From assembly GCA_948144175.1 (NCBI GenBank), contig CANXME010002051.1, forward strand, positions 475,001 through 539,000: a stretch of DNA of 64,000 bases. Reading direction: 5' to 3'. Each line of letters starts with the position of its first letter. The stretch's first letter is position 1. The notes under the pieces were generated by a model. That model was not told where the DNA came from, searched no databases, and worked only from the letters and a program-made list of their open reading frames with translations. The stretch is from Closterium sp. NIES-65. Lineage: Eukaryota; Streptophyta; Zygnematophyceae; Desmidiales; Closteriaceae. This document shows, piece after piece, positions 1 to 64,000 of the stretch. The translations under genes were made by a program, and so were the position numbers.

Positions 1-87
1 ACGCCCCCCACGCCCGCCCCCGCCTCCGCGCCCGCTGCTGCCGCTGCGTGCGAGTCGCCGAGGTTGAGAATCTTGAGGCGCTTGTCA
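1..87 (-). CDS. SSRP1: SSRP1 exon 10, start only
   Basis: Acceptor CCCCCAG, then the completed serine and [20 protein letters not shown], matching the conserved SSKGLKIMNL segment and running into an Ala/Gly-rich linker before the acidic region. The exon continues past the left edge, so its end is unknown. Confidence 0.88.
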
Positions 88-3000
88 CTGGGGGGAGGGC
101 ACGGTGCGTGGGTGGTTGGGGTATACGTGAACGCATTGAGGAAGGCCAACATTGAGGGACTGCTTTATAGAAACAATGAGATTCTTTATGATTGCTGGGG
201 GCGAACTGGTGGAATTGTGGAATGGTGGAATGGTGGAATGGTGGATGAGTGAAGTGGGCGTCCTTGCGATGGCGAGAGGCAAGTGAGACGGTGATGGTGC
301 AGACAGATGCATACGAAAAAGAAGCCGTGGCACTGGTGGGTCAACTGGTGGGTCACAGGGCTTTCCCGTGCATGGATGCAGCAACACACGCCTCGGATAT
401 GAGTTGACATATGAGGTGAGGGGGCAGGCACCTGAAGAAGGAGAAGAGGTTGTGGTACTCGTTGCGCTGGATGTTTCGAAATTGGTGCTCCTGCTCGCTG
501 CGCAGGCGGATGACCAAATCGAAGTAGGACGACGAGATGCTGCTCGTGCCCGCGCCGTGCCGCTCAAACTCCACGTACTCCACCTGGGGGGGGTGAGGGG
601 AGGGGTGGGCGGAGGGGAGGTGGGGGGGTGAAAATGGCATGCCGCACAGGAGGCGATGGGAGGGGGGGTTTGAGGCGCCTCACATGCTGCTCGTGCCCGT
701 GCCGTGCCGCTCAAACTCCACGTACTCCACCTGAAGAGAGGATAGGGGCGGGGCATGGCGGGCCGCACGGGCGCACGGTGAGCGGGGCATGAGAGGCACC
801 TGCGGCTTCTGGGGCACGTGGCTGGGGTAGGCGGCATACGTGGCACCCACTGTACAGGCGCCACCTCCAATGGCGGATACCATGAGTGGGGGCACACAGC
901 GCTGTGCGCCACCAGAGATGTTGTTTAGGGGCGGATTTGATCGCAGCAAGCCAAGTGAGGTCGCTCGTGTCTAGATCTAAATGGATCTAACCAGATTCAA
1001 CTAGGAGAGAAGAAAGCGAGTAGAAGAAAGACTTAGTAAGTCAGTCGGTAAGACAAAACATCGCCTGGGATGTGTGTGCGTACGCGTTTTGGCAACAAAG
1101 CCTTCATCAGCGCAGTGCTAGTCTAACTGACTAACTCATCATCCCTTTTCTACTCTGTCTCTCCCTCCCGTCGTCAGCAAACCTCGGGAAATATCCCAAG
1201 TCGCGATTGAACTACTACTTAGAGAATTGCTACGCCAGCTACCTCTACAGCTATCTATCTAGCTGTCCATGCATGCAAAATTCTACCGAGGACGTTGTTC
1301 ACCAACTTTCTGGTGGTACCCATTCTCGTTACAAAATAGAACCACGCTACACCAATTTAGCCCTAACTAACTTGTTACCAATCTTATATGGAAGTCGCCA
1401 AGCTGATACAAACCGAGGCTGATGTAGTCCATTTTGTTTGAGGTTGATTTTGAGAATTCTCAAAAATCCCCCCAGCCCGAGCTCCAAATTTCTTGGACAC
1501 CTTCGTATCTTCAGGGCCAGGGGGGCTTCCCTCGATTTCTTGAACATGTAAGTCTTCAAACGTTGCTGCCGGTTTTCATGTTTAACTGTCTTGAGAGTCT
1601 TCTGAAGGAAATAGTCAGGATAACCTCTCGCTCTTAAGCGTTTGTAGAAGGCCTTCTTCCTGATCAGAAAGGTGTCAAAGGAAGTATTCCGGATGCAGTG
1701 GTGGTTCAGCTCACTGCTGGTGAAACCCGTTCTGCACTCCCTAGAGTGAAAGGAGGAGAACGGGAGATACAAGTATCTATTGAGTGGTTTCTGGAAGGTT
1801 GCCACATCGAATAGACCTTGACGTTTGAACCTGTCTCCTTTATAGAGGGTGAGGTCAAGGAAATTAATGGAAGTCTCACTAATCTCCCAGGTCAGCTTGC
1901 TGGTCGGTCTCAGGTTGTTGAAGGTACTGAGAAACTGCTCAAGTTCCACAAGTCCCTTGTCCCAGAATATCAACAAATCGTCGATATATCTGAGATGAAG
2001 AAGGGGATGGTGTTCAGTTCTCCAAGTGAGCTCTTTGTCAAGCCAGCTCATAAACAGGATGGCAAAACTCGGAGCCACTGGAGTGCTCATGGCTGTCCCC
2101 TGTACCTGTCGGTATACACAATTATCAAACATAACAACAGAATTGGTCATAACCCAAGTCAGAAGCCTAACAATGAGAGGACGAAGGGGATGTTTCTCCT
2201 TCAAAAGTATCCTATCCACTGCTTCCATCCCATCAAAAATCGGAATAGATGGATACAGACTTTTCACATCATATGTGCAGAGAAGAACTCTCTCCGGAAA
2301 TGTCATCTCTTCCAAAGAAAGGACCAAAGAAAGGCTGTCTCTGAGATAAGTCTTCTTTTTTGAAAGAAGTGGCCGAAGCTGTGAGTCCAACCACTTGGAT
2401 GCCATAGTGGTAACCCATGAGTGTGAGGCAGCAATAGGCCTACCCACTGGTTCCTTGTTATGCATCTTCAAAAGAACATAGAATGATGCAGGCTTCCAAC
2501 ATGAAACTGGAGGCTTCTCAAGAGCATCCCAAGTCTTTTTGTTAAGACAAGGTGAGAACTCAGCTCTGATAGAGGAGAAGCCAGCCAAGATGTGTGAAAC
2601 AGAAACAAATGGGAGTTTCTGATACACATCGTCGTCCTCCAGATGTTGGAGGCAGAGGCGGATGTAGTGATCCCTATCCGTGATGGTCATACCCAAATTT
2701 TTATCTGCGGGTTTCACCACAATGGAAGAGTCTGCAGCAATAGACTTCAAAGCTCGTCTTAACTTGGGAGACAAGTTCGAGTGCCTCTTACTGGGTTGGG
2801 CCTGTAGAAGTTGTTGTTGAAGGATTCCCCTATGCTGCTCCAAAATCGTATCGAGTGTACCATTCCGTTTATCAGTCGGAACATCCCACAGTGAGTTCGG
2901 GATTCGAAACTGAGGCACTGGAGTCGATTCACCAAAGAATTCACGAAGTCGCAGATTTCTGGAAAAGCCATGGAAGTCCCTCAAAGTCTCCAAGGCAGGA

Positions 3001-3534
3001 GTGTACTCACTAGAGGTTGGCGTCGAAATGAGTTTCAAACCAAGACCCAGAACCTTCTCTTCTTCTAAAGAAAGACAACGGCTACTCAGGTTGAAGATGC
3101 TACGGTTGGTGATCCGCCTCATCAGCTGTGACTCTGTCATCTGACTAAAGTAGTAAAGAGCGAGGTCCTGATCGGTTAAGTGCTCTAACCTCTCCCCCAA
3201 GGCGATCCTCTTCCTGGGGCACGCCCTCCTCCCCCCCTGCCGTAGCCTCCGTCTCCTCTACCTCTTCCCCTTCCCCATCCCCATCCCCCCCGTCCCCCCA
3301 TCCCATTTTTTGGCTCCACGGAAGGATTCCTAGAGAACTCGTGCTGCTGTTGTCCCTGTCCCTGCGTAGGCCAAAAGGGCTGATGGGACTGTTGGAAATG
3401 AGCAGGATGGTGGTGGATGTGGTTGTGGGGTTGCCACTGCTGGTTAGAATTGGATGGGTTTGGGTTCCAGTTGCGGTGATGAGGAGGAGCAGAAGTCATA
3501 TGCTGAACATTCTCTGTGTTCCTAGAGGAAGTCC

Positions 3535-3575
<41 letters not shown>

Positions 3576-6500
3576 ACCTGCTGCCCACCCTTCTCCTTTT
3601 TCTTGACAAGATCCTCCAGAGCTTCCAACCTCTTGGTCAAGTCTGATTTCTTGAGCAATTCCGCTACGGTAGGTTCCAACTCCATATTCTCAGCAGCTGC
3701 CTTCGCATTCACCTTCCGTTGTGTCTCTTTCTGAGCCACCTCTTGAGCGCTCATGTACGCCAGGGTGTCTTCCAAGGCAATACCCTTGAGAGTCTTCGGA
3801 AACTGCTGCAGCAATATCTGCTCCCACATCTCAAAGCTGTCTCCAAAGACATTTGAAGGAGCTGTCTCTCGGGTTTTCTGCAAATTCTGTCGAAATTCCT
3901 CCTGAGCATTGCTAATCTGACCCGTCAGCTTCTGAAGCTCCCTGTCATGCAAAGCGATCGAAGTCTCGAAACACCGCTTCTTGTATTCTGCTTCCAGCTG
4001 CTTAAACTCTTCATCCCCCTTCAGCTTAATCTCCGCGTCACTACTCTTGAAGGTCATTGGCTCAGACTTGAAGCTCCTCGGTAACCTCAACTCAGAGAAT
4101 AACGAACATAGGCGTTCTACCTTCGTTGTCAGCTTCAATTCCTTGATGAGTGCTTCGCGGTACAGCTTACTGTAGCCCTGAAGTTGCTGAAGGAAAATGT
4201 CTGGTATCTTATCTTCTTCCATGATCAAGTGTGAAGATCCGGAAGAGGATGACCCCGGCTGTCGCTGTTCATTCAGCAACATATTCACGGTTGCTCCCAG
4301 GATTTCCTGCTGCTGCTTAAGCAGTTGCTGCTGGTTAAACACTTGCTGCTGCAAGTCGGTCCCTCCTACAGCCTGTTCCGCAGCTCGTCCCTGCGCTCCA
4401 GCCGCGTTAATAGCAGCTACGTGTGCTGCCGCATCCGCCGCCGCCTGCACAGCAGCCGCTTGCGCAACTCGTTCAGCTTCCATCTACGCGTCTAAGGCTG
4501 CTTCCTCTGCTTGGAGGGCAAGCTCAGTAGAAGGTGAAAACGCAATTTCTTCTTTAGAAACCGGAATCACTTCAACACCAGCTGTAGGTGCTTCCGTAGT
4601 AACTGGTACCAGATCAGAAGAAAGTAGCATTTTGGGTAAACTATGCTGTCTCAGGATCAAATCGTTATTGAAATCTCGAATTGCTGGTGGTAGAAGAAGC
4701 GAAGAGCTTGCTGTAACAAAACCTGGAAGTTGCTGTCCAAGAAGATTTATCTTCTTCGCAGCGTGTACAGGCAGAGTAGATCGTCGAAGAAGAGTGTCTT
4801 CTGGCGATCGCTCCGCGGCAGTACGTTTGACTCCTTGCTCTTCAGTCATGAAACGAAATACCTAACTAATATGCGAAACACACAAGTATCTATCAGAAGT
4901 TCGAATTTCGTACCAGAGACAAACTCGGGCTCGGCGAATCCCGAAACGCAGGCAAAATCGCCACCAGAGATGTTGTTTAAGGGCGGATCTGATCGCAGCA
5001 AGCCAAGTGAGGTCGCTCGTGTCTAGATCTAAATGGATCTAACCAGATTCAACTTGGAGAGAAGAAAGCGAGTAGAAGAAAGACTTAGTAAGTCAGTCGG
5101 TAAGACAAAACATCGCCTGGGATGTGTGTGCGTACGCGTTTTGGCAACAAAGCCTTCATCAGCGCAGTGCTAGTCTAACTGACTAACTCATCATCCCTTT
5201 TCTACTCTGTCTCTCCCTCCCGTCATCAGCGAACCTTGGGAAATATCCCAAGTCGCGATTGAACTACTACTTAGAGAATTGCTACGCCAGCTACCTCTAC
5301 AGCTATCTATCTAGCTGTCCATGCATGCAAAATTCTACCGAGGACGTTGTTCACCAACTTTCTGGTGGTACCCATTCTCGTTACAAAATAGAACCACGCT
5401 ACACCGATTTAGCCCTAACTAACTTGTTACCAATCTTATATGGAAGTCGCCAATCTGATACAAACCGAGGCTGATGTAGTCCATTTTGTTTGAGGTTGAT
5501 TTTGAGAATTCTCAAAATCAGCCGCAACCCAGCAGCGAGTATGAAGATTTGTTTTGAGATGTCTCAAAATAAATCTTCATACACGTGGCAACCCAGTAGC
5601 GAGCAGCGCAAAGGCCCACATCTTCCACCAAACCTGAACCTCTGACTCATGTCCATCCAAAACCCTCATCCCATCTTCCCCCGTCTACATCTCCACTCCT
5701 CGCCCTCCTTCCCCACCTCTCCCTCGTCCCTTCCGTCCTCCCCCTCCCCTCTCCCCCTTGTGCGCGCACCTCATCGTGCAGCACGAGCGTGGGCGGCTTG
5801 GGGAGGAAGAAGAAGCTCTTTTCGAGCGGGTAGAGGTACCCCTCCTCCGCCTTGAGCGACGTGCGCACCGCGTACCCGTCGCTGTTGCTGCGGAACGACC
5901 CCGGCCGCGTCACCTTGGCGCCCGACAGCCCCCGCAGGATCTGAGCAAACACCTCGTGCACCAGGCCCTGCTTGGGGGTAGGGGGGAGGCACGGGGCACG
6001 GTGGGGCACGGTGGGGCATGGTGGGACATGGTGGGACATGGGGGCCGCATGGGTAACCTTGGCGCCCATGGCCCGACAGCCCCCTGGAGATGTGAGCGAA
6101 CACCTCGTGCACCAGGCCCTGTGTGTATGTGCACCAGGCCCTGTGTGTATGTGCACCAGGCCCTGTGTGTATGTGCACCAGGCCCTGTGTGTATGTGCAC
6201 CAGGCCCTGTGTGTATGTGCACCAGGCCCTGTGTGTATGTGCACCAGGCCCTGTGTGTATGTGCACCAGGCCCTGTGTGTATGTGCACCAGGCCCTGTGT
6301 GTATGTGCACCAGGCCCTGTGTGTATGTGCACCAGGCCCTGTGTGTATGTGCACCAGGCCCTGTGTGTATGTGCACCAGGCCCTGTGTGTATGTGCACCA
6401 GGCCCTGTGTGTATGTGCACCAGGCCCTGTGTGTATGTGCACCAGGCCCTGTGTGTATGTGCACCAGGCCCTGTGTGTATGTGCACCAGGCCCTGTGTGT

Positions 6501-9500
6501 ATGTGCACCAGGCCCTGTGTGTATGTGCACCAGGCCCTGTGTGTATGTGCACCAGGCCCTGTGTGTATGTGCACCAGGCCCTGTGTGTATGTGCACCAGG
6601 CCCTGTGTGTATGTGCACCAGGCCCTGTGTGTATGTGCACCAGGCCCTGTGTGTATGTGCACCAGGCCCTGTGTGTATGTGCACCAGGCCCTGTGTGTAT
6701 GTGCACCAGGCCCTGTGTGTATGTGGGGGAAAGGGACGTGGGGGGCACGAGTGGGGGCACGGTGGGGGAAAGCGGGGCACAGTGGGGGCAAGGGGGGGCA
6801 TGATGGGACATGGTGGGGCATGGTGGGGAATGGTGGGGAATGGTGGGGCATGGTGGGGCATGGTGGGGCACGCTGTGGGTGGTGTAAATAGCTGTGGAAG
6901 CATTGGCTCATACCGTTGGCAGACCACGTGCGGGCAAAAAGCAGCCTTGGCATGCTCGTCTGACCTTGGCATGCTCGTCTGACCTTGGCATGCTCGTCTG
7001 ACCTTGGCATGCTCGTCTGACCTTGTCATGCTCGTCTGACCTTGGCATGCTCGTCTGACCTTGTACACGGGCTGCAGGCGGTCCTCACCTTGTACACGGG
7101 CTGCAGGCGGTCCTTGTACTTGGTGGTGAGCAACTCGTCGCTCAGTGACAGCCCGCCCTCAAACGTCTCCTCGTTCGGGAACTGTCAACATGTGCACACA
7201 CACACAGGCAGGCAGGCAGAAACAGAGGGAACGGCATGGGTGGAGCGTGGAGCACAATGCATGGAGTAGGGAGGCAGCATGGCCCACATGAGGCAGCATG
7301 GCCCACACGAGGCAGCATGGCCCACACGAGGCAGCATGGCCCACACAAGGCACAGAGCAGCAGCAGAGGAGATATGTGCGGCGGAGCATGGGGGCATGGA
7401 GTGGTGGAGGGAGGTGGAAGGTACGAGTGCATGCAGCATGCATCGACCTTGCGCTGCAGGGTGCCAGAGAACGTTGGGAGCAGTGTCGTGAAATGTGGTT
7501 GCAAGGGGTGGGTGGGGCGCACCTGCAGCACGATGTGAGGGTAGAGCGTCTGGCCCTTGCGGATGGGCGTGTCCAGTGTGACCACCACGAACGTGTGCGG
7601 CTGGTTGGCCTGCATGCCGCATGGCACAGCACCCGGCGACACAGAGACACAGAGAGAGGCGATGGAGGTTAAAAGCGGCATGGCATGGTGGTGGGCGAAA
7701 GCCCTCATGACAGCAGCAGTGAGCATTGAGCATCGTATGTGGTAGCGGGTATGGTTCAGCAGGCGGCTCGACCCCGCAAGCACCACGGCTGCAGCATGCA
7801 ATGCTACCCGCCTGCCGTGCCATGGCACCATCTGGGCTGCTGCTGCACTGCAAAGCATTTCTGGCAATGACAGAAGCCCAGCGACACATCTTGGGCAGCA
7901 CGAAGAGGCTCACCTTGGGCAGCACGAAGAGGCTCACCTTGGGCAGCACGAAGAGGCTCACCTTGGGCAGCACGAAGAGGCTCACCTTGGGCAGCACGAA
8001 GAGGCTCACCTTGGGCAGCACGAAGAGGCTCACCTTGGGCAGCACGAAGAGGCGCGCGAGGTTCTTGTACTGGATCTTGAAGTCGACAGCCATGCCCTGC
8101 AGGCGCACGTGGCTGACGTGCAGCTCCACCTTGAAGCGGCCCCTGGGCGTGAGGATGTGCACGCCCTCAAACTCCACCACCGCCTCGTCGCCCGATGGCC
8201 CCACGTCCGCGCGCGCCAGGATCTGCTCCTGGAATATCTGGTGGGGGGCCGGGGCCAGGGGGTGGCACCGGGGATGAAGTGGGTGGGGCGAGGAGCAGGA
8301 GGTGGGTGGCAGGAGGTGGGTGGCAGGAGGTGGCACCGTTCCATAGCAGCACGGGTTTGTGGGGCAGCATGCGGGGCGGGTAGAGTGTGTGTGTGCGTGT
8401 GAGGGACGGCGCGTGCGCAGAGGGGGGGAGGCTTGACGGGCACTGGTGCATGCGTGGCATTGGCGAGCACGGCAGGCAGCATCTCCCGTGAGTGGAGTGG
8501 AGTTTGCTATGACGGAAAGGAATGTGGTGAGGGAGCGATGATGGCAGCATGGTGCATGGCAGGCACGGCGGGCATGAGATGAGAAGGAGCCTCCGCGTTG
8601 ACTCGCCCTCTCATGGCCTCCTGCTTGCTGTGGCCGGCTGCCAGTGCTGGCCTGGCGCAAGGCATTTGTGTGCGCGAGACAGGGGTGTGGGAACGGATGG
8701 GGCTAGCGGGAACGGCGACAGGGAGTGGCAGTGCAGAGGGATAGGGAGTGACATGGTGAGCTTGCCTAGGCGGGAGGCTTGCCTGGGCGGAGGGCTTGCC
8801 TGGGCGGAGGGCTTGCCTGGGCGGAGGGCTTGGGTGTGGGGGCGTGGCTGACCTGTGCGGAGGGCTTGTCGTCGGTGCCAACGAAGGTGGTGTTGGACGT
8901 TGGTACGTGAAAACTCATCTCCACCAACATGTCCTTCTGTTATGCCAAGGGGTGATGCAGTGCCTCATGCACAGGTAGACACACACACACACTCACACAC
9001 TCACTCACACACACACTCACACACACTCACACACACACATACACACACACACACATACACACACTCACACACACACATACACACACATACACACACACAC
9101 ACAGAGGTACACACACACAGAGATACACACACAAAAAGGTACACACACAGAGGCACACAGAGGCACAAACTCAGGCACACACGCAGCCACACATAGAGAG
9201 GCACACACTGAGATGCACACACACATGCGGTTATGTCAGACGAAACAGCACTCTTAAATTGGTTAAAGAGTTGCTGCCAGCCCCTCTCACGTGCTAATCC
9301 CTCTCACGTGCTAATCCCTCTCACGTGCTGATCCCTCTCACGTGCTGATCCCTCTCGCGTGCTAATCCCTCTCACGTGCTAATCCCTCTCACGTGCTAAT
9401 CCCTCTCGCGTGCTAATCCCTCTCACGTGCTAATCCCTCTCTCGTGCTAATCCCTCTCACGTGCTAATCCCTCTCACGTGCTAATCCCTCTCACGTGCTA

Positions 9501-12500
9501 ATCCCTCTCGCGTGCTAATCCCTCTCACGTGCTAATCCCTCTCACGTGCTAATCCCTCTCACGTGCTAATCCCTCTCACGTGCTAATCCCTCTCACGTGC
9601 TAATCCCTCTCACGTGCTAATCCCTCTCACGTGCTAATCCCTCTCACGTGCTAATCCCTCTCGCGTGCTAATCCCTCTCACGTGCTAATCCCTCTCACGT
9701 GCTAATCCCTCTCACGTTCTAATCCCTCTCACGTGCTAATCCCTCTCACGTGCTAATCCCTCTCACGTGCTAATCCCTCTCACGTGCTAATCCCTCTCAC
9801 GTGCTAATCCCTCTCGCGTGCTAATCCCTCTCACGTGCTAATCCCTCTCACGTGCTAATCCCTCTCACGTGCTAATCCCTCTCACGTGCTAATCCCTCTC
9901 ACGTGCTAATCCCTCTCACGTGCTAATCCCTCTCACGTGCTAATCCCTCTCACGTGCTAATCCCTCTCACGTGCTAATCCCTCTCACGTGCTAATCCCTC
10001 TCACGTGCTAATCCCTCTCGCGTGCTAATCCCTCTCACGTGCTAATCCCTCTCACGTGCTAATCCCTCTCGCGTGCTAATCCCTCTCGCGTGCTAATCCC
10101 TCTCACGTGCTAATCCCTCTCACGTGCTAATCCCTCTCACGTGCTAATCCCTCTCACGTGCTAATCCCTCTCACGTGCTAATCCCTCTCACGTGCTAATC
10201 CCTCTCACGTGCTAATCCCTCTCACGTGCTAATCCCTCTCACGTGCTAATCCCTCTCACGTGCTAATCCCTCTCACGTGCTAATCCCTCTCACGTGCTAA
10301 TCCCTCTCACGTGCTAATCCCTCTCGCGTCTAATCCCTCTCGCGTCTAATCCCTCTCACGTGCTAATCCCTCTCACGTGCTAATCCCTCTCACGTGCTAA
10401 TCCCTCTCACGTGCTAATCCCTCTCACGTGCTAATCCCTCTCACGTGCTAATCCCTCTCGCGTGCTAATCCCTCTCACGTGCTAATCCCTCTCACGTGCT
10501 AATCCCTCTCGCGTGCTAATCCCTCTCGCGTGCTAATCCCTCTCACGTGCTAATCCCTCTCACGTGCTAATCCCTCTCACGTGCTAATCCCTCTCGCGTG
10601 CTAATCCCTCTCACGTGCTAATCCCTCTCACGTGCTAATCCCTCTCACGTGCTAATCCCTCTCACGTGCTAATCCCTCTCGCGTGCTAATCCCTCTCGCG
10701 TGCTAATCCCTCTCACGTGCTAATCCCTCTCACGTGCTAATCCCTCTCACGTGCTAATCCCTCTCACGTGCTAATCCCTCTCACGTGCTAATCCCTCTCA
10801 CGTGCTAATCCCTCTCGCGTGCTAATCCCTCTCGCGTGCTAATCCCTCTCACGTGCTAATCCCTCTCACGTGCTAATCCCTCTCACGTGCTAATCCCTCT
10901 CACGTGCTAATCCCTCTCACGTGCTAATCCCTCTCACGTGCTAATCCCTCTCACGTGCTAATCCCTCTCACGTGCTAATCCCTCTCACGTGCTAATCCCT
11001 CTCACGTGCTAATCCCTCTCACGTGCTAATCCCTCTCGCGTGCTAATCCCTCTCGCGTGCTAATCCCTCTCACGTGCTAATCCCTCTCGCGTGCTAATCC
11101 CTCTCGCGTGCTAATCCCTCTCACGTGCTAATCCCTCTCACGTGCTAATCCCTCTCACGTGCTAATCCCTCTCACGTGCTAATCCCTCTCACGTGCTAAT
11201 CCCTCTCACGTGCTAATCCCTCTCACGTGCTAATCCCTCTCACGTGCTAATCCCTCTCACGTGCTAATCCCTCTCGCGTGCTAATCCCTCTCACGTGCTA
11301 ATCCCTCTCACGTGCTAATCCCTCTCACGTGCTAATCCCTCTCACGTGCTGATCCCTCTCACGTGCTAATCCCTCTCGCGTGCTAATCCCTCTCACGTGC
11401 TAATCCCTCTCACGTGCTAATCCCTCTCACGTGCTAATCCCTCTCGCGTGCTAATCCCTCTCACGTGCTAATCCCTCTCACGTGCTAATCCCTCTCACGT
11501 GCTAATCCCTCTCACGTGCTAATCCCTCTCACGTGCTAATCCCTCTCGCGTGCGAATCCCTCTCGCGTGCTAATCCCTCTCACGTGCTAATCCCTCTCAC
11601 GTGCTAATCCCTCTCGCGTGCTAATCCCTCTCACGTGCTAATCCCTCTCACGTGCTAATCCCTCTCACGTGCTAATCCCTCTCACGTGCTAATCCCTCTC
11701 ACGTGCTAATCCCTCTCACGTGCTAATCCCTCTCACGTGCTAATCCCTCTCACGTGCTAATCCCTCTCACGTGCTAATCCCTCTCACGTGCTAATCCCTC
11801 TCACGTGCGAATCCCTCTCACGTGCTAATCCCTCTCGCGTGCTAATCCCTCTCACGTGCTAATCCCTCTCACGTGCTAATCCCTCTCACGTGCTAATCCC
11901 TCTCGCGTGCTAATCCCTCTCACGTGCTAATCCCTCTCACGTGCTAATCCCTCTCACGTGCTAATCCCTCTCACGTGCTAATCCCTCTCGCGTGCTAATC
12001 CCTCTCACGTGCTAATCCCTCTCACGTGCTAATCCCTCTCACGTGCGAATCCCTCTCACGTGCGAATCCCTCTCGCGTGCTAATCCCTCTCACGTGCTAA
12101 TCCCTCTCACGTGCTAATCCCTCTCACGTGCTAATCCCTCTCACGTGCTAATCCCTCTCACGTGCTAATCCCTCTCGCGTGCTAATCCCTCTCGCGTGCT
12201 AATCCCTCTCGCGTGCTAATCCCTCTCGCGTGCTAATCCCTCTCGCGTGCTAATCCCTCTCGCGTGCTAATCCCTCTCGCGTGCTAATCCCTCTCGCGTG
12301 CTAATCCCTCTCGCGTGCTAATCCCTCTCGCGTGCTAATCCCTCTCGCGTGCTAGTCCCTCTCGCGTGCTAGTCCCTCTCGCGTGCTAATCCCTCTCGCG
12401 TGCTAATCCCTCTCGCGTGCTAATCCCTCTCGCGTGCTAATCCCTCTCGCGTGCTAATCCCTCTCGCGTGCTAATCCCTCTCGCGTGCTAATCCCTCTCG

Positions 12501-14857
12501 CGTGCTAATCCCTCTCGCGTGCTAATCCCTCTCACGTGCTAATCCCTCTCGCGTGCTAATCCCTCTCACGTGCTAGTCCCTCTCGCGTGCTAATCCCTCT
12601 CGCGTGCTAATCCCTCTCGCGTGCTAATCCCTCTCGCGTGCTAATCCCTCTCGCGTGCTAATCCCTCTCGCGTGCTAATCCCTCTCACGTGCTAGTCCCT
12701 CTCGCGTGCTAATCCCTCTCGCGTGCTAATCCCTCTCGCGTGCTAATCCCTCTCGCGTGCTAATCCCTCTCGCGTGCTAATCCCTCTCGCGTGCTAATCC
12801 CTCTCGCGTGCTAATCCCTCTCGCGTGCTAATCCCTCTCGCGTGCTAATCCCTCTCACGTGCTAATCCCTCTCACGTGCTAGTCCCTCTCACGTGCTAGT
12901 CCCTCTCACGTGCTAGTCCCTCTCACATGCTAGTCCCTCTCACGTGCTAGTCCCTCTCACGTGCTAGTCCCTCTCACGTGCTAGTCCCTCTCACGTGCTA
13001 GTCCCTCTCGCGTGCTAATCCCTCTCGCGTGCTAATCCCTCTCACGTGCTAGTCCCTCTCGCGTGCTAATCCCTCTCGCGTGCTAATCCCTCTCGCGTGC
13101 TAATCCCTCTCGCGTGCTAATCCCTCTCGCGTGCTAATCCCTCTCGCGTGCTAATCCCTCTCGCGTGCTAATCCCTCTCGCGTGCTAATCCCTCTCGCGT
13201 GCTAATCCCTCTCGCGTGCTAATCCCTCTCACGTGCTAATCCCTCTCACGTGCTAATCCCTCTCACGTGCTAGTCCCTCTCACGTGCTAGTCCCTCTCAC
13301 GTGCTAGTCCCTCTCACGTGCTAGTCCCTCTCACGTGCTAGTCCCTCTCACGTGCTAGTCCCTCTCACGTGCTAGTCCCTCTCACGTGCTAGTCCCTCTC
13401 ACGTGCTAGTCCCTCTCACGTGCTAGTCCCTCTCACGTGCTAGTCCCTCTCACGTGCTAATCCCTCTCACGTGCTAGTCCCTCTCACGTGCTAGTCCCTC
13501 TCACGTGCTAGTCCCTCTCACGTGCTAGTCCCTCTCACGTGCTAGTCCCTCTCACGTACTAGTCCCTCATGCGGCACCAACATGCCACTTGTACTTAAAC
13601 TTATGCAACTTAGCACACACTTGCCACGTCAGCGCACCTCAGCAGCAGTGGCAGTGTCGTCCACGTGGAACTCCAGCAGCACGTCGTTCTTCCCTGACAG
13701 CTGTGTCTGTGACACGTCAGCAATGGAGATCTCGAAGGCCTGCTTGCCACCCACCTGGAATCCCAGCATCGTGCCTGCATGGGTGTGAGTGGGTGTGTGC
13801 ATGCACATGTGCATATCCGTAACGGAGAAGAGAGCCCCCCCTAGGTTCAAACCCCCTCCGTGGGTCGTCACTGCTTCCCTATTATTTACTCCTCTCACTG
13901 GGTAGGGGGATATACGGACATGGATGCATGCGCAGAGCATGGGAAACAGTACAACAGTAGCACATCAAACAGCAAATGACACATGGCACACAGCACATGG
14001 CTCGAGGGCACAAGCAACAAGTTGACATGGTGGCAGCACAGGGTGGAACGAGAGCAGCAGAGGGCGCGGCAGCGGGAACCAAGTGCCTCTCAAGACTATC
14101 TTGCATCGCCTAACCGCACCAGCCTCGCCCACCCGTACACCCACGCCACTCCCACCTTCCCCCTGCTCTCCCACCCTCCGCCCCCTTTCCCCCAACCCCT
14201 TTCCCGCACAGCACCGCGCCCTGCGGTGCACTTCGATGCAGTGCGGTGCGGTGGTGGTGGGTACCTTCGATCTCGGCGTCGCCCCAGTTGCGGCCGCTGG
14301 TGGCGAGCTCGCTCTTGCGCGGCGCGAAGCCAAGCGTGGAGGTGAGGAAGGGCGAGAGCGAGTCCACGTCCGCCTTGGTGAAGCCGTTGAACTTCACCTT
14401 GCCGCCCGCCTTGAGCCGCACGCACAGCTGGTACCCGCGCGGCACGCGCATCCACACCACGCCCGCCATGTCCGTGCGCTGCACGTCCACCTGCTTCCCC
14501 CCGCCCAGCTTCCGCCACGCCAGCCCGCCCGTGTGCACGCGCAGCTGCCCCGGGGTCTGCGCAGGACGAGGGATTCGCGAAGGCATGCGGAATTCGCGAA
14601 GGCACGAGAGATTCGCGAAGGCACAAAAGCTTCGCGAAGGCATGAGTACTTCGCGAACTCACGAGGAATTCGCAGAGGCACAAAAATCTCGCAAAAGGGC
14701 GAGAAGCGAGGAGCAGCTGAGGGAGGGAGACGAGGAAGGCGAGCGTTGGGCTGGAACGGAAAGAATCAGCGCAACGAGCGGGCGGAGGAGGACTTGCCAG
14801 AGCGCCGCGGCCGCCGAGGAGGATGTTGTTGAACTGATGCACCGCCACGTCAGCCAT
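1..14857 (-). CDS. SSRP1: SSRP1, FACT complex subunit (multi-exon, 3' end outside window)
   Basis: SSRP1 is the partner of SPT16 in FACT, the nuclear histone chaperone that loosens and rebuilds nucleosomes during transcription, replication and repair. Ten exons on the minus strand (listed separately) join in frame into about 465 codons that follow plant SSRP1 in order: the N-terminal FNNI..GGRG start, the SGRNWGD and [10 protein letters not shown] segments, [13 protein letters not shown], the middle domain ([51 protein letters not shown]), [39 protein letters not shown] and [16 protein letters not shown]. These correspond to the N-terminal PH-like domain, the structure-specific recognition domain and the Rtt106-like PH domain. 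The acidic stretch and HMG box expected further on lie left of position 1. Every exon is open. Total length is normal for the family as far as it can be seen. The introns are unusual: several begin or end in tandem copies of the adjoining splice junction. The identity is secure; alternative junction use is open. Confidence 0.95.
88..431 (-). other. SSRP1 intron 9
   Basis: 344 bp between exons 9 and 10. It holds a small 10-bp repeat (units of ggaatggtgg, about 207-248) and no other structure or gene that I can recognise. Confidence 0.8.
432..583 (-). CDS. SSRP1: SSRP1 exon 9
   Basis: 152 nt, acceptor CCCCCAG, donor TTCAG followed by GTGCCT. It encodes [35 protein letters not shown] and [11 protein letters not shown]. 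It ends in phase 2, which exon 10 completes as serine. A truncated copy of its first 47 nt lies at 684-730. Confidence 0.94.
684..730 (-). pseudogene. Partial duplicate of SSRP1 exon 9 start
   Basis: 47 nt in intron 8 nearly identical to the first part of exon 9 ([15 protein letters not shown]), with its own CTTCAG acceptor and a GT (GTGAGG) right after the last matching bases. Inclusion would add 47 nt and shift the frame of exon 9, so I read it as a decayed exon copy and not a used exon. Confidence 0.75.
907..1465 (-). repeat. Penelope-like terminal repeat (downstream copy)
   Basis: 559 bp, direct repeat of 4959-5517. In the sense of the element this is the 3' copy; the last 119 bp of the RT frame run into it. 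It ends at an 18-bp perfect palindrome (1448-1465, TTTTGAGAATTCTCAAAA). Confidence 0.88.
1347..3200 (-). CDS. Penelope-like reverse transcriptase (ORF2)
   Basis: 617 residues. The RT core is clear: VVKPADKN near residue 161 (a Penelope and TERT-side hallmark), [11 protein letters not shown] at 310-320 (motif A), [10 protein letters not shown] at 368-377 (motif B) and YIDDL at 405-409 (motif C). The thumb region and a basic tail follow. The protein would copy element RNA at a DNA 3' end. No GIY-YIG nuclease or zinc finger is visible. Its start overlaps the end of ORF1 by 16 nt in another frame, which suggests coupled translation. Its C-terminal 39 residues are encoded inside the terminal repeat. 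Confidence 0.88.
   Translation of the reverse strand: MGERLEHLTDQDLALYYFSQMTESQLMRRITNRSIFNLSSRCLSLEEEKVLGLGLKLISTPTSSEYTPALETLRDFHGFSRNLRLREFFGESTPVPQFRIPNSLWDVPTDKRNGTLDTILEQHRGILQQQLLQAQPSKRHSNLSPKLRRALKSIAADSSIVVKPADKNLGMTITDRDHYIRLCLQHLEDDDVYQKLPFVSVSHILAGFSSIRAEFSPCLNKKTWDALEKPPVSCWKPASFYVLLKMHNKEPVGRPIAASHSWVTTMASKWLDSQLRPLLSKKKTYLRDSLSLVLSLEEMTFPERVLLCTYDVKSLYPSIPIFDGMEAVDRILLKEKHPLRPLIVRLLTWVMTNSVVMFDNCVYRQVQGTAMSTPVAPSFAILFMSWLDKELTWRTEHHPLLHLRYIDDLLIFWDKGLVELEQFLSTFNNLRPTSKLTWEISETSINFLDLTLYKGDRFKRQGLFDVATFQKPLNRYLYLPFSSFHSRECRTGFTSSELNHHCIRNTSFDTFLIRKKAFYKRLRARGYPDYFLQKTLKTVKHENRQQRLKTYMFKKSREAPLALKIRRCPRNLELGLGGFLRILKINLKQNGLHQPRFVSAWRLPYKIGNKLVRAKLV
3185..4483 (-). CDS. Penelope-like ORF1, Gln-rich coiled-coil/RGG protein
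   Basis: 432 residues. The N-terminal third is Ala/Gln-rich and likely helical, the middle is charged with coiled-coil character, then comes a run of about 14 glutamines from a CAG repeat (about 3535-3575). The end is Asn/His/Pro-rich with a Gly-Arg-Trp tail of RGG type, which in other proteins binds RNA. I infer an RNA-binding accessory protein; I recognise no named domain. Confidence 0.6.
4484..4849 (-). CDS. Small frame upstream of Penelope-like ORF1, unknown
   Basis: 121 residues ([20 protein letters not shown] at the start), directly before ORF1 and in the same frame. It has no recognisable domain. It may be the N-terminal part of the same protein or a separate leader product. Confidence 0.45.
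   Translation of the reverse strand: MTEEQGVKRTAAERSPEDTLLRRSTLPVHAAKKINLLGQQLPGFVTASSSLLLPPAIRDFNNDLILRQHSLPKMLLSSDLVPVTTEAPTAGVEVIPVSKEEIAFSPSTELALQAEEAALDA
4959..5517 (-). repeat. Penelope-like terminal repeat (upstream copy)
   Basis: 559 bp, about 98.6 percent identical by eye to 907-1465. In element sense this is the 5' copy and should hold the promoter. It ends at the same 18-bp palindrome (5500-5517). Confidence 0.88.
5524..5603. repeat. 44-bp hairpin between 16-bp direct repeats
   Basis: A near-perfect inverted repeat (5539-5582, arms gtatgaagattt and aaatcttcatac, with an inner ttttgaga/tctcaaaa pair) lies between two copies of gcaacccag(c/t)agcgag (5524-5539 and 5588-5603). The inner part resembles the palindrome that ends the Penelope terminal repeat, so it may be an older end of the same family. 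Confidence 0.7.
5770..5967 (-). CDS. SSRP1: SSRP1 exon 8
   Basis: 198 nt, 66 codons, acceptor CAAGCAG, donor GATGAG followed by GTGCGC. It encodes [20 protein letters not shown], the [14 protein letters not shown] segment and [16 protein letters not shown], part of the Rtt106-like PH domain. Upstream lie a partial decayed copy of its first part (6053-6120) and 28 copies of its acceptor. Confidence 0.95.
5990..6048 (+). repeat. 10-bp G-rich repeat (intron 7)
   Basis: Several imperfect units of the type gcacggtggg / catggtggga just upstream, in gene sense, of exon 8. A related patch lies at 6786-6872 on the other side of the 22-bp array. Confidence 0.7.
6053..6120 (-). pseudogene. Decayed partial duplicate of SSRP1 exon 8 start
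   Basis: On the minus strand this reads GGCCTGGTGCACGAGGTGTT and then a diverged copy of the exon 8 sequence as far as GCCAAGGTTACC. It has a small insertion and several changes compared with 5896-5967. Its acceptor is the last unit of the 22-bp array. It no longer keeps the SSRP1 frame. Confidence 0.8.
6110..6725 (-). repeat. 28 identical 22-bp units, each a copy of the exon 8 acceptor
   Basis: 616 bp = 28 x 22, with no difference that I can see between units. In gene sense each unit holds CACATACACACAG followed by GGCCTGGTG, that is a pyrimidine/CA stretch, an AG and the first nine bases of exon 8. The identity of the units points to very recent expansion. The array is open in all six frames because the unit has no stop; these frames are not genes. 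Confidence 0.95.
6786..6872 (+). repeat. 10-bp G-rich repeat catggtgggg (intron 7)
   Basis: About eight imperfect units, strongly G-rich on the plus strand. It is the same kind of repeat as at 5990-6048. Confidence 0.75.
6945..7058 (-). repeat. Six 19-bp units carrying donor-like sites after exon 7
   Basis: Six units of ccttggcatgctcgtctga (one has a g to t change). In gene sense every unit contains AAG followed by GTCAGA, a good match to a 5' splice site. The array starts where the duplicated exon 7 end stops. Confidence 0.9.
7060..7117 (-). repeat. Two 29-bp copies of the exon 7 3' junction
   Basis: The end of exon 7 (DRLQPVYK) plus GTGAG is repeated once in tandem. The first copy ends at the true donor (after 7089), the second at AAG-GTCAGA (after 7060). 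29 is not a multiple of three, so use of the second donor would shift the frame. Confidence 0.88.
7089..7181 (-). CDS. SSRP1: SSRP1 exon 7 (end taken at the first donor)
   Basis: 93 nt, 31 codons, acceptor TTGACAG. It encodes [18 protein letters not shown] and ends [11 protein letters not shown] at AAG followed by GTGAGG. A 29-bp tandem copy of the junction places a second donor after 7060, which would shift the frame, and six 19-bp units with further AAG-GTCAGA sites follow. The first donor joins in frame to GLVHEVF in exon 8. Confidence 0.92.
7272..7347 (+). repeat. Four 19-bp units in intron 6
   Basis: Units of aggcagcatggcccacacg in the 341-bp intron between exons 6 and 7. I see no similarity to a neighbouring exon junction. 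A short CA run (7195-7206) lies nearby. Confidence 0.85.
7523..7609 (-). CDS. SSRP1: SSRP1 exon 6
   Basis: 87 nt, 29 codons, acceptor CATGCAG, donor CTGCAG followed by GTGCGC. It encodes [20 protein letters not shown] and then TLYPHIVLQ, almost unchanged from land-plant SSRP1. This exon has no copies of its junctions beside it. Confidence 0.95.
7891..8052 (-). repeat. 24-bp tandem array of the exon 5 donor, seven copies of the exon end
   Basis: The sequence coding LFVLPK followed by the donor GTGAGC is present in seven tandem copies (plus-strand starts at 7891, 7915, 7939, 7963, 7987, 8011 and 8035). Six are followed by GTGAGC; the innermost is followed by ATGTGT. The unit is eight codons with no stop, so each donor keeps the frame. 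Confidence 0.95.
8034..8237 (-). CDS. SSRP1: SSRP1 exon 5 (end taken at the first of six donors)
   Basis: 204 nt, 68 codons, phase 0 at both ends. It encodes [39 protein letters not shown] and ends ARLFVLPK at AAG followed by GTGAGC. The same 24-bp junction is repeated downstream, so donors also stand after 8010, 7986, 7962, 7938 and 7914. Each later donor would add one in-frame VSLFVLPK octapeptide. The first donor gives the conserved length (LFLLPK joined to NQPHTF in other plants). Confidence 0.92.
8299..8338 (+). repeat. Short GGTGGGTGGCAGGA repeat (intron 4)
   Basis: Three imperfect units in the 615-bp intron 4. No other feature is visible between here and 8764. Confidence 0.7.
8764..8831 (-). 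repeat. Four 17-bp units copied from the exon 4 end
   Basis: In gene sense the unit is AAGCCCTCCGCCCAGGC. The end of exon 4 is AAGCCCTCCGCACAG followed by GT. Each unit therefore repeats the last 15 exon bases with one change and carries CAG followed by GCAAGC, the form of a GC-type donor. One unit is more diverged. Confidence 0.88.
8853..8936 (-). CDS. SSRP1: SSRP1 exon 4
   Basis: 84 nt, phase 0 at both ends, acceptor ATAACAG, donor CACAG followed by GTCAGC. It encodes [20 protein letters not shown] followed by TDDKPSAQ, matching the conserved EISFHIPNSNTQFVG region. The last 15 nt of the exon are the model for a 17-bp array just downstream (8764-8831). Confidence 0.92.
8974..9230 (+). repeat. 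CA-rich microsatellite (intron 3)
   Basis: Long, interrupted (CA)n with ACTC and AGAG interruptions just upstream, in plus-strand order, of the 17-bp satellite. Confidence 0.9.
9281..13567 (+). repeat. 17-bp satellite array, about 252 units, in SSRP1 intron 3
   Basis: About 4.29 kb of head-to-tail ctcacgtgctaatccct. Almost all variation is at two positions: the A of CACGTG (A or G, giving CGCGTG) and the second A of TAATCCC (A or G). Variants are grouped: mixed with mostly CACGTG to about 12170, nearly all CGCGTG at 12170-12860, then TAGTCCC with CACGTG at 12870-13000 and 13260-13560. Two shortened units lie near 10325-10345. In gene sense each CACGTG unit also contains GTGAGAG and ATTAG. 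It has no spacers and no genes. Confidence 0.97.
13638..13774 (-). CDS. SSRP1: SSRP1 exon 3
   Basis: 137 nt, acceptor CATGCAG, donor GAG followed by GTGCGC. It encodes [17 protein letters not shown], then [13 protein letters not shown] and LEFHVDD, the signature stretch of the recognition domain. With exon 2 it makes 143 full codons. Its donor opens the intron that holds the 4.3 kb satellite. Confidence 0.94.
13775..14264 (-). other. SSRP1 intron 2
   Basis: 490 bp, GT-AG. Apart from C-rich stretches around 14110-14210 I see no repeat, gene or element in it. Confidence 0.75.
14265..14556 (-). CDS. SSRP1: SSRP1 exon 2
   Basis: 292 nt, acceptor TGCGCAG, donor GAAG followed by GTACCC. It encodes [20 protein letters not shown] onward to [12 protein letters not shown], the N-terminal PH-like domain. 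Phase 0 at the start and phase 1 at the end. Confidence 0.93.
14574..14657. promoter_or_regulatory. Five TTCGCGAA palindromes spaced exactly 19 bp in intron 1
   Basis: The 8-bp palindrome TTCGCGAA stands at 14574, 14593, 14612, 14631 and 14650, inside diverged 19-bp units of the 241-bp intron 1, within 300 bp of the start codon. The core is kept while the bases between vary. That could mean a bound site or only a young minisatellite; a regulatory role is an inference. Confidence 0.45.
14798..14857 (-). CDS. SSRP1: SSRP1 exon 1 (start codon)
   Basis: Twenty codons beginning [18 protein letters not shown]. The start is the only ATG that opens the conserved FNNI/GGRG block. The exon ends in phase 0 at CTG followed by GCAAGT, a GC donor. 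The nearest GT donor, four bases further into the intron, would put exon 2 out of frame. Confidence 0.9.
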
Positions 14858-15388
14858 GGCGGCGCTCCGAGCGCCGCTGCTGATGTGTTAGGGCTGGTTC
14901 GCCCAACCACGGAACCTACAACGAAAGCTTCTACGACGGCGGAATGAAGGTGAAGGAATAGTGTGGACTATTCTTGAGTGAAGCGGTGGACATCGGCATA
15001 CGGCGTGAGAACTGAGAGAGAAATCGAGAAGGAATGTGCGAGAAAGAGGAAGAAGCGTGAATTCGGGCCTGAGGCGTGTTCGCTTATTTCCAGATTCAGG
15101 CTCAAGAAGTGTTCGGTGAATTCGGTTCGGTTTCGTGTAAACTCAGGGTTAAACGAGGCGCGCGCTAGATTGCTTGGGAGACAAATTACGTTACGAAGCG
15201 CATTTTGTACCTTGGTTGACTATAAAACTGCTTGTACTCATTCTGGAAAATATAACATTTAGATAACATTGAGATTCTGAAAATTGCTGTAGTGTGTATT
15301 GACAACTTCAAGCTGAGCGCATATCATTGGAATCGGGTGATCGTGGAGAACACGATAGGCGATACCAAGTAGACTATTGCCGACCTAG
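14858..15388 (-). promoter_or_regulatory. SSRP1 5' flank / presumed 5'UTR and promoter
   Basis: 531 bp between the SSRP1 start codon and the first retroelement. A GC hairpin-like stretch (ggcgctccgagcgcc) lies just before the ATG. No TATA box is convincing and I see no other gene. The promoter assignment rests on position alone, and the retroelement limits its length. Confidence 0.5.
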
Positions 15389-15524
15389 TGTTAGAATAAG
15401 CAGGTAGGAATGGTGGACTATGTAGCATGCATGAGTACAAGTACCGTACCTAACCCTAAAGTGTTGTACCCCTTGTAGGCTAACCCACTATAGCCAAGAG
15501 AGAACACAAACATACAGTTTGACA
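15389..15524 (-). repeat. LTR of copia A, 3' side
   Basis: 136 bp, TGTTAGAAT to TTTGACA, next to the polypurine-type tract (plus strand catccccataggctaagtgg). Confidence 0.75.
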
Positions 15525-18029
15525 CATCCCCATAGGCTAAGTGGGAGATAGCAAACACAATAGACGGTCACAATGCCAGTCAAGTAAGAGAACAAGCAAA
15601 CCAAAGCAATGCTCAGGATGGATCTCAAGGACACCACACAATCTGAGCACAAGCAAGCAGCCACAAGGCCAGTTCACATGCAGAGTTATAATACTAAAGC
15701 AGTACACTGATCACAACCTAGCAAGAGTAAACAAGCAGATATAAATAAATATATAAGTATATATATCTATATATCAGTGTACAGCAAGAGCAAGTCAAGC
15801 AACCAGTAGGTGAGGCAGAGTGGGCACAAGCCCAAGAGCAGTGCAGAAACGCTGATGATCACCAGACCCAAGGGCCTTGGTGAAGACATCAGCAGTGTTG
15901 GCCCGAAAGGCCACGTAAGCAAGGCGCAGCTGACCACGCTGTTGCAGCTCACGCGCAAGGAAGTAGCGAAGAGCAATGTGCTTCCTTCTGTGCTCCAGTC
16001 TCTGCTCGCGACACAAGGCAAGCATTGCCTTGTCGTCGACGTACAGAACTGGAGGAGAAAGAGGCCGCTCCCCCAAGTCGGTCAGCAGGTAGGTCAGCCA
16101 GCGTAGCTCCTGTGCAGCCATGGCCCCAGCATAGATCTCGGCCTCACAGCTGAAACCAAGCACAGAAGAAGAACGAGTGGACCTCCACGAGACAGAACCT
16201 GAGCCAAGACTGAAGGTGTAACCCTATGACGAACGCTGAGTCGCCTGGTCGTCGGCCCAAGAAGCGTTAGAGGGTCCTGTAAGTACCACTGAACTCCGTC
16301 CTCCAAGCACGAGCTCCAAGTAACGCAGTACCCTCTTCGCAGCATCAAAGTGCACCTTTTGGTGTCTACCGGGTGCCACGTAGCGAGCCAGGAGGCTGAG
16401 AGGGTACGCGTGCACGTCATCAGGTACACGAGGCAACCGACAAGCTCTAGGTACGGACCACTCGGCTCTACGGACTCCTCCGAAGGTGGAGCTGAGAGCG
16501 ATTGGCCGGTAGACAGAGGAGTGGGCTGTGGCGAGGACCACGTGAAGCAGAAGCGCTCGAGGACCTGGTGCACCATGTGTGACTGAGTTAGGGTGATGGT
16601 GCGCCATGCTCTGTCCCGGGTGATCTGCAAGCCAAGATAGCTCCGCAGCTCACCCAGGTCAGTGCGGGTGTGTCTCTAGGGCCAGTGCCTCAGTGTCAGC
16701 AATAGCAAAAACCATGTCGTCGTTGTACACGAGGATGTAGAACGCCAGCAAAGTAGTCTCGTTGCGTAGAAACAGCGACGGGTCAGCAGTCGAAGGGGCA
16801 AACCCAAGAGCCGCAAGTGTCGTTCTCAGTGTGTCGTGCCTGACGCAGGCCGTACACTGGTCGCCGTAGGCTCCACTCGGAACCCTCAGGAAACGACCCA
16901 GTGAAGCCCTCTGGATGGCGCAACCAGATAGCCTTATGAAGGCTACCCTGCAAGAAAGCCGTCGAGAAGTCGAGGGAGTGCAGCTCGTAGTCACGCTGAG
17001 CTACAACGTGTAGTAACACCCGAAGAGTGGTCATCTTCGGGGCGGGGGAGAAGGTCTGAAAGAAGTCGACCCCCACACGCTGACTGAAGCCTCGAGCAAC
17101 GTAACGTGTCTTCTAGGCAGGCGGAGAACCCGGCGGCCGCTTCACCCTGAAAATCCACATGCCACTGACGATGTTCGGCCCAGATGGGGGAACCTCGTCG
17201 ACGTAGGTGCCTGTGGACTTCCAGGAAGCCATCTCTGCGTCTATGGGTGTTTGCCACTAAGAGGAGTACTTACCCAAAATCGCCTCTCTGAAAGAGCGCG
17301 GGGAGGAGATGTCAAGTGCATCCGGGTCTCCCTCAGGAGCAAGCAGCATGGTTGCAAGATGGGGTGCAGCGGCCGCAAGGCACTCGAGCTCTTCCTCTCT
17401 GTCCTCAAGGACGTCACAGCCAAGGGCAGTACAGCCAAAGGCAGTCTCACCCCCGACGGACGGAGGACAGGCAGGGACAGGATCAAAGACAAGACTCGCA
17501 AGGTAGTCTAGGCGGTACACAGCAACAAAGTCAACGAGCTCAGCGACTAAGGCAGACGCAGCAGGAGACGGGAACGAAGGGCCACTCACCACCGTAGCAA
17601 GAAAGCGAGTAACAGTCGGACTGGATGCACGAGCAAGGTCAGACGAAGAGTCAGCAACGCTAGGAAGAGAGGACGCAGGAGGTTACGGCAAGACAACACG
17701 CTGTGGAACAGAGGAAGGACAGAGTGTCATATCGTGAGTGCCTGGGACAGCCGGAGAACGCTGACGACGAACACGAGGAACACTAGCACGGACAGCAGCT
17801 CTAGGCTCGGGCTCAAGGTCAAAGCTGGACTCAGGCTCTCAACGCTCAGGGGTGGAAGCACGAGTCTCAGGCTCTCGACGCTCAGTCAGGGACTGTGTCA
17901 CCGCAGTGTAGGGAGCAGCAGCAGGCAGTGGGGAGTGCGCTAGCAGCTGCGGCTGTGACTGGTCTACCGGTGGAAACAGTAACGGAGGAGTAGTACCTGC
18001 CACAGGGAAGTTAGTAGCACCTAGCGGAA

Positions 18030-19200
18030 GACTGAGAAGGTGGCGAAGAGCACCAGCAGCTCCCGTACCTCCAGCACGAGCAGCTCCACCAGTACTCCCA
18101 GCAGCACCTCCAGTACGAGTAGCACCAGCACCTCCACCACCTCCAGCACCAACAGCACCACAAGCTCCGGCAGCGCCAGCACCTCTAGCACCAGTAGTAC
18201 CTCCAGCACCTCCAGTGCCAGCAGCTCCAGTAGCACCTCTAGCACCAGCAGTACCTCCAGCACCTCCAGTGCCTCCAGCTCCAACTCCAGCGCCTCCAGC
18301 ACTAGTAGTACTACCAGTAACTACGGTGCAAGCAGCTCCAGTAGCACCTCCAGCACCTCCAGCACCAGCAGCACCACTTGCTCCGGCAGCTCCAGCACCT
18401 CCAGTACGAGCACCTCCGGGACCAGTAGCTCCAGCACCTCCACCACCAGCAGCACCAGCACCTCTAGGGTCAGCAGCTCCCGCAGCTCCAGCACCAGTAG
18501 CACCAGTACCTCCAGTGCCAGCAGCTCCAGCACCCCCAGCACCTCCAGTAACAGTAACACCCCCAGCACCAGCAGCTCCAGTACCTCCAGCTCCAATACC
18601 TCCAGCATTGGCAACACCTCCAGTACTAGCAGCTCCAAAACCTCCAGCACCAGTAGCAGCTCCAGTACCTCCAGGCCTAGCAGCTCCAGTACCTCCAGCA
18701 CCAGTAGCACCTCTAGTACCTCCAGCAGTACCTCCAGGCCTAGCAGCTCCAGTACCTCCAGCACCAGCAGCACCTCTAGTACCTCCAGTAGTACCTCCAA
18801 CACCTCCAGCACCAGCAGCACCTCCAGGACTAGTAGCTCCAGCACCAGCAGGACCGTACCCTCCACCACCAGGACTGCCTTGCCGAACGACCCACGCACG
18901 AATCGCCTGCGGCGAGCGTCTCAAGTAGAGCAGGCTGCGGTGGCTGTCCAGCTCCAGTACCTCCAGTAGTGGTAGCGCTAGCACCTCCAGCACCAGAAGC
19001 ACCTCTAGTACCTCCAGCTCCAGCACCTCCAGCACCAGCAATAGCTCCAGTACCTCCAGCACCAGTAGCACCTCCAGGACCTCCACGCCTAGCAGCTCCA
19101 GTACCCCCAGCACCAGTAGTACCTCTAGTACCTCCAGCAGTACCTCCAGGCCTAGTAGCTCCAGCACCTCCAGCTCCAGGACCTCCAACAGGATCACCCA
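18030..19200 (-). repeat. Low-complexity Gly/Ala/Thr-coding tract of copia A
   Basis: About 1.2 kb of imperfect 9- to 15-bp repeats (plus strand agcacctccagcacc). On the minus strand one frame reads GAGGTGAAGAGG-like sequence and another reads Leu-Val-Glu repeats. It sits between integrase and RT. Long plus-strand Ser/Thr and Pro/Ala frames here are shadows. Confidence 0.85.
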
Positions 19201-21479
19201 CAACTCCACTACCACTAGGACTCGCAGCGCCCACAGAGTCAGCAACCCCAATCGCACCACCCCCAGAACCAGCACCGCCAGGTACAGCACCTTCACAGCC
19301 CTCACCCCCTGGCTCAGCACCTGTAGTCTCAGCACCAGAGTCCACAGTAGCAGGCTGCAGAGGCGGCGAAGACGGTCGAGGCGTAAAACCCGGGCGGGTC
19401 TCCAAGCGTGGAGAGCGGCGAGTGGCCGCCGTGTCGTCCGCAATTGAGTCACCCCCCTCACGTGGGCCAGAGGAGTCAGAAGAAATCACCTGTGGCTCAT
19501 CCAAGGGGGGTGGGTTGACCTGAGACACACCTAAGCGAGCATGACCCTGTGGGGGGAGGGGGTCTACCAGGGGGGGGGGGACTGGTACCAGGAAGAGGGG
19601 TGCTAGGGGAACCGGGTGGGACGCGTGCGGATGTAACTGGTAGTAACAGACAGACTCGTCAAAGGTGACGTCCTGGGAGGAAAAGACTCGACGCGAGTGC
19701 GGGTGGTAGAACTGCCACGGCGGGGCGTCTGTGGGGAAGCCAAGGAAGACGCAGCGGAGAGTGCGAGAGGAGAGCTTGCTCGCTTTGGAATGGCGAACAA
19801 GGGAGAGCACGCCCAAGACCCGAAACACTGACGCATCACCAGGCTTCCCCGTCCACCGGAGGGTGGGCGAGGTCTCTGGCACAGAGACACGGGGCTAGAA
19901 GCTAAGCTGATGCACAGCGTATCGGACCGCAAACGACCACAGAAAATGGGGAGCAGTCGCATGGATCATGGAGGTGCGAGCAACCTCCATGATCAAGCCA
20001 ATGCAACGCTCAGCAATCCCATTCTGCTGAGGAGAGGCTGGAAGCGTGAACATCTGGCGGATGCCCTCGCCTCGACAGAACCTCGCAAGGAGGTCAGATG
20101 AAAACTCACCGCCCCTGTCAGAGTGCAGACGCAGGACTGGCAAGTCCTGCTCAAACCGCTCGTGCAGCTGGAGACGAGTAGCACGGATCCAAGGGATTAG
20201 GACACCGCTGACGTCCGCCTTGCGCCGCAAGGGGAAGACAGTGGTGTAGCATGTGTAGTCGCAACAACCAGCAGGAAGTAGTGCTCGCGGTCCATTCCAC
20301 CGATGGGGACCGGGCCCCACACATCCATGTGGAGAGTATGCAGAGGAGCGGTGGTTGGAGGAAACTCGGAGGAGTGAGGTGCGGCACGCCGCCGCCCTTC
20401 GACGCAGGGAAGGCATGGCGAGGCAAACGAGCGCAGCAGGGGGGGCAGGGTCCTGGGGCGGCCAGAGACAAGGAGATGGGAGCGCATGCTGCGTAGACGC
20501 GGCAGGGAGGGGTGACCAAGACGGTGGTGCCAGCGCTGAGTCTCGTGCGTGAGTACTCTGCACGAGCAAGACGCAGCTAACTGTCCCGACGTAGACGCCC
20601 GACTCGACGCAGCCACCTGACATGACTCAGCCACCTGTGCAGACGTAGTGGACAGTGTGTACAAACTAGACCCAGGCTGGCGAGTGAACGTAGCCAGGTG
20701 ACGGCCAGTCTGGGAGCACGTACTGATCGCCACACGTTGCCTTCCAGGAATAAAGGTATCAACCCACGTTGCAGCAGGCTCTATACCTGGGTCAGGCGGT
20801 ACGCAGAGGTAACAGGCACGGTCACCACCAGTAGGCAATTCATACATGGCAGTGAGAATAGCATCATAGTCAAGAGCAAAGATATCTACCCCCTGTCCAA
20901 GCAGCTTCAGACAGGTGGGGAGCTCAGCCTCGTCGCCAAACTCGGTACGCCAGGCGTCGCTCAGATGGGCGAAGCAGCGCAACTGTGTGTGACTAAGCGT
21001 CCCGCAAGCCTGACCAGTCCGATCACCTGTGCGAATGACGTACGGGCAGCGAACGGTACTCAGAGACCCTCTAATCTGAGCGTACCACTCACGAAGCTGC
21101 TGGGGCATGAGAGACTCGCGCGGACGTCGCTGGAGTTGCATCTGGCCACCGCTAGTAGCAGCAGTAGCAGTAGTAGCAGCACTAGCAGGAGTAACAGCAG
21201 TAGCAGCAGCAACAGCAGTAGCAGTAGTAGCAGCGCGGCCACCCCTACAACCCCAACTAGCGTACCACTCACGAAGCTGCTGGGGCATGAGGGACTCACG
21301 TGGACGTCGCTGGAGCTACATCTGGCCACTGATAGTAGCAGCAATAGCAGTAGTAGTAGCAGTAGTAGCAGCAGCAGCGCGGGCAGGGCAGGCGCGGCAA
21401 GCAGGCAGGCAGACAGGCAGGCAGAGGGCGCGGCAGCGCATGAACAAGGCAGGTGCTCACCAGTGGCTGGCAGGGCCGG

Positions 21480-22300
21480 CGCTCGGCGGGGCCGCAACAG
21501 CGGCTGCAGAGTAGGGCCGCGGCAGCTGCAGGATGGGCGCTAGCGGCAGGTCGGGGCCGCGTCAACTGTAGGGCTGGCGGGGCCGCGTTGGCGTCCGGGC
21601 GGGGCCGCGTCGGCGGCAGGGCGCGGCCGCGTCAGAGGCAGAGCGGGGCCGCGTCGGCAGAAGGGCGCGGCCGCGTCAGCTGCAGGGCTGGCGGGGCCGC
21701 GTCAGCAGTAGAGCGCGGCCACGTCAAAGGCAGGGCGGGGCCGTGTCGGCAGCAAGGCGCGGCCGCATCAGAGGCGGGGCGGGCCCGCGTCGGTGGCAGG
21801 GCGCGGCCGCGTCAGAGGCAGTGCGGGGCCGCGTCAGCGGCAGGGCGGGCCGCGACCGCGGCCTGACGGGGCCGCAACAGCGACCTGGCGAGGCCGCGTC
21901 GACGGCAGGGCGGGGCCGCGACCGTGGCAGGGTGGGGCCGCGTCAGCGACAGGGCGGGGCCGCGACCGCCGCAGGGCGGGGCCGCGACAGCGGCAGGGCG
22001 GGGCCGCGTCAGCGACCTGGCAGGGTGGCGCTCTGGCCTGACAGGCCTGCAGGGGCGGCTCGCGGGCCTGACGGGCCTGCAGAGGCGGCTCGTGGGCCTG
22101 ACGGGCCTGCAGGGGCGGCTCGTGGGCCTTACTAGCCTCCAGGGGCGGCGCGCTGGCCTAGGGCAGCAGGAGGCAGCGCGAGGGCTGCAGGACGGCGCGC
22201 GCAGCGCAGCACGTCACAACGCAAGGCACGCAGGCAGGCAGGCGCAGGACAACACGTGGGGTAGCGCGGTAACCGCAACAGTAGGTGGGCCCGAAAAAAA
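21480..22300 (+). repeat. GC-rich leader repeats of copia A
   Basis: Imperfect tandem units around ggggccgcgtcagcggcagg followed by gcctgacgggcctgcagggg units. The tract is rich in GGGG and GGG runs. It lies between the primer site and the first pol sequence. Confidence 0.8.
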
Positions 22301-22332
22301 GACGGTCCTACGGACCTAGTACTCTGATACCA

Positions 22333-22466
22333 TGTTAGAATCTTGCAGCAGGAATGGATGCACTATGGAAGAGTTGGGTAAAAGTATGAAACCCTAAACG
22401 GGGCTATACCCCATATTGGCTACCCCACTATAGCCTACACACATATAACATGCATATACTTTGACA
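22333..22466 (-). repeat. LTR of copia A, 5' side
   Basis: 134 bp, TGTTAGAATC to CTTTGACA, preceded on the plus strand by the primer site ctctgatacca. Confidence 0.78.
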
Positions 22467-22484
22467 TGCTGACCTTATCACCCA

Positions 22485-22613
22485 TGTGAAATTGAACGAG
22501 AATGAATGAACTATGAAATAGTTGGGTACAAGTACTAACCCTAATTGGGTTGTACCCCTAATGGGCTACCCCACTACAGCCTACACAAAAGTATAAGCTA
22601 TAATGTTCTGACA
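22485..22613 (-). repeat. LTR of copia B, 3' side
   Basis: 129 bp, TGTGAAATTG to TTCTGACA, flanked outside by accca and inside by the polypurine-type tract cacccccataggcaaagtgg. Confidence 0.9.
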
Positions 22614-24550
22614 CACCCCCATAGGCAAAGTGGGGGAGAACAAGGGGTCACAAGACCAGTCAAGCAAAGCAAAGCAAAGCAAGCTCAGGGTGGATCACAA
22701 AGTCACCACACATTCCGAGCACAAGTTCAAGGCCAAAAGGCCAGGTCACATGCAGGAGTACATATATATAATAGGCTAGACAAGCAAGAGCAGGTGTATA
22801 TATATATGTAACAGTACAAGCAAGGTCAAGAGGTGAGCAAGTGAGGCAAGGCAGGCACAAGACCCAGTTGAGTACAGAAGCGCTGATGATCACAAGGTGC
22901 AAGTGCCTTGGTGAAGATATCAGCAGTGTTGGCCTCAGAGGCCATGTACGCAAGACGCAGCTGACCACGCTGCTGTAGCTCACGAGCAAGGAAGTAGCGA
23001 AGAGCAATGTGCTTCGTTCTGTGCTCCACTCTCTGCTCCCGACACAAGGCCAGCATGGCCTTGTTGTCTACGTATAGCACTGGAGGAGAATGAGGCGGCT
23101 CTCCAAGGTCAGTCAGCAGGTAGGTGAGCCAGCGAAGCTCCTGTGCAGCCATGGCCCCGGCGTAGATCTCAGCCTCACAACTGGAGCTGAGAACAGAAGA
23201 CGAGCGAGTAGCCCGCCACGAAACAGAGCCGGAACCAAGGCTGAAGGTGTAACCCTGTGACGACCACTGCGTAGCCTTGTGGTCAGCCCAAGAAGCGTCT
23301 GCGTGCCCAGTGAGGACCACTGGACTCTGCCCTCCAAGCAATAGCCCCATGCTCGACGTACTGTACAAGTAGCGCAACACCCTCTTCGCTGCAGCCATGT
23401 GCTCCGGTCTGTGTCTCCCAGGAGCAACATAGCGTGCAAGAATGCTAAGAGGGTATGCAAGGTCAGGACGTGTGCAGGTCATCAGGTACATGAGGCAGCC
23501 AACAAGCTCTGGGTACGGGCCACTCGGCTCTACGGACTCATCCGAAGGCAGAGCTGAGAGCGAGTGGCGAGTAGGCAGAGAAGTGGCCTGAGGCGAGGAG
23601 TACGTGAAGCCGAAGCGCTGAAGGACCTGCTACACCATGAATGACTGAGTCAGGGTAATGGTGCGGCGTGCTCTGTCCCGGGTGATCTGCAAGCCAAGGT
23701 AGCTGCGCAGTTCACCCAGGTCTGTGCACGTGTGTCTCTTCTGCAGCTCGGACTTCACGTGGGCGAGTCCAGCAGTGTCAGCTGTGGCAAAGACCAAGTC
23801 GTCAACGTATACGAGGATGTAGAACGGCGGCAAAGAAGTGTCGGTGCGTAGAAACAGCGACGGGTCGGCAGTAGAGGGAGCAAACCCAAGAGCCGCAAGT
23901 GTAGTCCTCAGTGTGTCGTGCCACTCACGCGGTGCCTGGCGGAGACCGTAGACTGGCCGGCGGAGGCTCCACTAGGTGCCAAGAGGAAAAGACCCAGTGA
24001 AACCAGGTGGGCGACGCAGCCAGATCTCCTCGTGCAGGCTGCCCTGCAAGAAAGCAGTGCTGAAGTCAAGAGAGTGCAGCTCGTAGTCACGGTGAGCAGC
24101 TATCTGCAGCAGTTACCGAAGAGTGGTCATCTTCGGGGTGGGAGAGAAGGTCTGAAAGTAGTCAACTCCCTGCCGCTGACTGAAGCCACGAGCCACGTAA
24201 CGCGCCTTGAAGACAGGCGGAGAACCCGGCGGCCGCTTCACCCTGAAAATCCACATGCCACTGACGATGATCGCCCCAGGCGGGGGAACCTCGTAAACGT
24301 AGGTACCTGTGGACTTCCAGGAAGCCATCTCTTTGTCCATAGCTGCGTGCCACTGAGAGGAGTAGGGACCCTCTATTGCCTCCGCGTAAGAGCGCGGAGT
24401 CGGGATGTCAAGTGCATTCGGGTCTCCCTCATGGGTAAGCAGTACGGACACGAGATGAGGTGAAGCAGCAGCCAAACACTGGAACTCCTCCTGCCTGTCC
24501 TCAAGGACGTCCGTGCCAAGGGTACACTCACCCCCGACGGACGGAGGACA

Positions 24551-25374
24551 TGCGGAGATAACTGCAGCAACGGGAGCTAGGCTACGGGCTAGGCACGTGT
24601 GCTCGTGTGATCTCTGCGTTCGTTAGTCCTTAGTCGTTTTCCTTGTGCACACACTACTTGCTAGTTCACGGGGAAAATTGGCAAGAGTTTCACTAGGAAA
24701 AGTTCAGAACAATGGGTACAATAAAGTTGGCATAACAAGACTACATCAGAGCAAGCATTCAGGTCGGCCAACTGCCAGCGCAGCTTGGTCGACCGCGTTC
24801 CAGCACGACTTCGTCGACCGCGCTCCAGCAAGGCAAGGTCGACGGCGTGCCAACGTCGCAGGTTGACGGCGTGACAGCGTTGCTCACGCAGGACAGCAGT
24901 GCACCCTGCTTCGCAGTTGTGCGCAGATGATTGGCGCGCAGAGTCTTGTCACCTGCACAGCGCACACACCACGTCAACCTCGAGCTGACGAAGGCCTCTG
25001 ATCCGCCATGACGACCTCGGGATACCACCACCGAGGTCGGATTTGCCAACTTCGCCTGGGCGACCGTCGCACTCCTCCGCAGCACTTCGTCACCCAGGTG
25101 ACCTGGTCGACCAGGCAACCACGTCGACCAGCAGCTCCCGTACGTGCCCGTCGACCTCCCAAGTCGACGACCACCTCCACGTCGACCTCACCAGGTCGAC
25201 GACACCATCGGTCGACCTCCTCCAGGTCGACATCCCCTCTGGTCGACCAGCTCCACGTCAACCAGCACTCCTGGTAGACTTGCTCCTCGTCGACCAGCAC
25301 AGTCGTCGGCCGACCACCCACGTCGGCCACCCGAAGCTGGCGTCACGAAGTTGACGCACCGCTACTCGACGCCC
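24551..25374 (-). repeat. LTR of copia C, 3' side
   Basis: 824 bp, same length as its partner at 31114-31937. It contains 13 GTCGAC palindromes by eye count, and the dense GTCGAC pattern goes on into the internal region to about 25625. Confidence 0.85.
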
Positions 25375-25850
25375 AACTGCTCGGCGTCCTGAGTTGAGGT
25401 CGACGTCGGCCCCTCCTTCGTCGACCACCAGGTCCAGTCGACCACTAACAGGTCGACCAGCAGTCCCTTAGCCGACTGCCAAAGTCGGCTTCCCCAAGTT
25501 GACGTCACCAAGTTGACGTCCTCCGCAGGTCGACTTGGGTGTCGACCTCCCTGAAGTCGGCGCCACCCTGAAGTCGGCGCCCGTGCAGTGGTCCCCCGTG
25601 CAGGTCGACCTCCTCGTCGACCAGCTCACCAACTGCTGAAGGCCGGCTGCTCCCCTCACACCCGACCACGAAGTCGGCTCCGCCCAAGCGAGGACGGGGC
25701 CAATACCCAACTCCCGTTGACACTCCCCTGCCGCGTTCACGCTTGGGCACCCAGCCCACACGGCAGTACACCTCTGAGAATAGCCCGTCAGCGTGCACCC
25801 AACACACAGCACGCTGGTCACCGCACCAGCCATGCAAGAGGGCGTGGCAC

Positions 25851-28211
25851 CTACTGCTGCACGTCGTTGTCGCCGTCGCTCACGTCGGCCAAGCGCACCT
25901 GGCCGATTGCGACGGAGCACCGGTTGAAGGCCGGATAGTGCAGCGCCTTCGTCAGGAAGTCGGCCGGCTGCTCAGCGGTTGGGATGTACTGCAGCGAGAA
26001 CTTCCCGCGCTTCACCATGTGCTGCAGCCAGGCCTGTCGCCGCTCCATGTGCTTGAGGTTGCCCGTCAACCCCATGCCCTCGGCGACCGCGATGGCCGAC
26101 TTGTTGTCCACTCGCAGGACAGTCGGCTTCCCGGCGTCCAGTTGCCGGAATTTTGCGAGGAGGAAGCGAAGGCGGCGTCCCTCCTTGCCAGCTTCAGTGG
26201 CCGCCACGTACTCCGACTCGATCGACGACAACGTCGCGCACTTGATGCGCTGGCTCGACCAGGAGACTGCAGCCCCTCCGTAGACGAACACGTAGCCACC
26301 CGTGCTCGTCCTGTTCTGTTTATCACCAGCGTCGTCGGCGTCCACGTAGCCGACCAGCTCCAGTGACTCAGGTCCACCGCCGAACTCCAGGGCAGTGTCG
26401 CGCGTATTGGCGAGGTAGGCGAGGCAGCGGTCGACCTCGCGCCAGTGCTGGTCGCTCCTCACCGTGAGGCCGCTCCCCAGCTTGCTGCAGGCGAAGGCGA
26501 TGTCCGGCCTCGTCGTCGTCGCCGCGAACTGCAGCGAGCCGACCTTCTGCCGGTACTCCTCTTCCTGCCGCTCCTGTGCCTCCTCGTCATCGAACGTGAG
26601 CTCGGCGTAGGCATCGACCGAGACCGGCGTCTTCGGGGTGCGCCCGGTCTGCTCCTTGTCGATGAAGCGCCTACGAAGCTTGTCGGCGTAGCCCTGCTGG
26701 TGCAGCCACAGCTTCCCCGCCGACCTGTCGCGGACGATCTCCAGCCCGAGGTACTTCTGCACCGGTGAGATCTCACGCAGCTCGAAGGCGGCTTCCAGAA
26801 GCTCCTTCAGCTCCTTCAACATCGCGGCGCTACTGCTGGCGGCAAGTAGGTCGTCGACGTAGACCAGCACCCAGCAGGCCACTCCGTCCTTTCCGTCCTT
26901 GAAGTAGAGAGCCTCGTCGACCTGGCTCTTCTTCCACCCGGCGCCGACCAGCACGTCATTGAGCGCCAAGTACCATAGCAGCGGCGACTGCTTTTGCCCG
27001 TACAGGCTCTTCAGCAGCTTGCACACCCGGCCGGTCCCGTCGTTGAAGTAGTCCGGCTGGGACATGTAGAGCACCCTGTCGAGCTTGCTCTGCAAGAAGG
27101 CGTTCTTCATGTCGAGCTGCATCAGGTTGAGGTTGCGGACGGCGACGATGCTGAGGAAGATCCTCAGCGTGACGTAGCTGCCCACCGGCGCGAACGTCTC
27201 GTCGTAGTCGGCGTCGTATACCTGTGTGAAGCCCTTCACAACCAGCCTCACCTTCTTGCGCTCGACGGTGTCGTCGACGTGGTACTTCGTCGTCAACACC
27301 CACCGGTTCTTCATGACGTTCACTCCCGACGGATGTTCGACCAACTCCCACGTTCCCATGTTGAGGAGGCTGCGAATCTCCTCCTCCATGGCGGCCTTCA
27401 CCGCCGGGCCCTTCCAGCTCGCCAACGCCTCCTTCACCGTCATCGTCGAGATCTCCCAGCGGTGCTCGGGGTCGGCTAGCATGTCGGGGTCGAGCTCTGG
27501 AAACTCCTCATCCTCCTCGGCATCGTCGTACAGCAGGTCGTCGGCCTCATCTTCCACGTCGTACACCGTGGTGAAGGCAGCGGGGACGAAGAAGTCAGGC
27601 GGCCTCCGAAGTCGGCCTGAACGCCGTGGTCCTGGCTGGACCTCCTCGGCGTCCCCTCCATCGTTGCTGTTGTCGCTGCCCTCGGCGTCCTGCTGTTCCT
27701 CAGCCGGCGTCCCAGCCGACTTCTCCCCTATGGTCGGCTCCCCTGCCGACTGCCCGGTCGCCGACTGCTCCTTGGTCGGCGTCACTGCTGCCTGCTCCTT
27801 TGTCGGCCGCTGGTCCTCGACCTGCTTCTCGACCTGCTCCTCCCCTGTCGACGTCGACTGCAATCCCACATCGACCTGCCGCTCGTCACGTCGGCCACCG
27901 GTGATGCACTTGACCGACGCCGAAGGCGGCGTCCCACTACTCCCCTCATCGCCGGAGGCCGACATCGTGGTCAGCACACGCAGGTCGGCCACGATGGGAG
28001 GGGCAGGGGTCGGAGGGGGAGGGGTAGGGGGGCGGACATCCTCGACGTCCTCAGTAGCAAGCTCACCAACCTCGGCAAGCAGCGGTAGCGTCGCCGACGA
28101 GGTGTCAGAGGGCGGGGCGGACGACAAGCGGCCGGACCCCGACCCGTGCTCCGTCTTCCACTCGGTCAGCGACATCTCCTCGTAGAACACCACGTCCGAC
28201 GTGGTGACCAC
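25851..28211 (-). CDS. Copia C reverse transcriptase and RNase H region
   Basis: Part of a fossil element. An acidic N-terminal linker is followed by the copia RT (KNRWVLTTKYHVD, QLDMKNAFLQ, VYVDDLLAA) and the RNase H domain (DADDAGDKQNRTSTGGYVF, SSIESEYVAATEAGKE, DNKSAIAVAEG). These enzymes copy element RNA into DNA within the virus-like particle. Confidence 0.88.
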   Translation of the reverse strand: MVTTSDVVFYEEMSLTEWKTEHGSGSGRLSSAPPSDTSSATLPLLAEVGELATEDVEDVRPPTPPPPTPAPPIVADLRVLTTMSASGDEGSSGTPPSASVKCITGGRRDERQVDVGLQSTSTGEEQVEKQVEDQRPTKEQAAVTPTKEQSATGQSAGEPTIGEKSAGTPAEEQQDAEGSDNSNDGGDAEEVQPGPRRSGRLRRPPDFFVPAAFTTVYDVEDEADDLLYDDAEEDEEFPELDPDMLADPEHRWEISTMTVKEALASWKGPAVKAAMEEEIRSLLNMGTWELVEHPSGVNVMKNRWVLTTKYHVDDTVERKKVRLVVKGFTQVYDADYDETFAPVGSYVTLRIFLSIVAVRNLNLMQLDMKNAFLQSKLDRVLYMSQPDYFNDGTGRVCKLLKSLYGQKQSPLLWYLALNDVLVGAGWKKSQVDEALYFKDGKDGVACWVLVYVDDLLAASSSAAMLKELKELLEAAFELREISPVQKYLGLEIVRDRSAGKLWLHQQGYADKLRRRFIDKEQTGRTPKTPVSVDAYAELTFDDEEAQERQEEEYRQKVGSLQFAATTTRPDIAFACSKLGSGLTVRSDQHWREVDRCLAYLANTRDTALEFGGGPESLELVGYVDADDAGDKQNRTSTGGYVFVYGGAAVSWSSQRIKCATLSSIESEYVAATEAGKEGRRLRFLLAKFRQLDAGKPTVLRVDNKSAIAVAEGMGLTGNLKHMERRQAWLQHMVKRGKFSLQYIPTAEQPADFLTKALHYPAFNRCSVAIGQVRLADVSDGDNDVQQ

Positions 28212-28238
28212 TCGGTCGGTGTTGACGTCGAGGAGCTC

Positions 28239-31037
28239 CTAGCCCTTGCTTGCCGCCGACACGCCAAGGTGCAGACCCCATTTGGCCTTTGGCTGCAGCT
28301 TCCCACCACGCTGCTGCTCAGAGACAAGGAACTGCGCCATGCAGCCCCACACCCGCGCCAGCGACAAGTCGGGCTTCTTCCCGGTCAGCACCTGGTACGG
28401 CGTCGTCCCCGGCGGCAGCGTCGACCTCTCAAGGCAGTTGCGGACCCAGACGGCCTGCCGGAGAGCGAGGTGCCACCAGTGGTGCTGCACACCCATGTGC
28501 AGCAGCATTGTCCGCACCGACTCCACCACCGTCCTCATCTCCCGCTCCGCCATGCCGTTCTGCTGCGGGGTGTATGGGCAGGTCAGGTCGTGGACGATCC
28601 CCTTGCCGTTCACGAAGTCGGTGAACTGCTTCCCGAGGAACTCCCCTCCCCTGTCTGAGCGCAGCATCAACACCGACTTCTTCGTCTGCCGCTCAGCCAC
28701 CGCCAGCCACTGTACGAACGCCGACAAAGCATCTGACTTCTTGGCGACCGGCTTCACCCACACGTAACGGGTCTTGCGGTCCTTCAGCAGCAAGAAGTAC
28801 AGGCTGCCATCCTTGGCAGCCACGCGAAACGGCCCGCACAGGTCGATGTGCACGACGGCCAGCACGTCGTCGGCGTCGGAGCCGTGGTCGGGGAAGGTGT
28901 GTCGCGCCAGCTTCCCGCCGACGCACGAGACACACGGGGAGTCAGCGTCCGTCGCCGACTTGAGGTCCAGCCCAATGGCGACCTCGTTCTTCGCCGAGCT
29001 CCGTATGGTGTCCATGCCGACATGCGCAAGCCTCGCATGCATCCGGTCCGGCGTCGACTTCGTCTTCGAGACGATCGCCCGCAGAGCCACCACCTCCGTC
29101 GTGGGCGGCGTCGATCTCGTCGCGCAGGGACGCAGGTCGGTGCAGAGGACTCGCCCGGAGTACGTCGCCCGCCCGAGCACCTCCCCTGCTGCCGAGACGA
29201 GCAGCATGCCGTCGTCGTCCTCCTGCAGCTTCACGCCGTGCTCCTTCAGCTGGCCGGCCGACAGCAGGTTGGCCCGCACACCCGGGACGTATAGCACGTC
29301 GGGGATGAGCACCTCCTTCCCGGCCTCTCCTTGCAGGGAGATGGTGCCACTGCGCTGAACGTCCTGCAGCGCCCCATTAAAGCCGCGCACGTGCTTGATG
29401 GAGCCACTCGGCTGCAGGTCGACGAAGGCTTCCTTCGTTCCCATCAGGTGGTGGGAACAACCGCTGTCGAGCAGGACCACCGCCGGGTTCGCCTGCACAG
29501 CTGCCGCCACCGCCTGGAAGTCCTCTCCGGCCTCCGGTGCCAGAGAGATGGCCGGCTCCACGACGCCAACCAGCGAGCACGACGCCACCTTGTCGTCTCG
29601 CCCCTTGCCGCGTACAACGGAGTCGGCGTCCTTCGCCGAGGTCGATGTCGTCGACTGGTTCTCCTTGCGCGGCTTGTTTCCTCCTCGATGAGGACGACGG
29701 CTGCCAGACCTCCCGCGGCCGCCCTTGTTGTCGTCGTCGGAGTCACTGCGGTCAGGACACTCGAAGGAGAGGTGATCACGGCTGTGGCAGATCCAGCAGT
29801 CCCGACGTCGACCTCCTCCTCCTCGACCGCCGTCCTTGGTCGACCTCTTCTCGACCTCCTTGGTCGACTTCCAGCCACCGCTCCCGCCGCCACCAGGCTG
29901 TCCGCGCTGTCCTGGTCGGCCTCCTTGCTTCGCCGGGGCGACAAAGTTGGCATGCGCCAAGAGCTCCTGCGATCGCTCAGCCTCCTGCATCGCCTCGTCC
30001 TGCAGGATATACGAGGTCAGGTTGTCCTCGTTGAACATCGCCCTTGTGCTCGGCGCCATAGACAGCCGCTTCAGCAGGTTATAGCTGCTAGACAGTCCCT
30101 GCATGACATGGGTGATGTACGACACCGTGGAGTACTGCGCGCCGGCCATCCTGATGGTGGCGAGAATTCGCCTGGCTCGGTTGCAGTAGTCGGTCGCACT
30201 CTCCTCGTCGCCCATACGCAGCTGCGTCAGCTGTCCCTCCAGCTGGGCGATGAACAGGTCGTCGGTGACCTGGTACGTCGACTCAATGAAGTGCCACGCC
30301 CGGTGGCCAGCGTCGATGTACTCCCGGCACCACTTCAAGGCGATCTGCACGCCCGGCGAGCAGCATCGCGAGATGACCGTGAAGGTCAACAGCTGCACGG
30401 CGCGAAACTCCGCACGCAGGTCGGGGTGGTGCTCCCCCGGCGTCGCCACGGTCCCTCGGGCGAAGCTGATCAGCCCGGCCATCTCCAGCTGGGGCTCGAT
30501 GGCTTCCTTCCAGGTGAGAATGTCGGGTCGACTGACCAGCGGAGGGGTGACCGAGATCCTGTCCGGCGTAAACTTGAAGTAGCCGTAGCTCGGCGCAATC
30601 CCACCTGCTGTCACCTGGGACGCCGACATCGGCGACACCCCACTCCGTCGACCTCCGACGTCACCCCGCGGAGAGCCTGCAGTCGCCGACGACTGCATCC
30701 CTCGCGCCTGAACGCCGCCGACTTCACCGGCGTGTATCACACCTCTCTGCCTCGACGTGCCTCCAGCACTGCTGCCGACTTGACCACCACCGGTGTTGAC
30801 GCCCACGTCGACGCCGCCTTCGTTGTTCACCGGACGAGGAGAGGCAGGTCGAGACGGGTGCTCCGTCGCCCACATGGAGCGGAGTCCAGCCTCGACGACC
30901 GGCCAGGGCAAGTCGCCGTACTCGTTGGCCTCGTGCTTCCTCCTCGCGTTCTCCAACCGTGCCTCTAGGGTGTCCACCACCCCCGCGTCACCTACGGCTC
31001 CTACCATAGTGACTACCGCACAGTTGCCAGCCTGCAA
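28239..31037 (-). CDS. Copia C gag, protease and integrase region
   Basis: Part of a fossil element. The capsid region has the UBN2 pattern (LEGQLTQLRMGDEESATDYC). Then come a zinc knuckle (CWICHSRDHLSFEC), the aspartic protease (VVLLDSGCSHHLMG), the gag-pre-integrase and the integrase core (VHIDLCGPF, LRSDRGGEFLGKQF, PQQNGMAERE). Confidence 0.88.
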   Translation of the reverse strand: MQAGNCAVVTMVGAVGDAGVVDTLEARLENARRKHEANEYGDLPWPVVEAGLRSMWATEHPSRPASPRPVNNEGGVDVGVNTGGGQVGSSAGGTSRQRGVIHAGEVGGVQARGMQSSATAGSPRGDVGGRRSGVSPMSASQVTAGGIAPSYGYFKFTPDRISVTPPLVSRPDILTWKEAIEPQLEMAGLISFARGTVATPGEHHPDLRAEFRAVQLLTFTVISRCCSPGVQIALKWCREYIDAGHRAWHFIESTYQVTDDLFIAQLEGQLTQLRMGDEESATDYCNRARRILATIRMAGAQYSTVSYITHVMQGLSSSYNLLKRLSMAPSTRAMFNEDNLTSYILQDEAMQEAERSQELLAHANFVAPAKQGGRPGQRGQPGGGGSGGWKSTKEVEKRSTKDGGRGGGGRRRDCWICHSRDHLSFECPDRSDSDDDNKGGRGRSGSRRPHRGGNKPRKENQSTTSTSAKDADSVVRGKGRDDKVASCSLVGVVEPAISLAPEAGEDFQAVAAAVQANPAVVLLDSGCSHHLMGTKEAFVDLQPSGSIKHVRGFNGALQDVQRSGTISLQGEAGKEVLIPDVLYVPGVRANLLSAGQLKEHGVKLQEDDDGMLLVSAAGEVLGRATYSGRVLCTDLRPCATRSTPPTTEVVALRAIVSKTKSTPDRMHARLAHVGMDTIRSSAKNEVAIGLDLKSATDADSPCVSCVGGKLARHTFPDHGSDADDVLAVVHIDLCGPFRVAAKDGSLYFLLLKDRKTRYVWVKPVAKKSDALSAFVQWLAVAERQTKKSVLMLRSDRGGEFLGKQFTDFVNGKGIVHDLTCPYTPQQNGMAEREMRTVVESVRTMLLHMGVQHHWWHLALRQAVWVRNCLERSTLPPGTTPYQVLTGKKPDLSLARVWGCMAQFLVSEQQRGGKLQPKAKWGLHLGVSAASKG

Positions 31038-31113
31038 CTACGAAATAGGTAAGTGGTGTCTACGTCGACCTGACTGAAAGGTAAGTCGTGTGCCGTCCAC
31101 GCTCACCGCACCA

Positions 31114-31937
31114 TGCGGAGATAACTGCAGCAACGGGAGCTAGGCTACGGGCTAGGCACGTGTGCTCGTGTGATCTCTGCGCTCGTTAGTCCTTAGTCGT
31201 TTTCCTTGTGCACACACTACTTGCTAGTTCACGGGGAAAATTGGCAAGAGTTTCACTAGGAAAAGTTCATAACAATGGGTACAATAAAGTTGGCATAACA
31301 AGACTACATCAGAGCAAGCATTCAGGTCGGCCAACTGCCAGTGCAGCTTGGTCGACCGCGTTCCAGCACGACTTCGTCGACCGCGCTCCAGCAAGGCAAG
31401 GTCGACGGCGTGCCAACGTCGCAGGTTGACGGCGTGACAGCGTTGCTCACGCAGGACAGCAGTGCACCCTGCTTCGCAGTTGTGCGCAGATGATTGGCGC
31501 GCAGAGTCTTGTCACCTGCACAGCGCATACACCACGTCAACCTCGAGCTGACGACTGCCTCTGATCCGCCATGACGACCTCGGGATACCACCACCGAGGT
31601 CGGATTCGCCAACTTCGCCTGGGCGACCGTCGCACTCCTCCGCAGCACTTCGTCACCCAGGTGACCTGGTCGACCAGGCAACCACGTCGACCAGCAGCTC
31701 CCGTACGTGCCCGTCGACCTCCCAAGTCGACGACCACCTCCACGTCGACCTCACCAGGTCGACGACACCATCGGTCGACCTCCTCCAGGTCGACATCCCC
31801 TCTGGTCGACCAGCTCCACGTCAACCAGCACTCCTGGTAGACCTGCTCCTCGTCGACCAGCACAGTCGTCGGCCGACCACCCACGTCGGCCACCCGAAGC
31901 TGGCGTCACGAAGTTGACGCCCCGCTACTCGACGCCC
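31114..31937 (-). repeat. LTR of copia C, 5' side
   Basis: 824 bp partner of 24551-25374; the internal region with the gag start lies to its left. Confidence 0.85.
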
Positions 31938-31939
31938 GG

Positions 31940-32886
31940 ACGGACAGGCGACGCAGGGCGAGACGCAGGCTCACGACGCTCAGCAAGACCTCCAGTAGGA
32001 CCAGTGTAGGGAGAAGGAGCAGGCAGTGGGGAGGCGGGCTGTAACTGTAACTGTGATGGGACAGGCTGTGGACACTGGGAGGAGGAGGACCAGTAGACGG
32101 CGGGAGACCAAGCACCTGCTGAAGGAGCGGAACGAAGTACGGCCGAGGCCTCGCGGCGACGCCAGACACAGTAGGGACAGCACCTGTACCCCCAGCGGCA
32201 GCACCAGCGCCAGCAGCACCTCCAGCTCCAGTACCTCCAGCAGCACCAGTAGCACCCCCAGCAAGACCTCCTCCAGGACCGACAGCAGTAGCCTGTGCGC
32301 CAACACCCTCAGCAGCTCCAGCTCCAGTCGTACATGCAGGCCCAGCAGCTCCAGTACTCCCAGTACGAGCACCTCCAGGACCCGCGGCACCAGCACCGTC
32401 AGCAGCCGAAGAACCTCCAGCTCCAGCAGCACGCCTCCAGCGCTGGGCAAACCACTCGCGCAGCTCCTCTGGAGAGAGTGGCTCCCGCCGAGACGAAGCA
32501 CCCGGAGAACCTCCAGGCCCAGCACCGCCAGACGCCACACGAGCAGGCCCAGCTCCCTCAGGCTCCGCACCCCCAGGCTCAGCACCTCCAGGCATAGCAC
32601 CCTTACGCGTAGCACCCCCAGGCTCAGCACCCCCAGGCGTAGCACCCCCAGGCTCAGCACCCCCAGGCGTAGCACCCCCAGGCTCAGCACCCCCAGGGGT
32701 AGCACCCCCAGGCTCAGCACCCCTAGGCTCAGCACCCCCAGTAGTAGCACCCTCTGACTCAGCACCCCCAGGCGTAGCACCCACACGCTCAGCACCCCCA
32801 GAGTCAGCATCCCCAGGCTCAGCACCCTCAGCAGCACCAGAGTCACCAGTAACCTCGACAGGCTCGAGTGCGTCTACCTGGGACAC
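31940..32886 (-). repeat. Low-complexity linker of copia B
   Basis: Repeats coding GGAEPGGATPGGAEPGG and Gly/Ala-rich stretches between integrase and RT. It is the counterpart of the tract in copia A but with a different repeat. Confidence 0.8.
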
Positions 32887-35800
32887 ACCTGAAGGGGCAG
32901 GACCCTAAGGGGGGAGGGTGTCTACCGGGGGGGGGACCTGGCACAAGGAAGAGCGGTTGCAGGGGGAGGGACGGAGTGCGGTAGGGGAAGAGGCGGTAGT
33001 AGGGGACCTTTTGTCAAACCTGACGTCCTGGGAGGACAGAACACGGCGAGAGGTGGGGTGGTAGAACTGCCACCCTGGCGCGTCAGGGGGGAAGCCAAGG
33101 AAGACGCAAGGAGCAGCACGAGGGGACAGCTTGTCCGCAGACAAGTCGCGGACAAACGCCCGAGATCCCCAGACACGGACTGCAGACGCATCGCCAACCT
33201 TCCCCGTCCACACCAAAACTGGGGAGGTCTCCGGCATGGAGACCCTGGGGTGAAGGTTGATCTGATGCGCCGCGTACCGAACCGCAAACGGCTAGAGAAA
33301 ATGGGGGGCAGCCGCATGCATCATGGACGTACGGGCGACGTCCATGACCATGCCAATGCGGCGCTCAGCAATCCCATTTTGCTGTGGAAAGTCCGAAAGC
33401 GTGAAGGTCTGGCGGATGCCTCGTGCCCGACAGTAGGCTCGCAGAAGGCTAGAGGAGAACTCTCCGCCTCTGTCAAAGTGCAGACGCAGAACAGGAAAGT
33501 CCGAGCCGAAGCTCTGCCTGAGCTGGAGACGAGCTGCGCGGATCCAGTCGATCAACACCGCAGTGACATCACCCTTGCTGCGCAAGGGGAAGACTGTGGT
33601 GTAACGCGAGTAGTCGTCAACCACCAGCAGGAAGTAGCGCTCGTGACCCTGTCCACGGACGCGGGCTGGGCCCCACACGTCCATATGAAGCGTCTGCAGC
33701 GGGGCCTCTGTCGGAGGAAACTGGGAGGAGTGAGGGGCAACACGCTGCCGCCCCTCGACGCAGGGGACGCAGGCAGGGGCAGGCCCCGGGGGAAGGGGAG
33801 GGAGGGACCGGGGAAGACCAGAGACAAAGACACGGGAGGCCATGCCTCGGAGACGAAGCAGGGAGGGGTGACCAAGGCGGTGGTGCCAGAGGAGAGTCTC
33901 GTGAGACAGGAGGCGACACGAGCAGGGGGCAGACTCAGGACCAGACCTGGACGCTGCAGCAAACACCTGACCTGACGCAGCTACCTGACCAGACGCAGGG
34001 ACAGGAGGAGACTCAGTGGTCAGTGTGTACAGGCTCGAGTCCGGCCGACGTGTAAACGTGGCCAGGTGTCGGCCTGTCCGAGCGTCCGTGCAGTGGGTCA
34101 CCAGCAGACTCGCAGGAGTGAACTGGTGAACCCTCGCATCCTGTAGGTTAGCACCACTCACCAAGTTCGTAGAGAACGAGGGGAGGTAAAGGCCAGACAG
34201 GGTGCCAGAGGGGGCCGCCGGACACGGGAGGACAGTGGAGAAGTGAGCAAGGACAGGACCCCCAGAGGGGTCTGCCAGAGAGACTGCAACTGGCCAACCA
34301 AGCGGCGTGAGTGTGGTGCGGTCTCGAAAGAAGGAGCGAGAAGCCCCCGAGTCAAGGGTGAAGGTGTGGGAGGCCGAAGCCGACGCGGTACCTGAGAGAG
34401 CAGACTCACCAGCACCTGAGGAAGCAGACGCACTAGCACCTAGAGCAACAGTCCCGCTAGCACCTAGAGCAGCAGCCTCACCAGTACCTAGAGCAGCAGT
34501 CTCAATGCCCGGGTTGGGCGGAAAACACCGGTAACAGTCACCCTCATCACTAATAGTCACAGCATACATGGCAGCAAGAATAGCATCAAAGTCAAGGTCA
34601 AAGACAGCTACTCCCGCCCTAGACAGCTCGCCCCAGCGGGGGATCTCAGCGGCCTACGGGAACTGGTGACGCCAAGCGTCCGTTAGGCGGCCAAAGCAGC
34701 GCTGGGTGGAGTGCGCACCCCCGCACTGCTCACCCGCGCGGTCGCCGGTGCGTAGGACGTAGGTGCACGGACCAGTACCCCCACCCCGCTGGCGTGCAGC
34801 GTACCACTCACGGAGCTGCTGAGGGGGGGGGGATGTCACGAGTGCGCTGCTGCTGCTGCTGCTGTTGGCGCTGACCACCACCGGAGCCGACCCTCTGCGC
34901 AGTGCCACCCCGACCAGCTCCACCTCCTCCGCCACCGCCTCCTCCACCGCCGCCACCTCCGCTCCCACCGCCACCACCGCCGCCGCCTCCGCCTCCACTG
35001 CCGCCACCGACACCTCCACCCCCGCCACCACCCCCACCGCCACTCCCACCCCCTCCGCCGCCTCCACCGCCGCCTCCACCGCCCCCGCTAGCTCCTCCAG
35101 TGCCCCTGCCCCCCTTGCCCTTGCCAGGGCGTCGTCTCCCGCTAGGGGTAGACGCTTCACCGACCAAATCAAGACCAATGAGGTCGGCCGCAGCAGCAGA
35201 GGCAACAGAGGGCAAAAGGGGGGAGGGGGAACACCCCTCAAAGATGGGGGTGCGAGGGTCACCACGAGAGGCTCCTACAGCTACTATGCTCTTCTCTGCT
35301 ACTAGGAGGGCCTTCTCGAGGAGGTCAACGGTGAGAGTGGTGGGGTAAACTGAGAGGAAGTGGTCCCTGACTACGCGAAGGGAGTCAGGGAGCCGGGTGA
35401 CTATGTAGTAGAGGGTGATGTACATGGGGGGGGGGGTTATTGGCGCAGAAGTCAGTAGGAAGCGCAGCGCGGAAGCGAGTGTCACTAGTGCGGAGGTGCG
35501 TAATGAGGTCAGCGACTATGGGAAAGGCAGCAAGGTCAGGGAAGAGGTACGGTAGCATGAGGCGGCTTAGTGCAGCAGTGGCAGGGGAGGAGTAGCGCGC
35601 AACTACAGCGTCGTACAAGGTCTGAGCACTCTTGTACTGACTAAAGTGCGCACGCTCAGAGGTAGGCAGGTGGCGACACACAGCAAGACGTGCAGCAGCA
35701 TCGCGTGTGGCCCACTGTGAGCGAACAGTGGCGTCAGCATCAGCAGCAGGGGCAGGAGAGGCACCAGAGGTGAGGTCAAAGAGGGAGAGACCGTCTGCCC

Positions 35801-35929
35801 TGTCGCACTGTAGGAAGAGCTGCAGGTCATCTACCCAGACGTCAAAGTCAATGGCCTGAACCTCAGCGTCATAAGCGAGGACACTAGGGGTAGCCATGAC
35901 AGCAGTAGACTAGCAGCGCGAACAGTAGG

Positions 35930-36960
35930 GTAAGGGCAGTGCAGTGACAGAGGCGCTGCTCTTACCGGACAGGGCGGCTCGGGCGGCTCGGCGGATCGGC
36001 GGCTCGGCGGCTCGGCGGCTCGGGCGGCTCGGCGGCTCGGCAGTATCTGCGGCTCGGTGACTCGGCGGCGCTGGCGGCTCGGCGGCTCGGCGGTACGGCG
36101 GCTCGGCATCTCAGCGACCCGGCGGCTCGGGCGGCTCAGGTGGCGCGGCGGCTCGGGCGGCTCAGGTGGCTCGGGCGGCTCGGCAGTAGGTCGGCGGCGC
36201 CGGCGGCTCGGTGGTGACGGCGGGGCCGCGTGGGGACGGCGGTGGGGCCGGTAGAGGCAGCGCCGGGGCCATGAAGGGTAGCGCCGGGGCCGCAGGGTAG
36301 GCGACGGGGCCAGCAGAGGCGGCGCCGGGGCCGGGAAGGGCGGCGCCGGGGCCGGGAAGGGCGGTGCCGGGGCCGCAGGGGTAGGCGACGGGGCCAGCAG
36401 AGGCGGCGCCGGGGCCGGGAAGGGCGGCGCCGGGGCCGGGAAGGGCGGCGCCGGGGCCGGGAAGGGCGGCGTCGGGGTCGCAGGGGTAGGCGACGGGGCC
36501 GCAGGATAGGCGCTGGGGCTGCAGGGTAGGCGACGGGGCCAGCAAGGTCGGCGACGGGGCCGCAGGGTAGGTGCCGGGGCCGCAGGGTAGGCACCGGGGC
36601 CAGCAGGGTAGGCGACGGGGCCGCAGGGTAGGCGACGGGGCCACGAGGGTAGGCGCCGGGGCCGCAAGGGTAGGCGACGGGGCCGCAAGGGCGGCTTGAA
36701 GGGGTCGCTAGGGCAGCTTGAAGAGGCCGCGAGGGCGGCGCGAAAGGGCCGCAAGGGCGGCGCGACGCGGCCGCGAGGGCGGCGCGACGTGATGGGGCCG
36801 CGAGGGCGGCGCGACGGGGTCGCAAGGGCGACTCGACGGGGCCGCTAGGGAGGCGCGACGCGACGGGGCCGCTAAGGCGGCGCGACGGGGTCGTAAGGGC
36901 GGCACGACGGGGTCGTGAGAGGGGAGCGCGACTCGGGCAGAGGCTGAGCGCGCTCCGGGC
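35930..36960 (+). repeat. GC-rich leader repeats of copia B
   Basis: About 1 kb of tandem units between gag and the LTR: ggcggctcgg units, then gccggggccgggaagggcg, gcagggtaggcgacggggcc and gcgacggggtcgcaagggcg units. It is strongly G-rich on the plus strand and carries no gene. Confidence 0.85.
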
Positions 36961-37024
36961 AGGAAAAAAAAAAAAAACGGTGGGCCCTAGGAACAGTTCC
37001 CACAGGGGAACCTTCTCTATACCA

Positions 37025-37153
37025 TGTGAAATTGAACGAGAATGAATGAACTATGAAACAGTTGGGTACAAGTACTAACCCTAATTGGGTTGTACCCCTT
37101 ATGGGCTACCCCACTACAGCCTACACAAAAGTATAAGCTATAATGTTCTGACA
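37025..37153 (-). repeat. LTR of copia B, 5' side
   Basis: 129 bp, two differences from 22485-22613, followed by the second accca copy (37154-37158). Confidence 0.9.
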
Positions 37154-37158
37154 ACCCA

Positions 37159-40100
37159 CATGTGCTCGCTCGACGTGAGCTACCGTACTGCTTGTACTGA
37201 GGCTGAGCTTGCACTCCTCACCCCGTCCATGGCGATCACTATGTACTTGATCGCCACCAGCCTCCTTGACCGCCTTCCACTTTTCCGTGACGCGCTTCTT
37301 TGGAAGCACCCTAGTGCGATCACTATCGATGTCCTTGAGACAACTCTCAAGGACATTGAGAGCAACATCCACTCTTTCCGGCGCCGTTGCCCTATAGCTT
37401 CCCACCTTCGCTGCTTCTCTTGCCTATACTGCGTCTCCTGCTTGACTGCAGCCGTGTCCACCACGTGTGGGTGGCCCCAGGGCAGGGAGGTGGGAAAGGG
37501 GGCGCTGGTGGTAGTGGCAGGGGTGATGGAGGTACTGGCGCCACTAGTGCGTCTGGTGGAGGCCACACTGGACGCGGTACATGGCCTATGGGCCCGACTG
37601 TAGGGGTGGCTGGTGCGGCTGCGTGGTACACAACACAGCATTGGCAACAGTCCGAGTAGTAGCAGCCAAAGTAGGGACAGCCACAGCTGTAGGGACAATC
37701 ACAACAACAGGTTTAGCAACAAGTGCAGCAGCAGCCTTACTAGTGGGGACCTGGTGGACCACGGAGTGCTGGTCGTGGCGGTGGTCTGTCCAGCTCGGCG
37801 TCTCGTTGTGTCACTTGGCCTCCCTGCCCGTACGTGGATCAACCGGTCACTCGTGAGGGTCAGCGATGTGGCCGTTTTCACGCTGTGGGACAGAGCTCCG
37901 TGCTGCTTACGGAATGTGCCCGCGCCTAGTACGGCTACGGCCCGCTCCGGACTGGGTCCCGCTTTCTCACTCTCGTTTTGTGGGATATGTATGAAGTAGA
38001 GTTAGTTGATGCCATGGGATCTGCTTCTGTGATGTATGTTGATGTTGAATGTAGTGCTGCCGGATCTGTTTACTCGCGTGTTTGTAGCTTGTTGCTAGTG
38101 TAGATGCCGATGCTTCCAGTCTAGGTGCTTGTGTAGCTACTAGCCCAGGTGCACCAACAGCTGACATGTCGCTCTCTTTAACGTTGGACTCTGGCGCGTC
38201 TCAGTGTTTCTTCCATGACCAATCCACCCTCACACCGCTTTCAGCTCCGGTTCAGGTTGCACTGGCTGATTCTACTTCAGGACCAGCAGTTGCACGCAGC
38301 TCTACTACTCTCCCGTGCCCGACTAATCCATCTGGTGTCCTCACTGGCCTCCACATCCCCTCATTCTCCAAGAAGTTGGTGGGTGTTGGATATATCTAGG
38401 ACCGCAACGTTGGTGTTTGGTTTCCTCCGTCTGAGCGTGTTGACATCTGCATGGACAATGACACCTACGCTCCCCTGGTCGAGTTTCACTGGGAGCGGGG
38501 CTCCGGTCTCTTCACACTGCACACTGACTCTCCCCAGGTAGTCGCATATGATCAGGTTGTTGCGTCTTGCTCTTGTCGATCAGTCACCCACCCAAAAGTC
38601 ATGTGGCACCACCGTCTTGCTGACCCGCCCCCCCCACGCCTCCGTAGCATGTCTAGTCAGCCTCTTTTTTCCGCTCTCCTGTGCGTCCTAGAGTTGCTCT
38701 CTCGAATTGCTCCCTCCTTTGCCTGTGCCGCCATGCACTCCTTGCATCGAGGGTCAGCTGCGTGCCACTCCTCACTCCTCCTCCCTTCGTCCGGCCACCA
38801 CGCCCTTCCAGACTCTCCACTTGGACGTCTGGGGCCCAGCTACTATATTGTGGTCGTTGCCAACTACTCCCGTTACACCATGGTGTTACCCCCTAGTGAA
38901 GAATTCTGGCGTGACTTCTACGCCGATCCGGTGGTTACAGGCCAATAAAGCCATTCGTGGTAGTCGTGTCGTTTGTCTCCACTCCGAGCGTAGGGGTGGG
39001 GTTTTGCTCTGGCATTCTTCACGTTGCAACGAGCAGGGCATCACACAGTTTCGACGCTTCCAGAGTCCCCACAGCAAAATGTGGTTGCTGAGCACCCTAT
39101 CAGCTCGGTGATGGAGATCGCCCGCACCTCCATGATCCATGCCCATGCGCCCCATTTTCTGTGGCCACGAGGTCCGCTACGCCGCCCACCAGCTGAACCT
39201 CTGGCCTCGTGCCTCATGGCCACGGGCTTCACCGACCAGTCTTTGGACCGAGTCCCTTGGTGTTTCGTCGAAGTTTCGTGTCTGGGGCTGCCTTGCGCTT
39301 GTCCGCGACAAGCTCGGCTCGCGCCATTCCCTGTGCCTTCCTTGGTTTCCCGGTGGACGCCCCTGACTTCACGTTTCACCACCTGCCCCTCCACCGGTTT
39401 CTGGTCTCTCGTGACGTCTAGTTTGATGAGTCTGTGTCCTACTACGCCTGCTACCCCTGTCCAGGTCTCCCGGTAACCCCCCCTTCCCCACATTCGTCCT
39501 CACAGTCACCACAGTATCAGACGGTACTATCGCGACAGGTTGCCGTGGACTCTAGGGTTGTTGGTGCTGGAGGCACAGGCACTCGAGATGCTGGGTCTGA
39601 GGGTTTAGGGTTTGAGGGTGCTGGCATTGGAGGTGCTGGTTCTCAGGGTGCTGGAGCTGAGGGTACTGGCATTGGAGTTGCTAATTCTGGGGGTGTTGGA
39701 GCTGAGGTACAGGCACTAGAGGTGCTAGTTATGGGGGTGCTGGAGCTGTTGGTACTAGCGCTGCGGGTGCTCATTTTGGAGGTGCTAGAGTTACTCAGAC
39801 TGGAACTAGAGGTGCTCATGCTGAGGGCACTGGAGCTATCGGCTCTCCTTTGGCGGCGCCTGGTCCGCCTCCCCTCAACTACCCGACGGGTTTCCAGGAG
39901 CTTCTTCAGCTCGAGTGTGAGGAGCGGGAGGGGTTGGAGCAGGGGTGGTTGGAGCTGGAGCAGCGGCAGCAGGAGTTGCAGTGGTAGGAGCTGCAGCAAC
40001 AACTTCAGCAGCAGCCGCAGCAGACCCAACAGTCACCTTTGCAGCATCTGTTCCCACCTGTGAGTGGCCTTTGGGCCCTTGGTCTCCCTTCCTCCTCTAA

Positions 40101-41486
40101 GGACCGCTCACCGCCTCCTACTGCTCACGGTCTTCCTCCTCCGGACCCTGCAGAGAGTCACTACACAACGGGAGTGGACTACGGAAGAGGGCATAGGGTT
40201 GTGCGAGTGATCGTAGCTTTGCACTAGCGTTCTTAGTTCTTGCTATGTTCACACAGAAGTTTGGCAAGGGTTTCCACTAAGGAATTGAAAGAACAACTTG
40301 CGATGGAAAGTTGATAGTACAATTGAGACATGCAAAACAAAAGGACTAGAAGGGCATGCAACACCTAGCAAGGGCGAAATCTGCCAGCGTAGCAAAAGAG
40401 CGGCTTGCCAACGCTGCAGCAAAGTAATCTGCCAGCGTTGCACTGCGCGTAGGTGACTATCTGCAGTTGCAGGTAACTATCTGCAGTCGCAGGTTGTCTA
40501 TCTGCGCAGATGGGCGCACCTACCAAGTAGGTGCAGGTTGGCGGTTTCACCGTTAGGCACATTGCGCAGGTGCCAGGTAGAAAACGTGTCATCAGTTTCG
40601 CCAGGTGCGCACCATCGATCATGTGATGCCGTTCCGCAGGTAGAACTTCGCCAAAACCTCCTGGGCGAAAGTTCGCATGCCTCCGGAGAGTTACGCACAA
40701 CTCTGCAAATTCGGTCGATCAGCTCGACATCGATCGGTCGAGCAAAGTTTGCCGAGCAGAGCTCCTTGACCCGATCTCTTCGACCAGAGTTCCTCGACCC
40801 GAAATCCTCAACCAGGATCGTCGACCAGCGCACTTCGACGGGAGCTCGTCGCGCAGAGATCGTCAACCAGAGCTCGCCGCGCAGAGCTCGTCGACCAGAT
40901 TCTGTCGAGCAGAGCCTGCTCGACCGCAACTTCCATCGAACTGTAGAAGCCCGCTTCTTGACCAATCCGTCGAGAACTTCCCGTCGACGGCAAGATCGGC
41001 TGCGCCCAAGCAAGGGCGGGGCCTTTCTCTTGGACAGACCCATCCTCGGCTGTCTTCTCTCCTCCTTGTTCACAACCCGCTCCTCCTGTTGTCCCGCACT
41101 CTCGCGCCACCCCTTGTCCCCCATGTCCCTCGTCCCGTGTTGATGAACTCCGCACTGTCTTGCTTCGTTCTCGTTGTTCTCAGCCTGAGTCTGTTACCTC
41201 CTAAGGTGTCTCTTACAACCTCTTCTCACCCTATCACTGACTACCACCACGCCGCTCGTCCTGTAGTCTCACGCGTTCTCGCGTCTCTTGTGGCAGACCC
41301 TACTGCCTCTTCGTCGTCTGTCTCGGCTCTTGTTGCCGCTGTTGGTGACTTTGCTGCCACTTGCTGCCTTGACTACACCACCCGCGTTGTGGCTGCCCGT
41401 CCTCTGGCCACCAGGGGTGATTCTACCCTTGGCTGTGACGTCCTAGAGGATAGGTAGTTTGAGCTTAAGTTCTTGGCAGCCGCTTC
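37159..41486 (+). mobile_element. Ty1/copia remnant D on the plus strand (badly broken fossil)
   Basis: Plus-strand traces in order: gag (37159-37400; the short piece between A and B continues it), protease DSGASQCFF (about 38180), gag-pre-integrase WHHRLADP (about 38600), integrase traces (38800-39420), low-complexity linker (39540-39990), a solo-LTR-like block (about 40190-41110), and the stretch before the RT (41110-41486). It is the only retroelement here on the plus strand and has many breaks. Copia B landed in its gag; copia E meets its right end. Confidence 0.75.
40190..41110 (-). mobile_element. Solo LTR-like block, related to the LTR of copia C
   Basis: A non-coding block that interrupts remnant D. 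Its start resembles the copia C LTR (cttagt..., gtttggcaagggtttccacta compared with attggcaagagtttcacta) and it shares the tcgaccag-rich middle and the gcccaagc-aggcggggcc stretch. Boundaries are approximate; family membership is an inference. Confidence 0.5.
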
Positions 41487-41611
41487 TGTGAAATAATGAG
41501 GAATGAATGAACTAGGAAAGTCTATGATACAAATATGAAACCCTAGAAACTTGTACCCCTTAGTGTCTACCCCACTAGAGCCTACAAACACTATGTCATA
41601 CATATCTGACA
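41487..41611 (-). repeat. LTR at the left end of copia E
   Basis: 125 bp, TGTGAAATAATGAGG to TATCTGACA, with the polypurine-type tract cacccccataggcaaagtgg next to it. Clearly related to the 129-bp LTRs of copia B. Confidence 0.8.
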
Positions 41612-43699
41612 CACCCCCATAGGCAAAGTGGGGGAGAACTAGGGGTCACAAGACCAGTCAAGCAAAGCAAGCTCAAGGTGGATTATAACGTCACCACACA
41701 TTCCGAGCACCAGTTCAAGGCCACAAGGCCAGTTCACATGCAGGGTTATATATATAAAGGTAAACAAGCAAGTGCAGGTATAGATAGATCACAGTACAAG
41801 CAAGGTCAAGAAGTGAGCAAGTGAGGCCAAGTAGGCACAAGACCTAGCATCGTACGAAAGCGCTGATAATCACAAGGCTGAAGTGCCTTGGTACAGATAT
41901 CAGCAGTGTTGGCCCGAGAGGACACGTAAGCAAGGCGCACCTGACCACGCTACTGCAGCTCACGAGCAAGGAAGTAGCGAAGAGCAATGTGCTTCATTCT
42001 GTGCTCCCGACACAAGGCCAGCATGGCCTTGTTGTCTACGTACAGAACTAGAGGAGAACAAGGCGGCTCTCCTCGGTCGGTCAGCAGGTAGGTGAGCCAA
42101 CGTAACTCCTGTGCAGCCATGGCCCTTGCGTAGATCTCAGCCTCACAGCTGGAGCCGATAACAGAAGACGAGCGAGTAGACCGCCACCAAACAGAGCCGG
42201 AACCAAGGCTGAGAGTATAACCCTGTGACGACCGCTGCGTAGCCTGGTCATCCGCCCAAGAGGCGTCTCCGTGACCAGTCAGGACCACTGGACTCCGCCC
42301 AACAAGCACGAGCCCCATGCCCAACGTACTGCACAAGTAGCGCAACACCCTCTTCGCTGCAGCCAAGATGCTAAGAGGGTATGCAAGGTCAGGTCAAGTG
42401 CAGGTCATCAGGTACATGAGGTAGCCAACAAGCTCTGGGTACAGGCCACTCGGCTCTACGGACTCATCCGAAGGCAGAGCTGAGAGCGAGTGGCGAGTAG
42501 ACAGAGGACTGGCCTGAGGCGAGGAGTACGTGAAGTCGAAGCGCTGAAGGACCTGCTGCACCATGTGTGACTGAGTCAAGGTAATGGTACGGCGTGCTCT
42601 ATCCCGGGTGATCTGCAAGCCAAGGTAGCTGCGCAGTTCACCCAGGTCTGTGCACGTGTGTCTCTTCTGCAGCTCGGACTTCACGTGGGCGAGAGCCTCA
42701 GTGTCAGCAGTGGCAAAGACCAGGTCGTCGACGTACACGAGGATGTAGAACGGTGGCAAAGAGGTGTTGGTGCACAGAAACAGCGACGGGTCGGCAGTAG
42801 AAGGAGCAAACCCAAGAGCCGCAAGTGTAGTCCTCAGTGTGTCGTGCCACTCACGGGGCGCCTGGCGGAGAGCGTAGACTGGCCGCCGGAGGCTCCACTG
42901 GGTACCAGGAGGAAACGACCCAGTGAAGCCAGGTGGGCGGCGCAGCCAGATCTCGTCGTGCAGGCTGCCTTGTAGGAAAGTAGTGCTGAAGTCAAGAGAG
43001 TGAAGCTCGTAGTCACGCTGAGCGGCTATGTGCAGCAGCACCCAAAGAGTGGTCATCTTCGGGGTGGGAGAGAAGGTCTGAAAGTAGTCAACTCCCTGCC
43101 GCTGACTGAAGCCTCGAGCCACGTAACGCACCTTGAAGACAGGCGTAGAACCTGGCGGCCGCTTCACCCTGAAAATCCACATGCCACAGACGATGTTCGC
43201 CCCTGGTGGGGGAGCCTCATCGACATAGGTGCCTGTGGACTTCCAGGAAGCCATCTCTGCGTCCATGGCTGACTGCCACGGTGAGGAGTAGGGACCCTCG
43301 ATCGCCTCAGCGTACGATCGAGGAGTCGGGATGTCTGGTGCATCCGGGTCTCCCTCAGGGGCAATCAGCACGGACACGAGATGAGGCAAAGCAGCAGCAA
43401 AACACTGGAACTCCTCCTTGCCTGTCCTCAAGGACGTCCGTGCTAAGAGCACACTCACCCCCGACGGATGGAGGACAGACAGACTCAGACTCAGCAACAA
43501 GACTAGAAGCGTAGTCGAGACAACAGTGAGCAGCGAAGTCGACAAGCTCAGCAACTAGGGCAGACGCAGCAGTGGACTCAAAGGAAGGGTTAGTGACAAC
43601 AGTAGCCAGAAGACGCGCGACAGTTGGACTGCCAGCAGGAAGAGAGTCAGACTCCAGGTCAGCAAGAGCAGGAAGAGAGGACTCCGGAGGAGACGGCAA

Positions 43700-44700
43700 A
43701 GGGACACGCAGCGGTGCAGTGGAAGGACGCAGTGCCATTTGGTGCGTGCCTGGGACCGCAGGAGGACGCTGACGCGGAACACGACGACTAGTGCAAGCAA
43801 CACGAACAGGCGACGCAGGACGAGACGCAGGCCCACGACGCTCAGCAAGACCTCCAGTAGGACCAGTGTAGGGAGAAGGAGCAGGCAGTTGGGAGGCGGG
43901 CTGTAACAGTGACTCGGACTGGACAAGCGGTGGACACTCTAAGGAAGGAGCAGGACCAGAAGAAGGCGGGAGACCAAGAACGTGCTCAAGGAGCGGAACA
44001 AAGTACGGCCGCGGCCGCGCAGCGCCTCCAGAACCAGGAGGTACAGCACCAGCACCCCCAGCGGCAGCACCAGCACCAGTAGCACCCCCAGCTCCAGCAG
44101 CGCCAACACCAGCACCCTCACAAGCACCAGCACCAGCAGCACCTCCAGCGCCAACACCCCTAGCAGCTCCAGCGCCAGATTAACCACCGGAAGAATCAAC
44201 AGCTCCAGCTCCTGCAGCTTTAGCAGCACCTACCCCAGCAGCACCGCCAGCTCCAGCACCGCCAGCAGCTCCAGCACAAGGAGCCACCCCAGGCCCAGCA
44301 GCTCCATTACCTCTAGTACTAGCTCCTCCGGGACCCATGGTATCAGCACCCTCAGCAGCAGTAGAACCTCCAGCCCCAGCGGCACCTCCAGCTCCAGCGG
44401 CACGGCTCCAGCACCGAGCAAACCACTCGCGCAGCTCCTGTGGAGAGGGTAGCTCCCGCCGGGACGAACCACCCACAGGACCTCCAGACCCCGCACCGCC
44501 AGACTCCACACGAGCAGGCCCAGCACTGTCAGGCTCCGCACCCCCAGTCGCAGCACCCCTAGACTCAACACCCCCAGACTCAGCACCCCTAGGCTCAGCA
44601 CACCCAGACTCCACACCCGTAGGCCTAGCACCCCCAGCAGCACCAGAGTCAACAGCTACCTCGACAGGCTCGACTGCATCTACCTGGGACACACCTGAGG
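43700..44700 (-). repeat. Low-complexity linker of copia E
   Basis: Gly/Ala-rich and GGAESGGVES-like repeats between integrase and RT, the same place as in A, B and H but a different length and sequence. Confidence 0.78.
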
Positions 44701-47700
44701 GGGCAGGACCCTGAGGAGGGAGGGGGTCTAGCGGGGGAGGACCTGGCGCGAGGAAGAGCGGCAGCGGCGGGAGGGGGGCAGTGCGGTAGGGGAAGAGACG
44801 GTAGTAAGGAACCGACTCGTCAAACGTGACGTCCTGGGAGGACAGAACACGGCGCGAGGTGGGGTGGTAAAACTGCCAACCAGGCGCGTCAGGGGGGAAG
44901 CCAAGGAAGACGTAGGGAACAGCGCGAGGGGACAGCTTGTCCGTAGACAAGTCGCGGACAAAATCTCGAGATCCCCAGACACGGAACGCAGACGCATCGC
45001 CAACCTTCCCCGTCCACCGCAGAGTAGGGGAGGTCTCCGGCAAGGAGACTCGGGGCTGAAGGTTGATCTGATGCGCCGCGTACTGAACCGCGAACGGCCA
45101 CAGAATTATGGGGAGCAGCCGCATGGATCATGGACGTACGAGCGACTTCCATTACCATGCCAATGCGTTGCTTAGCAATCCCATTTTGCTGTGGAGAGGC
45201 CGGAAGCGTGAACGTCTGGCGGATGCCCCGTGCACGATAGAAGGCTCGCAGAAGGTCAGAGGAAAACTCTCCGCCTTTGTCGGAGTGCAGACGCAAAACA
45301 GGAAAGTCCGAGCCGAAACTCTCTCCGAGCTGAAGACGAGCTGCGCGGATCCAGTCGATCAACACCTCAGTGACCTCACCCTTGCTGCGCAAGGGGAAGA
45401 CTGTGGTGTAACGCGAGTAGTCGTCAACTACCAGCAGGAAGTAACGCTCGTGACCCTGTCCACGGACGCGGGCGGGGCCCCACACGTTTAGGTGAAGTGT
45501 CTGCAGTGGAGCCTCTGTCGGAGGAAACTCGGAGGAGTGAGGAGCGGCGCGCTGCCGCCCCTGGACGCAGGGAACGAAGGTAGGGGCAGGCCCCGAAGGA
45601 AGAGGAGGGAGGGACCGGGGGAGACCAGAGACAAGGACACGGGAGGCCATGCCTCGGAGACAAGGCAGGGAGGGGCGACCAAGGCGGTGGTGCCAGAGGA
45701 GAGTCTGGTGAGACAGGAGACGACACGAGCAGGGGGCAAACTCAGGACCAGACGTGGATGCTGCAGCAAACACCTGACCCGACGCAGCCACCTGACCGGA
45801 CTCAGCAGCCGGAGGAGACTCATTAGTCAGTGTGTACAGGCTCGACCCCCGCTGACGGGTAAACGTGGCCAAGTGTCGGCCCCTCCGAGCACACGTATAG
45901 TGGGTCACTCGCTGACTCGCAGGAGTGAACTGGTGAACCCCCGCATCCTGTAGGTCAGCACCACTCACCAAGTTTGGAGGGGAGGTAAAGACCTTACAGG
46001 GTGCCAGAAGGGGCCGCCGGACACGGTAAGACAGTGGAGAAGTGGGCAAGGACAGGACCCCCAGAGGGGTCTGCCAGCGAGACTGCAACCGGTCGACTAA
46101 GTGGCGTGAGTGTGGTGCGGTCTCGAAAGAAGGAGCGGGAAGCACCTGAGTCAAGGGTGAAAGTGTGCAAAGCCTGAGCCGACGTGGTACCTGAGAGAGC
46201 AGACACACCAGCACCTGGGGCAGCAGACTCACCAGCATCTGGAGCAGCAAACGCACTAGCACCTAGAGCAGCAGCCTCACCAGCACCTAGAGCAGCAGCC
46301 TCAATGCCCGGGTCAGGCGGAACACACACGTAACAGTCACCCTCATCACTTGTAGACACAACATACATGGCACCAAGAAGAGCATCATAATCAAGATCAA
46401 AGATAGCAACCCCCGACCTAAGCAGCTTGCCTCAGCGAGGGATCTTAGTGGCGTCAGGGAACTGGAGACGCCAGGCGTCTGTCAGGCGGCCGAAGCAGCG
46501 CTGGGTGGTGTGCGGGCCACCGCACGGCTCACCAGTGCGGTCGCCGGTACCCAGGACGTAGGCATAGGGACCAGCACTCCCACCCCGCTGACGCGCAGCG
46601 TACCACTCACAAAGCTGCTAGGGGGGCGGGGTCTCACGAGTGCGCTACTGCTGCTGGCGCTGACCACCACCAAAGCCGCCCCGCTGCACAGAGCCACCCC
46701 GACCAGCTCGACTGCCGCCGCCGCTGTCGCCTCCACCGCCGCCGCCTCTGCTCCCACCGCCGCCGCCTCTGCTCCCACCGCCAACGCCGCCGCCGCCTCC
46801 GCCTCCACTGCCGCCACTTAAGCCCCCACCCCCGCCACGACTCCCACCGCCACCCCCACCCCCTCCGCCGCCTCCACCGCCACCTCCACCGCCCCCGCCA
46901 GCTCCTCCGGCGCCCTTGCCCCCCTTGCCCTTGCCGTTGCGGAGTCTACCGCTAGGGGCAGACGCAGCGCCGACCGACTCGGTGCCAACGAGGTCGACTG
47001 CAGCAGCAGAGGCAACAGAGGGCAAAAGGGGGGAGGGGGAGCACCCCTCAAAGAAGGGGGCATGGCTTCTTGTCTTCTCAGCTGTTAGGAGGCGCTCCTC
47101 GAGGAGGTCAACGGTGAGCGTGGTGGGGCAAACAGAGAGGAAGTGGTCCCTGACCGGACGAAGGGAGTCAGGGAGCCGGGTGACTAGGTAGTAGAGGGTG
47201 ATGTACATGGGGGGGGGGGGGTTCTTGGCGCAGAATTCAGCAGGACGCGCAGCGCGGTAGTGGGTGTCACTAGTGCGGAGGTGCGTAATGAGGTTAGCGA
47301 CTCTGGGGAAGGGGGCGAGGTCAGGGAACAGGTACGGCAGCATGAGGCGACTAAGAACAGCAGTGGCAGGGGACGAGTAGCGTACAACTACAGCGTCGTA
47401 CAAGGTCTTAGCACTCTTGTACTGACTAAAGTGCGCGCGCTCTGTGGACGGCAAGTGACTACGCACAGCAAGACGTGCAGCAGCATCGCGTGTGGCCCAC
47501 TGGGAGCGAACAGTACTGTCAGCATCGGCAGCAGGGGCAGCAGAGGCGCCAGACGTGAGATCGAACAGTGAGAGACCATCTTTTCTATCGCACCGCAGGA
47601 AAAGCTGCAGATCATCAACCCAGATCTTAAAGTCGACAGCCCGACCCTCAGCATCAAAGGTGAGAACACTAGGGGTGGCCATGACAGCAGCAGCAACAGC

Positions 47701-48059
47701 AGCAAGCTAGCAGTGGCAGCAGCAGGCTAGGAGCAGCTCAGCAGGAGAGGCGCGGCTCGGCGGTGCTCTTACCAGGGCCGGGTGGGTAGAGGGCCGCAAG
47801 CGGTGGGGCAGGGCCGAGGCGCTCCGGCAGGGACAGGGCCGCGACTGGGCAGCAGAGGAGTGCTGCGCCTCGGCTACAGGGCAGGGCAGGGCCGGGACGG
47901 GAGGGGCGGCTATCACGGCAGCGGCAGCGGCGGTTGTCCCAGTAGGAGCGGCGGCGGCTGCCACGGCAGCAGCGGTGGCGGCGACCGGTCGTAGAAGAAG
48001 CAGCAGCGGCAGCAGGCACGACGGCAGCTGTTGCTGGGGCGGCGACTGTGGGGCGGCAG

Positions 48060-49150
<1,091 letters not shown>

Positions 49151-49207
49151 AACTCCCCCTCTGGCTGCCAACCATCATCCCACATGCCATAACTCAAGCA
49201 TGCACCC

Positions 49208-51631
49208 TCAATGCACACTCATTCCCGCAAGCTTCATGCCCTTCCAATGCTCAGGTTCTGCCAGGCGCTTGGTGAGAATGTCAGCCGCCTGCTGCTGGGT
49301 CTTCACAATCTCCAGCCGCACCTCCTTGTCCAGGAGCCTCCTTGTGCAATGCCACTTTGGCCTGATGTGCTTTGTCAAGCCATGAAGACAGGCATTCTTC
49401 GCAAGCTTCACCGCCAACTCATTGTCACAGAAAATCACAGTCGGCTCCCTCTGATACACTCCGATTTCCTCCAACAAACGCCTCAGCCACACCACCTCGT
49501 TTGCCCCATGATGCAGGGCCATGTACTCTGTCTCACACGAGGACAACCCCACCTCGTTCTGCTTCTTGCTGCGCCAGCTCACTGCACCACCTCCAAAGAG
49601 GCACACATAGCCTCCAATGCTGGTGCCATCCGTCTTCACTGAGTTGAAGCTAGCGTCGGTGTAGCAAGTCAAGCGCATCTCCCCCTTGCTCAAATCAGCT
49701 GCACCCCTCTGTAGCCTCTGTCGCACAGCACTGTACTCCAAGCCCACTGATGCTGTAGCGCTCACATAGCGGACCAACCTCTTGGCCGCTTCCAGCTGCT
49801 CATGACTTGGGCATGAAACCACACTCGCAAGCCTGGATGTAGCAAAGGCAATGTCAGGCCGCGTGTGGTTAGCCGCATAGTTGAGTGCCCCCACCATGGA
49901 GTGAAACAACTTCCTGTCACTCTCCCCCACCACCTCCTCATCAGCACAGGGCTCCACAGTGAACCCCGAAGGCAGCGGGGTGGCTGGCTTTCCTGCATCT
50001 TGCAGCCCATACTTCTCAGCCAGCCCCTCACAATACTTCCTCTGGTGCAACCTCAACACTCCCTTGTCAAGGTCCCTCTCCACGTGCATCCCAAGGTAGT
50101 ACTTCACATCTCCCATCTTGGAGCACTTGAACTGCATTTCCAGCATCTCCTCCACACGTTCAATCATCGTAGACGACTCAGAGAAGAGCAGGATGTCGTC
50201 CACGTACACCAGGAGCATGAGGAACTGCTCCTTCTCTTGCAGCAGGAACACGCTGTGATCACACTCGCTTTTCTTGAACCCCTCGGCCAGCAGTGTCTCC
50301 TCCAGCTTGTGGTACCATGCGCGAGGAGCCTGCTTCAGGCCATAGATGGCCTTCTTGAGCCTGCACACCCTGCCGCTCCCATCATCCAACCCCTCAGGCT
50401 GCAGCATGTACAGCTCCTCCAGAATGATTCCATTGAGGAAGGCAGTGATTATGTCCATCTGCTTGATCTTCCAGCCACGGTTTGCAGCCATTGCCAACAT
50501 CGTCCTCAGTGTAGTGCCTTTCCCCACAGGAGCAAAGATATCATCAAAATCCTTCCCCTTTGTCTGTTGGAACCCCTTAGCCACAAGCCTTGACTTGTAG
50601 CGGACCAGCTCCCCATCAGGTCCGTACTTGTGCCTGAAAATCAGCTTGGAAGAAATGGCCTTCATCCCTGGAGGCAGCTCACACAGCTCCCACGTCTCGT
50701 TCTCCAGCAGAGAGTCATACTCCTCCTTCACACTCTGCTTCCACTTCTCAGCATCGGGCCCACTCAAGGCCTCGGTAAGTGTCTTGGGCTCAGGGACGGC
50801 TGCCCAGTAACAGTGCGCTATCTCCTCCTCATCACACTGCTCAGCCACACTCCCAGCCCTTACCACACTTGGCTTCCCAAAGCTCGGATAGGTCAGCCGG
50901 TTAGGAGGGCGCACATCCCTCCTTGGACGGTCAGCCGGACGTACGGCACCTTGTGGAGCATCTTGCTGCTGCTGCTGCTCCTCCACCTCAGGTTCTCCCC
51001 CATCCTTAGTCACCCCAGAAATCTCCTCCTCTGAAACAGTGACCTGCACTTGCCTCCAAGGCCGCTGCACCTCATCAGCCTCAATGATCAGTGGTGTAGT
51101 GGGAAACTTCTGCTGCTGCTGCTTCCACTCCTTGTAGTACAAGGACTCAAGGAACTTCACATCCCTCGACACAGTCAGCTGCTGGCTGGTCAAGTCCCAA
51201 ATCAGCCAGCCCTTGTGATCCTTAGCAAGCTCCAAGTGCACACCCCATCTCCCAGAAGCTTCCAGTTTTCCCCTCTTCTCCTTAGGCACATGAAACACCA
51301 CCATGCAGCCGTAGGCTCTCAGCATGTTGACTGCTGGTGCACTCCCATACCACTTGGTGTAGGGGACCCATTGCTTGTCTCCCACTGTCGCCAGCACCCG
51401 GTTCTTCACAACAGCGACCTGTCGCAGTGCTGTCACCCAAAACGGATCCGGCAGCCCTGCACGCCCAAGGAGAGTGCGAGCACCTTCCTGCAGGGTCCGG
51501 TTGAACCGCTCAGCCATGCCGTTCTGCTGAGGGTTGTAGGGCACCGTGAGCTGATGCTGGATCCCCTTCTTCTTCAGCACCGCCTCAAAATCAGCGCCAA
51601 TAAACTCTCCCCCATTGTCGGTGCGGATCAC
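49208..51631 (-). CDS. Copia F integrase end, reverse transcriptase and RNase H region
   Basis: Part of a fossil element, 807 residues. It opens with the last integrase motifs (IRTDNGGEFIG, PQQNGMAERFNR), then RT (QMDIITAFLNG, IYGLKQAPRAWY, VYVDDILLF) and RNase H (CYTDASFNSV, SSCETEYMALHHG, CDNELAVKLAK). Confidence 0.9.
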   Translation of the reverse strand: MIRTDNGGEFIGADFEAVLKKKGIQHQLTVPYNPQQNGMAERFNRTLQEGARTLLGRAGLPDPFWVTALRQVAVVKNRVLATVGDKQWVPYTKWYGSAPAVNMLRAYGCMVVFHVPKEKRGKLEASGRWGVHLELAKDHKGWLIWDLTSQQLTVSRDVKFLESLYYKEWKQQQQKFPTTPLIIEADEVQRPWRQVQVTVSEEEISGVTKDGGEPEVEEQQQQQDAPQGAVRPADRPRRDVRPPNRLTYPSFGKPSVVRAGSVAEQCDEEEIAHCYWAAVPEPKTLTEALSGPDAEKWKQSVKEEYDSLLENETWELCELPPGMKAISSKLIFRHKYGPDGELVRYKSRLVAKGFQQTKGKDFDDIFAPVGKGTTLRTMLAMAANRGWKIKQMDIITAFLNGIILEELYMLQPEGLDDGSGRVCRLKKAIYGLKQAPRAWYHKLEETLLAEGFKKSECDHSVFLLQEKEQFLMLLVYVDDILLFSESSTMIERVEEMLEMQFKCSKMGDVKYYLGMHVERDLDKGVLRLHQRKYCEGLAEKYGLQDAGKPATPLPSGFTVEPCADEEVVGESDRKLFHSMVGALNYAANHTRPDIAFATSRLASVVSCPSHEQLEAAKRLVRYVSATASVGLEYSAVRQRLQRGAADLSKGEMRLTCYTDASFNSVKTDGTSIGGYVCLFGGGAVSWRSKKQNEVGLSSCETEYMALHHGANEVVWLRRLLEEIGVYQREPTVIFCDNELAVKLAKNACLHGLTKHIRPKWHCTRRLLDKEVRLEIVKTQQQAADILTKRLAEPEHWKGMKLAGMSVH

Positions 51632-51655
51632 CTTGACCTTGTGTCCGCTCTCCCT

Positions 51656-52846
51656 TTATGCTCTCGGCATCCACTCCTTAAGAACAGCCGCTGCCACCTC
51701 CCCTTTAGTCTTGAGAGGGTAGACCCACACCGCACGTGTGTGGTCGTCCACAATGGTCAAGAAGTAGCGGCTGCCCGAGAGAGAAAGGGCCCTTGTGGGG
51801 CCCACCACATCCATGTGCACAAGCGCGAGTGGAACCTTGGCTGGTCCCGTGCTGCTGCTGAAAGGGAACTTGGTGAACTTTGTCTCAAGGCATGTAGGGC
51901 AGCTCCCAATCTCCTTCGCTGCCCCCTTCACCTCCAATCCCTTCAAGCTCCCATCCTTCACCAACTTCTGCAGCATAGGAATCTTGATGTGGCACAGCCT
52001 CTCATGCCACGTCTCCCAATCGGCCTCACCACTCCCAGACGAAGCCTTTGTCCATGCAGCCGTTGCATCCACACCAGCAAGCACCTCACCATGTGATTGC
52101 TGTGGCTGCTGCACCTTCTTGACTGCATCCAGGGCCCCAGCAGTTGGTTTAGTCTCCTCTCCTCCCGCAGTTGCCTTAGCCGCTGCCGCTGCCTTTGCCG
52201 TTGCTGGAGGTTTCCCATTCCAAGGGATGATGGGCAGCTGCCACAGGTCCTTGATGCAGCTGCTCTTCTCCTCCAAATCCCACAGCAGCAACTTCCCAAG
52301 CTTTGCACGGCAGCTGGTTGGGCCGAACGTGACTTTGGCCTTGCTTTTCTGCAGCCGGCGCACAGAGAGGAGGTTAGCGGATAAACCTTCAACCAATAGC
52401 ACATTTCCCAGCCCCACAAGCCCCCCATTAGCTCCCATAACCTTGGCATTCCCAACACCAATTACAGGGAGCAAGGCACCTGAAGCGGCAGCCACAAACT
52501 TTATCTTCCCAGGGGGCTTCACCTCATCAAGCAAATCTGCCCGTGGAGTCATGTGACTCGTGCAACCTGAATCGATCACCCAATGAGTGAGGGGGTGCAT
52601 CACAACCTTCCCAACTGAACCCACATCACCCCCACTCCCTTGCGCATCCTCAACCATGAGGAACATCCCAGGGTCGGCTTTACCTTGTGCACCATCACCT
52701 TGTGCACCTGAACCTTGCACAGCACCACCTCGTGCACGTTCACCACTTGGCAGCTTCATGCCTGGATGTGCCCATCCTTCAGGCCGGCTGAAACACTTGA
52801 ACCACGGGTGTCCAGCCTTCTTGCAGTACCAGCACGCACCCTCCAT
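51656..52846 (-). CDS. Copia F zinc knuckle, protease and integrase region
   Basis: Part of a fossil element. It begins at the zinc knuckle (CWYCKKAGHPWFKC), followed by the aspartic protease (WVIDSGCTSHMTP), the gag-pre-integrase (WHERLCHIKIPML) and the first integrase acidic motif (VHMDVVGPTR). Confidence 0.88.
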   Translation of the reverse strand: MEGACWYCKKAGHPWFKCFSRPEGWAHPGMKLPSGERARGGAVQGSGAQGDGAQGKADPGMFLMVEDAQGSGGDVGSVGKVVMHPLTHWVIDSGCTSHMTPRADLLDEVKPPGKIKFVAAASGALLPVIGVGNAKVMGANGGLVGLGNVLLVEGLSANLLSVRRLQKSKAKVTFGPTSCRAKLGKLLLWDLEEKSSCIKDLWQLPIIPWNGKPPATAKAAAAAKATAGGEETKPTAGALDAVKKVQQPQQSHGEVLAGVDATAAWTKASSGSGEADWETWHERLCHIKIPMLQKLVKDGSLKGLEVKGAAKEIGSCPTCLETKFTKFPFSSSTGPAKVPLALVHMDVVGPTRALSLSGSRYFLTIVDDHTRAVWVYPLKTKGEVAAAVLKEWMPRA

Positions 52847-52897
52847 TCGGGTGCTCCCCTTGCCACCAGAGCTCTCATGCCCCTCGTTGTAGTCATC

Positions 52898-53644
52898 TCA
52901 GCCTCTTCCTCTGCCAAAGCCTCTCCTACGGCCTCGGCCTCTCCCTCCCCCTCTCCCCCTGCTACCTCCTGCAGCTCCATACCCCTCAGCAGTTTTGTTG
53001 GCAGCACCACCTCCCGTGTGGCGCCTGCGGAAGTCCTCCTGCAGGATCTGCTGCCGTAGCCACTTAGGCGTCCACTTGTCCTGCTGAGCGTTGAGGGTGG
53101 GGATAAGGTTGTCCCACGAGTTGTCGAGCACCGAGATGATTTTGGTGCACTGCTGCATTTCTGACACCTTGCTGCCCGCCGCTGCCATCCTCGCATAGGT
53201 GTCCTTGATATTGTCAAGGGCCGGCTTCACATCATCTCCCGGCCGCATGGAGAGGGCAGCCAGCTCCTTCTCCAATACGATCACCATCGGCAGCGTGTTG
53301 GGTTGAACCACGTCGCGTAGCAGCTTCCACGCCTTCGGTCCCGAGTCATCGAGCTCCACCACATCCTTGATGTGCTGGAACATGTCGTTGTTGACCGACT
53401 GTAGAATCAAGTCGTACAGCACCGCACTCCGCTCAATCCACCGATCGCGGGCATCTCCTTCCTCGGGCATCTTCTCCTCTCCCATAGCCAATTTCAGCAG
53501 CTTGTAGCGCTTGAAGGCGCTCCTCATCCGCCCACTCCATTCTTCATAGTTGGAGCCATCCAATGCCTCAATCTTGGATGGTGGCGGCTCACTCTTCTTC
53601 TCAGCTCCTTCTCCACTCCCTTGACTCATCTCCTCTGCTCCCAA
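52898..53644 (-). CDS. Copia F gag region
   Basis: Part of a fossil element. A capsid-like frame of 248 residues with a DUF4219/UBN2-like pattern (LDGSNYEEWSGRM, MRPGDDVKPALDNI, WDNLIPTLNAQQ) and a Gly-Arg-rich tail. Confidence 0.85.
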   Translation of the reverse strand: MGAEEMSQGSGEGAEKKSEPPPSKIEALDGSNYEEWSGRMRSAFKRYKLLKLAMGEEKMPEEGDARDRWIERSAVLYDLILQSVNNDMFQHIKDVVELDDSGPKAWKLLRDVVQPNTLPMVIVLEKELAALSMRPGDDVKPALDNIKDTYARMAAAGSKVSEMQQCTKIISVLDNSWDNLIPTLNAQQDKWTPKWLRQQILQEDFRRRHTGGGAANKTAEGYGAAGGSRGRGGGRGRGRRRGFGRGRG

Positions 53645-53866
53645 TCAGAGGTTTCAGCTCCCCCCCTTTGCTGGTCACAATGTAGATCCACACAATCTTC
53701 ACAAGTGTCGGCGCCAACGAAATTTCGGCAGAGTTTCCCCTTAGCGGAAGTCACGTGCAACCTCTAGAACTCCACTTAGGCACGCCCACAGGCCATGGTG
53801 GGTCTAGGAGGGTCTTCACACTTCAGTAGACTCTCCACAAAGTCCTTAATGAGCTCTGATACCACT

Positions 53867-54742
53867 TGTTAGAGACTAAGGACGGAGTCTATGAAGATTA
53901 GGTGCCCAAATTTCTCAAAATCGTTGGTCTCAATTTCTGGACAGAAACGTCAACTTCACATGAAACGTTGTCGACGACAGGTGCACTATTAGAATCCCAC
54001 GAAATTCGAATATGTTGTAGCCCTAGACCGTGGCTACATTTCCCAATTTGAATCGTATCAAATTATGAAGCATATCTCGAGTTATGATTTTCGGCGCACT
54101 AGGGGGTATGCTGCCACAGAAATTTAACTCGATCACAATTAACTCACAAGTCCCACAAAAGAACATTCGAGTAGCACTAAACCTGGTAGGAGGGGAAGAG
54201 GAGGACGAGAGGGAAGGTCCCAAGAGAGAGTCCCCAACCAAGGAAACCCCATGCCACACAATTCCCTTCCCCATAGGCAACAAACTTTGACCTTTGTCAC
54301 TTTCCAACCCATGCCATCCACCTCACCACAACTTGGCCACACTTACCAACCTGGTTTGGCTTCACCCAACCTCTTGGCAGCATCTACAGTGATGGGTTCG
54401 AATTTCCCAACCCCCACAAGTCTGTACCCCATATTGAGTCAATGCCACAACTTCCCAAAGTAGCTGCAACCAAAATATATAAGCATACGAACTCCAATGT
54501 TCGTAACTTTCTTGGTTGTGCTCCGATCGCGACGATTCATGGTTCGTCGGAAAGCTCTTGAGTAGAGGAATCACTTCAGATATCTGCTCAAGCCAAATAG
54601 CAAACACACACACACATACACACAGAAAATCCAAACCACACAAGACACAAATTTCTTGCACACGCTCACACCACGCATGCAACGCACAAACACATGATGG
54701 GAGGCAGACAGACGTGAATGCATATGGTTGCATCACACAACA
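53867..54742 (-). repeat. LTR of copia F, 5' side
   Basis: 876 bp, close to identical with 48060-49150 apart from the CA run and one short insertion. Confidence 0.9.
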
Positions 54743-55050
54743 GGGCCGCAGGTAGGCGACGGGGCCGTAGGGCCGCAGGTAGGCGACGGGGCCGGGGCCG
54801 CAGGAAGGCGACGGGGCCGGGGCCGCAGGAAGGCGACGGGGCCGGGGCCGCAGGTAGGCGACGGGGCCGTAGGGCCGCAGGTAGGCGACGGGGCCGTAGG
54901 GCCGCAGGTAGGCGACGGGGCCGTAGGGCCGCAGGTAGGTGACGCGGCCGCTGAAAGGGCGGCGACGGGGCCGCGGAAGGGCGGCGACGGGGCCGCGAAG
55001 TGGCCGCGAGGGGCCTGAAAGGGCGGCAACGGGGCCGCTAAGAGAAAGTT
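54743..55050 (+). repeat. GC-rich leader repeats of copia E, right part
   Basis: Units of gggccgcaggtaggcgacg and related sequences between copia F and the right LTR of E, similar in kind to the leader of copia B. Confidence 0.8.
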
Positions 55051-55142
55051 AAGGGGCACGCCACGGGGCGTGCCGAACACAGAGTAGCAGCGGAAGCAGT
55101 AGGGTGGGTCCACAGGCCAGGACCGTAATCACTCTGATAGCA

Positions 55143-55360
55143 TGTCAAAATCTAGCAAGTCAAGTTGGGCTTAGGAGCCATGGCTAGTGAGTTCGAGGGT
55201 GTTGAGGAAAGTATCGAGAGAGTTGAGAAGGAGAATGAGGTTCAATAATAGCAAAGAGATACAACATATAGTCAAGAAACTAGAGGTGCACCACCAAACA
55301 GAAGACAAGATAAATACACTACACCTAAACCACAAGCAGTTACATAAAATAACTTTGACA
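55143..55360 (-). repeat. LTR at the right end of copia E
   Basis: 218 bp, TGTCAAAATC to CTTTGACA, with primer site ctctgatagca on its left. The sequence is unlike 41487-41611. Confidence 0.75.
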
Positions 55361-57893
55361 TCCATCAGTCTCAGCAGTAGCAAAAACCAAGTCGTCAACG
55401 TACAGGAGGACGTAGAATGGCGGCAAAGAGGTGACGGTGCGTAGAAACAGCTACGGGTCACCAATAGAAGGAGAAAACCCAAGAGCCGCAAGAGTCGTCC
55501 TCAGTGTGTCGTGCCACTCTCGAGGCGCCTGGCAACGACCGTAGACTGGCCGCCAGAGGCTCCACTGGGTACCAGCAGGAAACGACCCCGTGAAGCCAGG
55601 TGGGCGGCGCAGCCAGATCTCCTCCTGCATGCTGCTCTGTAGGATGGCTGTATTGAAGTCAAGAGAGTGAAGCTCGTAGTCACGCTGAGCAGCAATGTGC
55701 AGTAGTACCCGAAGAGTGGTCATCTTAGGGGAAGGGGAGAAGGTCTGGAAGAAGTCAACTCCCTCTCGCTGACTGAAGCCTCGTGCAACACAACGCGCCT
55801 TGAAGACAGGCGGAGAACACGGCGGTCACTTCACCCTGAAAATCCACATGCCACTGACGATGTTCGCCCCTAGTGGGGGAACCTCGTCGACGTAGGTGCA
55901 TATGGACTTCCAGGAAGCCATCTCTGCGTCCATGGCTGTCTGCCAATGAGAGTAATAGGGACCCTCTATCGCCTCTACGTAACGCGGGGTTGGGATGTCT
56001 GGTGCATTCGGGTCTCCCTCAGGGACAAGCAGCATGGACACAAGATGAGGTAAAGCAAGGGCAAAGCACACAAACTCCTCCTGTCTATCCTCAAGGACGT
56101 CCGTGCCCAGAGCACACTCACCCCCGACGGAAGGAGGACAGACAGACTCAGACTCAGCAACAAGACTAGCGGCGTAGTCTGGACGACAGGCGGCAGCAAA
56201 GTCAACAAGCTAAGCAACTAGGGCAGACGCAGCAATGGACTCAAACGAAGGGTCACTGACAAAAGTAGTGAGAAGACGCGTGCCTTTAGGACTGGCAGCA
56301 CGAGCAAGGTCTGACGGTGGGTCAGGGAAGTCAGGAAGAGAGGACGCAGGAGGAGACGGCTGAGGGACACGCTGTGGAGCAATGGAAGGACGAAGTGCCA
56401 TCTAGTGTGTGCCTGGGACAGCAGGAGGACGCTGACGCGTTACACGACGTCTAGTGCAGACAACGCAAACGTGCGACGCAGGACGAGACTCAGGCGACGA
56501 AGGACGAGACTGAGGCTCACAACGCTCCGTAAGACCACTAGTCGGCCCAGAGTAAGGAGAAGGACCAGGCAGTGGAGAGGCTAGCTGTAGCTGCGACTGC
56601 GACGGGGCAGGCTGCGGACATAGTAAGGGAAGAGTGGGACTAGTAGAAGGGGGGAGGCCAAGAACCTGCTGAAAAAGTGGAAAGAAGAACGGCCGCAGCC
56701 ACGCAGCGCCTCCAAAACCAGTAGAGACAGCACCAGTACTCCCAGCTCCAGGGTCTCCAGCTCCAACTCCCGAAGAACCACCAGCTCCAGCTCCAGCAGC
56801 ACCTCCAGCAGCTCCAGCTCCTGCAGCACCTCCAGCATCAACAGCTCCAGCGCCGCCAACTCAAACTTCCGCAGCACCACCACCTCCAGCACCTCCAGCA
56901 GCTCCAGCTCCAGCTGCACCTCTAGCAGCAACAGCTCGAGTGCCACTAGCTCCAACTCCTGTAGCACCACCAGCTGCAGTAGCTCCAGTACCTCCACTAC
57001 GAGCACCTACGGCAGCTCCAGCACCAGCAGGACCTCCAGCATCTCCACCTCCATCAGCACCTCCAGCTCCAACAGCTCCAGTAGCACCAGCTCCATGGGC
57101 TCCAGTGGCAGCCCCCTCAGCTCTATCAGCTCCTCGCTTGAATCTCCATCGGCGAGAAAACCACTCGCGCAGCTGCGGTGGAGAGAGAGGCTCCCGCCGA
57201 GACGAGGCACCTGCAGGAACTCCACCAGACTCAGCACCCCCTGTCTCAGCAACCGCAAGCTCAGCACCCTCAGGCTCAGCACCCCCAGGCTCAGCACCCC
57301 CAGGCTCAGCACCCTCAGACTCAGCACCCCCAGGCTCCGAACCCTCAGACTCAGCAACCCCAAGCTCAACAACCCCAGAGTCCACACGCTCAGGCCCAGC
57401 ACCCCCAGGCTACGCACGCTCAAGCTCAGCACCCCGAGGCTCTGCACGTTCAGGCTCAGCACCCCCAAGCTCCGCACGCTCAGGCTCAGCACCTCCAGCA
57501 GCACCACCCCCAGGAGCAGCACCAGATTCAACCGCTACCTCGACAAGCTCCACAGCGTCTACCTGAGACACACCAGAGGGAGCAGGACCCTGAGGGGGGA
57601 GGGGGTCTACCGGAGGAGGACCTGGTGCAAGGAAGAGCGGCGGGGGGGGGGAGAGAGGCAGTGCGGTAGGGGAAGAGACGGTAAAAGGGAACCGACTCGT
57701 CGAACTTGACGTCCTGAGAGGGCAGGACACGGCGCAAGGTGGGGTGGTAAAACTGCCAGCCAGGCGCGTCAGGGACAAAGCCAAGGAAGACGCAGGGAAT
57801 CGCGCGGGCGGAGAGCTTGTCCGCGGTAGTATTGCGGACAAAGGCTCGACATCCCCAGACCCGGAACACCGACACATCGCTAACCTTCCCCGT
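55361..57893 (-). mobile_element. Ty1/copia element H, left part (broken fossil)
   Basis: Minus-strand copia pol of the same family as A, B and E: integrase end (57410-57890, VFLGFVPDAPGWQFYHP), Gly/Ala-rich linker (about 56210-57400), RT (55380-56070, MWIFRVK, HSLDFNTAIL, VYGRCQAPREW). Its other side continues right of element I at 63389. It stops at the right LTR of E. It has several breaks. Confidence 0.82.
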
Positions 57894-58260
57894 TGTGAGG
57901 ATCTGGTTCAGCAAAGATAATTCTATTGAATGATCCACCAGGGTACAAGGCGAGGCTATATATAGGCTCGACACAAAGGCAGTAACCCTGGTATTACTAG
58001 AAGGTTCCGCGGGTCGCGAAGCGTCCCGAATGGGTCCTTCCCGAATTCGGTAGAAGGCAATTCGGTGGCAACCTAAAAGCCTAGAATTCGGTGCACTCAA
58101 CCTAGTTCGGTGCCTATAACTATAATAAGATAGTAAAAGCAACGAGCCTAGGAAATCTAGCAAAAGCAAGCTAGATAATGCATAATAAAGCTAAGCTAGA
58201 TAATGCATAATAAAGCAAAATCAAGCTAGGAAATCATAGCAAAGCCGTCGTACTCTCACA
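57894..58260 (-). repeat. LTR of gypsy I, 3' side
   Basis: 367 bp, TGTGAGGATC to ACTCTCACA, A+T richer than its surroundings, with small internal repeats (gctagataatgcataataaa, 58170-58220). Confidence 0.9.
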
Positions 58261-58270
58261 CGTCCCCCCC

Positions 58271-58705
58271 TCAAAGCTGGGTGGCGTGAGATACACCCTG
58301 CTTGACAAGATAGTCCTTGAGAGCACAGCGTGCGTTGCCCATATCAACTTCTGCAACCCAACTGTCCTGTGAGGGGTCATATCCCTTCCAGCGCATTAGG
58401 AACTCGAGCGTGTTGCCACGTCTGCATCGATGAGCGAGCACTCGTTCCACCTCGTACTCTGGTTCATCCTGTACGAGAACAGGTGGTGGTGGCGGTAGCT
58501 GGCGTCCTGTGAACTGCTGGTTGGAGTCCTTGTAGGGCTTTAGTAGTTGAACATGGAAAGCGTTGTGAAGCTTCCACATAGTAGGTAAGCGCAAGCGGAA
58601 TATTACTGGTGTCACCGTCGCCTCAACGTGAAAGGGACCACAGAAGCGAGGCCGGAGCTTCGATGGAAGGTGAGACAAGTCCAAGTTTTGCGTGTCGAGA
58701 AGCAC
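58271..58705 (-). CDS. Gypsy I integrase end and chromodomain region
   Basis: Part of a fossil element. The LSPKLRPRFCGPF-like integrase C-terminal motif (LPSKLRPRFCGPFHV) is followed by a chromodomain (YEVERVLAHRCRRGN, EFLMRWKGYDPSQDSWV). Chromodomains steer insertion towards marked chromatin and define the chromovirus clade. Confidence 0.88.
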   Translation of the reverse strand: MLLDTQNLDLSHLPSKLRPRFCGPFHVEATVTPVIFRLRLPTMWKLHNAFHVQLLKPYKDSNQQFTGRQLPPPPPVLVQDEPEYEVERVLAHRCRRGNTLEFLMRWKGYDPSQDSWVAEVDMGNARCALKDYLVKQGVSHATQL

Positions 58706-59846
58706 CTGATCTCCGACTGCTACTGAGTGATCTCTTCACTGTTGATCGGCATACTGCTTCTGGGAGTTCTGCATCATGGTGAGACGTCGCTGAGTCTTCT
58801 CCCATGGCTGATGCATGGTGGTGACGAAGTCGTGTGCAGCTTGGACGTGTGCCGGTGTAGTTGGCTGCTATGGTGTAAGTGGTTCCCGTCCGTAGCTCAG
58901 GAAGAAAGGAGATTTTCCTGTGGCCGCATGCGACGCGTTGTTGTAAGCGAACTCAAGCGTTGGTAACTGTTGATCCCAGTGGCTGATGTTGTCCTTGCAA
59001 GCTGTGCGTAGTAACTGTTCAACCACCTGATTGAGTCGCTCTATCTGTCCGTCAGTCTGGGGGTGGTACGCTGAAGACATCGCAAGCTTAGTCCCCAACA
59101 GTCCTATGAGTTCCCTCTAGAACTTACTAGTGAATTTTGGGTCTCTTTCTGATATGAGTGTAGCGGGGATGCCGTGGATGGTGATGATGCGAGCAGAAGA
59201 AGAGGCGAGCAGTTGCTTCAGCTGTAGCCGTGGCATTTGTCGGGATGAAGTGACCAATTTTAGAGAACTTATCGATCACCACGAGTATAGCGTCATGCCC
59301 TCGTGAGGTTGAAGGAAGTCCCGTGATGAAGTCGAGGCGAACGACTTGCCATGGCTGCTCCGGTACGGGTAGAGGATGAAGTAACCCTGCTTTTTTCTGC
59401 TTGCTGCTCTTCATCCGGTGGCACGTGTTGCATGAGGTGACGAACTGCTGCACGTGTGCTGCCATCCGGGGCCAGTAGTAATACTTCGCTATTCCCGCTA
59501 ACGTCTTGTTGCTCCCGAAATGTCCCGCGTATGCCACATCATGGAACTCCTCCAATAAGATCTGTCGGAGCGGGGCATAGTTCGGTACCCAAATCTTTCC
59601 CGATCCCTTTCTTACAGCTAAGTGTTTCTCCCACTATAACAGCTTCTGGTTCTGTGCTGTAGCGATCTATGCATCCACGGAGTACCCATGTTGGAATAGA
59701 CCCTTGAGCAGAGGGTTCATCCCGTCGAGCTGGATGCCTGCTACATGTCCAGGGCGGCTCAACGCGTCTGCCTTGTTGTGTAGCCTAGGCTTGTAGACGA
59801 TGTCGTAGTGGAAGTGGGTCTCCAAGAAGTCCACCCACCGCACCTG

Positions 59847-60842
59847 TCAACGTGAGAGCGTAGGCTGCGACTTCAGGTACTTGAGGCTGCAGTGGTCAGT
59901 GTAGACTGTAGTCTTGGCTCCCTCTAGGTAACACCTCCATGCCTTGAAGGTTGTGACTATCGCTAAGGCTACCTTGTCATGGATAGGGTAGTTCAGTTCT
60001 GCTCCGTGTAGCTTCTTACTGAGGTAGGCGATGGGCTGCAAACCGCGTCCGTGATCTTGCATCAGTACTGCTCCGACTGCTTGGTCACTAGCGTCTGCTT
60101 CCACCACGTAGTCTTTAACTGGATCCGGTAGGATGAGTACTGGCGCTGTAGTCAGTGCTGTCTGTAGCTGCTCCATGGCTTGCTGTTGAGGAGTATCCCA
60201 TTTATAGGGCGTATCCTTATTCAGTAGGTTGGTCAGTGGCGCTGCAATCTTAGCATACTGTGGCACAAACCTGTTGTAGTAGTTGGCGAAGCCTAGGAAC
60301 TGCAGCAACTCCTTCACGTTCTCCGGTACTTTCCACTTCTTGACAGCCTCGATTTTCCGCGGATCCACGTGTACGCCCTCTGCACTCACCATGTGCCTGA
60401 GAAACTGCACCTTCTCCAGGGCGAAGTCGCTCTTCGATAGCTTCACGTAGAACTTGTTTTTCCGCAGGATCTCGAAGACTTTCCGCAGATGCTCCACGTG
60501 CTCCTTTATGGTTTAGGAGTAGATTAGTATGTCGTCCAGGTACACTACCACGCACTTGTCCAGCAGGGGCCGTAGGATGTGATTCATCTCCGCCTGGAAC
60601 GTCGCCGGTGCATTGCAGAGTTTGAACGGCATCACTAAGTATTCGTAGGAGTCGTATCTGGTACGGAACACCGTCTTGTGGATCGAGTTGTCCGCCATCT
60701 TGATCAGCCAGTAACTCGATCGTAGTTCTAGCTTCGAAAACACCATCGCACCACGCAGTTGGTCTAGAAGATCGTTTGTGCGCGGTATTGGGTATTTGTT
60801 CTTGACTCTCTGTTTGTTCAGTGCCCAATAATCGATGCACAT
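59847..60842 (-). CDS. Gypsy I reverse transcriptase and RNase H region
   Basis: Part of a fossil element. RT motifs include [16 protein letters not shown] and [11 protein letters not shown], then the connection ([20 protein letters not shown]) and the RNase H start ([19 protein letters not shown]). Confidence 0.88.
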
Positions 60843-61088
60843 TCATAGACTACCGTCCGGTTTTGGAGTGAAGAGAACCGGTGCGCCATAGGGAGAGGTG
60901 GATGGGCATATCAGTTGTCTGTCAAGTAGATACTCTATCTGTTTCTTCATGTTTGTCAGTCCAGTCGGACTCAGTCGGTATGGTGCACATGAGACGGGTT
61001 TCGCACCTGGTTCCTCCACGATCTCGTGCTCGTGGGTTCGCGCTGGAGGCACTCCTGCAGGTAGGTCGTTTGGCATGATATCCTTATA

Positions 61089-61907
61089 CTACTCCAACAC
61101 CTTATTTACTGCTGCAGGTAGCTCCGAGTTCGGCTTTTCCTCCTCTGCTGCTGTCATAACCAGTGCTAAGTAACCCGTATTACTCTCGTTCACCGTCCGT
61201 TCGAACCGCGCCAGTGTCGTTTCAGGAACATCTCCTCTATCCGTCCAGCTTCGCAGCTCCACACATTTCCCGTTGTTGTAGATACGTGCCTTCCGATTGA
61301 CCCAGTCTATCTCGGGGTTGAACCGCTTCAGAAAATCACGCCCCAAGATGAAGTCTAATCCCTTGATATTCGTGATCGGCAACGTCGGCTTCCACCTTAA
61401 CGCTCCTATCTTCAGCTGCAGTGTTGACTCGCCGTGGATGGGAAGCTTCGTACCGTCCACCATCGTTTCTGTGAACTGTGTCTCCTCCGATGATTCTCCG
61501 ATTTTCTCCAACGTCTCGCGGTCACACACCGAGTGGGACGCACCACTGTTCACCAGTGCCGGGAAGCGTCGCCCGTTGCAGATTACCTCGAGTACTAGTG
61601 GCTGCTGCCGCTCCGAGTAGCTGTAGATGGTGTTGCTTACGGGATCATAAGGTAGATCAAATGTATCGTCCCTTGGTCCTGCGCTCGAAGCTGCTGACTC
61701 CATATCAGTTTTCAACCTAGCAGGGTTAGAAGGATTTATCCGAGGCTGGAACAGCTTCTCCTGTGCCTGGAACCTTCCCCTAAGCCTTTGCAGCGGTGTG
61801 GGCTTTGCCTGTGGGGAACAGGGAGCCTTTGAACAGTGCTGCTGGGAGAGAATATGAACTCCTCGGAACGCTCGACCCTTATCAGCGCTCCGGAGTAGGG
61901 TCCCCAT
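61089..61907 (-). CDS. Gypsy I protease region
   Basis: Part of a fossil element. It contains a retropepsin-like motif (ALVNSGASHSVCD), then the FILGRDFLKRFNPEIDW motif typical of gypsy proteases. The stretch before it is the gag-protease link. Confidence 0.8.
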   Translation of the reverse strand: MGTLLRSADKGRAFRGVHILSQQHCSKAPCSPQAKPTPLQRLRGRFQAQEKLFQPRINPSNPARLKTDMESAASSAGPRDDTFDLPYDPVSNTIYSYSERQQPLVLEVICNGRRFPALVNSGASHSVCDRETLEKIGESSEETQFTETMVDGTKLPIHGESTLQLKIGALRWKPTLPITNIKGLDFILGRDFLKRFNPEIDWVNRKARIYNNGKCVELRSWTDRGDVPETTLARFERTVNESNTGYLALVMTAAEEEKPNSELPAAVNKVLE

Positions 61908-62024
61908 ATTACCCGGTACCAGTTTAATTTCGGACTCTCCCTTAAAATAGGCTTGAAAACCACGATAAGTAATATTCTTACTTGTCGCTGTCTACGGCTG
62001 GATTTTCCCAATCGGTGCAGAGTC

Positions 62025-62841
62025 TTAATTGGCGGAGTCTCCATTTGTCTCGGCGATTTCCCCTGGAGCCGGCTGATCGTGACGTTTTAAATTCGCGCCA
62101 CCATATTCTCCTTTTTTTGCCCTCTCCGAAGTTGCTACGTTGTCAGTTTTCTGCTTCGGGGGTGCCACACTGTTCTTGTCCCTCAGCTCCGCACGTACTG
62201 TCTTCATTTTCCAACACGCCAAGATACGATGTCCTGTAGCGCCGCAAAACTCGCATGTCGCATTTTTTGCTAGCCGCTGCATCGCATCGCCTTTGTCGTT
62301 CTTCATCGGGTCGGCAGTCGTGGGTGATGCCAATCGCTCCATGCCACTATTTGGCTGGTTGCGTCGTGTTCCGTAGTAGCTACTGTCCATCGCGTCAAAC
62401 TGTTCGATCAGTGCTGCCCGGAACTGCGCCCACGTCCCTTTGCCTTGGACAAATCTATTGCTAATCCACTATATAGCTGGGCCTCGTAAGAGTGTTGCTG
62501 CGAGCCGTATGCGGAATGCGTCTTGGTTGAGGGTCGTGCATCCAACGGCTTCGAAGAATTTTTCTAATACAGCTACAAATCGGCGGACATCGCTCCCTTT
62601 TGTGCTAGGATCGAACGCCTCTGGTTGCCTCAGCTTCTCTGCTTCGAGGCTAACTGTAGCTGCTGCCGTTGTCGCAGGTACAATTGTCCGTGCTGCCGCC
62701 GTCGCTGCTGCTGCTACGGCTACCGATTGGTTCGCTAGGAGTTTTTTTCGAGTCGTAGGAGCGCCGCACGTATCTGCTTATGCTCAGCACGTAACTCCGC
62801 GATTTTATCTTTCACGAAATCTCTATTTCCCTCCCTTTTGA
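62025..62841 (-). CDS. Gypsy I gag region
   Basis: Part of a fossil element. A zinc knuckle (CEFCGATGHRILAC) near 62240 and upstream capsid traces that include FCQGKGTWAQF-like sequence. Only the zinc knuckle is firm. Confidence 0.65.
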
Positions 62842-63254
62842 CAATTTACAGAAAGAAGCGCGACGAAAATAATTGAATTTTGGGTGCTGGTCGACTTACT
62901 GCGAGTCAAATTGACTGTAGAATCGACGAGCGCAAATTTGGTAGGTCGCGTAAATCTCCCGTAGCTGAAATTCGCGTCCGATCTCGGCTGCTGAGGAGAA
63001 ACTCGATCTGACGGTCGAAATTCCAACCCTTTTGGGCGAAATTCTCTAGGCCGTTGAGATTGAAATTGATATGACCGTCAAAATTCCAACCTTTTTACCA
63101 ATATTCAAAACCGAATCGAGGGGGACTTAGAAAAATTGCGCGGAACTGGTTTCACATACTCGTATCGGCGCTATCATCGTCGCCCCCCGCGGTTTTTAAA
63201 GGCCGAAACTAAACGGTTGAAGACCTAGCGTGTAAACATGCTCTGATTACCAAG
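62842..63254 (-). other. Leader of gypsy I
   Basis: About 410 bp without a gene between gag and the right end. A repeated 'tccgtcaaaattccaacc'-like stretch occurs twice (about 63010-63035 and 63075-63095). The primer-site-like ctctgattacca lies at 63241-63252. Confidence 0.65.
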
Positions 63255-63388
63255 TGTGAGGATCTGGTTCAGGAAAGATAATTCTATTGAATGATCCACC
63301 TGGGTACAAGGCGAGCCTATATTTAGCCTCGCCTTGTACCCAGGCGATTTATTCAATAGAATTATCTTTCCTGAACCAGATCCTCACA
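63255..63388. repeat. 134-bp fold-back at the right end of gypsy I
   Basis: The first 60-odd bases of the LTR (TGTGAGGATCTGG onward) are followed directly by their own inverted copy, ending CCTCACA. The arms match almost perfectly around a short AT-rich centre. A normal 367-bp LTR is not present here. Confidence 0.9.
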
Positions 63389-63720
63389 CCCGTCCATCGC
63401 AAAGTGGGCGACGTCTCCCAGAAGGAGACACGGGGCCAGAGGTTGAGCTGATGCGCAGCGTATCGGACCGCAAACGGCCACAGAAAATGGGGGGCAGCCG
63501 CATGGACCATGGAGGTACGAGCGACCTCCATGACTAAGCCAATGCGGCGCTCAGCAACCCCATTCTGCTGCGGTGAATGCCCTCCCCACAACAAAAGTCA
63601 TGCAAAAAGTCAGAGGCAAACTCACCACCTCTGTCAGAGTGCAGACGCAGGACGGGAAAGTTCGTCTCGAACAACATGCGGAGCTAGAGACGGGCAGCGC
63701 GGATCCAAGGGATCAAAACA
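63389..63720 (-). mobile_element. Ty1/copia element H, right part (fossil)
   Basis: It continues copia H across the gypsy I insertion: integrase sequence with QQNGVAERRIGLVMEVARTS and HFLWPFAVRYAAHQLN on the minus strand. It ends near 63720, where a different copia part begins. Confidence 0.78.
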
Positions 63721-64000
63721 TCAGCGCAGCCAGATCTCCTCGTGCAGGCTGCCCTGCAAGAAAGCAGTGCTGAAGTCAAGAGAGTGAAGCTTGTAGTCGC
63801 CCCAAGCGGCTATGTGCAGCAGCACCCGAAGAGTGGTCAATTTAGGGGTGGGAGAGAAGGTCTGAAAGTAGTCAACTCCCTGCCGCTGACTGAAGCCTCG
63901 GGCCACGTAACGCGCCTTGAAGACAGGCGGAGAACCCGGCGGCCGCTTCACCCTATAAATCCACATGCCAACGACGATGTTCGCCCCAGGTGGGGGAACC
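63721..64000 (-). mobile_element. Ty1/copia fragment J (RT part, runs off the window)
   Basis: Minus-strand RT start of the same family: MWIYRVKRPPGSPPVFKARY, GVDYFQTFSPTPKLTTLR, LHSLDFSTAFLQGSLHEEIW. It abuts copia H integrase without an LTR between them, so it is a rearranged piece or a second element. Confidence 0.75.

Follow-up and report, generated by a model that had tools for sequence, protein, structure and literature searches.

The origin of new introns is a long-standing open question, and tandem duplication is, according to the excerpted part of a 2012 review, the only proposed mechanism of intron gain that has been shown in vivo (PMC3443670). A genome containing frequent, variously decayed duplications across splice junctions would expose spliced copies, exon birth and junction shifts at scale. 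In the SSRP1 gene of Closterium, the ends of several exons recur, together with their splice sites, as copies in the adjacent introns, which raises the question of whether exon borders are duplicated more than other sequence or whether duplications are frequent in general and those at exon borders persist. In this study, the copies were characterized in a stretch of 64 kb (the window), in a second copy of the gene and in other genes of the same genome.

Gene model and copied junctions

A 14-exon model of SSRP1 with 26 splice junctions was completed with a second genomic copy of the gene. The protein was identified by four SSRP1 Pfam domains and by a FACT SSRP1 match at 3.4e-77. Ten exons, with 18 splice junctions, were placed in the window.

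14798..14857, minus strand: exon 1, with a GC-AG intron downstream
14265..14556, minus strand: exon 2
13638..13774, minus strand: exon 3
8853..8936, minus strand: exon 4
8034..8237, minus strand: exon 5
7523..7609, minus strand: exon 6, with copies at neither end in the search of its own introns
7089..7181, minus strand: exon 7
5770..5967, minus strand: exon 8
432..583, minus strand: exon 9
1..87, minus strand: start of exon 10, which leaves the window into a contig gap and is complete in the second copy

De novo gene finding over 240 kb of contig C1072 recognised SSRP1 as the only host gene, the other predictions being retroelement-like or low-complexity frames, and gene finding in L007, L029 and the window from 15 to 64 kb gave no further host genes. 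No relatives of SSRP1 were confirmed in collections of viral contigs and genome contigs, nor were relatives of one retroelement open reading frame in viral contigs.

Each junction, taken as about 40 nt of exon and 6 nt of intron, was searched for its best match within its own intron. The donors of exons 4, 5 and 7 scored 29, 52 and 57, respectively, and the acceptors of exons 8 and 9 scored 59 and 81, while the remaining 13 of the 18 junctions in the window scored 12–21; these scores confirm the initial annotation, in which the same three donors and two acceptors had been described as copied into introns. That description counted five of eight exons; the five junctions stand, but by junction the proportion is a less striking 5/18 in the window or 5/26 in the complete gene, none of the eight junctions of introns 10–13 being copied. 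The copies are as follows, with a slash marking the junction.

8760..8868, minus strand: 17-bp array at the exon 4 donor; unit, the last ~16 nt of exon 4 with CAG/GC
7890..8053, minus strand: 24-bp array at the exon 5 donor; the last 20 nt of exon 5 plus GTGA, 6.8 copies, 100% identical
7058..7114, minus strand: 29-bp tandem duplication at the exon 7 donor; the last 26 nt of exon 7 plus GTG
6945..7063, minus strand: 19-bp array beginning at the copied exon 7 donor; six units, CAAG/GTCAGA, the last broken
6107..6725, minus strand: 22-bp array at the exon 8 acceptor; unit ATACACACAG/GGCCTGGTGCAC, the acceptor with the first 12 nt of exon 8, repeated identically in 28 copies
6071..6121, minus strand: partial, degraded copy of the exon 8 start with its acceptor; 88% over 51 nt, joined to the 22-bp array without a break
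684..733, minus strand: single copy of the exon 9 acceptor; CAG followed by the initial 47 nt of exon 9 (98% identical), placed 147 bp upstream of the genuine acceptor

All of the unit lengths claimed previously (17, 24, 29, 19 and 22 bp) were found, while three details required correction. At exon 4 the array is present, with 16 exonic nucleotides, a 20-nt spacer and then the intronic units, which therefore start 20 nt after the donor and carry GC rather than GT. The 22-bp array, reported among arrays that touch or nearly touch their exons, was otherwise found as described but ends 139 nt upstream of exon 8, on the degraded partial copy of the exon 8 start. The partial copy of exon 9 exists, but lies outside the interval given for the repeats (5770..8936) and is not an array.

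In the exon 5 array, AAG/GTGAGC occurs six times, the first being the real donor, and the last place is broken (AAG/AT), GT thus being retained in six of seven places. Head-to-tail units in SSRP1 span 10–57 bp, and second-level arrays have grown on first copies. Arrays account for 62 of the 1352 exonic bases of the ten window exons (16 + 20 + 26, from the three donor arrays). Junction-free arrays are also common: intron 3 is 97% array and intron 10 has a 38-bp array. In addition, exon 12 contains a degenerate K/E-coding repeat that touches the exon 12 acceptor by about two bases. In a search, limited to the window, for near-identical dispersed copies such as introner-type mobile introns would leave, five of the seven listed matches at E<=0.01 adjoin their own exon and the other two are weak, minus-strand matches to the interior of exon 8; the listing is incomplete and does not include the copies of exons 4 and 7.

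Comparison of the two gene copies

On another contig lies the second SSRP1 copy, which is identical at about 99% and in which these five junctions are copied as well. The exons of the two copies are 98.9–100% identical and seven aligned introns 99.0–100% outside gaps; intron 8, aligned separately, is 99.3% identical. The arrays, junction-bearing and junction-free alike, differ by whole units: the window copy has six 24-bp units versus five in the second copy, six versus three of 19 bp and 28 versus seven of 22 bp, and the 17-bp array at exon 4 has one unit more in the second copy. The shared copies with their differing unit numbers indicate hypermutable minisatellites and not an artefact of a single contig. 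Arrays as long and near-perfect as these could be thought to reflect faulty assembly of long-read repeats, and unit counts of repeats in assemblies can be unreliable. However, this explanation, which the initial annotation had named as one that would undo its reading, is scarcely credible, because the breakpoints of the five copies are identical in the second contig and similar, sequence-diverged copies occur in unrelated genes.

Selection for redundant splice sites had also been proposed. The copies could equally be kept as decoys or for the tuning of isoforms; at exon 5, use of the copies would insert repeats of VSLFVLPK, encoded by the in-frame 24-bp unit. The exon 5 decoy donors are indeed identical to the real donor, and de novo gene finding ended exon 5 at one of them, a warning that genes predicted automatically in a genome of this kind may end at decoy sites. 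Nevertheless, none of the other unit lengths (17, 29, 19 and 22 bp) is divisible by three, the exon 4 copies have GC, the last units of arrays are broken, unit numbers vary between near-identical gene copies and the longer copies (below) are truncated and decayed, all of which renders such selection quite improbable.

Frequency of junction crossing

The initial annotation held that the arrays prefer junctions beyond chance. Under a chance model in which introns were shortened to their length before array growth, four (or three) of 15 arrays in the whole gene cross a junction versus 2.08 expected (P = 0.13, or 0.34); P is 0.095–0.28 when related arrays are merged and 0.077 for donors only. The exon 12 coding repeat was left out of the main count, and counting it as crossing gives 5/16 (P = 0.044). 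Variants of the count within the window gave P values of 0.019–0.23, three of the seven being below 0.05. Overall, about two crossings are expected and three to five are seen, with P ranging from 0.04 to 0.34 depending on the counting; a preference of SSRP1 arrays for junctions is not firmly shown.

Such a preference would be expected of a mutational process targeted to splice junctions, by which exon borders duplicate more than other sequence, for example through breakage linked to transcription or to the spliceosome, or through unspliced RNA being copied locally into DNA. The counts below 0.05 are in its favour, as is the clustering near the junction of the intron-side ends of the three donor units, all of them 4 nt or less away (P about 0.006 in a post hoc test), while four whole-gene counts show no firm excess (P = 0.095–0.34). 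For exon 4, a primary duplication of 36 bp was also considered and rejected, its tail alignment being equalled or beaten in 372 of 1000 shuffles.

Copies in other genes

Four chaperonin loci elsewhere in the genome contain tandem duplications across donors or acceptors, 117–275 bp apart, so that the phenomenon extends beyond one odd gene, as had been supposed. Three of these loci were picked because a table showed an exon copy; the fourth, the CCT2-like intron L033, was not picked for copies and is duplicated at both ends, with an acceptor copy spanning -37..+60 and a donor copy in which recognisable homology stops at +3. At the CCT8-like exon (L031) the copy spans -117..+27 around the donor (91% identical) and at the CCT5-like locus (L030) -40..+219 around the acceptor (82%), while in L032 the recognisable homology of the acceptor copy stops at -8. 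Overall, the longer copies are 77–98% identical and truncated. One proteasome exon has a junction-spanning copy at table level.

Recurrence in all four loci (three of them picked for a copy) argues for a targeted process, as does L033, the sole unpicked intron, in which no intron-only repeat was found. All 12 repeat pairs at E<=0.01 in the four loci include exon-derived sequence, by our own reading, and none is intron-only, which leans towards a junction preference, with the qualification that three loci were picked for exon copies and the sequence pieces leave little space for intron-only blocks. On the other hand, three of the four loci have copies with 27, 37 and 40 nt of recognisable intron, and copies that include exon sequence are easier to detect, since their exon side remains conserved. 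Breakpoints lying exactly at junctions, although suggestive for the SSRP1 donors, are mixed elsewhere (donors +3 and +27; acceptors -8, -37 and -40), and this reading was rejected. A targeted process is therefore a tentative possibility, on the unlikely side. It is doubtful that exon borders are duplication hotspots here in the fuller sense that a transcription- or splicing-linked process copies DNA over donors and acceptors and leaves a halo of decaying edge copies round many exons; if this were true, such copies would be a standing source from which new introns and alternative exons could arise and junctions could shift.

Copying of spliced products is disfavoured by the same 27–40 nt of intron. 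Furthermore, both acceptor copies in SSRP1 follow CAG, the triplet present at the genuine acceptors, whereas the preceding exons end in AAG and GAG (one base each, a weak indication). With intron DNA in several copies and decay in many, neither an origin from spliced mRNA nor their retention by selection as spare sites is favoured.

Origin of the copies

Local tandem duplication is probably frequent in this genome, with junction-crossing copies persisting because splicing keeps to the outermost original sites. The rate of duplication would be high for lengths from 17-bp minisatellite units up to blocks of ~117–275 bp. A block duplicated over a donor would place a copy of the exon end and donor in the intron, and one duplicated over an acceptor would add a second acceptor there, followed by the beginning of the exon; with the first donor and last acceptor still used, the protein would be unchanged and such duplications would survive, while those within exons would mostly be purged. 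The copies would afterwards decay or expand into arrays by slippage. The duplications, the intron content of several, their decay, the variation in unit number and their presence in other genes were observed directly. We infer replication slippage or repair to be the cause of the duplications. The original outer splice sites are presumably still in use, those of SSRP1 yielding a conserved protein as judged by homology.

Besides the counts below 0.05, the clustered donor-unit ends, the homology limits at +3 in L033 and -8 in L032 and the lack of intron-only repeat pairs, two further observations fit this account of frequent local duplication less well. The exon 9 copy matches at 98% on the exon side, while its intron side aligns no better than chance (global score reached in 46 of 500 shuffles, local in 241 of 500), contrary to the prediction of a plain tandem block; for the exon 8 copy no shuffle of 500 reached the intron-side score, but the sequence is of low complexity. 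Secondly, the coding repeat in exon 12 indicates that exons are not entirely array-free.

Comparison with known systems

A literature search of titles and abstract openings listed no paper describing copies of this type in Closterium or in other streptophyte algae, which does not prove their absence. PMC11096116 was set aside as a related report, 'exon duplication' being, in the excerpt of it, a reference title on MADS genes. The arrays resemble ordinary intronic minisatellites (VNTRs) in their head-to-tail units and whole-unit length changes, but here the unit includes the splice junction and exon sequence. In the potato RdRp gene, as excerpts describe, a tandem duplication over an intron–exon boundary gave rise to a new intron (PMC4974935; reviewed in PMC3443670). 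The duplications here likewise cross such boundaries; however, the copies appear to sit within existing introns.

The junction-spanning copies in Closterium seem to be of a kind already published for amphioxus, for which the excerpted reports describe 'mirages' in Adh3, globins, troponin C and PGBD5, minisatellite-like tandem duplications over exon–intron boundaries at donors and acceptors, with units of 10–72 bp to about 160 bp, many of them with AG/GT signals, and an unstable number of units (PMC3087553; PMC3902484). The likeness extends to units that span the boundary (SSRP1 and the chaperonin loci), to the involvement of both donors and acceptors (SSRP1 and the two ends of the L033 intron), to the retention of AG/GT in many, not all, SSRP1 units and to the unstable cluster length, seen in the whole-unit differences between the two SSRP1 copies. 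For the amphioxus globins, RT-PCR was used to check that splicing is regular, whereas use of the outer sites is indicated here by protein homology. Closterium also differs in being a distant lineage, with an SSRP1 of plant-like type and a genome of 874 Mb, and in having five copied junctions in one gene, together with copies in several chaperonin genes and second-level arrays on first copies.

Copied junctions in SSRP1

Every SSRP1 junction in the window was aligned to its own intron (n = 18), and a copy reaching the junction was found at five of them, with scores of 29–81; the remaining 13, including the two junctions of intron 3 (14 and 21), scored 12–21. In the near-identical second copy of the gene on contig C1072, where 24 of 26 junctions were tested and intron 3 was left out as too long, the same five junctions were copied, while the eight junctions of introns 10–13 scored 14–24, with no high-scoring copy reaching the junction. 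The total for the gene is 5 of 26 junctions, as follows.

Exon 4 donor: 17-bp units bearing CAG|GC, 20 nt past the donor
Exon 5 donor: unit of 20 exon nt and GTGA; donor present six times in total, all identical, with the seventh place broken
Exon 7 donor: 29-bp duplication, then a 19-bp array beginning at the copied donor
Exon 8 acceptor: degraded copy of the exon start, on which acceptor units have expanded into a 22-bp array (28 units)
Exon 9 acceptor: CAG and 47 nt copied once, 147 bp upstream

The window (C1753:475001–539000, from an assembly of 874,075,685 bp in 2400 contigs) holds SSRP1 on the minus strand as the sole host gene recognised. The 29 ORFs put to Pfam, from 63 of at least 180 aa, were retroelement parts or without family, and a codon-based finder gave no host gene over 15–64 kb of the window. 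In the 240 kb around the second copy (C1072:428001–668000), a codon-model finder likewise gave SSRP1 as the only host gene, the rest being retroelements and low-complexity frames. The window gene, which we take to be plant-like in appearance, has ten exons and mostly phase 0 introns, all GT–AG except intron 1 (GC–AG). Its protein has four SSRP1 domains (Pfam), the closest solved relative being FACT SSRP1 (3.4e-77). The second copy is complete, with 14 exons, 679 aa and an HMG box, the last matched with a probe sequence. Other features of the locus, in window positions, are listed below.

14798, minus strand: GC–AG donor of intron 1 (CTG|GCAAGT)
9282–13568: 252-copy array in intron 3, with a 17-bp unit containing CACGTG
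7890–8053: annotation trap; in the second copy the codon-based finder took an in-frame decoy donor as the end of exon 5, giving four extra VSLFVLPK repeats in the protein
906–5524, minus strand: reverse-transcriptase element of about 4.6 kb in intron 8, presumably Penelope-like, with a weak RVT_1 match and direct repeats of about 559 bp at both ends (98.6% identical)
Directly below position 1: run of N in the contig, cutting SSRP1 within exon 10

Comparison of the two gene copies

The exons of the two copies are 98.9–100% identical, and the seven introns aligned with them (those of the window other than 3 and 8) are 99.0–100% identical when gaps are disregarded. In a separate alignment intron 8 is 99.3% identical over its full length, and the element is therefore present in both copies. 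The arrays differ by whole units, with six units in the window versus five in the second copy for the 24-bp array, six versus three for the 19-bp array and 28 versus seven for the 22-bp array, and one unit more in the second copy for the 17-bp array of exon 4; intron 3 measures 4.7 kb in the window versus 11.2 kb. Junction-free arrays also vary between the copies, namely a 14-bp array of intron 4 and an 8-bp array of intron 9, and the variation in unit number is ordinary minisatellite behaviour.

Placement of the arrays relative to chance

As a chance model, each array with a period of at least 10 was taken to have expanded from a single unit, and that unit was placed at random in an intron reduced to its length before array growth. 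Of the 13 arrays in the window, 4 cross a junction where 1.71 are expected (P 0.07), and seven variants of this count gave P 0.019–0.23, three of them below 0.05. Over the complete gene there are 15 arrays, of which 4 cross (2.08 expected, P 0.13); P was 0.34 when only the three arrays overlapping a real exon edge were counted, 0.095 and 0.28 after merging related arrays, and 0.077 for donors only. A degenerate K/E-coding repeat inside exon 12 of the second copy, starting at the acceptor of that exon (period 15, 75% matches), was excluded from the main whole-gene count; if it is taken as a crossing array, the count rises to 5 of 16 (P 0.044). These values come from a gene picked for its striking look, and they do not firmly exclude chance placement across junctions, because the units are long relative to the collapsed introns. 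The intron-side ends of the three donor units lie no more than 4 nt from the junction (P ~0.006, post hoc), a clustering that hints at something other than chance.

Copied junctions in other genes

Pfam searches of the same genome give matches exon by exon (93 chaperonin rows, PF00118; 44 proteasome rows, PF00227). A count by eye gave three chaperonin exons and one proteasome exon with another, overlapping match next to them, a lower bound because copies much under 40 aa are hardly visible in such rows. Each of the four appears on two contigs, its scores there being equal or nearly so; the first part is repeated upstream in two and the last part downstream in two. For the proteasome exon, seen in the Pfam table only, the first match contains a stop, so that either match could be the exon. 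The three chaperonin loci, chosen for showing a copy, were read together with one unchosen intron (L033); the names are our presumed assignments.

L030 (CCT5-like): copy of the acceptor with 219 nt of exon, 275 bp upstream (82%), and a shorter third copy
L031 (CCT8-like): copy of the donor with the last 117 nt of exon and 27 nt of intron, 224 bp downstream (91%); upstream, a 46-nt piece from close to the exon start
L032 (CCT3-like): copy of the acceptor with 151 nt of exon, 222 bp upstream (91%), and another copy further up; a 33-nt exon piece found downstream
L033 (CCT2-like): donor copy (−64 to +3) and acceptor copy (−37 to +60) in a single 418-bp intron

The 418-bp intron has no intron-only repeat, nor, on the author's reading, is there an intron-only pair among the 12 that the four chaperonin pieces yield at E ≤ 0.01. 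This absence speaks for junction preference, with a bias from the choice and the shortness of the pieces.

Mechanism and precedents

On sequence grounds, the junction copies appear to be tandem duplications of DNA, because several include intron DNA and those described lie in direct orientation, adjoin their source and are of many ages (the longer ones 77–98% identical). A duplicated block ending inside an exon would yield a copy truncated at its inner end, as is observed. Duplication within an exon would alter the protein, whereas duplication across a junction need not, provided that the first donor and the last acceptor remain in use. Tolerated junction-crossing duplication would thus leave exon ends copied downstream and exon starts upstream, with no targeting needed. 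The initial annotation had proposed, from the SSRP1 arrays, a junction-linked mutational process or selection for redundant splice sites; on a sample of five genes, junctions may or may not be duplication hotspots as well.

Boundary-spanning repeats of the same kind are the 'mirages' of amphioxus, which are tandem repeats across exon–intron boundaries of Adh3 and globins, on both sides, with an unstable unit number and regular splicing apparently unaffected (PMC3087553). Troponin C and PGBD5 are further amphioxus cases (PMC3902484), and in potato a plant duplication of this type gave rise to a new intron (PMC4974935). The kind is already known; the novelty lies in the lineage and, within the limits of five genes, in the density.
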